64,000 nucleotides of DNA, taken from NCBI RefSeq assembly GCF_030161875.1, contig NZ_BSVA01000001.1, positions 992,001 through 1,056,000 of the forward strand. Reading direction: 5' to 3'. Below are positions 1 to 64,000 of the stretch, piece after piece. The stretch is from Homoserinibacter gongjuensis (lineage in GTDB: Bacteria; Actinomycetota; Actinomycetes; Actinomycetales; Microbacteriaceae). A model generated the notes under the pieces. That model did no database searches and was not told the origin of the DNA. It saw only the letters and a program-made list of their open reading frames with translations. Both the position numbers and the translations under genes were made by a program. Numbering within the stretch: position 1 is the first letter of the stretch; each line of letters begins with the position of its first letter.

Positions 1-2
1 GG

Positions 3-644
3 GTGCTGCTCGTCGACGACCAGCCGCTCGTGCGCACCGGCCTGCGCGTGATGATCGACGCCCAGCCCGACCTCGAGGTCGTCGGCGAGGCCGGCGACGG
101 GGCCGAGGGCGTCGAGCTCGCCGGGACGCTGTCGCCCGACGTGGTGTGCATGGACGTGCAGATGCCGGGACTCGACGGGCTCGAGGCGACGCGGCGCATC
201 GCGTCGGCATCCGAGGGTCCGGCCGTGCTCGTGCTCACCACGTTCGATCGCGACGACTACCTGTTCCAGGCGCTCGAGGCGGGCGCATCCGGGTTCCTGC
301 TGAAGACCGCGAGTCCCGAGCAGCTCGTCGACGCCGTGCGCGTGCTCGCCGCGGGCGAGGCGCTGTTGTCGCCCGCCGTCACGCGCCGGGTGATCGAGCG
401 GTTCGGCGCCCCGAGTCCCGAGGCCCCGGCCCCGGATGAGGCGCTCACCCAGCTCACCGACCGCGAGGCGGAGGTGTTCCGGCTGCTCGCCGACGGCCTC
501 TCCAACGTCGAGATCGCCCGCCGCCTCTACGTGGGCGAGGCGACGGTCAAGACGCACGTCTCCAACATCCTGCTCAAGCTCGGCGTGCGCGACCGCGTGC
601 AGGCCGTCGTGCGCGCCTACCGCTCCGGCTTCGTGCGCGCCTGA
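3..644 (+). CDS. LuxR/NarL-type response regulator (5' end cut by window)
   Basis: DNA-binding response regulator of a two-component system. The N-terminal receiver domain shows the paired acidic residues (VDD) at the visible start, the phospho-acceptor Asp in CMDVQMPG at about residue 51 and the conserved Lys in FLLKTAS near residue 101. A LuxR-type helix-turn-helix (LTDREAEVFRLLADG, then a TVKTHVSNIL recognition helix) occupies roughly residues 149-208. The usual few residues before LLVDD are missing, so the true start lies before base 1. The partner kinase is expected upstream. The following ABC exporter pair reads the same way and is a plausible target, as is common for this family, but this is inferred. 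Confidence 0.9.
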   Translation: MLLVDDQPLVRTGLRVMIDAQPDLEVVGEAGDGAEGVELAGTLSPDVVCMDVQMPGLDGLEATRRIASASEGPAVLVLTTFDRDDYLFQALEAGASGFLLKTASPEQLVDAVRVLAAGEALLSPAVTRRVIERFGAPSPEAPAPDEALTQLTDREAEVFRLLADGLSNVEIARRLYVGEATVKTHVSNILLKLGVRDRVQAVVRAYRSGFVRA

Positions 645-657
645 CCCCTGCGTGGTC

Positions 658-724
658 TCCGCGAAAGTACGCACTTTTGCGGAGATCCGGGCCGATTCCG
701 CCCCAAAGTGCGTACTCTCACGGA
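658..724. repeat. Short element with 20-bp inverted arms
   Basis: Bases 658-677 and 705-724 are inverted copies (18 of 20 matching) built around AAAGTACGCACTTT. The left half, 658-683, is itself a nearly perfect 26-bp palindrome (TCCGC...GCGGA). It lies between the response regulator stop and the ABC transporter start. It could act as a terminator or be a mobile repeat; there is no T-run. Confidence 0.7.
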
Positions 725-806
725 CTCCGTCGGGGGCTTCCGCCGTACGGGGGAGGCGGATGCCGGAGGGCGGTCGTAGCGTGGGGCGCGGAACGAAGGA
801 GGCCCT

Positions 807-1691
807 GTGCTCGAGATCCGAGGCGTCAACAAGACCTACGGCACCCGCCGGGTGCTCGACGATGTGAGCTTCGACGTCGCACCCGGCCGGATGACAGGCT
901 TCGTCGGCGCGAACGGCGCGGGCAAGACCACGACGATGCGCATCATCCTGGGGGTGCTCGAGGCCGACTCCGGCACGGTCACCCTCGACGGCGCGCCGCT
1001 CGGCCCCACGGGTCGCCGCCGCTTCGGCTACATGCCCGAGGAACGCGGTCTCTACCCCAAGATGAAGCTCGGCGAACAGCTCATCTACCTCGCCCGCCTG
1101 CACGGTCTCACCCCGGCAGACGCCAAGGCCAACACCGACGAGCTGCTCGCGCGCCTCTCACTCAGCGAGCGCGCGGGCGACGCCATCGAGAAGCTCTCGC
1201 TCGGCAACCAGCAGCGCGCCCAGATCGCGGCGGCGCTCGTGCACGACCCCGAGGTGCTCATCCTCGACGAGCCCTTCAGCGGGCTCGACCCGATGGCGGT
1301 CGACGTCGTCGTCGAGGTGCTCGCCGACCGCGCCCGTCGCGGCGTTCCCGTGCTGTTCTCGAGCCACCAGCTCGACATCGTCGAGCGGCTCTGCGACGAC
1401 CTCGTCATCATCGCGGGCGGCGCGATCCGGGCGGCGGGCCCGCGCGACGCCCTGCGCGCCGAGCACGCCACCCTGCGCTACCAGCTGCAGACCGACGGCG
1501 ACGCCGGCTGGGTGCGCGAGACGCCCGGCGTCACCGTGCTCGAAGCCGACGGCGGCTACGCCCTCTTCGACGCGGATGATCCGGATGCTGCCCAGCGCGT
1601 GCTCGCGGCCGCGGTCGCGCGCGGTGGGGTGTCCGACTTCGCGCGACAGCATCCGTCTCTCGCCCAGATCTTCAAGGAGGTCGTCCGATGA
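807..1691 (+). CDS. ABC-2 type exporter, ATP-binding subunit
   Basis: Nucleotide-binding subunit of an ABC exporter of the NatA/YhaQ type, 294 residues. Walker A GANGAGKTT lies near residues 34-42, the signature-like LSLGNQQR near 130 and Walker B VLILDEPFSGLD near 155, followed by a C-terminal DUF4162-like domain. The GTG start at 807 follows a clear GAAGGAGG Shine-Dalgarno sequence. The stop TGA overlaps the ATG of the permease at 1688, so the two are translationally coupled. Substrate is unknown; relatives move sodium, drugs or peptides. Confidence 0.92.
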   Translation: MLEIRGVNKTYGTRRVLDDVSFDVAPGRMTGFVGANGAGKTTTMRIILGVLEADSGTVTLDGAPLGPTGRRRFGYMPEERGLYPKMKLGEQLIYLARLHGLTPADAKANTDELLARLSLSERAGDAIEKLSLGNQQRAQIAAALVHDPEVLILDEPFSGLDPMAVDVVVEVLADRARRGVPVLFSSHQLDIVERLCDDLVIIAGGAIRAAGPRDALRAEHATLRYQLQTDGDAGWVRETPGVTVLEADGGYALFDADDPDAAQRVLAAAVARGGVSDFARQHPSLAQIFKEVVR

Positions 1692-2783
1692 CCACCACCC
1701 CCGCACCACCGCTCGCCCGTACTCGACCCCGCGCAGCGTCTGGCTCGTCGCGATGCGCGAGGTCATCGTGCGCCTGCGCTCGGTCGCCTTCCTGGTGTCG
1801 ACCGGCCTGCTGCTCGTGCTGATCCTCGGCTCGGTCGTCGTCAGCGCCGTCGTCTCGGCGACCGCGAGCGACCCGAAGGTCGCCGTCGTGTCGGGCGTGA
1901 CCCTGCCCGCGGATGCCAGCGTCGACCCGCAGGACGTCGCCGACCGTGACGCCGCCGAGCAGCTGCTGCGCGACGGCGAGGTGGAGGCCGCGATCGTGCC
2001 CGACGACGGCCCGCTCGGATTCGCGGTGCTCGGCGACGACAGCGTGCCGGTCTCGGTCGTGCAGGCGCTCAGCGTCGCACCCCGGTGCAGCTGCTGGACG
2101 ACGACGGCACGGCCGGATTCCTCGGCTACATCGTGGCGATCGGCTTCGGCCTCGTGTTCTTCCTCTCGGCGATGACCTTCGGCTCGACCATCGCGCAATC
2201 CGTGGTGGAGGAGAAGCAGACCCGCGTCGTCGAGATCCTGCTCGCCACGATCCCGACGCGCGTGCTGCTAGCCGGCAAGATCCTCGGCACGACGATCCTC
2301 GCCCTCGGGCAGGTGGCGCTGCTGCTCGCGATCGCGATCGTCGCGCTGAGCGTCACCGGTCAGAGCACGCTGCTGCTCGGGCTCGGGATGCCGTTCATCT
2401 GGTTCGCGGTCTTCTTCGTGTTCGGCTTCATCCTGCTGGCGGCGCTCTTCGCGGCCACCGGCGCGATGGTGTCGCGCCAGGAGGACATCGGCTCGACCAC
2501 GACCCCGGTGACGATGCTCGTGATGATCCCGTACTTCGTCACGGTGTTCCTCAACGACAACCCGGTGGTGGTGACGGTCATGTCGTACGTACCGTTCTCG
2601 GCCCCGATCGGCATGCCCCTGCGCCTGTTCCTCGGCGACGCGCAGTGGTGGGAGCCGCTGCTCTCGCTCGCGATCCTGCTGGCGACGTGCGTGGGCGTGA
2701 TCGCGCTCGGCGCCCGCATCTACGAGAACTCCCTCCTGCGGCTCGGGCAGCGCGTGAAGCTCGGCGAGGCCCTCAAGGGCTGA
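1688..2783 (+). CDS. ABC-2 exporter permease, two frameshifts
   Basis: Membrane subunit of the exporter (ABC-2 family, NatB-like). Reading starts MTTTPAPP, moves frame at the C-run 1727-1730 into PRSVWLVAMREVIVR, and moves again at the C-run 2080-2083 into PVQLLDDDGTAGFLGY. Adding one C at each site gives one continuous protein of about 365 residues with an N-terminal membrane segment, an extracytoplasmic region and about five C-terminal membrane segments. The repaired protein looks intact, so sequencing error is the likely cause. The start overlaps the ATPase stop. A pseudogene is possible but less likely, given identical errors across the window. Confidence 0.82.
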
Positions 2784-2791
2784 GTCTCGCG

Positions 2792-2843
2792 GTGGTTTCG
2801 GCGCCCCGCGCCCGGTGACACGACAGCGAGGCGCCGAAACCAC
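2792..2843. repeat. Short element with 14-bp perfect inverted arms
   Basis: GTGGTTTCGGCGCC (2792-2805) and its exact inverse (2830-2843) flank a 24-bp GC-rich loop. It sits directly after the permease and just before the -10 region of the next gene, so it may end transcription. It resembles in build the other inverted-arm elements of the window but has its own arm sequence. Confidence 0.7.
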
Positions 2844-2858
2844 AGCAGAATGGAGGGC

Positions 2859-3920
2859 GTGACTCTGCACGATACGACCTTCCGCGGTTTCGCGAGCGAC
2901 AACTACGCCGGCATCCACCCCGAGGTGCTGCAGGCGATCGTCGACGCGAACGGCGGCCACCAGATCTCCTACGGCGAGGACGTCTACACCGCTCGCCTCG
3001 GCGAGATGATCCGCGCCGAGTTCGGGGATCGCGCGGAGGTGTTCCCCGTCTTCAACGGCACGGGAGCCAACGTCGTGTCGCTCACAGCGCTGCTGCCGCG
3101 CTGGGGCTCCGTCGTCACGACGAGCACGGCCCACATCCATACCGACGAGGGCGGCGCCCCCGAGAAGGTGGCGGGGCTCAAGCTCTTCGTCGTGCCGACG
3201 CCCGACGGCAAGCTCACCCCCGAGCTGCTGGCCACCGAGGCGTGGGGCATGGACGACGAGCACCGCTCCGAACCGGCGGCCGTGTCGATCACGCAGACCA
3301 CCGAGCTCGGCACCCTGTACACGCCGGATGAGGTGCGTGCGATCGCCGACGCGGCCCACGCCGCGGGGCTCGCGGTGCACATGGACGGCGCCCGCATCTG
3401 GAACGCGGCCGCCGCGCTCGGTGTGCCGTTCCGCGCCTTCACCACGGATGCCGGGGTCGACATCCTGAGCTTCGGCGGCACCAAGATCGGCGCCCTCGGC
3501 GTCGAGGCGATCGTCGTGCTCGACCCCGACCGCGTGGCCGACATCGTGCGCCTGCGCAAGACCTCGATGCAGCTCGCGAGCAAGATGCGCTTCCTGAGCG
3601 CCCAGCTGCTCGCCCTCTTCGAGGGCGTGGGGCTGAGCGCCGCGGCGCACGCGAACCAGATGGCGGCCCGTCTGCGGTCCGCGCTCGAGGCGGGCATCGC
3701 CGACGGCTCGATCACGCAGCTCGCCTTCAGCCAGGCCACCCAGGCCAATGCGGTGTTCGCGATCCTGCCGAACGACGCGGCCGACCGCATCCGGGCCCGC
3801 TTCCGTTTCTACGATTGGGATCGTGCGGCCGGTCAGGTGCGCTGGATGACCGCGTACGACACGACGGAGGCCGACGTCGACGCCTTCGTCGCCGCGATCC
3901 GCGAAGAGCTCGCCCGCTGA
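2859..3920 (+). CDS. ltaE: Low-specificity L-threonine aldolase
   Basis: PLP enzyme of the beta-eliminating lyase/threonine aldolase family that splits L-threonine or allo-threonine to glycine and acetaldehyde; about 353 residues. The family hallmarks visible are the opening motif FASDNYAG, YGEDVYT, the AHIHTDEGGAPE segment, HMDGARIWNA and the PLP-binding Lys in SFGGTKIGALG. A start at ATG 2850 is possible, but CAGAAT at 2845-2850 looks like a -10 box 8 bases before GTG 2859, so a leaderless GTG start is preferred. Monocistronic. Confidence 0.88.
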   Translation: MTLHDTTFRGFASDNYAGIHPEVLQAIVDANGGHQISYGEDVYTARLGEMIRAEFGDRAEVFPVFNGTGANVVSLTALLPRWGSVVTTSTAHIHTDEGGAPEKVAGLKLFVVPTPDGKLTPELLATEAWGMDDEHRSEPAAVSITQTTELGTLYTPDEVRAIADAAHAAGLAVHMDGARIWNAAAALGVPFRAFTTDAGVDILSFGGTKIGALGVEAIVVLDPDRVADIVRLRKTSMQLASKMRFLSAQLLALFEGVGLSAAAHANQMAARLRSALEAGIADGSITQLAFSQATQANAVFAILPNDAADRIRARFRFYDWDRAAGQVRWMTAYDTTEADVDAFVAAIREELAR

Positions 3921-3968
3921 GGATCATGGCGCGGCTCGAGCCGTGACCCGACGGCGTAGGCTGCCAGG

Positions 3969-5672
3969 GTGACGAGGTCGCCCGCTGAGAAGCCATGGCT
4001 CGACTCCTACGCCGACGGTGTACCCCGAGAGCTCGAGGTGCCGCCGGGCACGCTCGGCGACCTCATCGCCGAGTCGGTCGCCACCTACCCGCGCAACGTC
4101 GCCCTCGAGTTCTTCGGGCGCGAGACGAGCTACGCCGAGCTCGGCGAGCAGATCGAGCACGCCGCAGAGGGCCTGCGGCGTCTCGGTGTGAAGCCCGGGG
4201 ATCGCGTCGCGCTCATCCTGCCGAACTGCCCTCAGCATGTCGTCGCCTTCTACGCGGTGCTGCGCATCGGCGGGGTCGTGGTCGAGCACAACCCGCTCTA
4301 CACGGCGCGTGAGCTGCGCCACCAGTTCGAAGACCACCGGGCACGCGTCGCGATCGCGTGGGACAAGACGGTCCCCACCCTGCAGGACTTCCCCCGCGAC
4401 CTCGCCCTCGACTCCATCGTGTCGGTCGACATGACCCGCGCCTTCCCGCTCAAGATGCGGATGCTGCTGAAGCTGCCGATCGAGAAGGCCCGGAAGAGCC
4501 GCGCCGAGCTCACGACCGAGGTGCAGGGCACCGTGCCGTGGGAGGAGCTCGTGGGCGGCCCCGCGATCCCGGCCGAGGTACCCGGTCCCGACGCCGCGAG
4601 CCTCGCGCTCATCCAGTACACCTCGGGAACCACCGGAAGCCCCAAGGGCGTGAACCTCAGCCACCGCAACCTCGTCGCCAACGCCGCGCAGGCGCGCGCG
4701 TGGGTGCCCTCGATCCCGCGCGGCACGGCATCCGTGCACGCCGTGCTTCCGCTCTTCCACGCCTACGGGCTGACGCTCTGCCTGACCTTCGCGATGAGCA
4801 TGGGGGCGCGGCTCGTGCTGTTCCCGAAGCCCGACCCCGACCTCGTGCTCCCGGTGTTCAAGAAGCGCCCGCCGACCTTCCTGCCGGCGGTGCCGCCGCT
4901 CTACGACCGCCTCCGTAAGGCGGCCGAGGCGAAGGGTGTGTCACTGAAGGGCATCGAGATCGCCATCTCGGGCGCGATGCCGCTGTCGAAGGAGGTCGTG
5001 GAGCCGTGGGAGGCCCTCACCGGCGGCTACCTCGTGGAGGGTTACGGCCTGTCGGAATGCTCCCCCGTGCTCATGGCCAACCCCGTCGCACCGAACCGCC
5101 GCGCCGGCACGGTGGGCCTGCCGCTGCCCGGCACCGAGGTGCGCGTGGTCGACCCCGACGACCCGACCAACGACGTCGAGCCGGGCCAGCCGGGTGAGCT
5201 GCTCGTGCGCGGCCCGCAGGTGTTCTCGGGGTACTGGAAGAAGCCGGAGGCCACGGCCGAGGTCTTCGTGGGCGACTGGTTCCGCACCGGCGACATCGTC
5301 TCCATCGACGACGACGGCTTCGTGACGATCACCGACCGCATCAAGGAGCTCGTCATCACGGGCGGCTTCAACGTGTCGCCGTCCGAGGTGGAGGACATGC
5401 TGCGCAGTTACGACGGCATCGCGGATGTCGCCATCGTCGGCATCCCGAACGCCCGCGACGGCGAGCACGTGGTCGCGGCGGTCGTCGCCGAGCCAGGGGT
5501 CACGCTCGACACGGATGCCGTGCGCGCGTGGGCGAAGCAGCAGCTCGCGGCCTACAAGGTGCCGCGCCGCATCCACCTGGTCGACGAACTTCCCAAGTCG
5601 ATGATCGGCAAGGTGCTGCGTCGCAAGGTGCGCGACGAACTCATCGAAATCGAACAACAGGAGAACAAGTAG
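3969..5672 (+). CDS. Long-chain fatty-acid--CoA ligase (AMP-binding)
   Basis: Acyl-adenylate-forming enzyme of the FadD type, 567 residues, activating fatty acids to acyl-CoA. The P-loop-like motif YTSGTTGSPKG lies near residues 217-227, the VEGYGLSECSP motif near 360, the hinge Asp motif GDWFRTGD and the C-terminal Lys region PKSMIGKVLRRK. GTG 3969 is chosen because TAGGCT (3957-3962) lies 6 bases upstream and there is no Shine-Dalgarno sequence. The stop TAG shares a base with the GTG of the following LLM oxidoreductase, indicating an operon. Confidence 0.9.
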   Translation: MTRSPAEKPWLDSYADGVPRELEVPPGTLGDLIAESVATYPRNVALEFFGRETSYAELGEQIEHAAEGLRRLGVKPGDRVALILPNCPQHVVAFYAVLRIGGVVVEHNPLYTARELRHQFEDHRARVAIAWDKTVPTLQDFPRDLALDSIVSVDMTRAFPLKMRMLLKLPIEKARKSRAELTTEVQGTVPWEELVGGPAIPAEVPGPDAASLALIQYTSGTTGSPKGVNLSHRNLVANAAQARAWVPSIPRGTASVHAVLPLFHAYGLTLCLTFAMSMGARLVLFPKPDPDLVLPVFKKRPPTFLPAVPPLYDRLRKAAEAKGVSLKGIEIAISGAMPLSKEVVEPWEALTGGYLVEGYGLSECSPVLMANPVAPNRRAGTVGLPLPGTEVRVVDPDDPTNDVEPGQPGELLVRGPQVFSGYWKKPEATAEVFVGDWFRTGDIVSIDDDGFVTITDRIKELVITGGFNVSPSEVEDMLRSYDGIADVAIVGIPNARDGEHVVAAVVAEPGVTLDTDAVRAWAKQQLAAYKVPRRIHLVDELPKSMIGKVLRRKVRDELIEIEQQENK

Positions 5673-6667
5673 TGAAGTTCGGCATTTTCATCCCGCAGGG
5701 GTGGCGTTTCGACCTGGTCGGCATCGACCCCGCACGTCAGTGGGGTGTCATGCACGACCTCGCTCAGTCCGCCGAAGCGGGACCGTGGGAGTCGCTGTGG
5801 GTCTACGACCACTTCCACACCACACCGGTGCCGAGCGAGGAGGCCACGCACGAGGCGTGGACCCTCATGGCAGCGTTCGCCGCCTCGACCAAGCGCATCC
5901 GTCTCGGTCAGATGTGCACGTGCGTGGCCTACCGCAACCCGGCCTATCTGGCCAAGGTCGCTGCGACGGTCGACCTCATCTCGGGCGGACGCCTCGAGAT
6001 GGGCATCGGCGCCGGTTGGTACGAGCACGAGTTCCGCGCCTACGGCTACGGATTCCCGGACGCGCCCGCCCGGTTGCGGGCGCTGCGCGAGGGTGTCGAG
6101 ATCATGCACCAGGCCTGGACCACCGGGAAGGCCTCGCTCGACGGCGAGTTCTGGCAGGTCGACGGGGCGATCGTGCAGCCGCAGCCCCTGCAGGAGGGCG
6201 GCATCCCGTTCTGGGTCGCGGGCGGCGGCGAGAAGGTGACGCTGAAGATCGCAGCGCAGTACGCGAGGTACACCAACTTCAACGGCGGCGCCGAGGAGTT
6301 CGCGCGCAAGAGCGAGATCCTGCGGGGGCACTGCGAGAAGCTCGGCACCGACTTCGACGCGATCACGCGCTCCTCGAACTTCAACACGATCATCGCCGAG
6401 ACGGGCGGCGAGGTGACCCGCAAGGTCGACGAGCTCGAAGCGCGGCTGGCGGCGTCGATCGGCGACGCGAAGGCGGCGGAGGTCGTGTCGGCGTATCGCG
6501 GCGCATCGAAGGAGGGTCTCGCGGGCACGCCCGACGAGATCATCGACGTGCTGCGCGAGCGCCAGGAGCTGGGGCTGGGCTACAGCATCCACTACTTCGC
6601 CGACTCGGCCTACGACCGCTCGAGCGTGGAGCTCTTCGAGAAGACGGTGATCCCCGCCCTCTCCTGA
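5672..6667 (+). CDS. LLM-class (F420-type) flavin-dependent oxidoreductase
   Basis: Bacterial luciferase-like monooxygenase/oxidoreductase of 331 residues with a TIM-barrel fold. Family features visible are the FGIFIPQG start, WVYDHFH, the MAAFAASTKRIRLGQMC strand, RLEMGIGAGWYEHEF and a phosphate-binding GTPDEIID near the C-terminus. Related actinobacterial proteins use F420 or FMN; the cofactor cannot be told from sequence alone. GTG 5672 overlaps the previous stop by one base and follows AACAGGAGAA, so it is co-translated with the acyl-CoA ligase, suggesting a shared lipid or xenobiotic task. Confidence 0.85.
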   Translation: MKFGIFIPQGWRFDLVGIDPARQWGVMHDLAQSAEAGPWESLWVYDHFHTTPVPSEEATHEAWTLMAAFAASTKRIRLGQMCTCVAYRNPAYLAKVAATVDLISGGRLEMGIGAGWYEHEFRAYGYGFPDAPARLRALREGVEIMHQAWTTGKASLDGEFWQVDGAIVQPQPLQEGGIPFWVAGGGEKVTLKIAAQYARYTNFNGGAEEFARKSEILRGHCEKLGTDFDAITRSSNFNTIIAETGGEVTRKVDELEARLAASIGDAKAAEVVSAYRGASKEGLAGTPDEIIDVLRERQELGLGYSIHYFADSAYDRSSVELFEKTVIPALS

Positions 6668-6677
6668 CCACGAATCG

Positions 6678-6709
6678 TGGCGCGGCGGGAGCCGTGTCCA
6701 GCCGCGCCA
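6678..6709 (+). terminator. Hairpin after LLM oxidoreductase
   Basis: TGGCGCGGC (6678-6686) pairs perfectly with GCCGCGCCA (6701-6709) a few bases after the stop codon. There is no U-tract, as is common in this high-GC group, so terminator function is inferred. Confidence 0.5.
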
Positions 6710-6776
6710 TGGGAAGTGTGACGGGAGGTTGCGCGGGGATTCGGCGCGGGCGCGAGACGCGCTTAGCGTCGGTCGG

Positions 6777-8744
6777 GTGACCCGCGACGCCCCCATCCAC
6801 GAACTGCTCGTCGAGTCGCGGGTCTACCCGCCGCCCGCCGAGCTCACTGCGAACGCGAATGTCGACGCGGATGCGTGGGACCGTGCCGCCGCCGACCCGG
6901 TCGCGTTCTGGACTGATGCCGCCCGCCGTCTCACCTGGCACACCCCGTTCACGCGCGCGCTCGACTGGACGCCGGCCCTGGCCCCCGACGGCACGCTGCG
7001 GCCGCCGCGCGCCGAGTGGTTCGCCGACGGCACCCTCAATGTGGCCGTGAACTGCGTCGACCGGCACGTGGATGCGGGACTCGGCGACAAGGTCGCCTTC
7101 CACTGGGAGGGCGAGCCGGGCGATACCCGCAGCCTCACCTTCGCCGAGCTGCAGCGGGAGGTCGCGAAGGCGGCCAACGCGCTCACCGAGCTCGGCATCC
7201 GCGCGGGCGACCGGGTCGTCATCTACCTGCCGGTGCTGCTCGAGACGGTCGTCGTGACACTCGCTGTCGCCCGACTCGGGGCGATCCACTCGCTCGTGTT
7301 CGGCGGGTTCTCGGCCGAGGCGCTGCGCTTTCGGGTGGAGGACACGGGCGCGAAGCTGCTCGTGACGAGCGACGGGCAGTTCCGTCGTGGCGGCGCCGTG
7401 CCGGTGAAGGAGAACGCGGATGCGGCGGTCGCCGGACTCGACCACGTGCAGCACGTGCTCGTGGTGCGCCGCACGGGCGACGACATCCCCTGGACGCCCG
7501 GGCGCGACGTGTGGTGGCACGAGCTCGTCGAGCGTCAACCCGACACCCATGACGCGCAGGCGTTCCCCGCCGAGACGCCGCTCTTCATCATCTACACCTC
7601 CGGCACGACCGGGAAGCCGAAGGGCCTCGTGCACACGAGCGGCGGCTACCTCACGCAGGTGAGCTGGAGCCACTGGGCCGCGTTCGACGCGAAACCCGAC
7701 GACGTGCACTGGTGCACCGCCGATCTGGCGTGGGTGACGGCGCACAGCTACGAGCTCTACGGTCCGCTCAGCAACGCGACGACGCAGGTGATCTACGAGG
7801 GCACCCCCGACACCCCGCGCCGCACCCGGCACCTCGAGATCATCGAGCGCTACGGCGTCACCACGTACTACACGGCCCCGACCCTCGTGCGCACCTTCAT
7901 GACGTGGTTCCCGGATGGCGTGCCCACGACGTTCGATCTGCGCAGCATCCGGCTGCTCGGCTCGGTCGGCGAGGCCATCAATCCCGAGGCGTGGGTGTGG
8001 TTCCGCGAGCAGTTCGGGGGCGGCCGCGCGCCTATCGTCGACACCTGGTGGCAGTCGGAGACGGGCGCGGCGATCATGGCGCCCATCCCGGGCCTCTCGC
8101 ACATCAAACCCGGCTCGGCCACCCGCGCGCTCCCCGGCCTGCGCACCCTCGTGGTCGACGAGCGCGGCGAGGAGGTCGCGCCGGGCGCAGGCGGCTATCT
8201 CGTGATTCCCGAACCCTTCCCGGCCCTCGCCCGCACCGTGTGGGGCGACCCGCAGCGCTACCTCGACTCCTACTGGCGACGCTTCGCCGATCGCGGCTAC
8301 TTCTTCTCCGGCGACGGGGCCAAGGTCGACGCCGACGGCGACGTGTGGCTGCTCGGCCGGGTCGACGATGTCATCAACGTCTCGGGCCACCGCCTCTCGA
8401 CGATCGAGATCGAGTCCGCGCTCGTGGCGCATCCACTCGTCGGGGAGGCGGGCGTCACGGGGGCACACGACCCCGTGACGGGCGAGGCGATCGTTGCCTT
8501 CGTGATCCCCGCACGCGAGGCGGGCCCGGATGCCGTGGCCGAGCTGCGCGCCCACGTCGCCACCGCGATCGGTCCGGTGGCGAAGCCGCGCGACATCCAT
8601 CTCGTGCCCGAGCTGCCGAAGACCCGCTCGGGCAAGATCATGCGCCGCCTGCTGCGCGACATCGTCGACGGCCGCCCGCTTGGTGACACGACGAGCCTGC
8701 AGGAGCCGGAGGCGCCGGCGCGCATCGCAGCGCTCCTGCGGTAG
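6777..8744 (+). CDS. acs: Acetyl-CoA synthetase family protein
   Basis: AMP-forming acetyl/propionyl-CoA synthetase of 655 residues, making acyl-CoA from a short carboxylic acid, ATP and CoA. The ACS N-terminal domain is followed by YTSGTTGKPKGLVH near residue 271, the WWQSETG motif near 428, GDGAKVD and GRVDDVINVSGHRLSTIE, then PKTRSGKIMRR carrying the regulatory Lys. GTG 6777 is supported by a -10-like TAGCGT at 6764-6769 and no Shine-Dalgarno sequence. Slightly longer or shorter substrates than acetate are possible. It stands alone. Confidence 0.9.
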   Translation: MTRDAPIHELLVESRVYPPPAELTANANVDADAWDRAAADPVAFWTDAARRLTWHTPFTRALDWTPALAPDGTLRPPRAEWFADGTLNVAVNCVDRHVDAGLGDKVAFHWEGEPGDTRSLTFAELQREVAKAANALTELGIRAGDRVVIYLPVLLETVVVTLAVARLGAIHSLVFGGFSAEALRFRVEDTGAKLLVTSDGQFRRGGAVPVKENADAAVAGLDHVQHVLVVRRTGDDIPWTPGRDVWWHELVERQPDTHDAQAFPAETPLFIIYTSGTTGKPKGLVHTSGGYLTQVSWSHWAAFDAKPDDVHWCTADLAWVTAHSYELYGPLSNATTQVIYEGTPDTPRRTRHLEIIERYGVTTYYTAPTLVRTFMTWFPDGVPTTFDLRSIRLLGSVGEAINPEAWVWFREQFGGGRAPIVDTWWQSETGAAIMAPIPGLSHIKPGSATRALPGLRTLVVDERGEEVAPGAGGYLVIPEPFPALARTVWGDPQRYLDSYWRRFADRGYFFSGDGAKVDADGDVWLLGRVDDVINVSGHRLSTIEIESALVAHPLVGEAGVTGAHDPVTGEAIVAFVIPAREAGPDAVAELRAHVATAIGPVAKPRDIHLVPELPKTRSGKIMRRLLRDIVDGRPLGDTTSLQEPEAPARIAALLR

Positions 8745-8750
8745 CAGCGG

Positions 8751-8795
8751 GGTTTCGAGACGCGTCGGGCCTACGGCCCGGCGCTCCTCAACCAG
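8751..8795. repeat. Dispersed GTTTCGAGACGCG...CTCCTCAACCA repeat
   Basis: One copy of an interspersed repeat (GGTTTCGAGACGCG, a variable GC hairpin, GCGCTCCTCAACCA) lying between the convergent acs and clpB genes. Other copies are at 18348-18393, 25608-25649 and 25664-25700. Confidence 0.75.
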
Positions 8796-8819
8796 CTGAC
8801 GGGCGCGGCAGCGCGGCGC

Positions 8820-10978
8820 TCAGTCGCCCTCCTCGAACCGGGTCACCGCGAGCGCGTCGCCGCTCGGGTCGAGGTCGACCCGCACGGTGTCGCCGTCGCG
8901 GATCTCGCCTCCGAGCAGCGCCCTCGCGAGGCGGTCGTCGATCTCGTGCTGCATGAGGCGGCGAAGTGGACGCGCCCCGTAGATCGGGTCGTAGCCGCGC
9001 TCCGCGAGCCAGGCACGCGCATCTGGGGTGACGGCGAGCTGCAGGCGGCGCTCATCGAGGCGCTTCTCCAGACGGTCGACGTAGAGCGACACGATCTGGC
9101 CGAGGTCGGCCTCCGAGAGCGGGGCGAAGACGACGATGTCGTCGAGTCGGTTCACGAACTCGGGCTTGAAGGCCTGCCGCACGAGGTCCTGCACGGCCGC
9201 CTGCTTCTTCTCCCAGCTGAGATCGCGGTCCACGAGCACCTGGCTGCCGAGGTTGGAGGTGAGGATGAGGATCGTGTTGCGGAAGTCGACCGTGCGCCCC
9301 TGGCCATCGGTGAGGCGCCCGTCGTCGAGCACCTGCAGCAGCACGTCGAACACCTCGGGGTGCGCCTTCTCGACCTCGTCGAGCAGGATCACCGAGTAGG
9401 GACGACGGCGCACGGCCTCGGTGAGCTGGCCGCCCTGCTCGTAGCCGATGTAGCCGGGAGGGGCGCCGACGAGCCGCGACACCGCGAACTTCTCGCCGTA
9501 CTCCGACATGTCGATGCGCACGAGGGCCTTCTCGTCGTCGAAGAGGTAGGCCGCGAGCGCCTTCGCGAGCTCCGTCTTGCCGACGCCCGTGGGGCCGAGG
9601 AAGAGGAACGAGCCGGTGGGACGGTCGGGGTCGGAGATGCCCGCCCGCGAACGACGCACGGCCTCCGACACAGCTCGCACGGCATCCCGCTGGCCGATGA
9701 GGCGCTTTCCGAGCTCGTTCTCGAGGCCCAGCAGCTTCTCGGTCTCGCCCTGCCGCAGCTTGTCGACGGGGATGCCGGTCCACGCGGCGACGACGGCGGC
9801 GATGTCTTCGTCGGTCACCTGGTCGTTGACCATGCGGGGGCCCTGCTGCTCGATCGCCTCGGCCTGCAGCAGCTGCTGCTCGATCGCCGGGATGGTCTCG
9901 TAGTTGAGCTTGGAGGCGTCCTGGTAGCGCTGTTCGCGCATCGCGCGGTCGAGTTCGATGCGCGCGTCGTTGAGGCGCGACTTGAGATCGCCCACGCTGT
10001 GCAGGGTGCTCTTCTCGGCCTGCCAGCGGGTCTGCAGCGCGTCGAGCTGCTGCTCCTTCACGGCCATGTCGGCGCGCAGCTTCTCGAGGCGCTCCTTCGA
10101 GGCCGGGTCCTTCTCCTTCTTGAGGGCGAGCTCCTCGATCTTGAGGCGGTCGACGGCGCGCTTGAGCTCGTCGATCTCGACGGGGCTCGAGTCGATCTCC
10201 ATCTTGAGTCGGGATGCCGCCTCGTCGATGAGGTCGATCGCCTTGTCGGGCAGCTGGCGGGCCGTGATGTAGCGGTTGGAGAGGGTAGCGGCGGCCACGA
10301 GCGCGCTGTCGGCGATCGCGACCTTGTGGTGAGCCTCGTAGCGCTCCTTGAGGCCGCGCAGGATGGCGATGGTGTCCTCCACCGACGGCTCACCGACGTA
10401 CACCTGCTGGAAGCGCCGCTCGAGCGCCGCATCCTTTTCGATGTACTCGCGGTACTCGTTGAGCGTCGTGGCGCCGATCATGCGCAGCTCCCGCGCGCGA
10501 GCATGGGCTTGAGCATGTTGGCCGCGGCCACCGAGCCCTCGCCGCCGCCCGCGCCCATGAGGGTGTGCAGTTCGTCGATGAAGGTGATGATCTGGCCGTC
10601 GGAGTCGTTGATCTCCTTGAGCACGGCCTTGAGGCGTTCCTCGAACTCGCCTCGGTACTTGGCGCCCGCGACGAGGGCCGCGAGGTCGAGCGAGACGAGC
10701 TGCTTGCCCTTGAGCGAGTCGGCCACGTCGCCCGCGACGATGCGCTGGGCGAGCCCCTCGACGACTGCGGTCTTGCCGACGCCGGGCTCTCCGATGAGCA
10801 CGGGGTTGTTCTTGGTGCGGCGGGTGAGCACCTGACTCACGCGGCGGATCTCGGCATCCCGCCCGATCACCGGGTCGAGCTTGCCGCTCTTGGCGATCTC
10901 GGTGAGGTTGATGCCGTACTGCTCGAGAGCGCTCTTCGGCTCCTCCTGGCTGGAGGGGACGCCCTGCATGTTGGCCAT
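8820..10978 (-). CDS. clpB: ATP-dependent disaggregase ClpB, N-domain-less, one frameshift
   Basis: Hsp100 AAA+ disaggregase that works with DnaK to resolve aggregates. About 719 residues after repair: NBD1 begins at once ([13 protein letters not shown], Walker [10 protein letters not shown]), then the coiled-coil middle domain and NBD2 (Walker [24 protein letters not shown], sensor and GARPLRR motifs). E. coli ClpB has about 857 residues, so the N-terminal substrate domain of about 140 residues is absent; the HspR box lies only 15 bases upstream, leaving no room for it. The frame breaks at 10490-10492, where one more G restores [12 protein letters not shown]. The start ATG 10978 follows GGAGAA. 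Confidence 0.93.
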
Positions 10979-10993
10979 GGTTCTCCGTCAAGA

Positions 10994-11014
10994 CTTGAGT
11001 AGCGGTGGCTCAAC
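10994..11014 (-). promoter_or_regulatory. HspR box (HAIR) before clpB
   Basis: CTTGAGT-N7-GCTCAAC, matching the HspR operator consensus CTTGAGT-N7-ACTCAAG in 12 of 14 positions, 15 bases before the clpB start. HspR is encoded 0.6 kb away, so heat-shock repression is expected. Confidence 0.8.
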
Positions 11015-11171
11015 TTTAGCGCGATGGTGCGCCGAATGCACGAGCGATCTCGGATCGCGTGCGGATGCGGGGCGAGACTCCACCCCCGAACGGGGGTGAC
11101 GTTCCGCGGCGCGAGGAGTAGAAAGAGTCTCACGCACCTCATCGAGAGCGTGCCCGACGAAAGGAACCACC

Positions 11172-11563
11172 ATGTCGTACCTCAGCACGTTCTGGGACTT
11201 CCTGTGGAGCATGTTCTGGATCTTCGCGTTCGTCGCCTACCTCTTCGCCATCTTCTCGATCATCGGCGACCTGTTCCGCGACCATCGGCTCCCCGGCTGG
11301 GCCAAGGCGATCTGGATCATCTTCCTGATCTTCGTGCCGTTCCTCACCGCGCTCGCCTACCTCATCGCGCGAGGTCGCGGCATGGCCGAGCGGAACGCGG
11401 CGGCGGCAGCCGAAGCGCGGCGGGCGACGGATGACTACATCCGCCAGGCAGCGGGGGCTCGCCGAGCGCCGCCGACGAGATCCAGAAGGCGAAGGCCCTG
11501 CTGGATTCCGGCGCCATCAGCACCTCGGAGTACGAGGCACTCAAGGCGAAGGCCCTGCGCTAG
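11172..11563 (+). CDS. Membrane protein with PLD_N-like and SHOCT domains, one frameshift
   Basis: Small protein of about 130 residues. Two membrane segments (about residues 8-35 and 44-65) with the DLFRDHRLPGWAKAIW linker match the phospholipase_D N-terminal-like family. The frame breaks in the G-run 11453-11457; adding a G gives a C-terminal SHOCT domain (IQKAKALLDSGAISTSEYEALKAKAL). Such proteins are of unknown function. AAGGAACC precedes the ATG. Its TAG at 11561-11563 overlaps the hspR stop on the other strand. It is divergent from clpB, so it may share heat-shock control. Confidence 0.8.
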
Positions 11564-12006
11564 TCGGACTCGCCGAATACCGCCGCGCGCCCCGCGGCGA
11601 GCGGGCGCCACACGACCACCTGGTTCTGCTTGCGCACGCGGGTTCCCGCGCGCAACGACACGACCTCGCCTTCGCTTCCGGCCGCGAACACACGGCGGCC
11701 CGGTCGTGCGAGCAGTTCGTCGGCGAGCGCCGCCTCGAGTTCGCGCACGCGAGCGCTGAGCACCGACACCTGGTTCTCCAGCTCCAGGATTCGGCGGATG
11801 CCTTCCAGGTTGAGGCCCTCGGCCGTCAGTCCCGCGATCTCGCGAAGCTGCACGACATCCCGCATCGAGTAGCGGCGCGACTGGCCGGCCGTGCGCTGCG
11901 GGCGCACGAGACCGAGCCGGTCGTACTGGCGCAGCGTCTGCGGATGCATGCCGGCCAGCTCCGCCGCGACGGCGATCGCGAAGAGGGGCGTCGACTCGTC
12001 CATCAT
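11560..12006 (-). CDS. hspR: Heat-shock repressor HspR (MerR family)
   Basis: MerR-type repressor of 148 residues that binds HAIR sequences, usually with DnaK as co-repressor. The N-terminal winged helix-turn-helix (FAIAVAAELAGMHPQTLRQYDRLGLVRPQRT...RRYSMRDV) occupies residues 9-50, followed by a leucine-rich coiled coil. It overlaps the dnaJ stop by 4 bases and is the last gene of dnaK-grpE-dnaJ-hspR, the standard actinobacterial autoregulated order. Three matching operators are seen in the window (10994, 15490 and 15542). Confidence 0.93.
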   Translation of the reverse strand: MMDESTPLFAIAVAAELAGMHPQTLRQYDRLGLVRPQRTAGQSRRYSMRDVVQLREIAGLTAEGLNLEGIRRILELENQVSVLSARVRELEAALADELLARPGRRVFAAGSEGEVVSLRAGTRVRKQNQVVVWRPLAAGRAAVFGESD

Positions 12007-12973
12007 CCGCGTGCCTTCGCGATGAGCTCGTCTCGCGGATTCTCGGCGGGAAGCAATGCCGCGAACTCCTCGAGCTTCTTCTTCGCCTCGCCCGAGAGGT
12101 GGCTCGGCACCACGATGTGCACCGTCGCGAGCAGGTCGCCCGTCGACTTCGCGGTCGCGACGCCTCGGCCCTTCACGCGCAGCACCCGGCCGCTCGGGGT
12201 GCCGGGGGCCACCCGCAGGCGCACCGGGTCGCCGTCGAGCGTCGGCACCTCGATCGTGGCGCCGAGGGCCGCCTCGCTGAAGGTGACCGGCACGTCCACC
12301 CGCAGATTGAGGCCGTCGCGCTCGAATACCGGATGAGGTCGCACCGACACGGTCAGCACGAGGTCGCCCGGCTCGCCCCCGTCGGGGCTCGGCTGACCCT
12401 TGCCGCGCAGCTTGATCTTCTGGCCGTCTTTGACGCCCGCCGGGATCTTGACCTTGGTCGCCTTACCGCCCGGCAGCTGCAGGGTGACGGTGTCGCCGTG
12501 GATTGCCGTGAGGAAGTCGAGCGTCGTCGTGGCGGTGATGTCGGCGCCGGGCGTCGGGCCCCCGAAGCCGCGGTAGCCGCCGCTCGGTGTGCCGAAGCGG
12601 CCGGAGCCGAACATGCCGCCGAGCAGATCCTCGAAGCCGCCCTGGCTGTAGCCGGCGCGGCCCGGGCCGCCGCCTCCGAACATGCCTCCGAAGACATCCT
12701 CGAAGCCACCGGCACCGCCGGGGTGAAGCGAGCACCGGAGCCCATGGCGCGCAGCTGGTCGTATTCGGCGCGCTCCTGGGGGTCGGAGAGTACGGCGTAT
12801 GCCTCGCTGATCTCCTTGAACCGCGACTCGGCGGCGGCATCCCCCGGGTTGGAGTCCGGGTGATACTGCCGCGCGAGCTTGCGGTAGACCTTCTTCAGCT
12901 CGGCGTCGGAGACATCCTTCGCGACGCCCAGTACGGCATAGAAGTCCTTGTCGAACCAGTCCTGGCTGGCCAT
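12003..12973 (-). CDS. dnaJ: DnaJ-type co-chaperone without zinc finger, one frameshift
   Basis: J-domain co-chaperone of DnaK, about 323 residues. The J-domain has the HPD motif in [12 protein letters not shown] near residue 38, followed by a Gly/Phe-rich stretch and two C-terminal substrate-binding beta domains. There are no CxxCxGxG repeats, so this is a type II (CbpA-like) DnaJ. The frame breaks in the run 12720-12723; one extra base joins [17 protein letters not shown]. The ATG at 12973 follows GAGAGGAG. It is the third gene of the heat-shock operon. Confidence 0.9.
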
Positions 12974-12995
12974 CGGACTCCTCTCGGGTGTCGGT

Positions 12996-13599
12996 TCAGC
13001 TAGCGGGGGTGAGCTCACGGCGACCTTGGCGGCACGCAGCAGCCGGTCGCCCAGGGCGTAGCCGATCTGGATGACGTCCTGGATCGTCTCGCCCTCGGCC
13101 TCGGGATCGGGCACGTGCACGACGGCCTCGTGGAAGTTCGGGTCGAAGACCTCGCCCACCTCGCCGATGCGTCGCAGGCCGTACTTCTCGAACCCGCTCC
13201 GCAGCTTCTGGGAGATGAGCGTGAGGGCGCGCCCTCGACGAGGTCACCGTGCGCGTCCGCGAGATCGAGGTCGTCGATCACGGGCAGGAACGAGCGGATC
13301 ACCTCGGCGATGACCGCCTCGCGGTTGGCCGCGCGGTCGCGCTCGACCCGGGTGCGGAAGTTCTTCAGGTCGGCCTGCGCCCGCGCCGCGATCTCACGGT
13401 ATTCGGCCACGAGATCCTTCTCGGCGTCGGCCAGCAGCGCGAGATCCTCGTCGCTCAGTTGGTCGTCGTCATCGGGCGCCCGGTCGGCCGCGGGCGTCTC
13501 CGCGCGCGGCTCTCCGGTCTTCGGGTCGATCTTCCGCTTGTCCTGGATCGCGGGCTCCTCGCGCTCGGGGTCCTGGTCGTCGCGGTGCTTGTCAGCCAT
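12996..13599 (-). CDS. grpE: Nucleotide exchange factor GrpE, two frameshifts
   Basis: GrpE releases ADP from DnaK. There is an acidic N-terminal tail, a long coiled coil ([25 protein letters not shown]) and the C-terminal beta domain ([38 protein letters not shown]). Frame breaks occur at the 13225-13234 GGG/CCC runs and in the run 13005-13009. Repairing the second gives the stop at 12996; unrepaired, GrpE appears to read into DnaJ, which is an artefact. It starts 3 bases after the dnaK stop, in the operon. Confidence 0.9.
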
Positions 13600-13601
13600 C
13601 G

Positions 13602-15510
<1,909 letters not shown>

Positions 15511-15541
15511 TTTGCATCCCGCTCGGGGGCTTGTCAAGAAG

Positions 15542-15562
15542 GTTGAGTCGGCTCGGCTCAAC
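15542..15562 (-). promoter_or_regulatory. HspR box 2 of dnaK operon
   Basis: GTTGAGT-N7-GCTCAAC, a second HAIR-like site about 50 bases upstream of the first and just outside the putative -35 box. It also lies about 70 bases before the divergent MFS gene. Confidence 0.7.
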
Positions 15563-15628
15563 CCGTCGCCGTGGCGGCACGCCCGCGCGCGCTACCCGCC
15601 GTTCACCAGGTCACAGTACGGTTGCCGC

Positions 15629-17068
15629 ATGACCGACCCGAACGGCGACGGCGCCGCGGCCCCTGCACCTCGTCCCACCACCCCCACGCCGCCGACGGTG
15701 GCCGACACCGGCGCGATCGCCGCCATGGGGCTCGATCTGCAGGAGGGGCGCGTCATCCCCCGCAAGCAGGTCGTGTCGTGGGCCCTGTGGGACTGGGCGA
15801 CCCAGCCATTCAACTCGGTCATCCTGACCTTCGTCTTCACGGCGCTCTACCTCACCACGGATGTCTTCCTCTCGCCCGAGCTCGCCGCGCTGCCCAAGGG
15901 CGACCCGGCGAAGGATGCAGCCCTCGCCGGCCTCGCGGGCGGACTCGGGCTCGCCACCACCATCTCGGGTCTCATCATCGCGCTCATCGCTCCCGTGCTC
16001 GCCCAGCGTGCCGACGCCAGCGGGCGACGCAAGTTCTGGCTGCTCGTCTACACGGGCGTGCTCATCGTCACGATGGCGTCGCTCTTCTTCGTGCAGGGCG
16101 CCCCGCAGTTCTTCGTGCTCGGCGTGACGCTCATCGCGATCGGCACGGTGTTCAGCGAGCTCGCGGGCGTCAACTACAACGCGATGCTCGTGCAGGTCGC
16201 GACGCCCAAGACCGTGGGCCGCGTGAGCGGCCTCGGCTGGGGGCTCGGCTACATCGGCGGAATCGTCGCACTCGTGATCGTCGTGGTGGCCTACGCCTCC
16301 AACTGGTTCGGCCTGCCCGAGGAGAACGGCCTGCCGTTCCGGCTCGTCGCGCTCGGCTGCGCCATCTGGACGACTGTCTTCGTGATCCCGTTCGTGCTCA
16401 ACGTGCCCGAGCTGCCGAACACGACCCCCACGAAGCGCGTCAACTTCTTCGCGAGCTACGTCGTGCTCTTCCGCGACATCGTCGCCCTGTTCCGCCGCTC
16501 GCGTCCCACGTTCTGGTTCCTGCTTGCGAGCGCCGTGTACCGCGACGGGCTGGGTGCCGTGTTCACCTTCGGGGCGGTCATCGCATCCGTGTCGTTCGGG
16601 TTCGAGTTCCTCGAGGTGGTGGCCTTCGGCATCGCCGCGAACCTCGTCGCGGGGGTCAGTACCATCATCGCGGGACGCTTCGACGACATCTTCGGCGCGC
16701 GGGCCGTGATCCTGACGGCGCTCGTCGGGCTCGTGGTCTCGGGAACGGCCGTGTTCGTGCTGCACGACGCCGGCAAGGTCGTGTTCTGGATCTTCGGCCT
16801 GGCGCTGTGCATCTTCGTCGGACCGGCGCAGGCATCCAGCCGCTCGCTGCTCGCGCGCGTCACCCCGGCCGGGCAGGAGGGGCAGGTGTTCGGCCTCTAC
16901 GCGACGACCGGCCGCATCGCGAGCCCCATCTCGTCGTCGCTGTGGACCCTGTTCGTGGTGGCCTTCCAGGCCACCGTGTTCGGTGTGCTCGGCATCGTGC
17001 TCACCCTCGCGGCAGGCCTCGTGCTCATGCTGTTCGTGCGCCTGCCGAAGCACGTGCGCGCCGCCTGA
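15629..17068 (+). CDS. MFS transporter, UMF1/Atg22-like family
   Basis: Twelve-helix permease of 479 residues. The signature VVSWALWDWATQPFNSVILTFVF near residues 46-70 is typical of the UMF1 (MFS_22) family, related to the yeast vacuolar effluxer Atg22; bacterial substrates are not established. The N-terminal 35 residues are Pro/Thr-rich and probably cytoplasmic. The start ATG 15629 is 6 bases after TACGGT (15617-15622) with no Shine-Dalgarno sequence, a leaderless arrangement. Divergent from dnaK. Confidence 0.85.
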   Translation: MTDPNGDGAAAPAPRPTTPTPPTVADTGAIAAMGLDLQEGRVIPRKQVVSWALWDWATQPFNSVILTFVFTALYLTTDVFLSPELAALPKGDPAKDAALAGLAGGLGLATTISGLIIALIAPVLAQRADASGRRKFWLLVYTGVLIVTMASLFFVQGAPQFFVLGVTLIAIGTVFSELAGVNYNAMLVQVATPKTVGRVSGLGWGLGYIGGIVALVIVVVAYASNWFGLPEENGLPFRLVALGCAIWTTVFVIPFVLNVPELPNTTPTKRVNFFASYVVLFRDIVALFRRSRPTFWFLLASAVYRDGLGAVFTFGAVIASVSFGFEFLEVVAFGIAANLVAGVSTIIAGRFDDIFGARAVILTALVGLVVSGTAVFVLHDAGKVVFWIFGLALCIFVGPAQASSRSLLARVTPAGQEGQVFGLYATTGRIASPISSSLWTLFVVAFQATVFGVLGIVLTLAAGLVLMLFVRLPKHVRAA

Positions 17069-17173
17069 GCCGGGGCGCGGGCCCCGCCGCCCCCGCCGCC
17101 CCGCCCTGCCGCACCCGCCCGCCGCACCCGGCATCCGCATCCGGCACCCGCATCCGGCATCCGCCGCGCCCCA

Positions 17174-17264
17174 ATGTCGAAAATGCAGGAGTCGCCGACG
17201 CCGACCCCCGTACTTCAAGGCCGGCCACCGACGACACGCCCGGGTTCTCCTGCATTTTCGACAT
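17174..17264. repeat. 91-bp element with perfect 18-bp inverted ends (TCGAAAATGCAGGAG family)
   Basis: ATGTCGAAAATGCAGGAG at 17174-17191 and its exact inverse at 17247-17264 enclose 55 bp of GC-rich DNA. Two related copies are at 43527-43614 and 43795-43881. The interior sequences differ while the ends are kept, which suggests a transposable or recognised element. No coding capacity. Confidence 0.85.
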
Positions 17265-17318
17265 AGACGGGAGGCGGATGATGCGTGACGGGGGCGCCCA
17301 CGGGGCTAGCGTGGGCAC

Positions 17319-17731
17319 ATGTCGACGCGGACTCTCGCCTACTGGCTCGCGCTCGTCGACCGCCTCGTGGAGCGCGGCTTCGCCGGGGCGCTCGAGGAGC
17401 ATGGCATCACGCGCATGCAGTGGCGCATCATGACCGCGCTCGGCGAGAGCCCGGCCACCGCCGACCAACTCGACGAGACGCTCGCCGACCTTCCGGCCTA
17501 CGACGACGACGCGACGGCCGCCGAGCAGCTCGGCGAGCTCGTGGAGAGCGGATGGGTCGAGGCGGCGGATGCGTATCGGCTCACCGAGCGCGGGCGCGCG
17601 GCGCACGACCACATCCTCGACGCCGTCGCCGAACTGCGCACCCGCGTGCTCACCGACATTTCCCCGGGGAGGAGCAGACGATGATCGCTCTGCTTGAGCG
17701 GATGGCGCGCAACCTCGGCTGGGACGGCTGA
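17319..17731 (+). CDS. MarR-like winged-helix regulator, one frameshift near end
   Basis: Putative transcriptional regulator of about 137 residues: an N-terminal helix, a winged-helix core (HGITRMQWRIMTALGESPATADQL), a wing and an L-T-x-R-G motif (YRLTERGRAAHDHI), typical of MarR/PadR-like proteins. The frame breaks at the G-run 17666-17669; adding a G extends it to ISPGEEQTMIALLERMARNLG, the usual C-terminal dimer helix. ATG 17319 follows TAGCGT (17307-17312) by 6 bases, so probably leaderless. Ligand and targets unknown. Confidence 0.8.
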
Positions 17732-17759
17732 ACCGCATCCGGGCGGCTAGTCTGTGGCC

Positions 17760-18301
17760 ATGTCGCCCGCCAACACGCCCGAGGGCACCGACCTCGTTCT
17801 GCTGCTCGACGACGAGGAAAGCCCGTCGGCACCGCGCCCAAGGCCACGGTGCATGGCTACGACACGCCGCTGCACTTCGCATTCTCGTGCCACGTGTTCA
17901 ACCGGCTCGGCCGCATGCTGCTGACCCGGCGCGCCCTCGACAAGGACACCTTCGCGGGCGTGTGGACGAACGGCTTCTGCGGCCACCCGGCGCCCGGCGA
18001 GACGGCGCTCGACGCCGTGCAGCGCCGTGCCGAGGCGGAACTCGGGGTGCCCGTGCACGAGGTCGAACTCGTGCTGCCGCACTTCCGCTATCGCGCCGCG
18101 GACGCGAAGGGCATCGTCGAGAACGAGATCTGCCCGGTGTTCCGCGCCGTGATCGACAGCGACCCGAAGCCCGCGAAGTCGGAGGTCGTCGAGTGGGTGT
18201 GGGGCGAGCCGATGTCGGTGCGGATGGCGGTGGCCGCAGCTCCCTTCGCCTTCAGCCCGTGGTTCTCGCTGCAGCTCGCGGCCTGGCCCGCCGACAAGTA
18301 A
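17760..18301 (+). CDS. idi: Isopentenyl-diphosphate delta-isomerase, one frameshift
   Basis: Type I IPP isomerase of the Nudix fold (about 180 residues) converting IPP to DMAPP for isoprenoids. The active-site Cys lies in WTNGFCGHPAPGE, the Nudix-like box in GETALDAVQRRAEAELGV, and the metal-binding Glu residues in VENEICPVF. The frame breaks near 17818-17820 (AAA, likely AAAA), joining DDEEKPVGTAPKATVHGY. TAGTCT at 17748-17753 lies 6 bases before ATG 17760, a leaderless start. No carotenoid genes adjoin it here. Confidence 0.9.
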
Positions 18302-18347
18302 CGCAGCGCCTACGCCCCGGTGGCCGAGAAACGCCCGCTCCACTCGC

Positions 18348-18393
18348 TGGTTGAGGAGCGCACCGCCGCAGGCGGTACGCGTCTCGAAACCAC
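18348..18393. repeat. Dispersed GGTTGAGGAGCG...TCTCGAAACC repeat
   Basis: A copy of the interspersed repeat in the opposite orientation to that at 8751, between convergent idi and dcd; the centre GCCGCAGGCGG can form a hairpin. Confidence 0.75.
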
Positions 18394-18405
18394 CACCCGC
18401 AGCGT

Positions 18406-19011
18406 CTACGCCCCGGGAGCTCCCGCATCCGTCACGGTGACATCCGTGCGGTGGAAGTTCTGCCACGAGCGGGATGCCGTCGGCCCGCGCTGCCCCTGGT
18501 AGCGGTTGGCGTAGGCGCCCGAGCCGTAGGCGTTCAGCACGGGCGAGCTCGTGCGGAAGAAGCACAGCTGGCCGATCTTCATGCCCGGCCACAGCTTGAT
18601 GGGCAGGGTCGCGACGTTGCTGAGCTCGAGCGTGACGTGACCCGAAAAACCGGGGTCGACAAAGCCGGCGGTCGAGTGGGTGAGCAGTCCGAGGCGGCCG
18701 AGCGAGCTCTTGCCCTCGAGGCGGGCTGCCACGTCGTCAGGCAGAGTGACGAGCTCGTAGGTGGAGCCGAGCACGAACTCGCCGGGGTGCAGGATGAACG
18801 GCTCACCCTGCTTGGTCTCGATGAGGTGGGTGAGGTCTGGCTGGTCTTCGGCGGGATCGATGAAGGGGTACTTGTGGTTGTCGAAGAGCCGGAAGTAGCG
18901 ATCGAGGCGCACGTCGATGCTCGAGGGCTGGATCATGTCGCGGTCCAGCGGGGAGAGCCCGATGCGCCCGGCGTCGAGTTCGGCGGCGATGTCGCGGTCG
19001 CTCAGCAGCAT
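18406..19011 (-). CDS. dcd: dCTP deaminase (dUMP-forming type likely)
   Basis: Trimeric deaminase of 201 residues acting on dCTP in thymidylate synthesis. Visible are MLLSDRDI, the [11 protein letters not shown] motif, [46 protein letters not shown] (catalytic Glu and structural motifs) and the C-terminal RYQGQRGPT loop that closes over the nucleotide. Actinobacterial homologues are often bifunctional dCTP deaminase/dUTPases giving dUMP; this one resembles them but the point is inferred. ATG 19011 is 6 bases after TACGCT (reverse of 19018-19023). Confidence 0.92.
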
Positions 19012-19048
19012 GGGTCGAGCGTATCGGCTGCCCGGATCGCCGCGGGGC

Positions 19049-19654
19049 CTAGTCGGCGAGGTTCGCGCGCATCTCCTGGTACGAGCCGGTGTTGAGGACT
19101 TCACCTGTCGCGTCGTCGACGAAGTCCACCGCCACATCGGCATCCTCCGGATCGACGCCCGTGAACTGCTGGTACAGGGCTCCCTGGATGTAGAAGCCGA
19201 GTGCGATGAGCGCCTCGAGTTGGGTGTAGCGAGCGGCATCGACCGAGATGCGGTACGACGTCATGCCCTCGTCGAACTCGATGTCGGTGATGGAGTTGGT
19301 CTCGTCGGCGATGAGCTCGTCTGCGGCCTCGCTAGCCGACGTGCGCATCTGATCGAGCATGTCGTCGCGTTGCGCCTTGGTCATCGTGTAGGTAACGGTG
19401 TCGCCGTCGACGGTCGCGGAGAAGCCCCGGTCCTCGGCGGCCGCCACGAGCTCCTCGTCGCTCATGGTGCCCTGCGCGTCGAGCAGCGAGCGGGCGATCC
19501 TGAGGTCCACCGTCAGCAGCCCTTCGTCGACCTCCACGGCGGGAGGCGCAGAGTCCGTTTCCCCGGCCGGCGCGGGCTGCCCGGCACAGCCGATGAGGGA
19601 GAGGGCGGCGACGAAGGCGATCGACGCGGCGGCGGCGCGGACGGGCGTGTGCAT
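19049..19654 (-). CDS. Putative lipoprotein, unknown function
   Basis: Secreted protein of 201 residues with a signal peptide ending in the lipobox LIGC (Cys about residue 23), so membrane-anchored after export. The mature part starts Pro/Glu-rich, then alternates acidic helices and strands, including [42 protein letters not shown] recognise no enzyme motif. It resembles the LptA/LppX-type or DUF6612-like small lipoproteins only in general form. Monocistronic, between dcd and tRNA-Gly. Confidence 0.8.
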
Positions 19655-19835
19655 GAGAATCCTCAGGTGTCGTTGGTGGGAGATGCCGGGGCGAAGACGC
19701 GGCGGGCGACATCAGACTAACGCGTGCGACCCTCATCTTTGTCATTCCGTCGACCCCAGAGCGGGTGACGGCGCGGGTTGCCGGTGCCGGTAGACTTCAA
19801 CGCGCACCATCCGTGTGATCTTCGATCGCGCATCC

Positions 19836-19906
19836 GGGGCTGTAGTTCAATGGCAGAACTTCTGCTTCCCAAGCAGACAGCGCGGGTTCGATTCCCGTCA
19901 GCCCCT
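19836..19906 (+). tRNA. tRNA-Gly (anticodon CCC)
   Basis: A 71-base cloverleaf: acceptor stem GGGGCTG/CAGCCCC, D-loop TAGTTCAATGGCAGAAC, anticodon stem TCTGC/GCAGA with loop TTCCCAA (anticodon CCC, reading GGG), and T-loop GGTTCGATTCC. The CCA end is not encoded. Confidence 0.95.
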
Positions 19907-20044
19907 CCCATGCTCCGGCGTGCGGCCACCGGCCGTGCGACGGAGCATTCGTGTTGCGCAGTGAATCGAACCCTGGGGTGGGCTCCCGCCGCCAGAGGCT
20001 CCGCGGCGTCATGTCCGCGCGTCGGCAGGGCCAATATGGCAACC

Positions 20045-20854
20045 ATGGAGAAAGACATCCCGACCGCACTCGGTTCCTTGCGGGTCCGTGTCGACGGCGA
20101 CGGTCCCGCGACCGCCGTGCTGTGGCACAGCCTGTACGCCGATGACCGCTCATGGGACGGGGTGGCCCCCGCCCTCTCGCGCGACAGGCGACTGGTGCGG
20201 ATCACGGGGCCCGGTCACGGCGGGAGCGGGTCGCCGTCGCGCCCGTACACGCTCGATGACTGCGTCGTCGCCGCGGCCGAGGTGCTCCTCGCGGTGGGTG
20301 TCACCGATGCGGTCGACTGGCTCGGATGCGCGTGGGGCGGACACGTGGGCATCGCCTTCGCCGCGGCGAACCCCGAGCGGGTGCGCACCCTGGCCGCCTT
20401 CAACTCTCCCGTGCAGGCGCTCAGCGCCGACGAGCTGCCGCGCGTGCGTCTGCTCGTGCGCGTCTACCGCCTGATCGGCGCCCGCGGTCCCGTGCTCTCG
20501 GGCGTCACGAGTGCGCTGTTGTCGTCGCGCACCCGCGAGGCGGACCCGGATGCCGTGAGCTACGTGCAGGAGTGCCTACGTCGGCTGAACCGCCGCGCGC
20601 TGCTCACCGCGATCCGCTCGATCTCGCTCGGGCGCCCCGACCTGCGTCCGTTGTTGCCCCGCATCCCGGTGCCGACCCTGCACGTGACGACGGAGGACGA
20701 CCCGCTCTGGACTCCCCAGCAGGCGGAAGCCGCCGCGGCGCTCATGCCGCGGGGCACCTCGCGCGTCGCGGCCGGTGGGCACCTGACGCCGCTCGAGTCG
20801 CCCGACGAGACGATCGAGCTCGTGCGCGAATTGTGGGGTGCTACCGCTCGGTGA
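20045..20854 (+). CDS. Alpha/beta-hydrolase fold protein lacking the nucleophile
   Basis: About 269 residues with the order of an alpha/beta hydrolase: strand and oxyanion region (AVLWHSLYADDRSWDGV), RLVRITGPGHGGS, nucleophile elbow, cap, Asp region (VTTEDDPLWTPQQAE) and C-terminal His (AAGGHLTPLESP). The elbow reads GCAWGG where GxSxGG is expected, so Ala occupies the nucleophile position; it may be a non-enzymatic member. ATG 20045 is preferred to in-frame ATG 20036 because CAATAT (20032-20037) lies 7 bases upstream. Relatives include 3-oxoadipate enol-lactonase-like proteins. Confidence 0.78.
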   Translation: MEKDIPTALGSLRVRVDGDGPATAVLWHSLYADDRSWDGVAPALSRDRRLVRITGPGHGGSGSPSRPYTLDDCVVAAAEVLLAVGVTDAVDWLGCAWGGHVGIAFAAANPERVRTLAAFNSPVQALSADELPRVRLLVRVYRLIGARGPVLSGVTSALLSSRTREADPDAVSYVQECLRRLNRRALLTAIRSISLGRPDLRPLLPRIPVPTLHVTTEDDPLWTPQQAEAAAALMPRGTSRVAAGGHLTPLESPDETIELVRELWGATAR

Positions 20855-20917
20855 GGCTCGCGCGGCGGCGGACCAGCCGGATCCCTGACGACCACCGACG
20901 TCGAGCCAGCCTGAGCA

Positions 20918-21166
20918 TCAAGCCGTGCGTGATCGCCCTGCGCGCACGGCGGCGACGATCAGCACGAGGATGCCAGCTACGGTAAGCAACGCCCCGACGA
21001 TGGTGGTGATGCCTCCGAATCCCAACAAGGTTCCGCCTGGCCCGCCAGGGCCGGCGGCGTCCACCGTGTCCATCTCCGCCCACAGCCACGTCTGCCCCAT
21101 GACGGTCGCGATCACGCCGAGCACCAGCAGCACGGCGCCGACGATCCATGTTTGCTTCCTGGTCAT
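20918..21166 (-). CDS. Small two-helix membrane protein
   Basis: 82 residues with membrane segments at about 7-27 and 51-73 separated by a Gly/Pro-rich external loop (AAGPGGPGGTLLG). AAGAAGGAG precedes the ATG. Of unknown function; similar small proteins are common in Microbacteriaceae. Convergent with the hydrolase gene. Confidence 0.7.
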   Translation of the reverse strand: MTRKQTWIVGAVLLVLGVIATVMGQTWLWAEMDTVDAAGPGGPGGTLLGFGGITTIVGALLTVAGILVLIVAAVRAGRSRTA

Positions 21167-21233
21167 GTCAACTCCTTCTTTCGGAGGGTGTTGGGGACGT
21201 CGCCGTTAGCCGAGGTGCGCGCGAGGAGCGCGG

Positions 21234-22121
21234 TCAGCGCGGGGGCTGAGCAGGGGCGGCGGCCGGCTCGGCTGTCGTGCGCATCGTCAACTCGGCACCG
21301 CCCGGCACCGCAACCGTGTCGAGCGCGACCGCGACCGAGGCGACCCCGTCGAGGCCCGTCAGGTGGGTGCCCCCGCACGGGATGCGCACCTCGCCTTCCG
21401 GCAGCTCGCACACCCAACTGCGGCGCGTCGAGAGCTCATCGCCGTCGCGGTCGATGCGGATGCGCGCGCCCGCCGCCACCCACGCGGCGAGCGCCTCGTT
21501 CGCCCGCGCGGCCACGGCATCGGGGTCTGCCAGCGCCGCGGGGTCGAAGCCCTTCTTGCGCAGCGACTTGCCGACCCGGTAGACGTCGAGCGAACCGAAC
21601 GGCTCGATGCGCGAACTCTGGATCGCGAGATCGTCGAAGGCGGGATGGCCGAGCGCGTCGCTGCCGACCGGCTTCGACCAAGCGTCGGCGAGCGCCGCGT
21701 CGAGTGCGAGGGATGCCAGATGGCACGCGGTGTGCCCGGCGCTGAGCGCACGCCGATGCTCGGCATCCACGGCGACCTCCACGTGCTCACCCACCGCGGG
21801 CGCCTCGCCCTCGATGAGGTGCGCGACCACGAAGGTCCACTCGGGTGTGCCCATCCGCACCGGCAGCTCGGCACCGAGCAGCAGCTCGCCCTCGCGAACG
21901 CCGCCCGTCACCGCGTCCACGATCGCGCCCGACCCGCTCGCCCAGCGCAGCGATCCGCGGTCGGCGGGCTGGTCGGGCCACGCGGCGTCGACCGGGTGGA
22001 ATGCCGTGCGATCGAGCACGACCGCCGAGCGGCCGCCCGCGAGCGCCTCGACATGCAGCACCGTACCGGTCGAGGCGACCGCACCATCCGGGTAGCTCAC
22101 TCGCGTCGGGGGAAGGTCCAC
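21234..22121 (-). CDS. AlaX-like alanyl-tRNA editing protein
   Basis: 295-residue metal hydrolase related to the editing domain of AlaRS, expected to deacylate mischarged tRNA-Ala (Ser or Gly). Zinc ligands are visible as SAGHTACH (HxxxH) near residue 131 and PCGGTH near 252; the N-terminal beta domain has RTAFHPVDAAWPDQPADRG, corresponding to the FYPxGGGQPxD element but degenerate. GTG 22121 follows TAGCCT (reverse of 22128-22133) by 6 bases. A stand-alone editor is likely; the exact amino acid is unknown. Confidence 0.82.
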   Translation of the reverse strand: MDLPPTRVSYPDGAVASTGTVLHVEALAGGRSAVVLDRTAFHPVDAAWPDQPADRGSLRWASGSGAIVDAVTGGVREGELLLGAELPVRMGTPEWTFVVAHLIEGEAPAVGEHVEVAVDAEHRRALSAGHTACHLASLALDAALADAWSKPVGSDALGHPAFDDLAIQSSRIEPFGSLDVYRVGKSLRKKGFDPAALADPDAVAARANEALAAWVAAGARIRIDRDGDELSTRRSWVCELPEGEVRIPCGGTHLTGLDGVASVAVALDTVAVPGGAELTMRTTAEPAAAPAQPPR

Positions 22122-22142
22122 CCCTTCAGGCTATCCGCGCCC

Positions 22143-23348
22143 TCAGCCGAGGAAGTCGGCGAGCCCCTCGAGCAGCCGGTCGATCTCGCCGACGGTCGTA
22201 TACGGCGCGAGCCCCACCCGCAGTCCGCCCGCATCGCCGAGGCCGAGCGCGCGCGACGCCTCGAGCGCGTAGAAGTTGCCCGCCGGCGCGTGCACGTCAC
22301 GCGCTGCGAGGAACGCGGATGCCTCCCCAGCCGAGCGACCGGCGAACGTCATGAGCAGGGTCGGCGTGCGCCGCGCGGCCCGCGACCAGACGGTGACCCG
22401 GTCGCCGAGGCTCGACACGCCCCGCTCGAGCCTCGCCAGCAACGCCGACTCGTGCGCGTGCAACGCTCGGAACGATCCCGCGAGCGCCGCACGCCGGTCC
22501 GTCGCCTCCCCGGGGGCGAGGCCCGCGAGCACCTCGATCGCGGCGGTCACGCCCGCCATGGTCTCGTAGGGCAGGGTGCCGAACTCGAATCGCTCGGGCA
22601 CGGCGTTCGTCGAGGGCTCGAGCTTGTCGGGCCGGATCGTCTCGAGCAGGGCGGGGTCGGCGCCCAGCACCGCGCAGTGCGGCCCGAGGAACTTGTAGGG
22701 CGAGCACACCACGAAGTCGGCGCCCAACTGCTGCCGGTCGATGAGCTCGTGGGCGGCGTAGTGCACGGCGTCGACGTAGACGAGCGCGCCCTGCGCGTGG
22801 GCGGCATCCGCGATCTGCCGCACGGGCGGCATCGTTCCGATCAGGTTCGAGGCGGCCGTGACCGCGACGAGGCGCGTGCGCGGCGAGAGCACCTCGGCGA
22901 GGTCGTCGAGCACCAGTTCACCGGTCGCGGGATCCACGGCGATCCAGCGCACCGTCGCCCCGGCGCGCTCGGCCGCCTGCACCCACGGGCGCACGTTCGA
23001 GTCGTGGTCGAGACGCGTCACCACCACCTCGTCGCCCGGCCCCCAATCGCGCGACAGGTGCCGCGAGAAGTCGTAGGCGAGCTGCGTCGCGCTACGTCCG
23101 TAGACGACGCCGGATGCCGGAACAGCCAGCAGGTCGCCCGCGGCCTCGCGCATCGCGAGCACCGCATCCGTCGCATTGCGCTCGGCCAGGGTGGCGGCGC
23201 CGCGGTTCGACAGCGGACCGGTGAGCACGCGCGCGATCGCCTCCCCCACCTCGCGCGGCGTCTGCGTGCCGCCAGGCCCGTCGAAGTGCGCCATGCCGGT
23301 CTGGAGGGCAGGAAAGCGGAGGCGGAAGGCGTCGACGTCGAAGCTCAT
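22143..23348 (-). CDS. Cysteine desulfurase-like class V aminotransferase
   Basis: PLP enzyme of 401 residues, fold type I class V. The N-terminus FPALQTGMAHFDGPGGTQTPREV and the PLP-Lys in VVCSPYKFLGPHC near residue 222 mark the subgroup called cysteine desulfurase-like (SufS relatives), whose substrate is usually not known. The Asp that holds the PLP ring is in VYVDAVHYAAHE. TACGGT (reverse of 23355-23360) lies 6 bases before ATG 23348. No suf/isc genes are near, so an Fe-S role is doubtful. It lies 21 bases upstream of the AlaX-like gene in the same direction. Confidence 0.82.
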   Translation of the reverse strand: MSFDVDAFRLRFPALQTGMAHFDGPGGTQTPREVGEAIARVLTGPLSNRGAATLAERNATDAVLAMREAAGDLLAVPASGVVYGRSATQLAYDFSRHLSRDWGPGDEVVVTRLDHDSNVRPWVQAAERAGATVRWIAVDPATGELVLDDLAEVLSPRTRLVAVTAASNLIGTMPPVRQIADAAHAQGALVYVDAVHYAAHELIDRQQLGADFVVCSPYKFLGPHCAVLGADPALLETIRPDKLEPSTNAVPERFEFGTLPYETMAGVTAAIEVLAGLAPGEATDRRAALAGSFRALHAHESALLARLERGVSSLGDRVTVWSRAARRTPTLLMTFAGRSAGEASAFLAARDVHAPAGNFYALEASRALGLGDAGGLRVGLAPYTTVGEIDRLLEGLADFLG

Positions 23349-23399
23349 GGCCACACCGTATCGCCGCATCCGCGTGCGACCGCGCGCCGCCGGCCGCAC

Positions 23400-23739
23400 T
23401 CAGAACGGCTGCAGCACCGGCACGAGCAGCACGCTCACCACGAGCACCACGAGGGTGAACGGCACCCCCACCTTCACGAAGTCGCCGAAGCTGTAACGCC
23501 CCGGTTCCACCACGAGCGTGTTGACCGACGACACCCGCACCGACGACGAAGTGCGCCCCGACCAGCACGACGTTCGGATCCGCGAATCCCGCGAGCGCCT
23601 CCTGCACGCTCAGGATGCCGGTGAGCGGCAACGCGACGATCACGAGCACGGCGACGACACCCGTCCGCGGACGCCCGAGCGCGAACATCCCGATCGCCAC
23701 GGCGAGCAGCGCGAGCACGACGACCAGCTCGAGGCTCAT
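23400..23739 (-). pseudogene. SLC13-family permease remnant with large internal deletion
   Basis: The first about 65 residues (MSLELVVVLALLAVAIGMFALGRP... [16 protein letters not shown]) match the N-terminus of SLC13/CitT-type anion permeases. They run, after a frame change near 23535, straight into the family's C-terminal end ([20 protein letters not shown] and a last hydrophobic helix ending LVPVLQPF, stop at 23400). The middle, some 400 residues in relatives, is absent. This is a real deletion, unlike the single-base breaks elsewhere in the window. The protein cannot function as a transporter. Confidence 0.8.
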
Positions 23740-23766
23740 CTGCGCTGCTTCCGGGTGCGCCGCGGT

Positions 23767-24133
23767 TCAGGGGATCGGGGTGGCCGGTGCCGACGGCGTC
23801 GTGCCCTGCTGCCCGAACAGCCCCACCCCGTAGCTGGTGAGCACCTCGTAGGCGTCGCCGTAGCTGTGCGGGTCGATGTGCTCCGGGTTGCCGTACTTCG
23901 CCAGCAGCAAGCCGAGCAGACCCTGCGCCGGCGGGCTGAGCGGCTTGTCGCGGTGGGCGTTACCCGGATGCGGATCCTCGGCCTGCGGGTTCGGCGGCAG
24001 GTACTGCGGGGTGGTGGTGGGCCAGGTCGCCGACGACCCCGCCCGCGACGACGCCGGCGGCCGCGGCGCCGCCTGCTCGCAGGAAGTCACGCCTGCTCGT
24101 GCCGTCCCGGTGTGGCTCACCGTGTTCGTCCAC
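23767..24133 (-). CDS. Tat-exported protein of unknown function, one frameshift
   Basis: Starting at GTG 24133 the sequence gives a twin-arginine signal (TSRRDFLRAGGAAAAGVVAG). The frame then changes at the run 24037-24040; here removing one base, not adding one, joins it to SSATWPTTTPQYLPPNPQAEDP and a short mature domain (about 90 residues) containing PLSPPAQGLLGLLLAKYGNPEHIDPHSYGDAYEVL. I do not recognise the domain. Tat export implies folding or a cofactor before export. Divergent from the DUF2470 gene. Confidence 0.6.
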
Positions 24134-24183
24134 CCCACCATCTCAACAGACGTCTTCCGGAAATGGTCGATTAGCGTGAACCC

Positions 24184-24483
24184 GTGACCGTTTTCGCCCC
24201 CGAGGTCGTCGAGGCCGTGCTGCATCACATGAACGACGACCACATCGACGACAACCTGCTCATCGTGCGCGCCTTCGCGGGTCGCGATCCGGAATCCGCG
24301 CGCATGATCGACCTCGACCACCGCGGAGGAACCTGGCGCTACACCGTCGCGGGGGAGGAGGCCGAGCTGCACCTGCCGTGGTCGCAGGAGCTCAGCGAGC
24401 GCCCCCAGCTGCGTCGCGAGATCGTGGCGCTCTACGACGCCGCGTGCGGCAAGCTCGGCGTCGAACCGCGCCCCCACGACTGA
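24184..24483 (+). CDS. DUF2470 protein (heme-utilisation type)
   Basis: 99-residue protein matching DUF2470, the domain found at the C-terminus of HugZ-like heme-degrading proteins. It has VEAVLHHMNDDHIDDNLLIVRAF, with a His/Asp-rich start, and DLDHRGGTWRYTV. GTG 24184 lies 6 bases after TAGCGT (24172-24177), so probably leaderless. Placement 0.45 kb before a heme oxygenase supports a role in heme binding or iron release, but this is inferred. Confidence 0.83.
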   Translation: MTVFAPEVVEAVLHHMNDDHIDDNLLIVRAFAGRDPESARMIDLDHRGGTWRYTVAGEEAELHLPWSQELSERPQLRREIVALYDAACGKLGVEPRPHD

Positions 24484-24490
24484 GCCGCCG

Positions 24491-24892
24491 ATGACGCCGA
24501 ACCGGATCGCCGCGATCGTGGGCGCTGCGCTCTTCGCCGTGCTCGGCGCCTGGGGCCTGGTCGTCTCGCTCGCCCCCGCCGACCCCCGGCTCGGGCCGCT
24601 CATCGCCGGCGTGCTCGGCACGAGCGTGCCGCTTGCCGCGCTGCACCTCGTGATCGCTCTCGCCCTCGCCGCGGGCACCATCCGCGGCGAGGCGCTCGCC
24701 CGCCCGATCAACGTCGCGGCCGGCACCCTGCTGCTGGTGCTCGGCATGGTCGGCCTGTTCGTGGTGAGCACGCCCGCCAACGTTCTGGCGCTCAACGGGG
24801 CCGACAACGTCGTGCACTTCGCGACATCCTCGGGCCTGCTGGCCACCGGCCTGGGGGCCGCGCGACCGAAAGCGGATGCGGCACGGGGCTAG
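24491..24892 (+). CDS. DUF4383 membrane protein
   Basis: 133 residues with four predicted membrane helices (about 8-28, 40-64, 72-96, 104-122), typical of DUF4383 in actinobacteria, including the HLVIALALAAG and DNVVHFATSSGLL segments. Function unknown. It starts 7 bases after the DUF2470 stop and probably belongs to the same transcript. Confidence 0.78.
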   Translation: MTPNRIAAIVGAALFAVLGAWGLVVSLAPADPRLGPLIAGVLGTSVPLAALHLVIALALAAGTIRGEALARPINVAAGTLLLVLGMVGLFVVSTPANVLALNGADNVVHFATSSGLLATGLGAARPKADAARG

Positions 24893-24917
24893 CACCAACC
24901 TTCAGGCAGCCATAAAC

Positions 24918-24936
24918 TAAGGGCAACCTCACCAAA
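24918..24936 (+). promoter_or_regulatory. DtxR/IdeR-like iron box before heme oxygenase
   Basis: TAAGGGCAACCTCACCAAA matches 13 of 19 positions of the DtxR/IdeR operator TTAGGTTAGCCTAACCTAA. It touches the -10-like TAAACT (24913-24918) and ends at the Shine-Dalgarno sequence, a position suited to iron-dependent repression. Confidence 0.6.
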
Positions 24937-24944
24937 GGAGTCCC

Positions 24945-25592
24945 GTGTCCGTGCTGCCCTTCTCGCAGGCCCTCCGCGAGCGCACCTGGTCTGGCCACTC
25001 CGACAGTGAGGGCGCCGGCTTCATGACCGACCTCATGAAGGGCGACGGCACCCGCGAGGACTACATCGCCCTCGTCGCGCAGCACTACTTCATCTACGAC
25101 GCCCTCGAGAGCGCCGAGGCGGCGTTCGCCGCGGATGCCGTGGTCGCCCAGTTCGCGACCCCGCGCCTCACGCGCCTGCCCGCCCTCGAAGCAGATCTCG
25201 ACTACCTGCTCGGCGCCGACTGGCGCGACCGCATCGCCCCGCTGCCGACGACCCGCGCCTATGTCGACCGCATCCGCCGCGTCGCCGAGGAACGCTGGTC
25301 GGGTGGATTCATCGCCCACCACTACACGCGGTACCTCGGCGACCTCTCGGGCGGGCAGTTCATCAGCCGCGTCATGCAGCGGCGCTTCGGATTCGAGAGC
25401 AACGGCGTCGGCTTCTACCTCTTCGACGAGATCGCCGACCCGCAGGCGTTCAAGCAGACCTACCGTGACGAGCTCGACCGGGTGACGTGGGATGCCGCCG
25501 AACGCGAGCGGGTGATCGACGAGGTGCTGCTCGCGTACCGCTTCAACACCGAGCTGTTCGACGACCTCGCGCGCGCGAAGGCCGCGGCGTAG
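24945..25592 (+). CDS. hmuO: Heme oxygenase (HmuO type)
   Basis: Biliverdin-forming heme oxygenase of 215 residues that opens heme and frees iron and CO. The proximal His is His18 in WSGHSDSEGAGFM, correctly spaced from the FM pair; the distal helix has the glycine-rich RYLGDLSGGQFISRV. The fold is all-helical and the length is typical of HmuO of corynebacteria. GTG 24945 follows AAAGGAG. It has an iron box immediately upstream and heme-related DUF2470 before it, so iron-regulated heme use is likely. Confidence 0.93.
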   Translation: MSVLPFSQALRERTWSGHSDSEGAGFMTDLMKGDGTREDYIALVAQHYFIYDALESAEAAFAADAVVAQFATPRLTRLPALEADLDYLLGADWRDRIAPLPTTRAYVDRIRRVAEERWSGGFIAHHYTRYLGDLSGGQFISRVMQRRFGFESNGVGFYLFDEIADPQAFKQTYRDELDRVTWDAAERERVIDEVLLAYRFNTELFDDLARAKAAA

Positions 25593-25607
25593 GGCAGGTG
25601 CGGCGGC

Positions 25608-25700
25608 GGTTTCGAGACGCGTCGCGCTTCGCGCGGCGCTCCTCAACCACCTGACTGCCCAGCTGGTTGAGGAGCGCCCGCAGGGCGCGTCTCGAAACCA
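25608..25700. repeat. Two head-to-head copies of the GGTTGAGGAGCG repeat
   Basis: Copies at 25608-25649 and 25664-25700 face each other, making a large inverted repeat between the convergent hmuO and helicase genes. It could form a long hairpin and act as a two-way terminator. Confidence 0.75.
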
Positions 25701-25707
25701 GCGCCCC

Positions 25708-27000
25708 CTACGCCCGAATGCCCGGGATCGGCTTCGCCCGCTCCATGAAGCGGCGCACGTTGTCGTCGACGATGATGTCGCTCGGCCGCAGCGGTCGCGA
25801 CAGGTAGAGCCCGTCGAGCGCCGTCAGCCGGCTGAGGGCGACATAGGTCTGCCCCGGCGCGAAGCTGCGCTGCCCGAGATCGACGATCGCGGAGTCGTAG
25901 CTCTTGCCCTGCGACTTGTGGATCGTGACCGCCCATGCGAGCCGCAGCGGGAACTGCGTGAACTCGGCCACGACATCCCGCGTCAACTGTTTCGTCACGG
26001 GTGAGTAGCTGTACTTGTAGCGCTCCCAGGTGGCCGGGGCCACCTCGTGCCGCTCACCGTCGATCTCGACGGTCACGTTGTCGGAGATGCGCACGACCTC
26101 GCCGATCGTGCCGTTGACCCAGCGACCCTCTCCCCCGGCGTCGTTGCGCAGGAACATCACCTGAGCGCCGACCTTGAGTTCGAGCTTCTCGTCGGCGGGG
26201 TACGCGCGCCCACCGAAGTCGCCATTCACATCGGCGACGGCCGAGAGGATGCGGCCGGGCAGCCGGCCGAGCGCCGCCTGGTTGATGCGTGTGACGGTGG
26301 CGTTCGTCGTGGCGAGGGTGATCGTGCCGTCGTCGGGGGCCGGGCGCGCGCCGACCGAGTTGAGCCGGCCCGCCATCTCGGCGGTCACCTGTCCGTGGCG
26401 CACGGCGTTGAGCAGCTGCTTGAACTCGAGCTCGTGCTGCCGGTGGATCGTGCCGAGTTCGTAGATCGTGAGGTCGGCCTCCTCCCACACCCGCGCGTCG
26501 AAGAACCACATCGAGCGGTAGCGGTCGGCGAAGTAGGCCCGCTCGTCGCCGTCGCCCGGCACCGGGGCGAGCTGGAACGGATCGCCGAACAGCACGAGCT
26601 GCACGCCGCCGAAGGCCTCGTGCGGCTTCTGGCGAGCCTGCCGCAGGCTGCGGTCCATCGCGTCGAGCAGGTCGGCGTTGACCATCGACACCTCGTCGAC
26701 CACGAGCGTCTCGATCGCGTTCAGCAGCTTCTTGAGCTCGGCGGACTGCTCGATCTCGTGATCGGCGATGACGCCGATCGGCAGCCGGAACAGCGAGTGG
26801 ATGGTCTGCCCGCCCACGTTGAGCGCCGCAACGCCGGTGGGCGCGCAGATCACGAGCTGCTTCGAGGTGTTCCAGGCGAGGTACTCGAGCAGCGTCGACT
26901 TGCCCGTTCCCGCGCGACCCGTGACGAAGATGTGCTCGCGCGTGGTCTCGATCGCCTCGAATACCGCCCGCTGCTCGGGGGCGAGATCGGTGCGCGGCAT
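25708..27000 (-). CDS. Pif1-like ATP-dependent DNA helicase
   Basis: SF1B helicase of 430 residues. Walker A is GRAGTGKST (about residues 27-35), the APTGVAALNVGGQTIHSLF motif marks the Pif1/RecD group, Walker B is LVVDEVSM, then GDPFQLAPV, and the C-terminal UvrD-like motif AWAVTIHKSQGKSYD plus TYVALSRLTALDGLYL. These proteins unwind 5'-3', including G-quadruplex DNA. ATG 27000 is chosen over GTG 27003 because TAGCCT (reverse of 27007-27012) lies 6 bases upstream of it. Confidence 0.9.
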   Translation of the reverse strand: MPRTDLAPEQRAVFEAIETTREHIFVTGRAGTGKSTLLEYLAWNTSKQLVICAPTGVAALNVGGQTIHSLFRLPIGVIADHEIEQSAELKKLLNAIETLVVDEVSMVNADLLDAMDRSLRQARQKPHEAFGGVQLVLFGDPFQLAPVPGDGDERAYFADRYRSMWFFDARVWEEADLTIYELGTIHRQHELEFKQLLNAVRHGQVTAEMAGRLNSVGARPAPDDGTITLATTNATVTRINQAALGRLPGRILSAVADVNGDFGGRAYPADEKLELKVGAQVMFLRNDAGGEGRWVNGTIGEVVRISDNVTVEIDGERHEVAPATWERYKYSYSPVTKQLTRDVVAEFTQFPLRLAWAVTIHKSQGKSYDSAIVDLGQRSFAPGQTYVALSRLTALDGLYLSRPLRPSDIIVDDNVRRFMERAKPIPGIRA

Positions 27001-27059
27001 CACAGCAGGCTAACCGAGCCGCGACCTCTCCTTCAGACGCACACGGCAGAATGTGCACC

Positions 27060-28022
27060 GTGCGGATCGTGATCGGCTGGGTAGGGGCGGTGGTGGTGCT
27101 CGCGGGCTCGATCATCGCGGGCGTCGCGATCGCGAATGCCACGGTGTTCTCGGCATCCGCGTTCGCCCGCGACTACCTGACCTCGCTCGCCGACGGGCGC
27201 GTCGACGAGGTGCTCGCCCTGCCCGGAGTAGATGCCGAGGGGCTCGACCAGCGGATGCTCGACCCGCTCGCGCTCGACACGTTCAGTTGGGAGCTCGTGG
27301 GCGACACCGAAGACGACGGGGTGCACCGGGTGACGGTCGCGTTCACCTCGGGCAGCACGAGCGGCCGCGCGACGCTGCACATCGAGCGGGTCGGCACCCG
27401 CCTCGCGCTGTTCCCCGAGTGGGGTTTCGCGCGCTCCCCGATCACGGCGCTCAGCGTGACGACCACGGGCGACGAGCGACTCGCCGTCGGGCGCCTGCCG
27501 CTCGAGATCGCGGATGGTGCGCCCGCCGTGTTCGCGACGCTCACCCCCGGTGTGTACCGCTTCGCGCACGACTCGGAGTTCCTCACCGCCGACGAGGTGA
27601 CCATCGCGGCCGTCGGTGGCGAGACCTCGGTCGAGATCGACATCGTGCCGAGCGCGACCTTCCTCGATGCCGCGCAGGAGGCGCTGGCCGACGCCCTCGC
27701 GGCGTGCGCCGACCAGCACGTGCTCTTCCCCACCGGGTGCCCGTTCGGTTACGCGATCGAGAACCGGGTGGCGTCCGAGCCCGAATGGACCATCTCGCAG
27801 CTGCCGCGCGTGCGGCTCGCGCCACACGAGCACGTGGGATCGTGGGCCCTCATCGGGGCCGACGGGGTCGCGCACCTGCGGGTCGACGTGCAGTCGCTGT
27901 TCGACGGGTCGGTGTCGACGCTCGAACAGGACGTTCCGTTCTCGGCGGCCTACCGGGTGGGTTTCGACGGCTCGGCGGTCGTGCTGGCGCCCGCCGTCGA
28001 CTCGGCCGACTCCGCCGGCTGA
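27060..28022 (+). CDS. Membrane-anchored protein of unknown function
   Basis: 320 residues: one N-terminal membrane anchor (VIGWVGAVVVLAGSIIAGVAIA), a cone-like SASAFARDYLTSLADGRVDEVLALPGV segment common to exported proteins with NTF2-like starts, then beta-rich repeats (TALSVTTTGDERLAVG, TPGVYRFAHDSEF) and a CPFGYAIENRV motif. No enzyme motif. GTG 27060 is chosen because CAGAAT (27047-27052) lies 7 bases upstream. Its 3' end overlaps the end of the ctaG-like gene on the other strand by about 70 bases. Confidence 0.72.
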   Translation: MRIVIGWVGAVVVLAGSIIAGVAIANATVFSASAFARDYLTSLADGRVDEVLALPGVDAEGLDQRMLDPLALDTFSWELVGDTEDDGVHRVTVAFTSGSTSGRATLHIERVGTRLALFPEWGFARSPITALSVTTTGDERLAVGRLPLEIADGAPAVFATLTPGVYRFAHDSEFLTADEVTIAAVGGETSVEIDIVPSATFLDAAQEALADALAACADQHVLFPTGCPFGYAIENRVASEPEWTISQLPRVRLAPHEHVGSWALIGADGVAHLRVDVQSLFDGSVSTLEQDVPFSAAYRVGFDGSAVVLAPAVDSADSAG

Positions 28023-30000
28023 GTCTCTGCCCGGCCGCCCGCATCCGCGCGGTGAGCGAGCATCGCGTTGTACGCCGCGAGCTCGGCCTCGCCGTCGCGG
28101 TCAGCGGCGCGGTCGCGGCGCTTCGCCTCGCGGTCGTCGCTGCGGGCCCAGAGCACCGACACCACCACGGCGAGCGCGACGGTGGGGATCTCGCCGACCG
28201 ACCATGCGATCCCGCCGCCCCAGGCCTGGTCCTCGAGCGGCGGCAGCCCCAGGTGCGACCCATCGCGCCGTACCAGTCGGCGAGCATGAGGCCGGTGTCC
28301 GACATGATCGCGAGGCCGAAGAAGGCGTGGAAGGCCATCGTGGCGAGCAGCAGCAGCAGCCGCAGCGCGTACGGCGGCCGCTTGCGCACCGGGTCGGCGC
28401 CGACGAGCACGAGCACGAACAGGTAGCCCGAGATGAGGAAGTGCGCCACCATCCACAGATGGCCCACGTGGTCGGTGACCGCCCAGCGCAGAATCGGCGT
28501 GTAGTAGAACACCCACAGCGAGATGGCGAAGATGGCGGCCGCCACGATCGGGTTGGTGAGCACATTCGCGACCGGCGACTGCACCGCCCACAGGATCCAC
28601 TCGCGCCCGCCCCGGCTCCCGTCGGTGCGCTTGCGGATCGCGCGGGCCGCGAGCGTCACGGGGGCGGCGAGCACGAGCAGCATCGGGATCGCCATGGTGA
28701 GCACCATGTGCCCCAGCATGTGCATCGAGAACAGGTACTGCTCGTAGACGGCGGGCGCACCGTTGGTGACCCACACGAACGACGCGAGACCCGCGAGCCA
28801 GAGCACCGTGCGGTAGACCGGCCACCTGTCGCCGCGACGGTGCAGGCGCCACACGCCCGCGAGGTAGAAGAACGCCGCGAACGCCGCGACGAGCACCCAC
28901 AGCAGCTCGAGCTGCCACTCGGTCAGGTAGCGGATGGGGGTGAGCTCGGGCGGCAGCGCGCGGCCGGTGAGGTACTCGGCCGGTGTCGGGTTCGCGAGCT
29001 CCGTCGCCGGGATCTCCTCCACCGGCGGGGCGGTGCGGGCGAGTCCGGCCGCGAGTCCGCTCGCGATGCCCATGAAGGCGATCTCGCCGAGCACGAGCAG
29101 CCGGAACCACCAGCGCGAGGCGCCCTCCCGCATCCGCGAGATCGCCCAGCGGCGCTGCACGGCGCCGAACGCGCCGAGCGCGAGCAGCGCGCCGACCTTG
29201 CCGAGCACGATGAGCCCGTAGGGGGTCAGCAGCTCGGGCAGCTCGCCGATACGGATCGCCGCCGACACATACCCCGAGACGGCGACGACGATGAAGCACA
29301 CGAGCGCGATGCTCGAGTAGCGCGCGAGCACGACGCGCAGCCGGTCGCCGTCGACGAGACGACGCACGAGCACGACCGCGAGCAGGCCGCCCACCCAGAG
29401 ACCGGCGAACACCATGTGCAGCCAGAGGGCGCTCACCGCGACATTGTGATCGGCCGTGGCCCCCGCGTGACCCTGCTGCGCGATGAGCAGGAGCGTGAGC
29501 ATCGAGCCACCCGCGGTGATCGCGAGCATCGTCGAGTTGCGCACCGCGAAGCACACGGCCGTGGCGGCGGCGGCCACGAGCGTCACGGTGAGCCACGCCC
29601 GCCCGACCGGCACCGCCGTGAGGAAGGTGCCGAACTGCTGGCCGTACACGTCGTCGAGGGTGGGCGCCGAGATGTGCAGACTCTGGAACAGCAGGAAGGC
29701 CATGGCCCCGGATGCGACGGTCCAGACGGCAGCGCCCGCGGCGGCCACGTCGACGGCGCGGTCGTACGCCTTCTCACCGGGCGTGAGCGCGAACACGGCG
29801 AGCACGAGCGCGCCGATCGTCGCGGCGGCACCCAGGTCGACGAGAACCGTCGCGATCGGGATGCCGTAGCGCACCACCGCGCCGGGGTCGACGAGCGGGA
29901 GCGGCGCAGCGCCGCCGCCGACGGCGAGCGCGATGAGCACCGCCGCGAGGGCGGCGAGAAGAAGAAGGGCGGGTCCGGTGACCCACGCAAGGCGCCGCAC
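27950..30000 (-). CDS. CopD/CtaG fusion: copper import and cytochrome oxidase assembly, one frameshift
   Basis: About 683 residues with some 14-16 membrane helices. The first half matches CopD/YcnJ copper resistance (HMVFAGLWVGGLLAVVL, WAISRMREG); the second half matches the caa3 oxidase assembly factor CtaG (YLFSMHMLGHMVLTMAIPMLL, TDHVGHLWMVAHFLISGYLF, AFHAFFGLAIMS), with the His and Met residues expected to bind copper. The frame breaks at the C-run 28247-28250; the repaired tail is WGLPPLEDQAWGGGIAWS, a last helix and a charged cytoplasmic end. GTG 30000 follows TAGGCT by 6 bases. Confidence 0.87.
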
Positions 30001-30049
30001 GCATCCAGCCTACGTGCGCGCGCCGAACGGCACCGACCCCGCGAATGCA

Positions 30050-30085
30050 GCAGGGGCACCGACCAACGATGGTCGATGCCCCTGC
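30050..30085 (-). terminator. Terminator after hup
   Basis: A 16-bp stem (GCAGGGGCACCGACCA with its inverse, one G-T mismatch) and a 4-base loop start 16 bases beyond the hup stop. Strong hairpin with no U-run. Confidence 0.75.
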
Positions 30086-30101
30086 AGGCTCGGAAGGTGC
30101 C

Positions 30102-30386
30102 TTACTTGACGGCGGCCTTCAGCTTGGAGCCGGCCTTGACGCTCACGCCGTTCGACGCGGCGATCTGGATGGTCTCGCCGGTCGCGGGGTTGCGGCCCGC
30201 ACGCGCAGCGCGGTGGGTCTTCTCGAACGACAGCCAGCCGGGGATGCTGACCTTCTTGCCGCCGCCGACCTGAGCGGCGACGACGGAGAAGAACGCGTCG
30301 ACGACCTTGCCGACGGCCGCCTGGCTCTCGCCGGTCTCGGCGGCGATCGCGGCGACGAGGTCGCTCTTGTTGAGGGTGTCAGCCAT
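30102..30386 (-). CDS. hup: HU-type nucleoid protein
   Basis: 94-residue DNA-bending protein. Has the family pattern LNKSDLVAAIAAETGES, a VSIPGWLSFEKTHRAARAGRNPATGETI beta-arm (GRNPATG motif) and a Lys-rich end. It lacks the Lys/Ala-rich tail of mycobacterial HU. AGGAGG lies a few bases before the ATG. Monocistronic with a strong terminator. Confidence 0.95.
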   Translation of the reverse strand: MADTLNKSDLVAAIAAETGESQAAVGKVVDAFFSVVAAQVGGGKKVSIPGWLSFEKTHRAARAGRNPATGETIQIAASNGVSVKAGSKLKAAVK

Positions 30387-30637
30387 GTGTCCTCCTCGGA
30401 CGTTTTTCGTGATCTCGATGCGAACTCCCCGGTGGGGAAGTCGCGGGGTCGGCCCCGAGGTTGTCGACCCCTGAACCGTGCTCGAAACTACCAGCGATCC
30501 CCGACATTTCCGGGCGTTTCGGGGCTTTTCGCCCAGGTCGACCTCAGGTGTTGGTTGAGGGTTGTGCCGCTGCGAACACGACGAAGGGGCGCCGGCGCGA
30601 TGCCGACGCCCCTTCGGACGTGAATGCGGAAGCGGTG

Positions 30638-30943
30638 TTACCAGCTCGACTTGGTCACACCGGGCAGCTCGCCACGGTGGGCCATGTCGCGGAACCGCAC
30701 ACGCGAGATGCCGTAGCTCGTCAGCACACCACGGGGGCGGCCGTCGATGGCGTCGCGGCTGCGCACGCGGATCGGGGAGGCGTCACGGGGCAGCTTCTGC
30801 AGGCCGACACGGGCGGCCTCGCGCTGCTCGTCGGTCGAGTTGGGGTCGACGAGCGCCTTCTTCAGCTCGAGGCGCTTCGCGGCGTAACGCGCGACGACGA
30901 CCTTCCGCTGCTCGTTCTTGGCGATCTTGCTCTTCTTGGCCAT
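30638..30943 (-). CDS. rpsN: 30S ribosomal protein S14, zinc-free type
   Basis: 101 residues, the long S14 form lacking the CxxC pairs of the short zinc form. Has [14 protein letters not shown] and the C-terminal [23 protein letters not shown]. It begins 3 bases after the rpmG stop in the rpmB-rpmG-rpsN operon. In many actinobacteria the zinc-free set is Zur-controlled, but no Zur box is visible before rpmB here. Confidence 0.95.
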
Positions 30944-30946
30944 GTC

Positions 30947-31117
30947 TTAGCGCTCCTCGCGGAATTCGACGTGCTTGCGCACCACCGGGTCGTACTTCTT
31001 CAGCACGATGCGGTCGGGGTTGTTGCGACGGTTCTTGCGGGTCACGTAGGTGTACCCGGTGCCGGCGGTGGAACGCAGCTTGATGATCGGACGGACGTCC
31101 TGTGCCTTCTTGGCCAT
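30947..31117 (-). CDS. rpmG: 50S ribosomal protein L33, zinc-free type
   Basis: 56 residues ([19 protein letters not shown], ending KHVEFREER) with no Cys, so the zinc-independent form. The ATG overlaps the rpmB stop in the sequence TGATG, and it ends just before rpsN. Confidence 0.95.
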
Positions 31118-31353
31118 CAGATCTTCTCCCCACGCGCGAGGATCTCGGCGACGACGGACTCGATGCCGCGCGCGTCGATCACCTTGATGCCCTTAGCCGA
31201 GACCGTCAGGGTCACGGTCCGCTTGAGCGAGGGCACGTAGTACTTCTTCTTCTGCACGTTCGGGTCGAAGCGGCGCTTCGTCCGGCGGTGCGAGTGCGAG
31301 ATGTTGTGTCCGAAGCCGGGAACGGCTCCGGTCACCTGGCACACAGCTGCCAT
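31117..31353 (-). CDS. rpmB: 50S ribosomal protein L28
   Basis: 78 residues with [29 protein letters not shown]; only one Cys is present, so no zinc ribbon. First gene of rpmB-rpmG-rpsN. Confidence 0.95.
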
Positions 31354-31375
31354 GGTTTCTTATCCAATCGCTACC

Positions 31376-31393
31376 GTGGGGCGAGCGCCCCAC
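31376..31393 (-). promoter_or_regulatory. Hairpin in rpmB leader
   Basis: GTGGGGCG-AG-CGCCCCAC, a perfect 8-bp stem 23 bases before the rpmB ATG. It may be a leader structure or the terminator of a divergent transcript; function unknown. Confidence 0.4.
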
Positions 31394-31594
31394 CCAAGGT
31401 CACTTGTCGGCACGCCGATACCGTGAACTCTTCGAGTCGCGGCGGCGCACAAAGAAGGCCGCATTTCTGCGGTCAACCCTCCGATGCTACCCGAGGGATG
31501 CCGCATCCGCCAGCCGCGTGCCGCATACGCCCGCCCAGTAGCCTTGCGTAGTGCGGCGTTGTAAGGCAAGATGATGTCGAGTAAGGAGCAACTC

Positions 31595-31858
31595 ATGCCG
31601 ACAGCCACGATGACCAGCAAGGGCCAGATCACCGTCCCGAAGGAGGTCCGCGACGACCTGCATCTGGAAGCGGGCTCGAAGGTGATGTTCGTGCGCCTGT
31701 CGGATGGCCAGTACCGGATCGTGGCCCGCACGGGCAGCATCATGGACCTCGCCGGCCTCTTGTACCGGCCGGATCGGGCGCCCGTCATGATCGACCAGAT
31801 GAACGAAGACATCGCAGCGGCCGCTGCCGAGCACGTCATGCGGGGCCTCGAGCGTTGA
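31595..31858 (+). CDS. AbrB/MazE-fold antitoxin (VapB)
   Basis: 87-residue antitoxin with the swapped-hairpin DNA-binding motif ATMTSKGQITVPKEVRDDLHLEAGSKV and a C-terminal toxin-binding tail. ATG 31595 follows TAAGGAG; an upstream in-frame ATG at 31571 lacks such a site. Its TGA overlaps the TTG start of the PIN toxin, the usual translational coupling. It probably represses its own promoter. Confidence 0.9.
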   Translation: MPTATMTSKGQITVPKEVRDDLHLEAGSKVMFVRLSDGQYRIVARTGSIMDLAGLLYRPDRAPVMIDQMNEDIAAAAAEHVMRGLER

Positions 31859-32259
31859 TCGGGATCGACGCGAACGTTTTGCTGCGCGCGATCGTTCGCG
31901 ATGACCCGGGCCAGGCCCGCGCCGCCGACGCGGTGCTGGCCTCACTGACGACCACTCGGCCAGGCTTCATCACTCACGTCGCGCTCGCAGAGTTCGAATG
32001 GGTCCTCGCGCGGAGCTATCGGGAACCGCCCGCGGTGCGGCTCGCACTCATTCGCGGACTCGTCGAGACGGATTCGCTCGAATTCGAGGATGGAGAGAGC
32101 GTCGTGCGCGCCCTCTCGCTCGCCGAGTCGGGTGCCGACTTCCCGGATGCGCTCATCGCCGCAAGCATGGAGCTCTTCGGGGTCGCTGACGCGGTCACCT
32201 TCGACCGTGACGCAGCCAAGCGGATGGGCTGGCGCCTGCTGGAGGCCGCCGACGCCTGA
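31855..32259 (+). CDS. PIN-domain toxin (VapC)
   Basis: 134-residue PIN ribonuclease. Acidic catalytic residues are seen in IGIDANVLLRA (Asp5), the central Glu in ALAEFEWVL, and DFPDALIAA plus TFDRDAAKR near the C-terminus. The start is TTG 31855, overlapping the antitoxin stop. Likely cleaves a tRNA or rRNA when freed from its antitoxin. Confidence 0.9.
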   Translation: MIGIDANVLLRAIVRDDPGQARAADAVLASLTTTRPGFITHVALAEFEWVLARSYREPPAVRLALIRGLVETDSLEFEDGESVVRALSLAESGADFPDALIAASMELFGVADAVTFDRDAAKRMGWRLLEAADA

Positions 32260-32260
32260 C

Positions 32261-32656
32261 TCAGCGCGCGCATGCGGCCGCGGTGCACTCCGGGCACACC
32301 CCGAACACGTCGACGACGTGGTTCGGCTCGGTGAAGCCGTGCTCGGCGGCGACGTGACGCGCCCAGGCCTCCACGGGATCCGCCGAGATCTCCACCGCCG
32401 TGCCGCAGTTGCGGCAGATCAGGTGATGGTGGTGCGAGCCGGGCGTGCACGCGCGGTACAGGCTCTCGCCCTCCTGCACGAGCGAGTCGGCCTCGCCCTC
32501 GCTCGCGAGGTCGGCGAGCGCGCGATAGACGGTGGCGAGCCCGACCTCCGAGCCGGTGCCGCGCAAGGAGGCGTGCAGCGCCTGCGCCGACACGAAACCC
32601 TCGGTGCGGCCGAGCGCGTCACGCACAGCCTCACGCTGCCAGGTGTTGCGCTTCAC
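32261..32656 (-). CDS. zur: Fur-family zinc repressor
   Basis: 131 residues: winged helix (WQREAVRDALGRTEGFVSAQALHASLRGTGSEVGLATVYRAL), metal site HHHHLICRNCG and a second zinc pair CPECTAAAC. The pairing with ZnuB/ZnuC genes argues for Zur rather than Fur. GTG 32656 overlaps the znuB stop by 4 bases, so repressor and importer are co-translated. The expected operator is present before znuC. Confidence 0.9.
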   Translation of the reverse strand: MKRNTWQREAVRDALGRTEGFVSAQALHASLRGTGSEVGLATVYRALADLASEGEADSLVQEGESLYRACTPGSHHHHLICRNCGTAVEISADPVEAWARHVAAEHGFTEPNHVVDVFGVCPECTAAACAR

Positions 32657-33525
32657 GGCGCCACCACCTCCTTCGCCCCTAGGGTACGTCGATCCCGGCG
32701 GCGGCGCCCTGCGAGCACGCACACCACCCAGATGAGGAACGAGATGGTCGTGACGTAGGGGCTGATCGGCACGCTCGCGCCGAGGGCGAGCAGGATGCCG
32801 CCCACAAGTGATACGAGCGCGAACGCCATCGACAGCAGCGGCACGACGACCGGCGAGTTCGAGATCCGCAGGGCCGCCGCGGCGGGCGTCACGAGGATCG
32901 ACAGCACGAGCAACGCGCCCACGATCTGGATGCTCGCGGCGACCGCGAGGCCCAGCAGCAGCATGAATGCGAGTGAAATCCCGCGCACCGGAACGCCGCG
33001 TGCCGCAGCGACCTCGGCATCCAGGCTCGCGAACGACAGCGGACGCCACATCACGAGCAGCCCCACCACGACGATGCCGCACACGATCGCGAGCCAGCCG
33101 AGCCGGGGGTCGTCGACTGCGACGATCTGACCCGTGAGCAGCCCGAACTTGGTGGACGCCCGCCCCGGGTAGAGGGCGAGGCACAGGATGCCGAGGCCGA
33201 GACCGAACGGCATCAGCACGGCTGTGATCGAGTTGCGTTCGCGCGCTCGCGCCCCGAGCACCCCGATGATGACGGCCGCCACGAGCGACCCGATGATCGA
33301 GCCCTCGACGACGCCGACGCCGAACAGCAGGCCCGCCGCAGCACCCGCGAACGACAGCTCGCTCACGCCGTGCACCGCGAAGGCGAGGTCGCGGGTCATC
33401 ACGAACACGCCGATGAGTCCGCCCGCGATGCCGAGCACGGCCCCGGCGAGCACCGAGTTGTGCAGCAGGGCGAGCAGTGCGCCGTAGTCGCGGAAGTCGA
33501 AGAGGGCGCTCCACCAGTCGCTCAC
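32653..33525 (-). CDS. znuB: Zinc ABC transporter permease
   Basis: 290 residues with about eight membrane helices, ABC-3 family (ALLHNSVLAGAVLGIAGGLIGVFVMTRDLAFAVHGVSELSFAGAAAG is the typical start). Its start overlaps the znuC stop by 4 bases. Together with znuC and zur it forms one operon. Manganese relatives exist; zinc is inferred from Zur. Confidence 0.9.
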   Translation of the reverse strand: MSDWWSALFDFRDYGALLALLHNSVLAGAVLGIAGGLIGVFVMTRDLAFAVHGVSELSFAGAAAGLLFGVGVVEGSIIGSLVAAVIIGVLGARARERNSITAVLMPFGLGLGILCLALYPGRASTKFGLLTGQIVAVDDPRLGWLAIVCGIVVVGLLVMWRPLSFASLDAEVAAARGVPVRGISLAFMLLLGLAVAASIQIVGALLVLSILVTPAAAALRISNSPVVVPLLSMAFALVSLVGGILLALGASVPISPYVTTISFLIWVVCVLAGRRRRDRRTLGAKEVVAP

Positions 33526-34339
33526 GCGGCACCTCCCCGCGCACCGGGGCCATGCTCGTGGGTGTGGTGCGCGTGGTCGGGCGTGCCCACGATGATCACG
33601 CGGCCGTGGCTGCGGATGACGTCGATCTCGGCCTGGTAGAGCTCGGAGAGCACCTCCGAGGTGAGCACCTCATCCGGGGTGCCGATGCGGAACCGTCCGC
33701 CGGCGAGGTAGAGCACGCGGTCGACCATGCCGAGTAACGGGTTGACGTCGTGGGTCACGAACAGCACCCCGAAACCCCGCTCGCGACGATGCCGGTCGAT
33801 GAGGTCGCTCACGAGCCGTTGCGCGCGCAGGTCGAGCGAGCCGAGCGGCTCGTCGCACAGCATGAGCCGCGGGTCGCCCGCGAGCGCCTGGCCGACGCGC
33901 AACCGCTGCTGCTCACCCCCGACAGCAGCGCCACCGGCACCTTCGCGTAGTGGCTGGCACCCACCGCATCGAGCAGCTCGTCGACGCGTTGATGGCGCGC
34001 GCGGCTCGGCCATCCGGTGCCCCAGCGCTCTCCGTCGACGCCGAGTCGCACCAGGTCGCGGCCACGGATGCGCAGCGCCGGATCCTGCCCGCGCTGCTGG
34101 GGGATGTAGCCGATGCGACGATCGCCGCGGCGCACCGGTTCACCGTCGAGCAGGATCTCGCCGTGCGCGAGCGGATGCTGCCCGAGGATCGCCTTCAAGA
34201 GGCTCGTCTTGCCGGAGCCGTTGGCCCCGAGCACGGCCACGAACTCGCCGGGAGCCACATCGAGCTCAAGCCCCGACCACAGCGTGCGTGCGCCGAGCGT
34301 CAATTGCGCGTCGCGCACACTCAGCACCGGTCGGCTCAC
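33522..34339 (-). CDS. znuC: Zinc ABC transporter ATPase, one frameshift
   Basis: About 272 residues. Walker A GANGSGKTS, Q-loop GYIPQQRG, signature LLSGGEQQRLRVGQAL and Walker B LMLCDEPLGSLD, then the switch His in FVTHD. The frame breaks exactly in the signature at the run 33916-33920; adding one G restores SGGEQQR. A His-rich C-terminal tail (DHAHHTHEHGPG) may hold zinc. First gene of znuC-znuB-zur; no znuA lies in this window. Confidence 0.9.
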
Positions 34340-34353
34340 CGGCTCATGCTAGC

Positions 34354-34368
34354 TGAGAACCGTTCTCA
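34354..34368 (-). promoter_or_regulatory. Zur box before znuC
   Basis: TGAGAACCGTTCTCA, a palindrome with 6-bp arms and 3-bp centre, fitting the actinobacterial Zur pattern TGANAANNNTTNTCA. It lies 15 bases before the znuC start. Confidence 0.75.
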
Positions 34369-34533
34369 GTGTTAGTTCGGCGCGGCGATAATCCGCCGCG
34401 CTCGGCCGATCGGCCGGCCGTGCGCGAACGCCCGGCCGATCGAGTGCCGACAGGCTCGAGCCCTCGGGGAGGGGGCGCGGCGGGTGTCGAGCGGAGCAGG
34501 AGGGAGCGCGGGGGTGTCGAGCGGAGCGGGGGT

Positions 34534-34626
34534 GCGGATTCGGTTCCCGGACGCTGGCATCGGGACTGGCGGGAGCGCATCGCCGCAGGCGATACGCGGG
34601 GGCATGCGTCCGGAAACCGAATCCGC
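34534..34626. repeat. 93-bp element with 21-bp inverted ends
   Basis: In the 314-bp gap between znuC and the E2 gene, 34534-34554 and 34606-34626 are inverted copies (20 of 21) built on GGATTCGG...CCGGACGC. The centre holds a further small hairpin (GCATCGCC/GGCGATAC). No gene is seen in the gap; 34396-34515 also carries short direct repeats of GTGTCGAGCGGAGC. Confidence 0.75.
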
Positions 34627-34653
34627 TCCCCGCGAAGCGTCGAGGGACCCCGG

Positions 34654-36008
34654 TCAGTCGAGCAGCAGCGCCGGCTCCTCGAGCACCGAGGCGACGTCGG
34701 CGGTGAAGCGCGACGCCACATCCCCGTCCACCACTCGGTGATCGAACGAGGCACCCACCGTGGTGACGTAGGCCGGGCGCACCTCGCCGTCGACCACCCA
34801 CGGCTTCTGCTTGATGGTGCCGAGCGCCACGATCGCCACCTCGCCGGGGTTCAGGATCGGCGTGCCGGTGTCCATGCCGAACGAGCCGAGGTTGGTGATC
34901 GTGATGGTGCCGTTCGACATGTCGGCCGGCTGGGTCTTGCCTTCGCGGGCCACGAGCGTGAGCTGCTCGAGCGATTGCGCGAGCTCGAGCAAGGAGAGGT
35001 TCTGTGCGTCCTTGACGTTCGGCACGATCAGCCCGCGCGGCGTCGCGGCAGCGATGCCGAGGTTCACGAAGTGCCGCACGATGATCTCCTCATCGGTCCA
35101 GCAGGAGTTCACCGTGGGGTTGCGGCGCACCGCCCAGATCACGGCCTTCGCCATCACGAGCAGCGGGCTCACCCGCACCCCCGCGAAGTCGGGCGAGGCC
35201 TTGAGGCGCTTGACGAACTCCATCGTGCGGGTGGCGTTGACGTCGGTGAACACCGACACGTGCGGCGCGGTGAAGGCGGATGCGACCATCGCCTGCGCGG
35301 TCGCCTTGCGCACGCCCTTGACGGGGATGCGCTCCTCGCGCTCGGTGGGCCAGGCGGGCGTCTGGATGTTGCGGAACACGCTCGCCTGCTGCGCCTGACG
35401 GATGACGTCCTCGCGCAGCACCTCGCCGCCGGGTCCGGTCGCGGTCACCTCGGCCAGGTCGACGTCGAGGTCTTTCGCGAGCTTGCGGATGGGCGGCTTG
35501 GCAAGCACCTGCGCGCCGGGCAGGCGCGGGGCGACGCGCGCAGGCGCGGGCGCCGACGGCGCAGCACCGGGTGCACCCGGGACGGGCACGGCCGCGCCGG
35601 GACGCCGGCGGCGCGTGGCGGTGTGACCCCCTTGGAGCCGTAGCCCACGAGCACCGAGCCGGATGCGGCATCCTCGGCTTCGGGCCGCGAGCCCATCGTG
35701 CCCGGGTCGGAGACGGTGCCGAGGCTCTCGGAGTCGTTCGCGGGGGCCTGCAGCTCGATCGTGCCGCCGACGGAGTCGACGCGGATGATGGGAGCGCCCA
35801 CCTCGACGGTCGCGCCCTCCTCGGCGAGCAGTTCCGTCACGGTGCCGGCGAACGGGCTCGGCAACTCGACGAGCGACTTGGCGGTCTCGATCTCGACGAG
35901 CACCTGGTTGACGGTCACCTGGTCACCGGGCTTGACCTTCCAGGCGACGATCTCCGCCTCGGTGAGGCCTTCGCCGACATCCGGCAGCGGGAACTCTGCG
36001 TGGGCCAC
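34654..36008 (-). CDS. bkdC: Branched-chain keto-acid dehydrogenase E2, one frameshift
   Basis: Dihydrolipoamide acyltransferase core of the 2-oxoacid dehydrogenase complex, about 451 residues. One lipoyl domain (Lys in [11 protein letters not shown], about residue 44), a Pro/Ala linker, the E1/E3-binding domain ([25 protein letters not shown]) and the catalytic domain with DHRVVDGD. The frame breaks in the linker at 35599-35601; adding a base joins [14 protein letters not shown]. It ends the bkdA-bkdB-bkdC operon. Pyruvate-type E2 cannot be fully excluded, but the gene order and E1 type favour branched-chain substrates. Confidence 0.88.
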
Positions 36009-36042
36009 GGGGCCTCCTCAGTGGGTGAACAGCGGGGGTGGG

Positions 36043-37023
36043 TCAGTAGGCGAGGGCGCGGTCGACCGCCTCCAGGATGCGGTCCACATCCGGAAGGTAG
36101 ACACCCTCGAGTTTGGCGGGCGGGAACGGGGTGTCGAAACCCGAGACCCGCAGCACGGGCGCCTCGAGCGAGTAGAAGGCGCGCTCGGCGACCGTCGCCG
36201 CGACCTCCGACCCGACCGAGACATTGCCGGGCGCTTCCTGCGCCACCACGAGCCGACCGGTCTTCTGCACCGATTCGACGAGCGGGGCGTAGTCGATGGG
36301 GGCGAGCGAGCGCAGGTCGATGACCTCGACGCTCGTGCCCTCGGATGCGGCCACCTCGGCGGCCTGCAGCAGCTGCGCGACCATCGCACCGTGGCCCACG
36401 AGGGTCACCTGGGTTCCGGTTCGCACGACCCGGCTGTGGTGCAGCGGGGTGGGCACGCCGTCGTCGGCGACCTCGCCCTTCTGCCAGTACCGGGCCTTCG
36501 GCTCGAAGAACAGCACCGGGTCGTTGGAGGCGATGGCCTGTTGGATCATCCAGTAGGCGTCGTTGGAGGTCGCCGGGCTCACGACCCGCAGGCCGGGCGT
36601 GTGGGCGAAGTACGCCTCGGGGCTCTCCTGGTGGTGCTCGACGGCGCCGATGTGGCCGCCGTAGGGCACCCGGATGACGACCGGGAAGCTCGCCGACCCT
36701 TCGTGGCGGTAGGTGAGCTTGGCCAGCTGCGAGGTGATCTGGTCGAAGCCGGGGAAGATGAAGCCGTCGAACTGGATCTCGCACACCGGGCGGTAGCCGC
36801 GCATCGCGAGCCCGATGGCGGAGCCGACGATGCCCGATTCGGCGAGCGGGGTGTCGAGCACGCGCTTCTCACCGAACTCGGCCTTGAGCCCCTCGGTCAC
36901 CCGGAAGACGCCGCCGAGGGTGCCGATGTCCTCGCCCATGAGCAGCACCTTCTCGTCTGCGGCCATCGCGGCGCGGAGGCCCTCGTTGATGGCCTTCGCC
37001 ATCGGCAGCATCCGTTCGGTCAC
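36043..37023 (-). CDS. bkdB: Branched-chain keto-acid dehydrogenase E1 beta
   Basis: 326 residues, transketolase-like beta subunit. Visible are EDIGTLGGVFRVTEGL, DTPLAESGIVGSAIGLAMRGYRPVCEIQF and PYGGHIGAVEHHQESPEAYFAHTPGLRVV, the family-typical active-site loop. GTG 37023 overlaps the E1 alpha stop. 34 bases separate it from the E2 gene. Confidence 0.92.
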   Translation of the reverse strand: MTERMLPMAKAINEGLRAAMAADEKVLLMGEDIGTLGGVFRVTEGLKAEFGEKRVLDTPLAESGIVGSAIGLAMRGYRPVCEIQFDGFIFPGFDQITSQLAKLTYRHEGSASFPVVIRVPYGGHIGAVEHHQESPEAYFAHTPGLRVVSPATSNDAYWMIQQAIASNDPVLFFEPKARYWQKGEVADDGVPTPLHHSRVVRTGTQVTLVGHGAMVAQLLQAAEVAASEGTSVEVIDLRSLAPIDYAPLVESVQKTGRLVVAQEAPGNVSVGSEVAATVAERAFYSLEAPVLRVSGFDTPFPPAKLEGVYLPDVDRILEAVDRALAY

Positions 37024-38134
37024 TTCTCCACCCCTCGAAGCCCGCCTCGTAGGCAGCGAACCAGCGCGCCTCCTCGGCGACCAGCGGATGCGCGTCCGTG
37101 TAGACGTGCTCGAAGACCTTCGCGGTCGGCGGGTCGGTCAGCTCGAGCGTGCGCCGACGTACGTCGGAGGCGAGGTCTTCGGCCTCGGCGGCGACGTCCT
37201 GGAAGAAGTCGTCGCCGACGCCGAGCGAGCGCAGATAGCTCTCGTAGCGCGTGATCGGGTCGCGCTCGGCCCAGAAGCGCGTCTCGTCGTCTTCGCGGTA
37301 CTTGCTGGGGTCGTCGCTCGTCGTGTGGGCGCCCATGCGGTAGGTCAGGGCTTCGACGAAGCGTGGTCCGTTGCCTGCCCGCGCAGCATCCATCCCGTGG
37401 CGCGTGACGGCGTAGCTCGCGAGCACGTCGTTGCCGTCGATCTGCACACTTGGGATGCCGAACCCCTCTGCGCGCAGGTAGAGCGGTGTGCGCGACTGCC
37501 GTTCGACGGGCACCGAGATCGCCCAGTGGTTGTTCTGCAGGAAGAACAGCTGCGGCGTCTGGTAGCTCGCGGCGAAGACGAAAGCCTCGCTCACATCGCC
37601 CTGGCTGGTGGCGCCGTCTCCGAAGTACACGAGGGCGGCCTCGTCGACCTCGGGGTCGCCGCTGGGCTCGCCGTCTAGGCCGATGCCCATCGCATACCCG
37701 GTGGCGTGCAGCGACTGCGAGCCGATGACGAGCGTGTAGAGGTGGAAGTTGCCGGTTTCCGCCGGAACCCAGCCGCCGTGGCTGAGGCCGCGCAGCATCT
37801 CGATGACCTTCATGAGATCCAGACCGCGGATGCGACCCACGACGTGCTCGCGGTAGGCGGGGAAGATGTGATCCTGCGTGCGGGCGGCGTAGCCGGACCC
37901 GACCTGGGCGGCCTCCTGTCCGAGGCTCGGAATCCACAGTGCGAGCTGGCCTTGGCGCTGCAGGTTCCCCGCCTCGATGTCGAAGCGCCGCACGACCACC
38001 ATCTGCCGGTGGAAGTCGAGCAGGCGGCTCTCGTCGAGGTCCGTGATGAGGGGCAGGTAGGGAGCTGTCGCGTCGCTCTCGACGAGCGTCCCCTGGGGCG
38101 AGAGCAGCTGAACCGTCGCCTCGGTATAAGACAT
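37020..38134 (-). CDS. bkdA: Branched-chain keto-acid dehydrogenase E1 alpha, frameshift at end
   Basis: About 371 residues. The thiamine-diphosphate motif GDGATSQGDVSEAFVFAASYQTPQLFFLQNN and the phosphorylation-loop-like RMGAHTTSDDPSKYR are typical of the branched-chain type (HTTSDDP). The frame breaks at 37031-37034, three codons before the stop; adding one base gives the end GFEGVEK and overlap with the E1 beta GTG. TAGGGT (reverse of 38142-38147) lies 7 bases before ATG 38134, so the operon starts leaderless. Confidence 0.92.
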
Positions 38135-38170
38135 GGGCTCTACCCTATGCCGCGCTCCATTCCACGGAAG

Positions 38171-39226
38171 TCAGAGGGTGCGCACAACCTTTTCCGCGGC
38201 TTGGATGAGCCTGTCGACAGACTCTGCCTCTCCGACGGTCACCCGGATGCCGTCGCCCGCGAACACGCGCGCGACGATTCCGTGCTCCTCCAGCACCTCG
38301 GCGGCGGCGACCGTCTGGGCCCCGGTGGGCAGCCACACGAAGTTGCCCTGCGGCTCGGGGATCGTCCAGCCCTGGGCGCGCAGCGCGTCGCGGATCTCGT
38401 CGCGGCGCTGCACGAGTTCGGCGATCTGCGCGCGGTACTCGTCTTCGTGGTCGAGCGCCGCCAGCGCCGCCCGCTGTGCGGGTTCGGTCACCGAGAGGGC
38501 GATCGCGGTGGCCCGGCAGGCGTCGAGGATGTAGGAGGGCCCGACCGCGTAGCCGACGCGGAGGCCCGCGAGCCCGTACGCCTTGGAGAAGGTGCGCAGC
38601 ACGACGAGGTTGGGGTGGTTCTCGAGGATCGGCAGCCCGTCGACCGCGGCCGGGTCGGTGACGAACTCGCGGTAGGCCTCGTCGAGCACCACGAGCACGG
38701 TCTCGGGAACGGATGCCATGAAGGCCTCGAACGCCTCCGCGGTCACGGTCGCACTCGTCGGGTTGTTGGGGGTGCAGACGAGCACGAGACGCGTGCGGTC
38801 GGTGACGGCCGCCGCCATCGCGGTGAGGTCGTGCGATCCGTCGGGCAGGTGGGGGACGGTGACGCTCGTGGCGCCCGTCACCGTGACGATTCCCGGGTAG
38901 GCCTCGAAGGAGCGCCAGGAGTAGAGGATCTCATCGCCCGCTCCCGCGGTGGCCTGCGCCAGCTGATGGAGGATCGACACCGAACCGGCGCCCACGTGCA
39001 CCTCGTCGACGGTCACGCCGATGCGTTCCGCGAGCCGCACCCGCAGGGCCGTCGCGGCCCCGTCGGGGTAGCGCATGATGCTGGATGCGGCGATCGCCTC
39101 GCTCACGGCGGGCAGCGTCGGAAAGGGACTCTCGTTGCTCGAGAGCTTGAACGCGTCGGCGGGCGCCGGACGCCCTTGGCGGTAGGGGTCGAGCGCGGCG
39201 ATCTCGGGCCGCAGGGTGACGGGCAT
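38171..39226 (-). CDS. Histidinol-phosphate/aromatic aminotransferase
   Basis: Class I/II PLP aminotransferase of 351 residues, HisC family. SSNESPFPTLPAV, CTPNNPTSATV, DEAYREF, the PLP-Lys in RTFSKAYGLAGLRVGY, and the terminal RVTVG are clear. With no his genes near, this may be the aromatic aminotransferase paralogue (Pat) rather than the histidine pathway enzyme. ATG 39226 is preferred to ATG 39235 because TAGCAT (reverse of 39234-39239) lies 7 bases before it. Confidence 0.87.
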   Translation of the reverse strand: MPVTLRPEIAALDPYRQGRPAPADAFKLSSNESPFPTLPAVSEAIAASSIMRYPDGAATALRVRLAERIGVTVDEVHVGAGSVSILHQLAQATAGAGDEILYSWRSFEAYPGIVTVTGATSVTVPHLPDGSHDLTAMAAAVTDRTRLVLVCTPNNPTSATVTAEAFEAFMASVPETVLVVLDEAYREFVTDPAAVDGLPILENHPNLVVLRTFSKAYGLAGLRVGYAVGPSYILDACRATAIALSVTEPAQRAALAALDHEDEYRAQIAELVQRRDEIRDALRAQGWTIPEPQGNFVWLPTGAQTVAAAEVLEEHGIVARVFAGDGIRVTVGEAESVDRLIQAAEKVVRTL

Positions 39227-39282
39227 GGCATTCATGCTAGGCGCGGGGTGCGCGGCGGCGGCGACGCTGGGATGATGTCGGC

Positions 39283-39696
39283 ATGCGCTTCGTCATCCGC
39301 CTGCTCATCAACGCGCTCGCTCTCTGGCTCACCGTGCTCATCCTGCATCCGCACGTGCAGGTGGCGTCGTGGGATTCCGCGGCCGACGGCACGAGCTGGT
39401 CGTGGCCGCTGTTCTGGACGTATGTGCTGCTCGCGGTGATCTTCGGTGTCGTCAACGGCATCGTCGGAACGGCGATCAAGATCGTGGCGTTCCCGCTGTA
39501 CATCCTGACGCTCGGTCTCATCTCGCTCATCGTGAACGGCCTGCTGTTCCTGCTGGTGGCATGGATCTCGACGCTCATCGGCTTCGGCCTCTCGGTCGAG
39601 AGCTTCTGGTGGGGCGTGCTCGGGGCGATCGTGCTCGGTGTGATCGGCTGGCTGATCGGGATCATCCTGCGGCCGCTCACCCGCAAGAAGCGCTGA
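39283..39696 (+). CDS. Phage-holin-4-like membrane protein
   Basis: 137 residues with four membrane helices, family phage_holin_4_2 (PF04020), marked by MRFVIRLLINALALWLT and GVVNGIVGTAIKIVAFPLYILTLGLISLIVNGLLF. Despite the name these are widespread chromosomal proteins of unknown function. No prophage genes are near. Confidence 0.85.
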   Translation: MRFVIRLLINALALWLTVLILHPHVQVASWDSAADGTSWSWPLFWTYVLLAVIFGVVNGIVGTAIKIVAFPLYILTLGLISLIVNGLLFLLVAWISTLIGFGLSVESFWWGVLGAIVLGVIGWLIGIILRPLTRKKR

Positions 39697-39706
39697 CCGG
39701 GCGAGC

Positions 39707-41164
39707 TCACCTCGTCGGCACCCGCTCGGCGCGGTAGCTGAAGGTCGTGATCTGCGAGCCCTCCCTGCCCGTGTAGTCGTGCGTGAGGGCATCGAGTGCA
39801 TCGAGTTGGGCACGCACCTCGGGCGACCCGGCGGCATCGAGCAGCCGCGCCGTTTCGGCATAGGCGCGGCGTTGGTGCGCAGGAACCGGCAGATCGGTGG
39901 GGATCGCCGACCCCTCGGGATACGCCCGACGTTCCACGATCGTGCGGTCGGTCGCTTGCTGAGCCCCGCCCGTCGCCACGACGAAATCGTCGCTGTGCCG
40001 CACGGCGACACCGTGGATGCCCTCCGGCAGCTCGATGCCGCCACCGGGATCGCCGTAGGTCTCGAGCCCGACGGTGTTCCAGTTTCCGGATGCGGCCACC
40101 GCATCCGCGACGAGCCCACCCTGCGAGAACCCCACGAGCACGACCTCCGAGTCGGGGGCGATGCCCGCGTCGGCCATCGCCTGCTCGGTCGCGCGGATCG
40201 ATCCGGCCGGCAGTCCGGCGACCCCGGCCACGTTGCTCGTGAGATCCCACGGCTCATCGCCGGCGATGGGTGAGAAGGTCTGGGTGGGCGCGACGTAGAC
40301 GACGTAGCGCGGCGGTTCGCCGGGAGCCGTGTAGCGCTCGATGCGCACCTGATCCTCGGCTGGCACCCGCTCGAGCCGCTGCTCGGCACCCGCCGGTGGG
40401 GTGGGCGTGGCGGTCTCCGACACGCGCTCGACCCGCACGGGCGTCTCGTGGAACGCGCGACCCGGGCTTGCGGAGCCCGCCGCGATGAGCACCCCGGCAC
40501 TCGTCTGGACCCCGAGGATCCCGAGCCCTTGTTCCCCGAGCACCATCGAGACCCATGGCGGCAGGCCCGACGCCCCCAGCACGGCATCGTCGGTGTTCGA
40601 CACGACGCGGCGCACGAGGGTCGCGAACTCGGGGCTCGTGACGACCTCGGGATGATCGAGCAGCCAGCGCTGCAACACCGCCTTCTTCTGTGCGTCGGTA
40701 CCGGGCAGCCGGTTCCAGACGAGCACACCGCCCGCGCCGAGCAGCGGCAGGAGGGGAAGGGCGAGACGGGCGAGCGTGCCTGTCGACCATGCGGATGCCG
40801 CATCCTGCAGCGACATCACGCTGCGTTCGCCGAGCTCGTAGCTGCTCTGCGCGATGGCGATGGCTCGCCGAAGGGTGCGCACCTGATCGGCGAGGTCGAG
40901 CCCGGTCATCTCGCAGCGCTCGAGCTCGGAACGCAGGGCGCCGGGTGGGGTGTCGAGGCCGAGCACCGCGATGCGATGGGCGTCGGATTCGATGGCGTCG
41001 GCGAAGGCGTCGAGTTGCGGGAGGTGTGCGAGCAGCACGTCGGTGGCCACGAGCGTCGAGCGGCCCGAGCGCACGATGAGCGGACTGGGCGGCGTGGTGG
41101 AGGAGCCGGATGCGGGATCCGTGCCGCGCACCGGGTCCGGTGTCGCCACCTCAGCCGGCAGCAT
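39707..41164 (-). CDS. Alpha/beta-hydrolase with helical N-terminal domain, WXG100 partner
   Basis: 485 residues. Residues about 25-110 are helical (AHLPQLDAFADAIESDAHRIAVLG onward) and resemble an ESX-type substrate domain; a hydrophobic segment follows (LARLALPLLPLLGAGGVLVW). The C-terminal half is an alpha/beta-hydrolase with nucleophile elbow VLVGFSQGG, a conserved HSDDFV and PVPAHQRRAY as candidate acid/His sites. No signal peptide. It overlaps the WXG100-like gene upstream by 14 bases. A secreted lipase or esterase exported by a type VII system is a reasonable guess only. Confidence 0.7.
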   Translation of the reverse strand: MLPAEVATPDPVRGTDPASGSSTTPPSPLIVRSGRSTLVATDVLLAHLPQLDAFADAIESDAHRIAVLGLDTPPGALRSELERCEMTGLDLADQVRTLRRAIAIAQSSYELGERSVMSLQDAASAWSTGTLARLALPLLPLLGAGGVLVWNRLPGTDAQKKAVLQRWLLDHPEVVTSPEFATLVRRVVSNTDDAVLGASGLPPWVSMVLGEQGLGILGVQTSAGVLIAAGSASPGRAFHETPVRVERVSETATPTPPAGAEQRLERVPAEDQVRIERYTAPGEPPRYVVYVAPTQTFSPIAGDEPWDLTSNVAGVAGLPAGSIRATEQAMADAGIAPDSEVVLVGFSQGGLVADAVAASGNWNTVGLETYGDPGGGIELPEGIHGVAVRHSDDFVVATGGAQQATDRTIVERRAYPEGSAIPTDLPVPAHQRRAYAETARLLDAAGSPEVRAQLDALDALTHDYTGREGSQITTFSYRAERVPTR

Positions 41165-41399
41165 CGAGCACCTCCCGACGCGCCGCGTGGACGGCATCCG
41201 CGAGTTCGGCCGCCGCCGTGCGCAGGCGGTCGGCGATCGCGTCGACCCGCAGCGCGTACAGCTCGTATGCGGGTCCGCGCCACGCCTCCGGGCCGATCCG
41301 GGGAAGATGGCCGGCGCGCAGCGCGGCGTCGCGCTGCAGTCCCACGAGTTGCACGAGGCGATCTCGGGCGCGCTCGAGCTCGAGCGGATTGGCGGGCAT
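41151..41399 (-). CDS. WXG100-like small helical protein
   Basis: 82 residues, two predicted helices joined by a turn with EAWRGPAYELYALR, a WxG motif followed by the GPAYxxY pattern of WXG100/ESAT-6-like proteins. ATG 41399 follows AAAGGAG with normal spacing. Its stop lies inside the start of the hydrolase gene, so the two are coupled. WXG100 proteins pair with type VII secretion substrates; no secretion ATPase is in this window. Confidence 0.65.
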   Translation of the reverse strand: MPANPLELERARDRLVQLVGLQRDAALRAGHLPRIGPEAWRGPAYELYALRVDAIADRLRTAAAELADAVHAARREVLDAAG

Positions 41400-41542
41400 C
41401 CGGGCTCCTTTCGACGATGCGACCATGCTGGGCGTCCCGCCGAACCACCGGGGCGGCGGAAGCCACATCCGGGGAGAACTCGTCACGAGTTTGATTCGGA
41501 AGGAGGGTGCCGCGGTTCGGAAGGACGCGCCACAATGGGCGG

Positions 41543-42064
41543 GTGAGCGACCCGCGGACGAGCGACCCGATGGTCTTCCGCATCTGCTTCGTGTGCACGG
41601 GCAACATCTGCCGCTCGCCGATGGCCGAGGCCATCATGCGCGACATCGTCACGACGAAGGGCTACGGCTCGATCGTCTCGGTGACCTCCGCCGCGACGGG
41701 CGATTGGCACGTCGGCGAGCGGGCCGACCCGCGCACGATCGCCGCGCTCGACGCGCACGGCCACGACGCCACGCGGCACCGTGCCCGGCAGTTCGACCCG
41801 ACCTGGTACCCCGAGCTCGACCTCGTGGTCGCGTTCGACCGCGGCCACGAGCGCATCCTGCGTCAGTGGGCCTCCAACGACGCGGATCGCAGCAAGGTAC
41901 AGCTGCTGATGAGCTTCGACCCCGAGGCATCGGGCACGATGGACGTACCGGATCCGTATTATTCGGACGCCGCCATGTTCGACACCGTGCTCCTCGCGAT
42001 CGAGCGGGCGTGCGCCTCGCTGTTCCGGCAGCTCGAACCCGCCATCCGACAGGGAGTCCCATGA
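41543..42064 (+). CDS. Low-molecular-weight protein-tyrosine phosphatase
   Basis: 173 residues with the catalytic P-loop CTGNICRS near residue 16 and the general-acid region DVPDPYYSD near 134. Such phosphatases act on tyrosine-phosphorylated proteins, sometimes tyrosine kinases of capsule systems, but the partner is unknown. GTG 41543 lies 6 bases after CACAAT (41531-41536). ATGA overlap with purB. Confidence 0.9.
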   Translation: MSDPRTSDPMVFRICFVCTGNICRSPMAEAIMRDIVTTKGYGSIVSVTSAATGDWHVGERADPRTIAALDAHGHDATRHRARQFDPTWYPELDLVVAFDRGHERILRQWASNDADRSKVQLLMSFDPEASGTMDVPDPYYSDAAMFDTVLLAIERACASLFRQLEPAIRQGVP

Positions 42065-43442
42065 GTCCGCTTCCCCGCAGCCCCTGAGCCCGCTCGACGG
42101 TCGCTACCGCACCTCGGTCGAGCCGCTCGGCGAGCACCTCTCGGAGGCGGGTCTCAATCGCGCCCGCGTGCGCGTCGAGGTGGAGTGGCTGCTGTTCCTC
42201 GCGGCCCGCGGGATGTTCGGGGTGACGCCCGTCGAGGCGCAGCAGGCCGAGGCGCTGCGGGCGTGGGCCGAGCACTTCGGGCAGCCCGAGATCGATGAGC
42301 TCGCGCGCCTGGAGGCGACCACGCGTCACGACGTCAAGGCCGTCGAGTACCTCGTGCGTGCCCGACTCACCGCGCAGGGCCTCGATCACCTCGCCGAGCT
42401 CACCCACTTCGCCTGCACGAGCGAAGACATCAACAACCTCTCCTATGGCATCACACTGCGCGCCGCCGTGCAGCAGGTCTGGCTCCCGCGGTTCGACGCC
42501 GTCGTGGAGAAGCTGCGCACCCTCGCCCTCGAACAGCGCGACCAGCCGATGCTCGCCCACACCCACGGGCAGCCGGCCACCCCGACGACCTTCGGCAAGG
42601 AGCTCGCGGTGGTCGTGCACCGCCTGCAGCGCCAGCGGATGCGGATCGCCGCCGTCGAGTTCCCCGCCAAGTTCTCCGGCGCCACCGGCACCTTCTCCGC
42701 CCACCTAGTGGCTGAGCCGAGCGCCGAATGGACGTCGATCTCGCGCGAGTTCGTCACCTCGCTCGGCCTCGACTGGAACCCCCTCACGACCCAGATCGAG
42801 TCGCACGACGGCCAGGCCGAGCTCTTCGGTCGCATCGCGCACGCCAATCGCATCCTGCACAACCTGGCGACGGATGTCTGGACCTACATCTCGATGGGAT
42901 ATCTCACCCAGATCCCGCAGGCGGGGGCGACCGGCTCGTCGACCATGCCGCACAAGATCAACCCCATCCGCTTCGAGAACGCCGAGGCCAACCTCGAGCT
43001 CTCGTGCGCCCTGCTCGACTCGCTCGCGGCAACCCTCACGACGAGTCGCCTGCAGCGCGACCTCACCGACTCGACGACGCAGCGCAACATCGGCGTCGCC
43101 CTCGGACACTCGCTGCTCGCCCTCGACAACCTGCTCAAGGGCCTCGGCGAGATCGCGGTGAACCCGGACGCGCTGGCCGCCGACCTCGACGCCAACTGGG
43201 AGGTGCTCGGCGAGGCGATCCAGACCGTCATCCGCGCCGAGGTGGCCGCCGGCCGCTCGAGGATCGCCGACCCGTACGCCCTGCTCAAGGAGCTGACCCG
43301 CGGCAAGCGGGCGACCGCCTCCGACCTCGCCGACTTCATCCGCGGACTCGACATCGGCGACGCGGCGAAGGAGCGCCTGCTGGCGCTCACCCCGGCGACG
43401 TACACGGGACTCGCCTCGGAGCTCGTCGACTACCTCGGCTGA
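42061..43442 (+). CDS. purB: Adenylosuccinate lyase, frameshift at start
   Basis: About 460 residues, E. coli-type PurB of the fumarase superfamily, used twice in purine synthesis (SAICAR and adenylosuccinate cleavage). The opening LSPLDGRYR, THFACTSEDINNLSYGI, AHTHGQPATPTTFGKE and the flexible catalytic loop GSSTMPHKINPIRFENAEAN are clear. The frame breaks at 42073-42076, five codons in; one added C gives PLPPQPLSPLDGRYR. The start overlaps the phosphatase stop. Confidence 0.93.
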
Positions 43443-43526
43443 GCGCGGCGGGGCTCAGCTGCGTCGGCCGCGGCTGGGGTGACCGCCCCATCGGGCGGCA
43501 TACGCATCCACCCATCGCCTCCCGCC

Positions 43527-43614
43527 TGCGAGAAATGCAGGAGATCGGGCCAGCACGGGATGCCGGAGCCCGGATCTCAGGGGCTCGGCCTTGGCAACTC
43601 CTGCATTTCTCGCA
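43527..43614. repeat. 88-bp element with perfect 17-bp inverted ends (AGAAATGCAGGAG variant)
   Basis: TGCGAGAAATGCAGGAG and its exact inverse. Two of the three related elements lie here in the 482-bp gap after purB. Its right arm overlaps the end of the small reading frame at 43577-43723. Compensating changes in both arms relative to the 17174 element show that pairing is preserved. Confidence 0.85.
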
Positions 43615-43723
43615 CGGATGCGCCCGCCATGCGCGTGAGTTCCTCGCGCAGCTCCGGCGTTCGAGCTGTCGTCGCGGATGCGGATGCCGCGAGCGGCTCA
43701 CCGAGCGGGTCGGCGTCGAACAT
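43577..43723 (-). CDS. Possible 48-residue peptide
   Basis: A short frame MFDADPLGEPLAASASA... ending in a helical TPELREELTRMAGASVREMQEL. AGGAG lies 5 bases before the ATG, a better ribosome site than most genes here. The last third runs into the 43527-43614 element. No family recognised; may be a chance frame. Confidence 0.35.
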   Translation of the reverse strand: MFDADPLGEPLAASASATTARTPELREELTRMAGASVREMQELPRPSP

Positions 43724-43794
43724 GGGCGCTCCTGTGCCCGATGTGGTGAGTGACTACTCCCACATGTCCGGCACCGCCGCATCCGTCCGGCTAC

Positions 43795-43881
43795 GTCGAA
43801 AATGCAGGAGAATTGCCCGGCTGCGGGCAGCGGAGGCCCGGACGCGTGGGGAATGCGCGCCGAGACTCCTGCATTTTCGAC
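43795..43881. repeat. 87-bp element with perfect 16-bp inverted ends (TCGAAAATGCAGGAG family)
   Basis: GTCGAAAATGCAGGAG and its exact inverse; the arms equal those at 17174 while the interior differs. It lies about 45 bases beyond the end of the membrane protein gene that stops at 43925 on the minus strand. Confidence 0.85.
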
Positions 43882-43924
43882 ACAGCGACGAGGCCGAGGC
43901 GACGGTCAACCCGACGCCCGCGCC

Positions 43925-44230
43925 TCAGTGCTCGCGGGGCCCCGGGTGAGGATCGCGGTGCACCGAGCCTGCGGTGCCGGTGGGCGCATCCGGATCGACG
44001 GGGTCGACGCGGTCGCCGCTCTTCGGGGCGACCGCGATGAGCAGCGTCGCGATGAACACCAGCGAGGCGACGAACGCGACGCCCGCCATGATGAGCGCGA
44101 GCGCCCACTCGCGCGTGCCCATGAACACGAAGAGGCCCACGAAGACACCGAACACGCCTGCCATCACGAGCAGCTCGACCGGGCGCATGCGTTCGCGGCG
44201 CGAGGGGTGGGGGTCGTGTCGTTCATGCAC
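43925..44230 (-). CDS. Small membrane protein, unknown
   Basis: 101 residues with two membrane segments (about 19-37 and 47-66) and a Pro/Asp/His-rich tail. Overlaps the end of the HdeD-like gene by 8 bases and is probably co-transcribed with it. No known domain. Confidence 0.7.
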   Translation of the reverse strand: MHERHDPHPSRRERMRPVELLVMAGVFGVFVGLFVFMGTREWALALIMAGVAFVASLVFIATLLIAVAPKSGDRVDPVDPDAPTGTAGSVHRDPHPGPREH

Positions 44231-44849
44231 TCACCTTCGTGGAGACCGGGCGCGGCGCGCGCAGCGAGAACGCCACAATCGCGAGCTGCACACCGAGGAT
44301 GATGGCCCAGGCTCCCAGGATGCCCACGAGCAGGATGTCGGCCGTCACGACGCCCGAGACGGTGCCGTCGGCCGCGTCCGCGACGGCGTAGCTGTCGGCG
44401 TAGTCCTGGGGCACGAGCAGGAAGACGAGCCCGAGCATCGCCGTGAGCACACCCGTGAAGAGCCAGTCGCGCGCCGCTGCTCGGGCGCGACGGAAGCGGA
44501 TGCCGTTGACCGCCTCGAGCGCGCCGGTCACGATCGCCCAGGCGCTCACCACCGGCACGAAGTACCCGAGGCCGCCGCTCGGCAGCACGAGAGCGGCGAT
44601 TCCCGCAACGGCGGTCACGACGCCCTGCAGCAGCACGAGGCCACGCACGGACCGGTCGGCACGCAGCCCCGACGCCAGCAGCACGGCAGCCGTCACGACC
44701 GCGAACACCCCGAACCCGGCGAGGCCGAGCCGTGCGGAGTGATCCTGGCTGAAGGTGATCACGAGCCCCAGCACGAGCGCAGGCAGCGCACGGGCGAGCG
44801 GAGCGACCCAGGTATCCGGCGCTCCGAGAGCGGGAGAGGCTTCGGACAC
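44223..44849 (-). CDS. HdeD-like (DUF308) membrane protein
   Basis: 208 residues with about six membrane helices, in the DUF308/HdeD group (GVVTAVAGIAALVLPSGGLGYFVPVVSAWAIVTGALEAVNGIRFRR). Acid-resistance function is known only for the E. coli protein. GTG 44849 lies 6 bases after TAGGAT (reverse of 44856-44861). Confidence 0.75.
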   Translation of the reverse strand: MSEASPALGAPDTWVAPLARALPALVLGLVITFSQDHSARLGLAGFGVFAVVTAAVLLASGLRADRSVRGLVLLQGVVTAVAGIAALVLPSGGLGYFVPVVSAWAIVTGALEAVNGIRFRRARAAARDWLFTGVLTAMLGLVFLLVPQDYADSYAVADAADGTVSGVVTADILLVGILGAWAIILGVQLAIVAFSLRAPRPVSTKVSA

Positions 44850-44920
44850 GGCTCCATCCTACGTTCGCCCGGGGCAGAGGGCGGGCCTCGGGCGCATGGT
44901 CGCCCCGAGGCCCGCCTGCG

Positions 44921-46222
44921 TCAGAAGCTCCAGCGTTGGGCGTCTGTCTGGTTGCAGGTGTAGAGCTGCATCTTCTGCCCGTCGAACAGCGGCGCCCCGT
45001 TCGTCGCGTCGAGGCACTTGCCCGACTGCGGGTTCTTCAGCGCCCGCGTCGCGGAGTCGTACGTCCACTTCTGCGCGCCCGTGCCGTTGCAGGTGTACAA
45101 CCACACGACGGTGCCGTTCGCGGTTCCGCTGCGGGCGACATCCAGGCACTTGCCGAGCGCTCGGATGCTGCCATCCGCCCCACGCGTCCAGCTCTGTGCG
45201 GCGTTGCCGTTGCACCACGCGAGCTGGATGCGGTTCGTGTCGGTGGCATCCGCCCACGGCACATCGAGGCACAACCCCGTGTTCGCGGTCGCCCGGATCG
45301 CACTCGTGCCGGTCGGCAAGCCCGACCCGCCACCGCCCGTCGACGAGCCGTTGTCGAACACATGGATGTAGTCCACGAACATCTGCTGCGGGAACTGCGT
45401 CGAGCCGTCGGGGTAGCCCGGCCAGTCGCCGCCCACGGCGAGGTTCAGGATGAGGAAGAACTTCTGATCGAACACCCACTGGTTGCCGCCCACGCTCGCA
45501 CGCGTCACTCGGTGGTACTGCTGGCCGTCGACGAACCAGGTGATCTCGCCCGGCTTCCAGTCGATCGCGAAGGTGTGCCAGGTGTCGGCGAACGACCAGC
45601 CCTGCGGGTGCTGATAGGTGCCGCTGATGCCATTCGCGCCCGAGTAGCCGGGTCCGTGCACCGTGCCGTGCACGAGGTGCGGCTCGCGTCCGATGTTCTC
45701 CATGATGTCGATCTCGCCCGAGTTGGGCCAGCTCGTCTGCGGGAAGCCGGCGCCCAGCATCCAGAAGGCGGGCCAGATGCCCTGCCCACGCGGGATCTTG
45801 ATGCTCGCCTCGATGCGGCCGTACTGCAGTTCGACCTTGTCGTTGGTGGCGAGGCGAGCGGAGGTGTAGCCGGCTCCGTCGCGGCGGGCCGTGATGACGA
45901 GGTTGCCGGTGCCGTCCATGGCCGAGTTGGACCGCGAGTTGACGTAGTTCTGCAGCTCGTTGTTGCCCCATCCGCTCGCGCCGAGCTCGTGGGTCCACAC
46001 GGCCGGGTTGGGCGCCGAGCCGGCCGCACCGTTGAACTCGTCGGCCCACACGAGCTGGCCGGCAGCGGATGCGGCGGGCGCCGCTGCGAGGTCGGCCCCC
46101 GTCTGCAGGGGCACGACGAGTGCGCCCGCCGCGAGTGCTGCCAGCAGCAAGCGCGAGCGGCGTCGTCGCCGCGGATTCGTGGCGGTCTGGTGGCTGGGTC
46201 GTGCTGCACTGCGGTGGAACAT
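44921..46222 (-). CDS. Secreted GH16 endo-beta-1,3-glucanase with ricin-type CBM13
   Basis: 433 residues. An Arg-rich n-region and a long hydrophobic stretch form the signal peptide (cleavage near ASAAGQ). The GH16 domain holds the catalytic signature GEIDIMENIG (Glu nucleophile and acid/base) and AFWMLGAGFP. A Gly/Ser linker precedes a C-terminal ricin-B lectin domain with repeated CLDV/QxW units (GLCLDVPWAD, KCLDVARSG, KCLDATNG). Probably degrades fungal or algal beta-glucan (laminarin). GGGAGG precedes ATG 46222; a 16-bp palindrome lies 40 bases upstream. Confidence 0.92.
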   Translation of the reverse strand: MFHRSAARPSHQTATNPRRRRRSRLLLAALAAGALVVPLQTGADLAAAPAASAAGQLVWADEFNGAAGSAPNPAVWTHELGASGWGNNELQNYVNSRSNSAMDGTGNLVITARRDGAGYTSARLATNDKVELQYGRIEASIKIPRGQGIWPAFWMLGAGFPQTSWPNSGEIDIMENIGREPHLVHGTVHGPGYSGANGISGTYQHPQGWSFADTWHTFAIDWKPGEITWFVDGQQYHRVTRASVGGNQWVFDQKFFLILNLAVGGDWPGYPDGSTQFPQQMFVDYIHVFDNGSSTGGGGSGLPTGTSAIRATANTGLCLDVPWADATDTNRIQLAWCNGNAAQSWTRGADGSIRALGKCLDVARSGTANGTVVWLYTCNGTGAQKWTYDSATRALKNPQSGKCLDATNGAPLFDGQKMQLYTCNQTDAQRWSF

Positions 46223-46262
46223 GTGACCTCCCGGCTTCGTCGCCGTCCGGGCCGTGCCTGGT

Positions 46263-46278
46263 AGTGACTCGTGTCACT
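46263..46278 (-). promoter_or_regulatory. Palindromic operator candidate before the glucanase gene
   Basis: AGTGAC-TCGT-GTCACT, perfect 6-bp arms. The half-site GTGAGTGAC also occurs at 43746-43754 in front of the 48-residue frame. Likely a repressor site for sugar control; the protein is unknown. Confidence 0.45.
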
Positions 46279-46332
46279 CACCCGCGCACGACGGTACCGG
46301 CGCGCGGCGGCGACCGCAAGGGTGAATGCCGG

Positions 46333-46749
46333 TCAGCCGGTGGCGAGTTCGTCCGGGTAGACGATGTCGATCTCGTCGATGGTCTGCGGAAAGTCCTTGC
46401 GATTGTTGGTGAGGAAGCGGTCGGCACCGGCGGCCACCGCCGTGGCGAGATGAGCCGCGTCTGCCGCCCGCAGCCCGTAGGTGACCGCGAGCACGAGTGC
46501 GAGCCGTGAGGTCGCGTCATCGAGCGGTCGGAGGTCGAGCCGACTGAGAAGGCTCAGCAACGCGGCGGTCTCGTCGGATGCGGGGTCGTCGCGCATGGGC
46601 TTGGCCAGCACCTCGGTCAACAGCAGAACGGAGCCGACACGAGCGATCTCATCCGCAGCGAACAGGCGGGCGACCTGCACGCCGATCGGATGGTCGCGGG
46701 CCGCCGCGTAGATGAGAACGTCGGCGTCGAAGGCGATGGTTTCGCTCAT
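46333..46749 (-). CDS. PIN-domain toxin (VapC-like)
   Basis: 138-residue PIN nuclease: IAFDADVLIYAA (first Asp), LLLTEVLAKP (Glu), LRAADAAHLATAV (Asp) and FLTNNRKDF (final acidic site). ATG overlaps the antitoxin stop by 4 bases. Second toxin-antitoxin pair of the window. Confidence 0.88.
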   Translation of the reverse strand: MSETIAFDADVLIYAAARDHPIGVQVARLFAADEIARVGSVLLLTEVLAKPMRDDPASDETAALLSLLSRLDLRPLDDATSRLALVLAVTYGLRAADAAHLATAVAAGADRFLTNNRKDFPQTIDEIDIVYPDELATG

Positions 46750-47033
46750 CTCCCCGACCTGCTCGCGCGAGCGGCTTCGGCGAGCTGTCCGGCGCGTTCG
46801 TCATCGATCGCCGCGGTGCGCACCGGCTGGGTGCGCGCGGTCTCCAGGAGTGCGGCGACGTGAGCGGAACGGTCCCAGGCCGCAGAAGCGCGACGGGACG
46901 CGAGCACATCGGGTCGCACCAGCACGGCGACGACCCGCCCGTGTCGCGTGATCGAGACCTCTTCTCCCGCCGCCACGCGGTCGAGCTGTGCGGGCAGCGT
47001 CTGGCGTGCCTGGCTCACGTTGATCCTCCGCAT
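46746..47033 (-). CDS. Phd/YefM-type antitoxin
   Basis: 95 residues with INVSQARQTLPAQLDRVAAGEEVSITRHGRVVAVLVRPD, the Phd/YefM DNA-binding fold, then a disordered toxin-binding tail. The -10 box TACAAT (reverse of 47040-47045) lies 6 bases before ATG 47033, so the transcript is leaderless, and a palindrome overlaps it. Confidence 0.9.
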   Translation of the reverse strand: MRRINVSQARQTLPAQLDRVAAGEEVSITRHGRVVAVLVRPDVLASRRASAAWDRSAHVAALLETARTQPVRTAAIDDERAGQLAEAARASRSGR

Positions 47034-47043
47034 ACCAGAATTG

Positions 47044-47057
47044 TACATACGTGTACG
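47044..47057 (-). promoter_or_regulatory. Antitoxin operator overlapping -10 box
   Basis: GTACA-TACG-TGTAC palindrome starting inside the -10 box of the Phd/PIN operon, with a further GTAC half-site at 47064. Fits autorepression. Confidence 0.6.
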
Positions 47058-47073
47058 TGGTTGTACTCCCGCG

Positions 47074-47606
47074 TCATGCCGTGCGCTCCCCCAGCCATTC
47101 CGGAGTCGCGGAGGCCATGTGCGCCGCCAAGCCGGCGGCCAACAGATGCCCGCGCGGAAGGCTGCCGGATCGGCTGCGCTCGGCGACGAGATCATCGACG
47201 CTCATCCCCTCCCGCCGGGCGTCATGCAGCAGGCGCGCCATCTTCTCCACATTCCGCTCGCCCGCTTCCCGCCCGAATGCGATCTGCACGATGGACGGTT
47301 GGGGGATGCCGGGCATCGCGAGCAGGATGGCCAGTTCCGCATGACACTCGTGAGGAACGCTTCGGGTCGCTTCTCGAGCACGGTCTCGATCAGCAGCACG
47401 GCCATCGTGAACATCTCGCAGTGCGGCGGTGGGTCGGGCACCGGATCTGCCAAATGGCTCGAGATCGTCACCCCGAACTTGGGCAGGGCGTCTTTGATCC
47501 TGCCCAGCTGCATCCGCACCTGCTCGACGGATGCGCTGTCGACCGCGGGAAGGTGGATCACCGACACGTTGCTCGAGGCCGCGGCCGTTGCGGAGGGAGA
47601 GGGCAT
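47074..47606 (-). CDS. Unknown protein, one frameshift
   Basis: About 177 residues once one base is added near 47336-47337 (LTSVMRELAILLAMPGIPQPSIVQIAFGREAG). Residues 20-60 contain SVEQVRMQLGRIKDALPKFGVTISSHL; the rest is helical (RNVEKMARLLHDARREGMSVDDLVAERSRSGSLPRGHLLAAGLAAHMA). No known motif; no signal peptide. It sits between the toxin-antitoxin pair and dnaB. Confidence 0.5.
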
Positions 47607-47695
47607 GGCTCATCGTCGCGCGCGAGCGTGCGGCGCTTCTCGGGCGGCCGCCGATCCGTGGAGAAGTGGATGCCGTCCACCCTGGGGAGGAGTGG

Positions 47696-49075
47696 CTAGA
47701 CAGCCGGCGCCATGTCGGCGAAGCGGGAGAAGGCGCCCTGGAAGGCGACCGTGACCGTGCCGGTCGGACCGTTGCGGTGCTTGGCGATGATGAGGTCGGC
47801 CTCGCCCGGGCGCGACGACTCCTTCTCGTAGGCCGACTCGCGGTGCAGCAGGATGACCATGTCGGCGTCCTGCTCGAGCGACCCGGATTCACGCAGATCG
47901 GAGAGCGCGGGCTTCTTGTCGACGCGCTGCTCCGGGCCACGGTTGAGCTGCGAGAGCGCGATCACCGGCACCTGCAGCTCCTTCGCGAGCAGCTTGAGCG
48001 CGCGAGAGAACTCCGAGACCTCCTGCTGGCGGCTCTCGACGCGCTTGCCCGAGGTCATGAGCTGCAGGTAGTCGATGACGACGAGCTTCAGGCCCGCCTT
48101 CTGCTTGAGCCGTCGGCACTTGGCACGGATCTCGACGAGCGTCATGTTGGGGCTGTCGTCGATGTAGAGCGGCGCGTCGGCGATGCGGCCGCGCGTGGAG
48201 GCGAGGGTCGTCCAGTCCTCGCTGCGCACGTCACCCTTGCGCAGCTTCTGCAGGAAGATGTTCGACTCGGCCGACAGCAAGCGCATCGCGATCTCGCTGC
48301 GCCCCATCTCGAGTGAGAAGAAGATCGCGGGCATGTCGTTGGTGATCGCGGCCGCGCGCGCGAAGTCGAGCGCGAGCGTCGACTTGCCAAGTGCCGGACG
48401 TGCCGCGATGAGAATCAGCTGGCCCGGGTGGAGACCGTTGGTGAGGGTGTCGAGCTCGGCGAATCCGGTCGGAACGCCGGTCATGCTGCCGTCGCGCCCG
48501 CTCGCGTGCTCGATCTCTTCGGTAGCGGCTTCGATGGCCTGCACGAGGGGCACGTAGTCCTCGGCCTCGACGCCCCCGGCGACACCGTAGATCTCGGCCT
48601 GGGCGTTGTTGACGAGGTCGGTGACCTCGCCCTCGCTCGCGTATCCCATCTGCACGATGCGGGTGCCCGCCTCGACCAGGCGGCGCAGCACCGCCTTCTC
48701 CGCGACGATCGACGCGTAGTAGCCGGCGTTCGCGGCCGTGGGCACGAGGCCGGTGAGCGTGTGCAGGTACTCAGGGCCGCCGGCGCGCTGCAGATTGCCC
48801 GACTTGGTGAGCTCGTCGGTCACGGCGATCACATCGGTGGGCTCGCCATGGGAGTAGAGCGTGAGGATCGAGTCGAAGATGATCTCGTGCTTCGGGATGT
48901 AGAAGTCGACCGAGCGCACCGCCTCGAGCACGTCTGCCACAGCGTCTTTGCTGAGGAGCATGCCGCCGATCGCGCTCTGCTCCGCGAGCAGATCGTGGGG
49001 TGGCGTGCGCTCGCCCTGCCAGCCGTCGCGCGGACGCTCGGCCTCGGGCGCGAGTCCCAGATGGGCGATCGACAC
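47696..49075 (-). CDS. dnaB: Replicative DNA helicase DnaB
   Basis: Hexameric 5'-3' fork helicase of 459 residues. The N-terminal domain begins DLLAEQSAIGGMLLSKDAV; the RecA-like domain has Walker A ARPALGKST, FFSLEMGRSEIAMRL, VVIDYLQLM and the QQEVSEFSRALKLLAKELQVPVIALSQLNRGPEQR block. No intein is present. Located after rplI as in most actinobacteria. Confidence 0.96.
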   Translation of the reverse strand: MSIAHLGLAPEAERPRDGWQGERTPPHDLLAEQSAIGGMLLSKDAVADVLEAVRSVDFYIPKHEIIFDSILTLYSHGEPTDVIAVTDELTKSGNLQRAGGPEYLHTLTGLVPTAANAGYYASIVAEKAVLRRLVEAGTRIVQMGYASEGEVTDLVNNAQAEIYGVAGGVEAEDYVPLVQAIEAATEEIEHASGRDGSMTGVPTGFAELDTLTNGLHPGQLILIAARPALGKSTLALDFARAAAITNDMPAIFFSLEMGRSEIAMRLLSAESNIFLQKLRKGDVRSEDWTTLASTRGRIADAPLYIDDSPNMTLVEIRAKCRRLKQKAGLKLVVIDYLQLMTSGKRVESRQQEVSEFSRALKLLAKELQVPVIALSQLNRGPEQRVDKKPALSDLRESGSLEQDADMVILLHRESAYEKESSRPGEADLIIAKHRNGPTGTVTVAFQGAFSRFADMAPAV

Positions 49076-49455
49076 GGATGCTCCTTTCGAGGCGGAAACT
49101 ACGTGCGGCCACCGACATCGAGGCGCAGGCGCGCCGCGCCTCCCGGACGAGGGGTGGTAGGGGTCGAGGTCGGGATCCTCACACCGGATGTCACGCTAGG
49201 GAGCCCATGAGGGGGCTTCAAGCCGCCCTGTGGATGAGCCTGTGGAGGAGCGGCGGGAAACGCCGCCACCGATGTGAAGAAGCTGTGGAGCGATCCGTGG
49301 ATAACTTCGGCGTTATCGTCGATAACTCCAGCCTGACCTGGGGTTTCTGTTTTCACATCCTGTGTGTAGAAAGATGTTTAGAGTGCAGGTTGAGAGTTGT
49401 GGGATTCCGGATGCTGCATGTGGAAAGACCTCTTGACAACGACCCCGAAAACACA
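49076..49455. other. Intergenic region before dnaB with DnaA-box-like sequence
   Basis: No gene. Holds a near-perfect DnaA box on the reverse strand (TTATCCACG, 49296-49304), a palindrome GTTATC-GTC-GATAAC (49312-49326) and several CTGTGGA words between 49231 and 49300. The segment around 49320-49440 is noticeably AT-richer than its surroundings. Confidence 0.5.
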
Positions 49456-49488
49456 GTAGCGGCGCACCCCGCAGGGGCACGCCGCTAC
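49456..49488 (-). terminator. Terminator after rplI
   Basis: GTAGCGGCG-CA-CCCC-GCA-GGGG-CA-CGCCGCTAC, a two-part perfect hairpin starting 14 bases after the rplI stop. Strong stem, with a short A-run on this strand's far side. Confidence 0.8.
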
Positions 49489-49501
49489 CGGAAAAGGCGG
49501 A

Positions 49502-49954
49502 CTACTTCGCCGCGACGACGTCCAGCTGGAGAGCCGCGACGACGTCTTCGCGCAGACGCACAGTGGCCTCGTAGCGACCCGTCGACTTGACCGCCGAGGC
49601 GAGCTCGATGGTCTGCTTGTCGATCGAACCGAGACCGGCGGCCTCGACCGCGGATGCGACATCCGCGGTCTTCACCGAGCCGAACAGACGACCCTCGCGG
49701 CCGGCCTTGACGGTCAGCTTGATGGGCGACTCTTCGAGCTTGGCCTTGAGGGCCTGCGCGTCCTCGAGCGTGGCGAGCTCGCGGGCGGCACGGGCCGCCT
49801 TGATCTGCTCGATCTGCTTCTCGCCACCACGGCTCCACGACACGGCGAAGCCCTGCGGGATGAGGTAGTTGCGCGCGTAGCCGTTCTTGACATCGACGAC
49901 GTCTCCGGCCGAACCGAGTCCGGTCACTTCGGAGGTGAGGATGAGCTTCGACAT
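49502..49954 (-). CDS. rplI: 50S ribosomal protein L9
   Basis: 150 residues; opens [37 protein letters not shown], the L9 N-domain, then a long helix and C-domain. 11 bases after rpsR; last gene of rpsF-ssb-rpsR-rplI. Confidence 0.96.
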
Positions 49955-49965
49955 TCCGTTGCCTC

Positions 49966-50229
49966 CTAGCGGCCCGAGCCCGCGTACGGGAGGAGCGCCA
50001 TCTCGCGCGCGTTCTTGACGGCGCGGGCGATGAGGCGCTGCTCCTGCACGGAGACACCGGTGATACGACGGGCACGGATCTTGCCGCGCTCCGAGATGAA
50101 CTTGCGCAGGGTGGCGACATCCTTGTAGTCGATGACGCCGACCTTGATCGACTTCGCGGGAGCGGCGTTCTTGCCACCCTTGGGCCCGCGCTTGCGGCGG
50201 TCGTTGCCGCCGCTGCTCTTTCCAGCCAT
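49966..50229 (-). CDS. rpsR: 30S ribosomal protein S18
   Basis: 87 residues with [49 protein letters not shown]. No Cys, so zinc-free. A Gly/Lys-rich N-tail is usual for actinobacteria. Part of the rpsF operon, where S6 and S18 bind each other. Confidence 0.96.
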
Positions 50230-50271
50230 TGCTGTATTCCTTCTTAGCTATGCGGTCTGATCAGCTGAGGA

Positions 50272-50763
50272 TCAGAACGGGGTCTCGTCGGAGTAGTTAC
50301 CGGGGGCGTTCCACACGTCGCCTCCGCCGGCCGACGGCGCAGAGGCCGCCCACGGCTCGTCGGCGACGGCACCCTGGGAGCGACCACCGCCGCTGCCACC
50401 GGATGCGCGGGTCACCTGCGCGGTCGCGTAGCGCAGGCTCGGGCCGATCTCGTCGACCTCGAGCTCGATCGCGGTGCGCTTGTTGCCGTCGCGGTCGTCG
50501 TAGGAGCGCTGCTTGAGGCGACCGGTCGCGATGACGCGGCTGCCCTTGGTGAGCGATCCGGCGACATGCTCGGCGAACTCACGCCAGCACGACGCGCGGA
50601 GGAACAGCGCCTCGCCGTCCTTCCACTCGTTGCTCGCGCGATCGAAATTGCGCGGCGTCGAGGCGATCGTGAAGTTCGCGACCGCGAGCCCGGTCTGCGT
50701 GTAGCGCAGCTCCGGGTCGGCGGTGAGGTTTCCCACGACCGTGATGATGGTCTCGCCGGCCAT
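50272..50763 (-). CDS. ssb: Single-stranded DNA-binding protein
   Basis: 163 residues: OB fold ([31 protein letters not shown]), a Gly/Ser linker and the acidic tip SDETPF, a variant of the partner-binding DDIPF tail. Starts 3 bases after the rpsF stop. Confidence 0.95.
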
Positions 50764-50766
50764 GGC

Positions 50767-51168
50767 CTACTCGGCGTCCTTGGCGGCTGCGGCTGCAGCG
50801 GTTGCCTTCGCGGGGCGAGCGGCCTTGCGAGCCGCCTTCGCCTCGTCGGCGGCGGCGAGCTTGCCGGCGCGGGCGACGGCCTCCTCGGCGCGCAGCACCT
50901 TGGTGCGCAGCACGGCCTCCGAGAGCTTCAGCTGGCGGTCGAGCTCGAGCGTGGCCTCGCTCGTCGCGGTGAAGTTGACGACGGCGTAGATGCCCTCGGA
51001 CTTCTTCTGGATCTCGTACGCCAGGCGGCGACGACCCCAGATGTCGACGTTCTCGATGGTGCCCCCGTCGTTGCGGATGACACCGAGGAACTTGTCCAGG
51101 CTGGGTGCGACGGTGCGCTCATCGATCTCGGGATCGAGAATCACCATCAACTCATACTGATGCGTCAT
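50767..51168 (-). CDS. rpsF: 30S ribosomal protein S6
   Basis: 133 residues; [28 protein letters not shown] and the [23 protein letters not shown] core, with an Ala/Lys-rich C-terminal extension of about 35 residues. First gene of rpsF-ssb-rpsR-rplI. AAGGAGG before the ATG can be hidden by a leader structure. Confidence 0.96.
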
Positions 51169-51173
51169 TGACC

Positions 51174-51220
51174 CACCTCCTTCGGACTAGAACGGCTGCA
51201 GAGTCTCTGCAGCAGGAGGG
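51174..51220 (-). promoter_or_regulatory. rpsF leader: S6:S18-like autoregulatory structure
   Basis: On the minus strand a perfect hairpin CTGCAGAG-A-CTCTGCAG (51196-51212) is followed directly by CCG. Upstream CCCTCCT (51214-51220) can pair with the Shine-Dalgarno AGGAGG (51176-51181), closing an outer stem. This is the layout of the S6:S18-binding leader known before rpsF in many bacteria. Confidence 0.5.
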
Positions 51221-51288
51221 TTGATGCATGGTGCCGACGCGCGCAGGCGCGCGGGCAACCTGTTCATGTTACACGAGCGGCGCGCGGT

Positions 51289-52710
51289 TCAGGAGCGCCC
51301 AGCAGCCCAGGCCCGCAGGCGGCGCTCCGCCTCCTCGGCGCCGAGCGGACCCTCGTCGAGCCGCAGCTCGAGCAGGAACCGGTAGGCCTCCCCCACCTCG
51401 GGTCCGGGGCGGATGCCGAGAATGGCCATGATCTGCTCGCCGTCGAGGTCCGGGCGGATGGCGGCGAGCTCCTCCTCCGAGGCCAACGCCGCGATGCGCT
51501 CCTCGAGCTCGTCGTACGCGCGCTGCAGCCGGGCCGCCTTGCGCTGGTTGCGGGTCGTGACATCCGCGCGGGAGAGGATGTGGAGCCGCTCGAGCTGTTC
51601 CCCCGCGTCACGCACGTACCGGCGCACCGCGGCATCCGTCCAGGCCGCATCCGCGTAGCCGAAGAACCGCAGGTGCAAGCGGATGAGGGTCGCGACCGCC
51701 TTGATCGTGTCGCCGTCGAAGCGCAGTTCGCGCAGCCGCTTGGTGGCGAGCTTGGCGCCGAGCACGTCGTGGTGGTGGAAGCTGACGGCCCCGCCCGGCT
51801 CGATGCGACGGGTGGCGGGCTTGCCGATGTCGTGCAGCAGCACGGCGAGGCGCAGCACGAGGTCGGGCTCGTGCCCCCGCGAGCGCTCGAGGGCGATCGC
51901 CTGGGTGAGGGCCGTGAGCGAGTGCTCGTAGACGTCTTTGTGGTGGGCGTGCTCGTCGATCTCGAGCCGCAGCGCCGGCACCTCGGGCAGCACGAGTTCG
52001 GCGAGCCCGGTGTCGACGAGCACCCGGATGCCGGGAACGGGGTCGGATGCCAGCAGCAGCTTCGAGAGCTCCTCGCCGATGCGCTCCGCCGAGACGATCG
52101 CGATGCGGTCGGCCATCGCCTGGATCGCGGATGCCGCGGCGGGGTCGAGTGCGAACCCCAGCTGGGCCGTGAACCGGGCGCCGCGCAGCATCCGCAAGGG
52201 GTCGTCGCCGAACGACACCTCCGGCTCGATCGGCGTGCGCAGGCGCTTCGCGAGCAGGTCGTCGAGCCCGCCCGAGGGGTCGACGAGCACCTTCTCGGGC
52301 AGCCGCAGCGCCATCGCGTTGACGGTGAAGTCGCGCCGCATCAGGTCGCCCTCGAGCGAGTCGCCGAAGGCGACGACGGGCTTGCGGGTGACGCCGTCGT
52401 AGGCGTCAGCACGGTAGGTCGTGATCTCGACGGTCAGCTCGCCGAAGCGGGCGCCGATGGTGCCGAAGGCGCGCCCGATGTCCCAGTGCGCGTCGGCGAT
52501 CGGCGCGACGATCGAGAGGATCTCGTCGGGGGTCGCGGAGCTCGTGAAGTCGAGGTCGTGGGACTCGCGGCCGAGGAACGCGTCGCGCACGGGCCCGCCC
52601 ACGAGCGCGAGCTCGAAACCGGCGGCCTGGAACCGCTCCGCGAGCGTGCGGATACGCGGCGAGTCGGCGAGTGCACCGAGGCGTTCGACGGCTGCCGCGA
52701 CGGGTTGCAT
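51289..52710 (-). CDS. cca: CCA-adding/poly(A) polymerase family tRNA nucleotidyltransferase
   Basis: 473 residues. The nucleotidyltransferase site ALVGGPVRDAFLGRESHDLDFT is at the N-terminus, RRDFTVNAMAL follows, then an HD domain (LAVLLHDIGKPATR...HHHDVLGA) and C-terminal helices. It completes or repairs the 3' CCA of tRNAs, which matters since the tRNA-Gly here lacks an encoded CCA. ATG 52710 with TAGACT 8 bases upstream; divergent from DUF6049. Confidence 0.93.
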   Translation of the reverse strand: MQPVAAAVERLGALADSPRIRTLAERFQAAGFELALVGGPVRDAFLGRESHDLDFTSSATPDEILSIVAPIADAHWDIGRAFGTIGARFGELTVEITTYRADAYDGVTRKPVVAFGDSLEGDLMRRDFTVNAMALRLPEKVLVDPSGGLDDLLAKRLRTPIEPEVSFGDDPLRMLRGARFTAQLGFALDPAAASAIQAMADRIAIVSAERIGEELSKLLLASDPVPGIRVLVDTGLAELVLPEVPALRLEIDEHAHHKDVYEHSLTALTQAIALERSRGHEPDLVLRLAVLLHDIGKPATRRIEPGGAVSFHHHDVLGAKLATKRLRELRFDGDTIKAVATLIRLHLRFFGYADAAWTDAAVRRYVRDAGEQLERLHILSRADVTTRNQRKAARLQRAYDELEERIAALASEEELAAIRPDLDGEQIMAILGIRPGPEVGEAYRFLLELRLDEGPLGAEEAERRLRAWAAGRS

Positions 52711-52811
52711 AACGGTCGAGTCTACCGAGCGGCCCGGGCGGCCCGGCGATCTCGCGAACACGGTTTCGGTGCTGGGTAGGCGCTCAGAACGGCTCATCTA
52801 GACTTTCGACC

Positions 52812-54600
52812 ATGTCGGCCGCGTGGATCGGAAGTGCCCCGCTGTGCCGTTGACGACCCGCCGCGCTCTGCACGCGATCGGCTCCGCGGTTCTCGCTGCG
52901 GGTCTCGCCCTCGCGACCGTCGTTCCGGCGAGCGCCGCATCCGGCGCTGATCCGGCACCCCCGGCGAACGACGGCACCCGGCCCGCCAGCGTCACCGTCA
53001 CCCCCGGCGTCGGACCGGTTTCGGTGGCCGTCATCGCGCCGGTGACGCTGCCGCCCAGCACGACCGGTCTCGTCTCGGCCGAGGAGCTCGAGACCCTCAC
53101 GGGTCCATTCGGTGCGCTCACCCGCCAGCTCGACGCGATCGCGGGAACCTCCGCCGCGATCGCGCTCGACCCGATGATCCTCACCTCCATCCGGGTGCTC
53201 GGTTCGACCGCCCCCGAGTCGGCTCGTCAGTGGCTCGCCCGGCTCGGTGTGCTGTCGAATGAGGTGTTCCTGCTCGCGTACGGGGATGCCGACCTCGTCG
53301 CCGCGGTGCGCTCGGGCACGCTCGCCGACCTGCAGCCCTCGGGGTTCGACTTCGCACTCGACCCGGCGAACTTCTCCCCGTCGAGACGCCCGCGCCCAGC
53401 CCGACGCCGACGCCGACGACGCCCGTCGACCCGGATGCGACGCCCCCGTTCCCGACGACCGAAGACCTGCTCGCGTGGAACTCGGCGCTCCCGAGCATCG
53501 CGTGGCCCAGCGCGGATGTCGGGGCCGCCGATCTCGCCGCGCTCGCCGCCGCGGGCTACCAGGACGTCATCCTCCCCTCCACAGCCACGGGTGACCCGGC
53601 GGCTCCCCTGCTCGCGCTCGACGGCATCCAGGGCATCGTGGTCGACGACGCGCTCTCCGCCGACCTGCAGGCGGCGGCAGGCGCCGCCTCCCCCAGCGTG
53701 CGCACGACGGCCATCGACGCACTCACGGCCCAGCTCGCGGCCGAGGCCGCCGCGCGGCCGGGCCGCGGACTCGTGCTCGCCCTCGACCGCACCTGGCCGT
53801 ACGCCCAGCCGGGTCTGCCCGACACGCTCGCGGCGTTGAAATCCACGTCGGCTGCCGCGTTCGTGCCGCTCAGCAGCATCCTCGCCACGACGCCGGTCGC
53901 CGGACGTGTCACCGAGGGCGTGGCGAGCGAGGAGCGTGCGGCCGCCTTCACCGAGCTGGCCGCCGACGCCGCCGCCGAGACGGCGTTCTCGAGCGTGCTC
54001 GACGATCCGGCCCCGCTGCTCGACCCACGCCGCCTCGAGCGCATCGCCCTCTACGCGCTCGCCTGGCACGACGACGACGCCGGCTGGACGGAGGCTGTCG
54101 CGGCGTTCCGGGAACGCTCGAATGAGATCGTGACGTCGGTCAAGCTCGAGCAGGGCAGTGACATGGCACTGCTCGCCGCCCACGCGAACGTGAAGATCGC
54201 GGTGAGCAACTCGCTGCCCTACCCCGTCAACGTGCGCGTGACGGTGGATCCGCAGGGCCCGATCCTGCGCGTGCTCGAGTCGCAGCTCATCACCGTCGAG
54301 CCCGAGTCGACGGCGACCGCCGTGATCCCCGTGGAGGCGGTGGCCAACGGCCAGGTCACCGTGCTCACCTCGATCGAGAGCCCGACAGGCGTGCCGCTCG
54401 ACTCGGGCCACGCGAGCGTCGCCGTGCACGCCGAATGGGAGGGCATCGGCACGCTCGTCGTGATCGTCGTGCTCGTGCTGATCTTCGTCGCGGGGCTGTT
54501 GCGCCTCATCGTCACCCGGCGCCGGGCCCGACGCCAGCGTGAGGCGGCAGACGAGTCGGAGACCGCGGATGACGTCGCCTCCGAGGGACGCGATGGCTGA
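52812..54600 (+). CDS. DUF6049 secreted/membrane protein, two frameshifts
   Basis: About 596 residues. The frame from ATG 52812 changes at the C-run 52837-52840 (adding a C gives SAPAVPLTTRRALHAIG, then a signal sequence ending near PASAAS) and again at 53376-53379 (adding a C gives NFSPVETPAPSPTPTPTTPV). The mature part is exported, with a large extracytoplasmic region and a C-terminal membrane helix (GTLVVIVVLVLIFVAGLL) plus a basic/acidic cytoplasmic tail. DUF6049 proteins typically precede murJ in actinobacteria, suggesting a wall role. TAGACT lies 7 bases before the ATG. Confidence 0.82.
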
Positions 54601-56250
54601 CGTCGCGGCGACTCGCGGCGGCATCGGTCGCGCGAGCGCCGTCATCGCCTCGGGCACCCTCGTGTCGCGGGCACTCGGGTTCGTCAACGCGATGGTGCTC
54701 ATCTGGGCCATCGGCGTTCAGAACCCCGCCGCGAACGCCTTCTCGCTTGCGAACACCCTCCCCACCAACATCTACGCGCTCATCGCGGGCGGCCTCACGA
54801 GTGCCGTGATCGTGCCGCAGATCGTGCGCGCCGCGAAGCACGCCGACGGCGGCCAGGCCTTCGTGAGCCGACTGCTCACCCTCACGATCTCGGCCCTGCT
54901 CGTGATCGGTGCGATCACGACGCTCGCGGCGCCGGTGCTCATCGCGATCTCGACGACGGATGCCTCCAGCGGTGCCCTCGGCGCATCCGGTTTCGCTCTC
55001 GCCGTGGCGTTCGCGTACTGGTGTCTGCCGCAGGTGTTCTTCTACGCGCTTTACGCGGTGCTCGGCGAGGTGCTCAACGCACGCGGCGTGTTCGGTCCGT
55101 TCACCTGGGCGCCCGTCGCGAACAACCTCGTGATGATCGCCTCGGTCGTCGTGTTCGCGAATATCTGGGGCACCGATCCGGCGCACGCCGACCCGGCCGG
55201 CTGGACCCCGGAGCAGGTGGCGGTGCTCGCCGGCGGGGCGACCCTCGGGATCGTCGTGCAGGCGCTTGTGCTCGTCGTGTTCTGGCCCCGCACGGGGTGC
55301 GTTTCCGCCCCGACTTCCGCTGGCGCGGCGTGGGTCTGGGAACCGCGGGCCGCGCGGCGGGCTGGACGTTCGGCATGATCGTCATCACCCAGCTCACGAT
55401 CCTCGCGCAGAACAACGTCGCGAGCCTCGCGGGGCGGGATGACCCCTCGATCGCCGTGCTGAACGTCTCGTGGTTGCTGTTCATGCTGCCCCACTCGATT
55501 CTCGCGCTCTCGGTCGCGACCCCGTTCTTCACGCGCATGAGCGCCGCGGCGTCGGCGGGCGACCTGGGCAGCTTCCGCGCCGACCTCTCGAGCAGCCTGC
55601 GCACCATCCTGCTGCTCGTCGTGGGGGGCGGCGCGGCCGTGGGGGCCGCCGCCATCCCGCTCGCGGCCTTCTTCAGCCTCGACCCCAACACCGTCGTCGG
55701 CATCTCCTCGGTGCTGCTGGCCTACCTGATCGGACTCGTGCCCTTCTCGGCGATGTTCGTGCTGCAGCGCGCCTTCTTCGCGCTCGCCGACACGCGCACG
55801 CCGTTCTTCATCCAGCTCGTGCAGGGCTCCGTCGCGGTCGGCGCGCTGGGCGTCGTGGCCTTCGTGATCGCACCGGCCCGCCCGGATCTCGTGGGCGTCG
55901 CGGTCGCCGCCTGCACGTCGGTCGCGAGCGTCGTGCAGGCGATCGTGCTGGGGGTCGTGCTGCGTCGCCGACTGCGGGGCATCGACGGCCGTCGGGTGCT
56001 CGTGCGGCTCGCGCTCTTCCTCGCGGCGGCGATCGTCGCGATCCTCGTGGGGGTCGGGATGCTGGCGCTGCTCGGCGGGTTCAGCTCGGGGTTCGCGGTC
56101 GCAGATCGCTTCTCGGCCTTCGTCTCGATCGTGCTCGTGGGCGGCACGGTGCTCGTGGTCTACGCACTCGCCCTCATCGCCGCGCGGGTTCCCGAGGCCC
56201 GCGCGGGGCTCTCGCCGCTGCGCCGCATCCTCGGTCGTCGCCCCCGCTGA
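54593..56250 (+). CDS. murJ: Lipid II flippase MurJ (MviN), one frameshift
   Basis: About 552 residues with 14 predicted helices, MATE/MOP superfamily, moving lipid II across the membrane for peptidoglycan synthesis. GTLVSRALGFVNAMVLIWAIG and NAFSLANTLPTNIYALIAGGLTSAVIVPQI are typical. The frame breaks at 55294-55297; one G gives RTGVRFRPDFRWRGVGLG. ATG 54593 (after GAGGGA) overlaps the DUF6049 stop; ATG 54569 is an alternative. Confidence 0.93.
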
Positions 56251-56342
56251 GTCGCGCGGCGGGGTTTCCGCGCCGTCCCCGCGGAATGCCGCAGACCTAG
56301 GATGTGTTGTACCTCGCGACCCCCTCGACAGGAGAGACCCCG

Positions 56343-57299
56343 GTGCGTCAACTCATCATCATCGGCTCCGGCCCCGCCGGTTACGCCGCCGCGATCTACG
56401 CGGCTCGCGCCAACCTCGAACCGCTCGTCATCGCGAGCTCGGTCGACTTCGGCGGCGAGCTCATGAAGACCACCGAGGTGGAGAACTACCCCGGATTCCC
56501 CGAGGGCATCATGGGCCCCGAGCTCATGGACCGCATGCAGAAGCAGGCCGAGCGCTTCGGTGCCGAGATCGTCTACGACGACGTGCTGTCGCTCGAGCTC
56601 GACGGCCCGGTCAAGCGCGTCACCCTCGGCTCAGGCGAGGTGCACGAGGCGCGCGCCGTGATCTACGCCACCGGCTCCGCCTACCGCAAGCTCGGCCTGG
56701 CCGACGAGGAACGCCTCTCCGGCTACGGCGTCTCGTGGTGTGCCACGTGCGATGGCGCGTTCTTCCGCCAGCGCAAGGTCGCGGTCGTCGGCGGCGGTGA
56801 CTCGGCACTCGAGGAGGCCACCTTCCTCACGCGCTTCGCCGACATCGTCTACGTGATCCACCGTCGGGACAGCTTCCGCGCATCCGCTGCGATGCAAGAC
56901 CGCGCGTTCGCCGACCCGAAGATCCAGGTGATCTGGAACAACGAGGTCAAGAGCATCTACGGCGACGAGAAGGTCACGGGCATCGGCATCGTCAACACGG
57001 TCGACGGCACCGAGACCACGCTCGACGTGCAGGGCGTCTTCGTGGCGATCGGCGCCGACCCGCGCACGCACCTCGTGCACGGCCAGCTCGATCTCGCTCC
57101 CGAGGGCACGATCGCGGTGGAGGGGCGCAGCTCGCGCACCAACCTGCCCGGTGTGTTCGCGGCGGGCGACGTGATCGACCCGACCTACAAGCAGGCCGCA
57201 ACGGCCGCCGGATCCGGTGTCGTGGCTGCGCTCGACGCCGAGCATTACCTCGCCGAGTTGGAGGACGCCGAGAAGGCAGCCGCCGTCGCCGCCGTCTGA
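56343..57299 (+). CDS. trxB: Thioredoxin reductase
   Basis: FAD/NADPH enzyme of 318 residues that reduces TrxA. FAD motif IIGSGPAGYAAAIYAARA, redox-active pair CATCDGAFF (CxxC), NADPH motif VVGGGDSALEEA and the C-terminal GVFAAGDVIDPTYKQAATAAGSG. GTG 56343 follows CAGGAGAG; an in-frame ATG at 56304 lacks such a site. Confidence 0.95.
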   Translation: MRQLIIIGSGPAGYAAAIYAARANLEPLVIASSVDFGGELMKTTEVENYPGFPEGIMGPELMDRMQKQAERFGAEIVYDDVLSLELDGPVKRVTLGSGEVHEARAVIYATGSAYRKLGLADEERLSGYGVSWCATCDGAFFRQRKVAVVGGGDSALEEATFLTRFADIVYVIHRRDSFRASAAMQDRAFADPKIQVIWNNEVKSIYGDEKVTGIGIVNTVDGTETTLDVQGVFVAIGADPRTHLVHGQLDLAPEGTIAVEGRSSRTNLPGVFAAGDVIDPTYKQAATAAGSGVVAALDAEHYLAELEDAEKAAAVAAV

Positions 57300-57361
57300 T
57301 CTATTCCGCTCATCGAGTCGCCGCCCAGCGGCACATCGAGATCCCCATCGAAAGGAAGCAC

Positions 57362-57685
57362 ATGTCCACCAAGGCCGTCACCGACGCCACGTTCGCGGAC
57401 GAGGTCCTCAGCTCCGAGAAGCCGATCATGGTCGACTTCTGGGCAACCTGGTGCGGCCCGTGTCGTGCCGTGTCCCCGATCCTCGACAAGATCGCCGAGG
57501 AGCACGCCGACAAGATCTCGATCGTGAAGCTCGACGTCGACGACAACCCCGAGACCGCGATGAAGTACGGCATCACCTCCATTCCGGCGATGTACGTGTT
57601 CCAGAACGGTGAGATCGTCAAGCGCGTCATCGGCGCCAAGCCGAAGCCGGCGCTCGAGGCCGACCTCGCCGAGTTCCTGGCCTAA
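57362..57685 (+). CDS. trxA: Thioredoxin
   Basis: 107 residues with active site WCGPC in VDFWATWCGPCRAVSP and cis-Pro in TSIPAMYVF. GAAAGGAAG precedes the ATG. Directly after trxB and followed by a terminator. Confidence 0.96.
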   Translation: MSTKAVTDATFADEVLSSEKPIMVDFWATWCGPCRAVSPILDKIAEEHADKISIVKLDVDDNPETAMKYGITSIPAMYVFQNGEIVKRVIGAKPKPALEADLAEFLA

Positions 57686-57700
57686 GCCACCCGCACACCC

Positions 57701-57733
57701 GCGGCCCCTGCTCCCCCTCGGAGCGGGGGCCGC
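57701..57733 (+). terminator. Terminator after trxA
   Basis: GCGGCCCC-T-GCTCC...GGAGC-G-GGGGCCGC with a loop of about 5 bases, 15 bases after the trxA stop, followed by GCTGTTTG. Confidence 0.8.
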
Positions 57734-57780
57734 GCTGTTTGTGCGGCTACCCTGGATGGCACTGATCGAACGGACCGCAC

Positions 57781-59080
57781 ATGACACATCCGCAGGGCAC
57801 CAACCTCGATCCGTGGTACGGCCACTACGCCGCGCGCACGGCCGGACTCGCCGCGTCCGAGGTTCGAGCTCTGTTCGCCGTCGCGAGCCGGCCCGAGGTG
57901 GTCTCGCTCGCGGGCGGCATGCCCTACGTGTCGGCGCTCCCCCAGCACCTCATCGAGACGGCCGTCGAGCGTACCGTCAGCGAGAAGGGCGCCGTGGCGC
58001 TCCAGTACGGCTCGGGCCAGGGGTTCCGCGGCTGCGCGAGCAGATCCTCGAGGTCATGGCCTTGGAGGGCATCCACGGCTCGGTCGACGACGTGGTGGTC
58101 ACGACCGGCTCGCAGCACGCCCTCGAGCTGCTCGCGAAGCTGTTCCTCGACCCGGGCGATGTCGTCATCGCCGAGGGGCCCAGCTACGTCACCGCGATCA
58201 CGGTGTTCCGCTCGTTCCAGGCCGAGACCGTGCATTCGCCGATGGATGCGGACGGCCTGAACCCGCAGGCGCTGCGCGAGACCATCGCGCGCGTGAAGGC
58301 CGAGGGCAAGCGCATCAAGTTCCTCTACATGATCCCGAGCTTCCAGAACCCGATGGGCGTGACGCTCAGCTGGGAGCGGCGCGTGGAGATCCTCGAGATC
58401 GCGCGCGCGGAAGGCATCCTCGTGCTCGAGGACAACCCCTACGGCCTGCTCTACTTCGACCAGGCGCCGCCGCCGGCCATGCGCTCGATCGACGACGAGG
58501 GGGTCGTGTATCTCGGCACCTTCTCGAAGACACTCGCGCCCGGTCTCCGGGTGGGCTGGGCGATCGCACCCCACGCCATCCGCGAGAAACTGGTGCTGGC
58601 CAACGAGGCCGCGATCCTGTCGCCTTCGTCGTTCTCGCAGATCGTGATCTCGGAGTACATGGACACCGCCGACTGGCGCGGCCAGATCGACACCTTCCGA
58701 GGCGTCTACCGGGAGCGGCGGGATGCGATGCTCGCGGCGCTCGGCGAGTATCTGCCGTCGATGAGCTGGACGGTACCGACCGGCGGCTTCTACGTGTGGC
58801 TCACGATGCCGGAGCACCTCGACTCGAAAGCCATGCTGCCGCGCGCCGTCAAGGAACTGGTCGCCTACACGCCCGGCACGGCGTTCTACGCCGACGGGAA
58901 CGGGCGGCGCAACATGCGCCTGTCGTTCTGCTACCCGCAACCCGACTTCATCCGGGAGGGCATCCGCCGGCTCGCGACGGTCATCAACGGCGAGCTCGCG
59001 CTGCTGGGCGAGTTCCACCAGACCGCGCCGCTCCCCGTCGTGCCCGTCGAGCGCGACGTGCTTCCCCGTACGCCGGCTGA
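57781..59080 (+). CDS. PLP-dependent aminotransferase (LysN/aromatic-like), two frameshifts
   Basis: About 433 residues, fold type I. SLAGGMP at the start, GSQHALELLAKLFLDPGDVVIAEGPSY, EDNPYGLLYF (PLP-phosphate contact) and the Schiff-base Lys in YLGTFSKTLAPGLRVGW match the MocR/LysN-type aminotransferase group without a DNA-binding domain. Breaks occur at 58020-58023 (repaired to GSGQGVPRLREQI) and 59064-59067 (repaired to a stop at 59080, just before the ddl ribosome site). Substrate may be 2-aminoadipate or aromatic amino acids. Confidence 0.85.
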
Positions 59081-59092
59081 CCGGAGGTCACC

Positions 59093-60046
59093 ATGTCCGA
59101 CGCCCCGCTCCGTATCGTCGTGCTCGCCGGCGGCATCTCACATGAACGGGATGTCTCGCTGCGCTCGGGCCGCCGCGTCGCTGACGCCCTCGCCGGGCAC
59201 GGCGTCGAGGTCGAGCTGCGCGACCCGGATGCGACGCTTCTCGCTGCCCTTCGCGAGAACCCGCCGGATGTCGTGTGGCCCGCGCTACACGGCGCCAGTG
59301 GCGAAGACGGTGCCCTGCGCGGCCTGCTGGAGTTCATCGGCATCCCGTTCGTGGGTTCCCGCTCGAGTGCTGCCCGCCTCGCGTGGGACAAGCCGGCGGC
59401 GAAGGTGATCGTCGAGCGTGCCGGCGTGCCGACCCCGCGTTCGATCACCCTGCCTCGCGACGCGTTCCGCGAGCTGGGGGCGGATGCCGTGTTCGAGGCC
59501 ATCGCCGACGAGCTGCCGGTTCCGCTCGTGGTGAAGCCCGCCCGTGGGGGCTCGGCGCAGGGCGTCACGATCGTCGAGGACCGCGCCGACCTCCCGCGCG
59601 CGATGGTCGACGCCTACACCTACGGCGACGTCGCCCTCGTGGAACAGTGCATCCGCGGCACCGAGATCGCGATCGGGGTGATCGACACGGGCGACGGTCC
59701 CGTGGCGCTTCCGGCGGTCGAGATCGAACCGCTCTCGGGCGTCTACAGCTTCGAGGCGCGCTACAACGCGGGCGAGACGCGCTTCTATGTGCCCGCGCGC
59801 TTGCCGGATGAGGTGGCCGCGCGCGCCGCCGAGACCGCCTTGGCCGCCCATCGCGCCCTCGGGATGCGGCACCTCTCGCGCGTCGATCTCATCGTCGACG
59901 GGTCGGGTACGCCGTTCTTCCTCGAGGCGAATGTGCTGCCCGGTCTCACCGAGACCTCCCTGCTGCCGCAGGCCCTCGAGGCGGCTGGGCACGACCTCGG
60001 GTGGGTGTACGAGGCGCTCGCCGAGGACGCTCGCCGCGAGCCGTAA
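59093..60046 (+). CDS. ddl: D-alanine--D-alanine ligase
   Basis: ATP-grasp ligase of 317 residues making D-Ala-D-Ala for peptidoglycan. LAGGISHERDVSLRSGR at the start, WPALHGASGEDGALRGLLE, the ATP-binding VVKPARGGSAQGVTIV, and the catalytic DLIVDGSGTPFFLEANVLPGLTETSLLPQA block. Shorter than E. coli Ddl by mostly loop regions. It follows the aminotransferase by 12 bases with a CCGGAGG ribosome site and is probably co-transcribed. Confidence 0.92.
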   Translation: MSDAPLRIVVLAGGISHERDVSLRSGRRVADALAGHGVEVELRDPDATLLAALRENPPDVVWPALHGASGEDGALRGLLEFIGIPFVGSRSSAARLAWDKPAAKVIVERAGVPTPRSITLPRDAFRELGADAVFEAIADELPVPLVVKPARGGSAQGVTIVEDRADLPRAMVDAYTYGDVALVEQCIRGTEIAIGVIDTGDGPVALPAVEIEPLSGVYSFEARYNAGETRFYVPARLPDEVAARAAETALAAHRALGMRHLSRVDLIVDGSGTPFFLEANVLPGLTETSLLPQALEAAGHDLGWVYEALAEDARREP

Positions 60047-60100
60047 TCGCGGTCTGACCAGGGGTTTTAGTTTCTAAGTCGCCACTAAGCGGCGCACCCC

Positions 60101-60201
60101 GTGGGTTGAGTAGCCGCGCATCGGCCCACCCCGTGGGTTGAGTAGCCGCGCAGCGGCGTATCCCGTGGGTTGAGTAGCCGCGCAGCGGCGTATCGAAACC
60201 C
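60101..60201. repeat. Three tandem GTGGGTTGAGTAGCCGCGCA repeats
   Basis: Copies start at 60101, 60133 and 60164, about 31 bases apart, and the last runs on to GGCGTATCGAAACCC. They fill the gap between convergent ddl and parB. Confidence 0.85.
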
Positions 60202-60221
60202 CCGCCCGCTCCGCCCCACGC

Positions 60222-61180
60222 TCACCTTCCGGCGAAGGGATCCTGCCCGAGCTCCGTCAGGATGCGGTTGAGGTCTCCCACGGTCGCAAAATCGATCACG
60301 ATCGTGCCCTTGCTCGCGCCGAGGGTGATCTTCACGCGCGTGTCGAGCCGGTCGCCGAGCCGTTCCGCGATCTCGGCGAGGTGATCCTGGCGCTTGCCCG
60401 CGGCGGGCTTGGCGGGCTTCTTGATCTTGCCCTCTGAGAGCGCCGCGGCCGCCTCGCTGCGCGCACCGAGAGGTCTTCGTTGACGATCTTGTCGGCGAGT
60501 TTCTCCATCGCCGCCTCGTCGCCGACCGAGAGGATGGCGCGTGCGTGCCCCGCGCTCAGCACACCCGCCGCCACCCGCCGCTGGATCGGCGTCGGCAGCT
60601 TCAGCAGTCGCAGCGTGTTGGTGATCTGCGGACGCGAGCGCCCGATCCGCTCCGCCAATTGCTCCTGGGTGATGCCGAAGTCCTCGAGCAGCTGTTTGTA
60701 GGCGGATGCCTCTTCGAGCGGGTTCAGCTCGGCTCGGTGCAGGTTCTCGAGCAGCGCGTCGCGCAGCATCGCGTCGTCGTCGGTGTTCCGTACGATCGCC
60801 GGGATGGCGGCGAGCCCCGCCGCCTTGGAGGCGCGCAGGCGGCGCTCGCCCATGATGAGCTCGTACTGCGCCTCCCCCGCGACGGCACCGGGGCGAGGGC
60901 GGACGACGATCGGCTGGAGCACGCCGAACTCGCGCACCGAGACGATCAGCTCCTCGAGCTCCTCCTGGCGGAACTCGTGGCGCGGCTGCTGCGGGTTCGG
61001 AACGATGTCGTCGGGCGCGAGGCTCGCCAGCCGCGCTCCGGGGACGGCGACGAGCTCGGTCGGCTCCTCCGCATCCGACGACGGGAAGAAGACGTCGACG
61101 GGGCGCGCGGCGTGATCGTCGGAGGTGGGGATGAGGGCGCCGATACCGCGGCCCAGTCCGGTGCGCTTGGGTGCCGCCAT
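60222..61180 (-). CDS. parB: Chromosome partition protein ParB, one frameshift
   Basis: About 319 residues. [12 protein letters not shown] start, the CTPase/ParB motif [16 protein letters not shown] and [14 protein letters not shown], the helix-turn-helix ([27 protein letters not shown]) that reads parS, and a C-terminal dimer domain ([26 protein letters not shown]). The frame breaks near 60459-60465, between DLSV and [14 protein letters not shown] 61180 overlaps the parA stop. Three parS sites lie nearby. Confidence 0.93.
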
Positions 61181-62085
61181 CAGTTCTCCTCCTGCTTTCG
61201 CACGCCACGTCGGGCGATCTCTGCCGCGGCCTCGCGATACGACAACGATCCTGGTGAATTGAGGTCGTAGCTGATCACGCTCTGCCCGTAGCTCGGGGCC
61301 TCTGAGATGCGCACCGACCGGGGTATCAGCGTGTCGAGCACCTCGTCGGGGAAGTGCTCGCGCACCTCTTCGACGACCTGGTGCGCGAGGTTGGTGCGGG
61401 AATCGTACATCGTGAGCAGGATCGTCGAGACTGCCAGCTCGGGGTTGAGGTGACGCTCGATGAGCTTGATGTTGTTGAGGAGCTGAGAGAGACCCTCCAG
61501 GGCGTAGTACTCGCACTGGATCGGGATGAGTACTTCCTTGGCGGCGACGAACGCGTTGATCGTCAGAAGTCCGAGCGAGGGCGGGCAGTCGATGAAGACG
61601 TAGTGCGGCGGATTCTCGCTCTCGGCGATGTACGTCTCGAGCGCTGAGCGCAGGCGCTGTTCACGGGCCACCATCGACACCAGCTCTATCTCTGCGCCGG
61701 CGAGGTGGATGGTCGCGGGAATGCAGTCGAGTCCTTCGAACTCCGGGCTGCGCTGCACGACGTCGCGCATGGGAACGTCGTTGATGATCACGTCGTAGAC
61801 GCTCACGGTGTCAGAGCGGTGTTCGACGCCGAGTGCGGTTGACGCGTTGCCCTGCGGATCGAGATCGATGACGAGCACCCGTGCGCCCGACTGCGCGAGC
61901 GCCGCGGCGAGGTTCACGGCCGTCGTGGTCTTCCCGACGCCACCCTTCTGGTTGGCGACGGTGAAAACTCGAGCCTGGTCGGGAAGCGGGAAGGTCTCGG
62001 CCGCAAGAGCGAGGCGTCGACGGGTGATGTCGGCGACCTCACGCGCGAGCGGAGTCGACGCATCGAAGGGGCTGGGGGTGGTCAC
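61180..62085 (-). CDS. parA: Chromosome partition ATPase ParA
   Basis: 301 residues, Walker-type ATPase that works with ParB. Deviant Walker [11 protein letters not shown], Walker A' [14 protein letters not shown], Walker [15 protein letters not shown] 62085 is chosen for its GAGAGGG ribosome site; an earlier in-frame ATG begins inside the parS sequence (MFHVKH) and is less likely. Confidence 0.94.
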
Positions 62086-62098
62086 GAATCCCTCTCGG

Positions 62099-62114
62099 TG
62101 TTTCACGTGAAACA
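62099..62114. other. parS: parS site 1
   Basis: TGTTTCACGTGAAACA, the exact 16-bp ParB-binding palindrome, just before parA. Confidence 0.95.
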
Positions 62115-62210
62115 TCGCGGCCGTCGGACCGCGACTCTCCACTGTAATCCAGCCCACCTCCGAAGCAGATTGTCGAGCGGCGTAACCGCACGTGGGCCGA
62201 CCCCGTGGCG

Positions 62211-62620
62211 CCGGTCGAGTAGCGCCGCACCCGCCGTCCGACCACTCACCCGCCCACTCCGTGGGTTGAGTAGCGGCGCAGCCGCGTATCGAAACCCCCA
62301 AAGCCCCCGCGCCCGAGTACCGGTGCACCGGCCCGCCGCAGGTCGAGCAGCAGCGCACGCGCCCACCCCGCGAGACGAGCAGCGGCACACCCACACACCT
62401 CGCGGGCTGAGTAGCGACACACCCCGCACGCCTCGCGGGCTGAGTAGCGACACACCCCGCACGCCCCGCGGGTTGAGTAGCGGCGCAGCCGCGTATCGAA
62501 ACCCTAAGTTCCCGCGCCTGAGTACCGGTGCACCGGCCCACCGCCGCAGGTCGAGCGACACACCCGCACACCCCGCGCGTTGAGTAGCGGCGCAGCCGCG
62601 TATCGAAACCCGCTATTCTG
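62211..62620. repeat. Cluster of GGGTTGAGTAGCGGCGCAGCCGCGTATCGAAACC-type repeats
   Basis: Full copies lie near 62261-62299, 62470-62505 and 62578-62612, with partial ones (CGCGGGCTGAGTAGCGACACACCCC, twice in tandem from 62401). They lie downstream of and partly within the end of the GIY-YIG gene. No other gene is seen from 62115 to 62503. Confidence 0.85.
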
Positions 62621-62900
62621 CACTCCCCGCTTCTTCCTGCTCAACTCCGGCAGGCGATGCTGCTGGCCGCGGATGAGCGCCTCCCGCTTCGCGCGGGACC
62701 AGCCCTGCACCTGCTTCTCCGCGGCGAATGCTTCAGCCACCGAGCCGAACTCCTGGACGTAGACGAGCTCGACCGGCATGCGCCGACTCGTGTAGGCGCC
62801 CCCTCCCCGACGCATGCTGCTGCATGCGGGCGTCGAGGTCGCGGGCGGAGCCGACGTAGTAGCTGCCATCAGAGCAGCGGAGCATGTACATGGCGATCAT
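62504..62900 (-). CDS. GIY-YIG domain protein running into a repeat, one frameshift
   Basis: Small GIY-YIG nuclease-superfamily protein (UPF0213-like). It begins MIAMYMLRCSDGSYYVGSARDLDARMQQH (the two GIY/YVG strands), breaks at the C-run near 62800-62804, where one base too many is present, and continues GAYTSRRMPVELVYVQEF...AEKQVQGWSRAKREALI, the normal domain end. The last about 35 residues are translated from the neighbouring repeat (GFRYAAAPLLNARG) and are not part of the family, so the true stop may have been lost to repeat insertion or a further error. Confidence 0.7.
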
Positions 62901-63056
62901 GAGGCGATGATGGCGGGCACGGGGCGGACGTCGTGGCGGGGTGCGACGGAATCGTGGAGAGCTCGTCTCTCTCGCGCTTGTGGAGGAGGCGGGGTGGATC
63001 GGGAGCCGGTCCGAAATCCTGAGTCGAAGCCGACGACGAACGAGAGCTGGCGGCGG

Positions 63057-63165
63057 GGGTTTCGATACGCGCCTGCGGCGCTACTCAACCCGCGGGACGG
63101 AGCGACCTGCGGCGCTACTCAACCCGCGGGATCGAGCGGTGTACGGCGCTGCTCAACCGGCGGGG
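63057..63165. repeat. Reverse-oriented copies of the TATCGAAACC repeat
   Basis: GGGTTTCGATACGCGCCTGCGGCGCTACTCAACCCGC followed by two shorter copies (GCGGCGCTACTCAACCCGCGGGA, GCGCTGCTCAACC), inverted relative to the 62211-62620 cluster. No gene is seen between 62901 and 63267 apart from these and parS. Confidence 0.85.
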
Positions 63166-63251
63166 AGGAGCGGCGTACGGCGGGCGGTGCGGCGGTCCGA
63201 GCAGCGCGTGGGTCTGCCGCATCGTGAGGAAGATGCGCGCCGCGGGGGGAA

Positions 63252-63267
63252 TGTTTCACGTGAAACG
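63252..63267. other. parS: parS site 2
   Basis: TGTTTCACGTGAAACG, one mismatch from the perfect palindrome, directly after the rsmG stop. Confidence 0.9.
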
Positions 63268-63892
63268 TCAGGGGCGGGTGGCGCGGAAGACTCGGGTGGG
63301 GTCGGGGACGATGCCCTCGCCGAGAATCTCCACGGTGACGTTCTGCAGCCCGAACTTGCGGATCACCTTCTGCGCCGCCGTGATCTCCTCGTCGACGCGG
63401 GCGCCCTTCATGACGATGAACTCGCCGCCGGGGCGCAGCAGGGGGCCGTCAGCGGCAGCAGCTTGGAGAGGGCCGACACCGCACGTGCGGTCACCTGATC
63501 GAGCGGTTCCCCGAGCTGAGCCTCCTCGGCTCGAGCACGCACCACCTCGACGTTGTCGAGCCCGAGTGCGTCGGCCTCCTCGGTCAGCCAATCGACGCGG
63601 CGCTCCATCGGCTCGATGAGCACCAGTTCCACATCCGGTCGGGCGATCGCGAGCACGAGCCCCGGCAAGCCGGCGCCGCTGCCCACATCCCCCACACGAC
63701 CCGAACGAAGCAGCGGAGCGACGAGCGCCGAGTTCACGACGTGCCGTGACCACAGGCGAGGTAGCTCGAGCGGCCCGATCAGACCACGGGTCTCCCCTCG
63801 CGCGCCAGATCCGCGGTGAACCGTCGCGCGAGTTCGATGTGGTCGCCGAACAGCGGCGCGGCGACCGCGGGCTCCGCCTCCAGCTCGCTCAT
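63268..63892 (-). CDS. rsmG: 16S rRNA m7G527 methyltransferase RsmG, two frameshifts
   Basis: SAM-dependent methyltransferase of about 208 residues. HVVNSALVAPLLRSG, the SAM motif VGDVGSGAGLPGLVLAIARPDVELVLIEPMERRVDWL and QVTARAVSALSKLL are diagnostic. Breaks at 63794-63797 (repaired REGETRGLIGPLELPRLWSRHVV) and near 63450 (repaired LPLDGPLLRPGGEFIVMKG). ATG 63892. Between jag and parA as usual. Confidence 0.92.
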
Positions 63893-63904
63893 CGCATCCG
63901 CCGA

Positions 63905-63920
63905 TGTTTCACGTGAAACA
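63905..63920. other. parS: parS site 3
   Basis: TGTTTCACGTGAAACA between jag and rsmG, exact match. Confidence 0.95.
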
Positions 63921-63923
63921 TCG

Positions 63924-64000
63924 CTACTTCGCGGTGATCACCGTGTGACGGTCGCGACCTTCGCCCTCGGACTCCGAGTGGTATCCGCGCTCGCTCACGA
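63924..64000 (-). CDS. jag: Jag/KhpB R3H-domain protein, C-terminal end only
   Basis: The last 25 codons of a gene running past the window edge: SERGYHSESEGEGRDRHTVITAK. The HSESEGEGRDRHTVI pattern is the typical end of Jag (KhpB), an R3H/KH RNA-binding protein encoded between yidC and rsmG. Confidence 0.8.
   Translation of the reverse strand, partial: VSERGYHSESEGEGRDRHTVITAK

Follow-up and report, generated by a model that had tools for sequence, protein, structure and literature searches.

The 64-kb window analysed here, positions 992001-1056000 of contig C1 of the source genome (G000, genus Protaetiibacter, Microbacteriaceae; a single contig of 3.29 Mb), contains three copies of a dispersed site in which two inverted arms of 17 bp stand about 54 bp apart. 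This family of repeat sites is real, and it is probably functional. At a probability of roughly 0.45, we read the sites as a platform for a sequence-specific, DNA-wrapping putative protein, probably homodimeric or otherwise even-numbered, with a role on the scale of the chromosome. No published description of a paired-arm family of this kind was found in the literature searched, which was available in part.

An earlier note on this DNA described an element at 17174-17264 with perfect 18-bp inverted ends, recurring at 43795-43881 and at 43527-43614, the three copies being 91, 87 and 88 bp long with unrelated interiors; all of this was confirmed. At site 1 (17174..17264, 91 bp, with 55 nt between its 18-bp perfect ends) the family arm is the 17-bp TGTCGAAAATGCAGGAG, at 17175-17191 and 17247-17263. 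The 55-nt interior of this site, 17192..17246, is not conserved in sequence, and a patch on the forward strand, CGACACGCCCGGGTT at 17232..17246, adjoins its right arm. Site 2 (43527..43614) has 17-bp perfect ends, TGCGAGAAATGCAGGAG, at 43527-43543 and 43598-43614, around an interior of 54 nt, and site 3 (43795..43881) has 16-bp perfect arms, GTCGAAAATGCAGGAG, at 43795-43810 and 43866-43881, around an interior of 55 nt. Site 1 follows a gene that we label by eye as a transporter and precedes one that matches MarR_2 only below the cut-off; the same locus also bears a site in G001, G002, G003, G045 and G004 (= MAG 72-143). Sites 2 and 3 lie in one convergent gap, which is also site-bearing in G002, and an adenylosuccinate-lyase gene ends at 43442, ahead of site 2. 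Membership of a known riboswitch or RNA family, which the earlier note had thought worth checking, found no support: in an Rfam search of the 64-kb window, sites 1-3 were without a match at gathering score, and the sole match was a tRNA at 19836-19906.

The window also holds a second inverted repeat, at 34529-34631, with 26-base arms and a 51-nt interior. Its interior is partly conserved (TGGCA..GGG..GGCGGGAGCGC..GGGGCAT) while its arms differ, unlike the main family, and relatives of it occur near L021:6714, L115:2455 and L156:5166. An Rfam scan by e-value returned only sub-threshold, chance-like matches for this element, which resembles a structured RNA or a palindromic repeat of another kind.

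A genome-wide search for inverted pairs went clearly beyond the three copies of the window, giving 39 sites in the source genome. There, AATGCAGGAG N50-75 CTCCTGCATT has 32 exact matches, compared with none for the reversed control. With up to two mismatches allowed per 15-base arm, 78 arms were matched (one in the reversed control), of which 74 form 37 pairs, 68-70 bp from start to start; the remainder are three unpaired two-mismatch matches and an additional arm that lies 25 bp beyond one of the pairs. Among arms with at most one mismatch, 74 of 75 are paired and the last stands beside a pair; one arm carries a single mismatch in 8 of the 37 pairs. Two further copies, with outer arms of the GAGAA/CAGAA type, complete the total. 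The paired-arm sites of G000 are not due to chance.

Eight of nine genomes of the genus matched in the first search, with 1 to 36 copies each. No site was found in G007, of the same genus, and G008 has one site with the usual spacing, or two if a 46-nt interior is counted. Across the family Microbacteriaceae, 26 of 398 genomes, spread over 14 of 85 genera, have the exact ATGCAGGAG pair, and the other 372 are without the exact form; some single or coding matches among the 26 may be due to chance. A contig scan matched at least 96 stretches; among the matches listed, most of the named ones are Microbacteriaceae (Cryobacterium, Rhodoglobus, Galbitalea, Compostimonas, Pseudolysinimonas, Arenivirga and others) and a few lone ones fall elsewhere; Protaetiibacter mangrovi is among the carriers. 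Copy number runs from 0 to 39 per genome, with tandem groups, and the sites are dispensable to the host and patchily distributed.

A phage origin was rejected on five of the 18 matches in viral contigs, those with interiors of 50-58 nt. In three of these (L135, L138 and L147) a nearly identical 56-nt interior lies between ATGCAGGAG arms with matching CGCGG-like outer bases; this trio is a real inverted repeat of another kind, with outer arms not seen in the paired-arm family. Of the other two, one resembles a portion of a tRNA gene by eye and the flanks of the second are unmatched. No clear family emerged from stretches of G024, G080 and G118, which showed two isolated inverted repeats in G024 and one in G080. 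Those of G024 (L288:11973 and L292:2767) have CGCGGATCCGGA-like arms and CGACACGCC-like interior motifs near the arms, and are possibly a remote relative of the paired-arm family.

Closer inspection of the arms revealed two parts. The inner nine bases are shared, and the outer six to eight vary by lineage: for example, G000 has TGTCGAAA, G001 mostly CAGAA alongside some copies with TGTCGAAA, G002 CAGAA, G045 GTACCAA and G138 TGACCGA. The inner part itself occurs in several types. Using the pattern AT-NN-AGGA, a gap of 50-62 and TCCT-NN-AT, on loci fetched mostly around GC-type sites, we counted 239 GC/GC, 6 CA/CA, 3 GA/GA, 1 TC/TC and 2 copies of mismatched type, compared with 1, 6 and 4 matches in three control gap ranges. 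The inner type is the same on both arms in 10 of the 12 copies that are not GC/GC.

The proposal of the earlier note that both arms of a copy change together holds only in part. Arms match better within copies than between copies (0.801 vs 0.753, a difference reached in none of 3000 shuffles). At outer positions with a clear genome consensus (177 copies, 15 genomes), however, 109 deviations affect one arm, compared with 32 that affect both arms identically and 8 that affect both differently. One-arm changes outnumber matched ones, so the arms need not match perfectly, though they match above chance.

Several arm features stand apart from the general pattern. A main-family site in G005 (L104:3249-3368) has nearly perfect arms of 32 bp (GGGAGGAGACGACTCACCTCAGAAACGCAGGA), much longer than elsewhere. 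In G138 (L066, about 1938-2356) CA-type and GC-type sites alternate in an array; the CA-type interiors of this genome have CGAGTCACACGTTCATG in common, and the related CGAGTCACA / TGTGACTCG occur in the GC-type interiors of G045. In G000 the bases outside the arms tend to be G-rich read outward (C-rich on the left, G-rich on the right), with no specific complementarity between the two sides.

Between the arms, length is kept and sequence is not. In the first set, for which lengths of 44-66 nt were allowed, all 122 interiors measure 52-56 nt. With lengths of 50-58 nt allowed, 191 of 204 unique copies have 53-55 nt; this second set includes a few coding copies and a few from unrelated taxa. Interiors are unrelated or only weakly alike, even at orthologous loci. 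Their A+T content is nevertheless phased, with a best period of 10.0-10.8 bp and a G+C-rich dyad, in all three length classes taken separately (n=30, 99 and 62), where the phasing power of 2.9-3.8 compares with shuffle maxima of 0.86-1.56. Phasing of A+T at 10-11 bp is the signature expected for protein-bent DNA. In contrast, the structured-RNA option raised by the earlier note was not borne out for the interior: symmetric and all-pairs tests brought out no clearly covarying pairs (largest z 2.8) and no pairing clearly beyond base composition. Folding of the interiors is slightly better than that of mononucleotide shuffles (mean z -0.89, in 120 of the 204 copies); together with the matching of arms within copies, this means that the sites may have a hairpin role.

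A patch of the CGACACGCCCGGGTT kind lies beside one arm in 16 of the 28 G000 copies scored (of 32, the four in loci L001-L004 being left out). Polar, KOPS-like use of the CGACACGCC patch was rejected on the same 28 of 32 copies, the orientations being balanced on both replichores.

Sites inside coding DNA were found in tlyA, purL, smc and tilS, and the comparison of tlyA sequences gives the clearest evidence of selection on the site DNA itself. In six Protaetiibacter genomes the reading frame of this gene, which encodes FtsJ and S4 domains, contains both arms, 55 nt apart, around native coding sequence. The length of tlyA is unchanged relative to the arm-less genes of G007 and G005; the arms are substitutions, with no indel. 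Whichever two of the six genomes are compared, the six third codon positions of the inner arms agree completely, compared with an identity of 0.61-0.69 elsewhere (75 codons). The arm codons are rare ones for their own amino acids (TCT 1%, CCT 2%, TTT 1%, ACA 3%, AAA 4%). In the right arm, TCT, CCT, GCA, TTT and ACA each make up 1-6% of the usage of their own amino acid, and the sixth codon, TCG, is common; the arm codons are rarer than those in the rest of the stretch (Mann-Whitney P=0.014). In tlyA, both outer arms are TCGAAA-like in G000, G001 and G003 and both are CAGAA in G002 and G006, while G004 has a hybrid, so that the two sides are of like outer type in five of the six genomes. The tlyA arms of G001 and G003 are not of the commonest outer type in those genomes, so the match between tlyA and genome is imperfect. 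One inner arm base is changed in G003, and tlyA of G008 has a degenerate arm pair. The purL copy of G049, in a gene with AIRS and FGAR-AT linker domains, presumably resembles the tlyA case when set beside other PurL proteins.

The tilS copies are of a different kind. Here the element adds about 30 residues, in frame, to the N-terminal linker; it is present in G000-G003, G006, the SAL1 MAG, G045 (GA type) and G049 (TC type), and several matched arm types occupy the one position. The insertion is absent from G118, G005, G007, G008, G138, G143 and others, as judged from the 22 genomes (of 30 searched) and 5 additional loci in which tilS could be read; the empty sites in relatives that the earlier note had proposed looking for are thus seen at this gene. 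The linker of G067 contains a diverged inverted repeat. Inheritance with loss and repeated insertion into a tolerant spot both fit the pattern. In G174 (L254, upstream of ppa), the same tilS linker carries a different palindromic repeat, of the CCTGAGCCTGTCGAAGGG type.

Many sites have the same gene neighbours throughout the genus, with arms that change in place. An immediate neighbour family is shared with a G000 site at 14 of the 20 sites fetched from G001, 8 of 12 from G002, 7 of 14 from G003, 11 of 24 from G004 and 8 of 10 from G006. Set against any Protaetiibacter site, sharing is weaker in other genera: Cryobacterium ACT10 shares 4 of 14 sites, Rhodoglobus RYN_77 3 of 8, G045 2 of 10, G143 1 of 4 and the SAL1 MAG 1 of 1. 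There is no such sharing in G138 (0/7), G067 (0/7), VKM Ac-2855 (0/7), G114 (0/4), G136 (0/3), G049 (0/2) and the Salinibacterium MAG (0/2).

The sites also avoid the region of the chromosome terminus, taken as the dnaA antipode in G000, G001, G002, G138 and G143 (the site list of G002 is a lower bound beyond 1.49 Mb). In these five genomes 13 of 103 clusters fall in the ter third (P=1.3e-6) and 1 of 103 in the ter sixth (P=1.5e-7), both counts being without control for intergenic space. The Protaetiibacter sites are partly orthologous and therefore not independent in this test; when only G000, G138 and G143 are counted, 5 of 56 clusters lie in the ter third (P=2e-5) and 0 of 56 in the ter sixth (P=3.7e-5). 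The depletion is not significant in G001 by itself (3 of 17 in the ter third, P=0.13) or in G143 by itself (0 of 4, P=0.2). In G138, a dif-like match at 1.526 Mb falls within a site-free stretch at 1.04-1.92 Mb. Sites matching a presumed dif pattern were found in two of the five genomes; that of G143 lies at 1.53 Mb, compared with 1.31 Mb for the dnaA antipode. The terminus depletion could be due in part to gene turnover there.

Starting from what was observed (the anatomy, the rule of spacing, the constraint on arms, the phasing, the orthologous placement in the genus and the depletion at the terminus), we propose that two symmetry-related protein halves would each read one 17-bp arm, composed of an almost invariant inner half (ATGCAGGAG, or its variant with GA, CA or TC) and an outer half that depends on the lineage. 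The ~54 bp between the arms would be bent or wrapped on the protein and not read as sequence, so that length and phased A+T would be kept while sequence drifts. Protein and sites would co-evolve, and the arms would consequently change in place at orthologous loci. Because the sites are origin-proximal and avoid the terminus, we infer a role on the scale of the chromosome and not in local gene regulation: non-terminus DNA would be marked for nucleoid organisation or division delay, in the manner of Noc or SlmA sites. A binding platform would explain the fixed length with free sequence, the phasing, the matched arm types, the in-place change and the constraint in coding DNA, and protein binding is the best fit among the readings that the earlier note had offered.

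Like the sites of Noc in B. subtilis and SlmA in E. coli, the paired-arm sites are dozens of dispersed dyads, scarce at the terminus; passages of PMC4726725 describe both NBS and SBS as underrepresented in Ter regions. The NBS of those passages is, however, a 14-bp palindrome, in contrast to two 17-bp arms ~54 bp apart. Moreover, no second ParB-family protein tracks the sites, as judged by paralogues matching TIGR00180, and comparison of the origin regions of G045 with G118 and of G000 with G007 (~200-340 kb per genome, the left flank of G007 being mostly absent) yielded no candidate for the cognate gene. Besides these negative searches for a cognate protein, we count against the binding platform its patchy range, the varying copy number and tandem groups, the tilS insertion, the imperfect match of the tlyA arms in G001 and G003, the likeness to REPINs, the possible hairpin role and the low sharing of loci across genera. 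We file the family as dispersed dyad sites that are neither REPINs nor Noc/SlmA sites. The fuller version of the binding platform, a chromosome-marking system of Actinobacteria in which a wrapping protein with drifting arm specificity would act on 4-40 terminus-avoiding dyad sites and override codon choice in tlyA, is a rather doubtful proposition.

The alternative that survives best, though we think it unlikely, is that of mobile palindromic repeats like REPINs or BIMEs: a single-stranded hairpin unit with conserved ends and a variable spacer, which would be spread by a putative transposase, turn over slowly and need no host function. The anatomy is very close. For the GI type of Pseudomonas fluorescens SBW25, passages of PMC3116915 give a pair of invariant 16-mers whose first residues lie 71 bp apart, around a spacer that is less conserved; the paired-arm sites likewise have inverted invariant arms at a fixed spacing (68-70 bp in the 37 pairs), a variable spacer and many extragenic copies. 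A mobile element would also give the tilS insertion with its empty sites, and the tandem groups, the alternating CA and GC types of G138, the matching of arm types within copies and the absence of a G000 counterpart for about half of the fetched G003 and G004 sites all suit it. However, the REP-type tyrosine transposase named by the earlier note as something to look for (Y1/RAYT, PF01797) was found in none of the 25 genomes searched, 15 of which were chosen as site-bearing, and in 5 of 14 control genomes. It is on this result that assignment to the REPINs fails, and tlyA, with arms in native coding DNA and no indel, also fits badly. Virtually no singlet arms in G000, the many orthologous places at which arms change within the genus, the terminus depletion and the phased spacer argue against it as well.

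The REP unit, in passages of PMC3733652, has an unpaired GTAG (or CGTC) tag beside a short palindrome; by eye, the arms have no GTAG tag with a self-hairpin, and their inner end is GGAG. As for a MITE, all G000 arms except one are part of complete sites, and there is no free arm that could bound a longer element, in a test that covers the arms but not the DNA between neighbouring complete sites (e.g., 1643949 and 1645999). Relatives are empty at the tilS insertion, and tlyA has no insertion. Of the MITE-like or REP-like family suggested by the earlier note, the repeat family is real; its mobility finds no support in the arms of G000 or, for PF01797, in the 25 genomes searched.

Ordinary transcription-factor operators, serving one or a few regulons, are an improbable account of the sites. 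Dyad arms are what operators would show, and some loci recur in several genomes, such as a LacI-type regulator beside a sugar-kinase-like gene (labels by eye). Yet the neighbour genes are functionally unrelated by eye, and a site spans about 89 bp. Moreover, every gap orientation is used, with divergent gaps depleted: they hold 30 of 173 intergenic copies, compared with 143 of 493 gaps of at least 100 nt, and this count includes tilS copies miscounted as divergent because the gene caller starts tilS after the element (the division into intergenic and coding contexts is approximate).

We give poor odds to strong gyrase or topoisomerase sites, like the Mu SGS or BIME-2, in which gyrase would wrap the DNA and the arms would be the site of an accessory protein. 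Gyrase is, to our knowledge, universal, whereas the exact sites are limited to 26 of 398 genomes. Convergent gaps are enriched, with 57 of 173 intergenic copies compared with 94 of 493 gaps, which favours this account. According to passages of PMC6379681, gyrase-wrapped DNA has phased G/C content, with AT facing the protein, and BIME-2 is intergenic; the phased A+T of the paired-arm interiors is alike. The gyrase motif in those passages is, however, degenerate as well as phased and ~130 bp long, in contrast to two almost invariant 17-bp arms in a narrow, patchy range of genomes. A strong gyrase site would also be cleaved at its centre by the enzyme.

Finally, an RNA-level element, whether a bidirectional terminator or a structured RNA hairpin, is already disfavoured and very improbable: it would suit the complementary arms, their short terminal A/T runs, the many sites just after stop codons (in tandem gaps, a median of 36.5 nt after the upstream stop) and the slightly better folding, but not a 54-nt loop without clear covariation, the lack of a terminator-like site at sites 2 and 3 (43440-43930 examined), the copies within the coding DNA of four genes, the conservation of sequence rather than structure, or the excess of one-arm changes.

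If the sites are mobile instead, they would be a REPIN-like family in which no RAYT has been found. If the binding-site reading is true, they would constitute a chromosome-scale, terminus-avoiding DNA-site system in Actinobacteria, and the natural series of arm variants, partly at orthologous places, would then record a protein and dozens of its sites changing specificity together.
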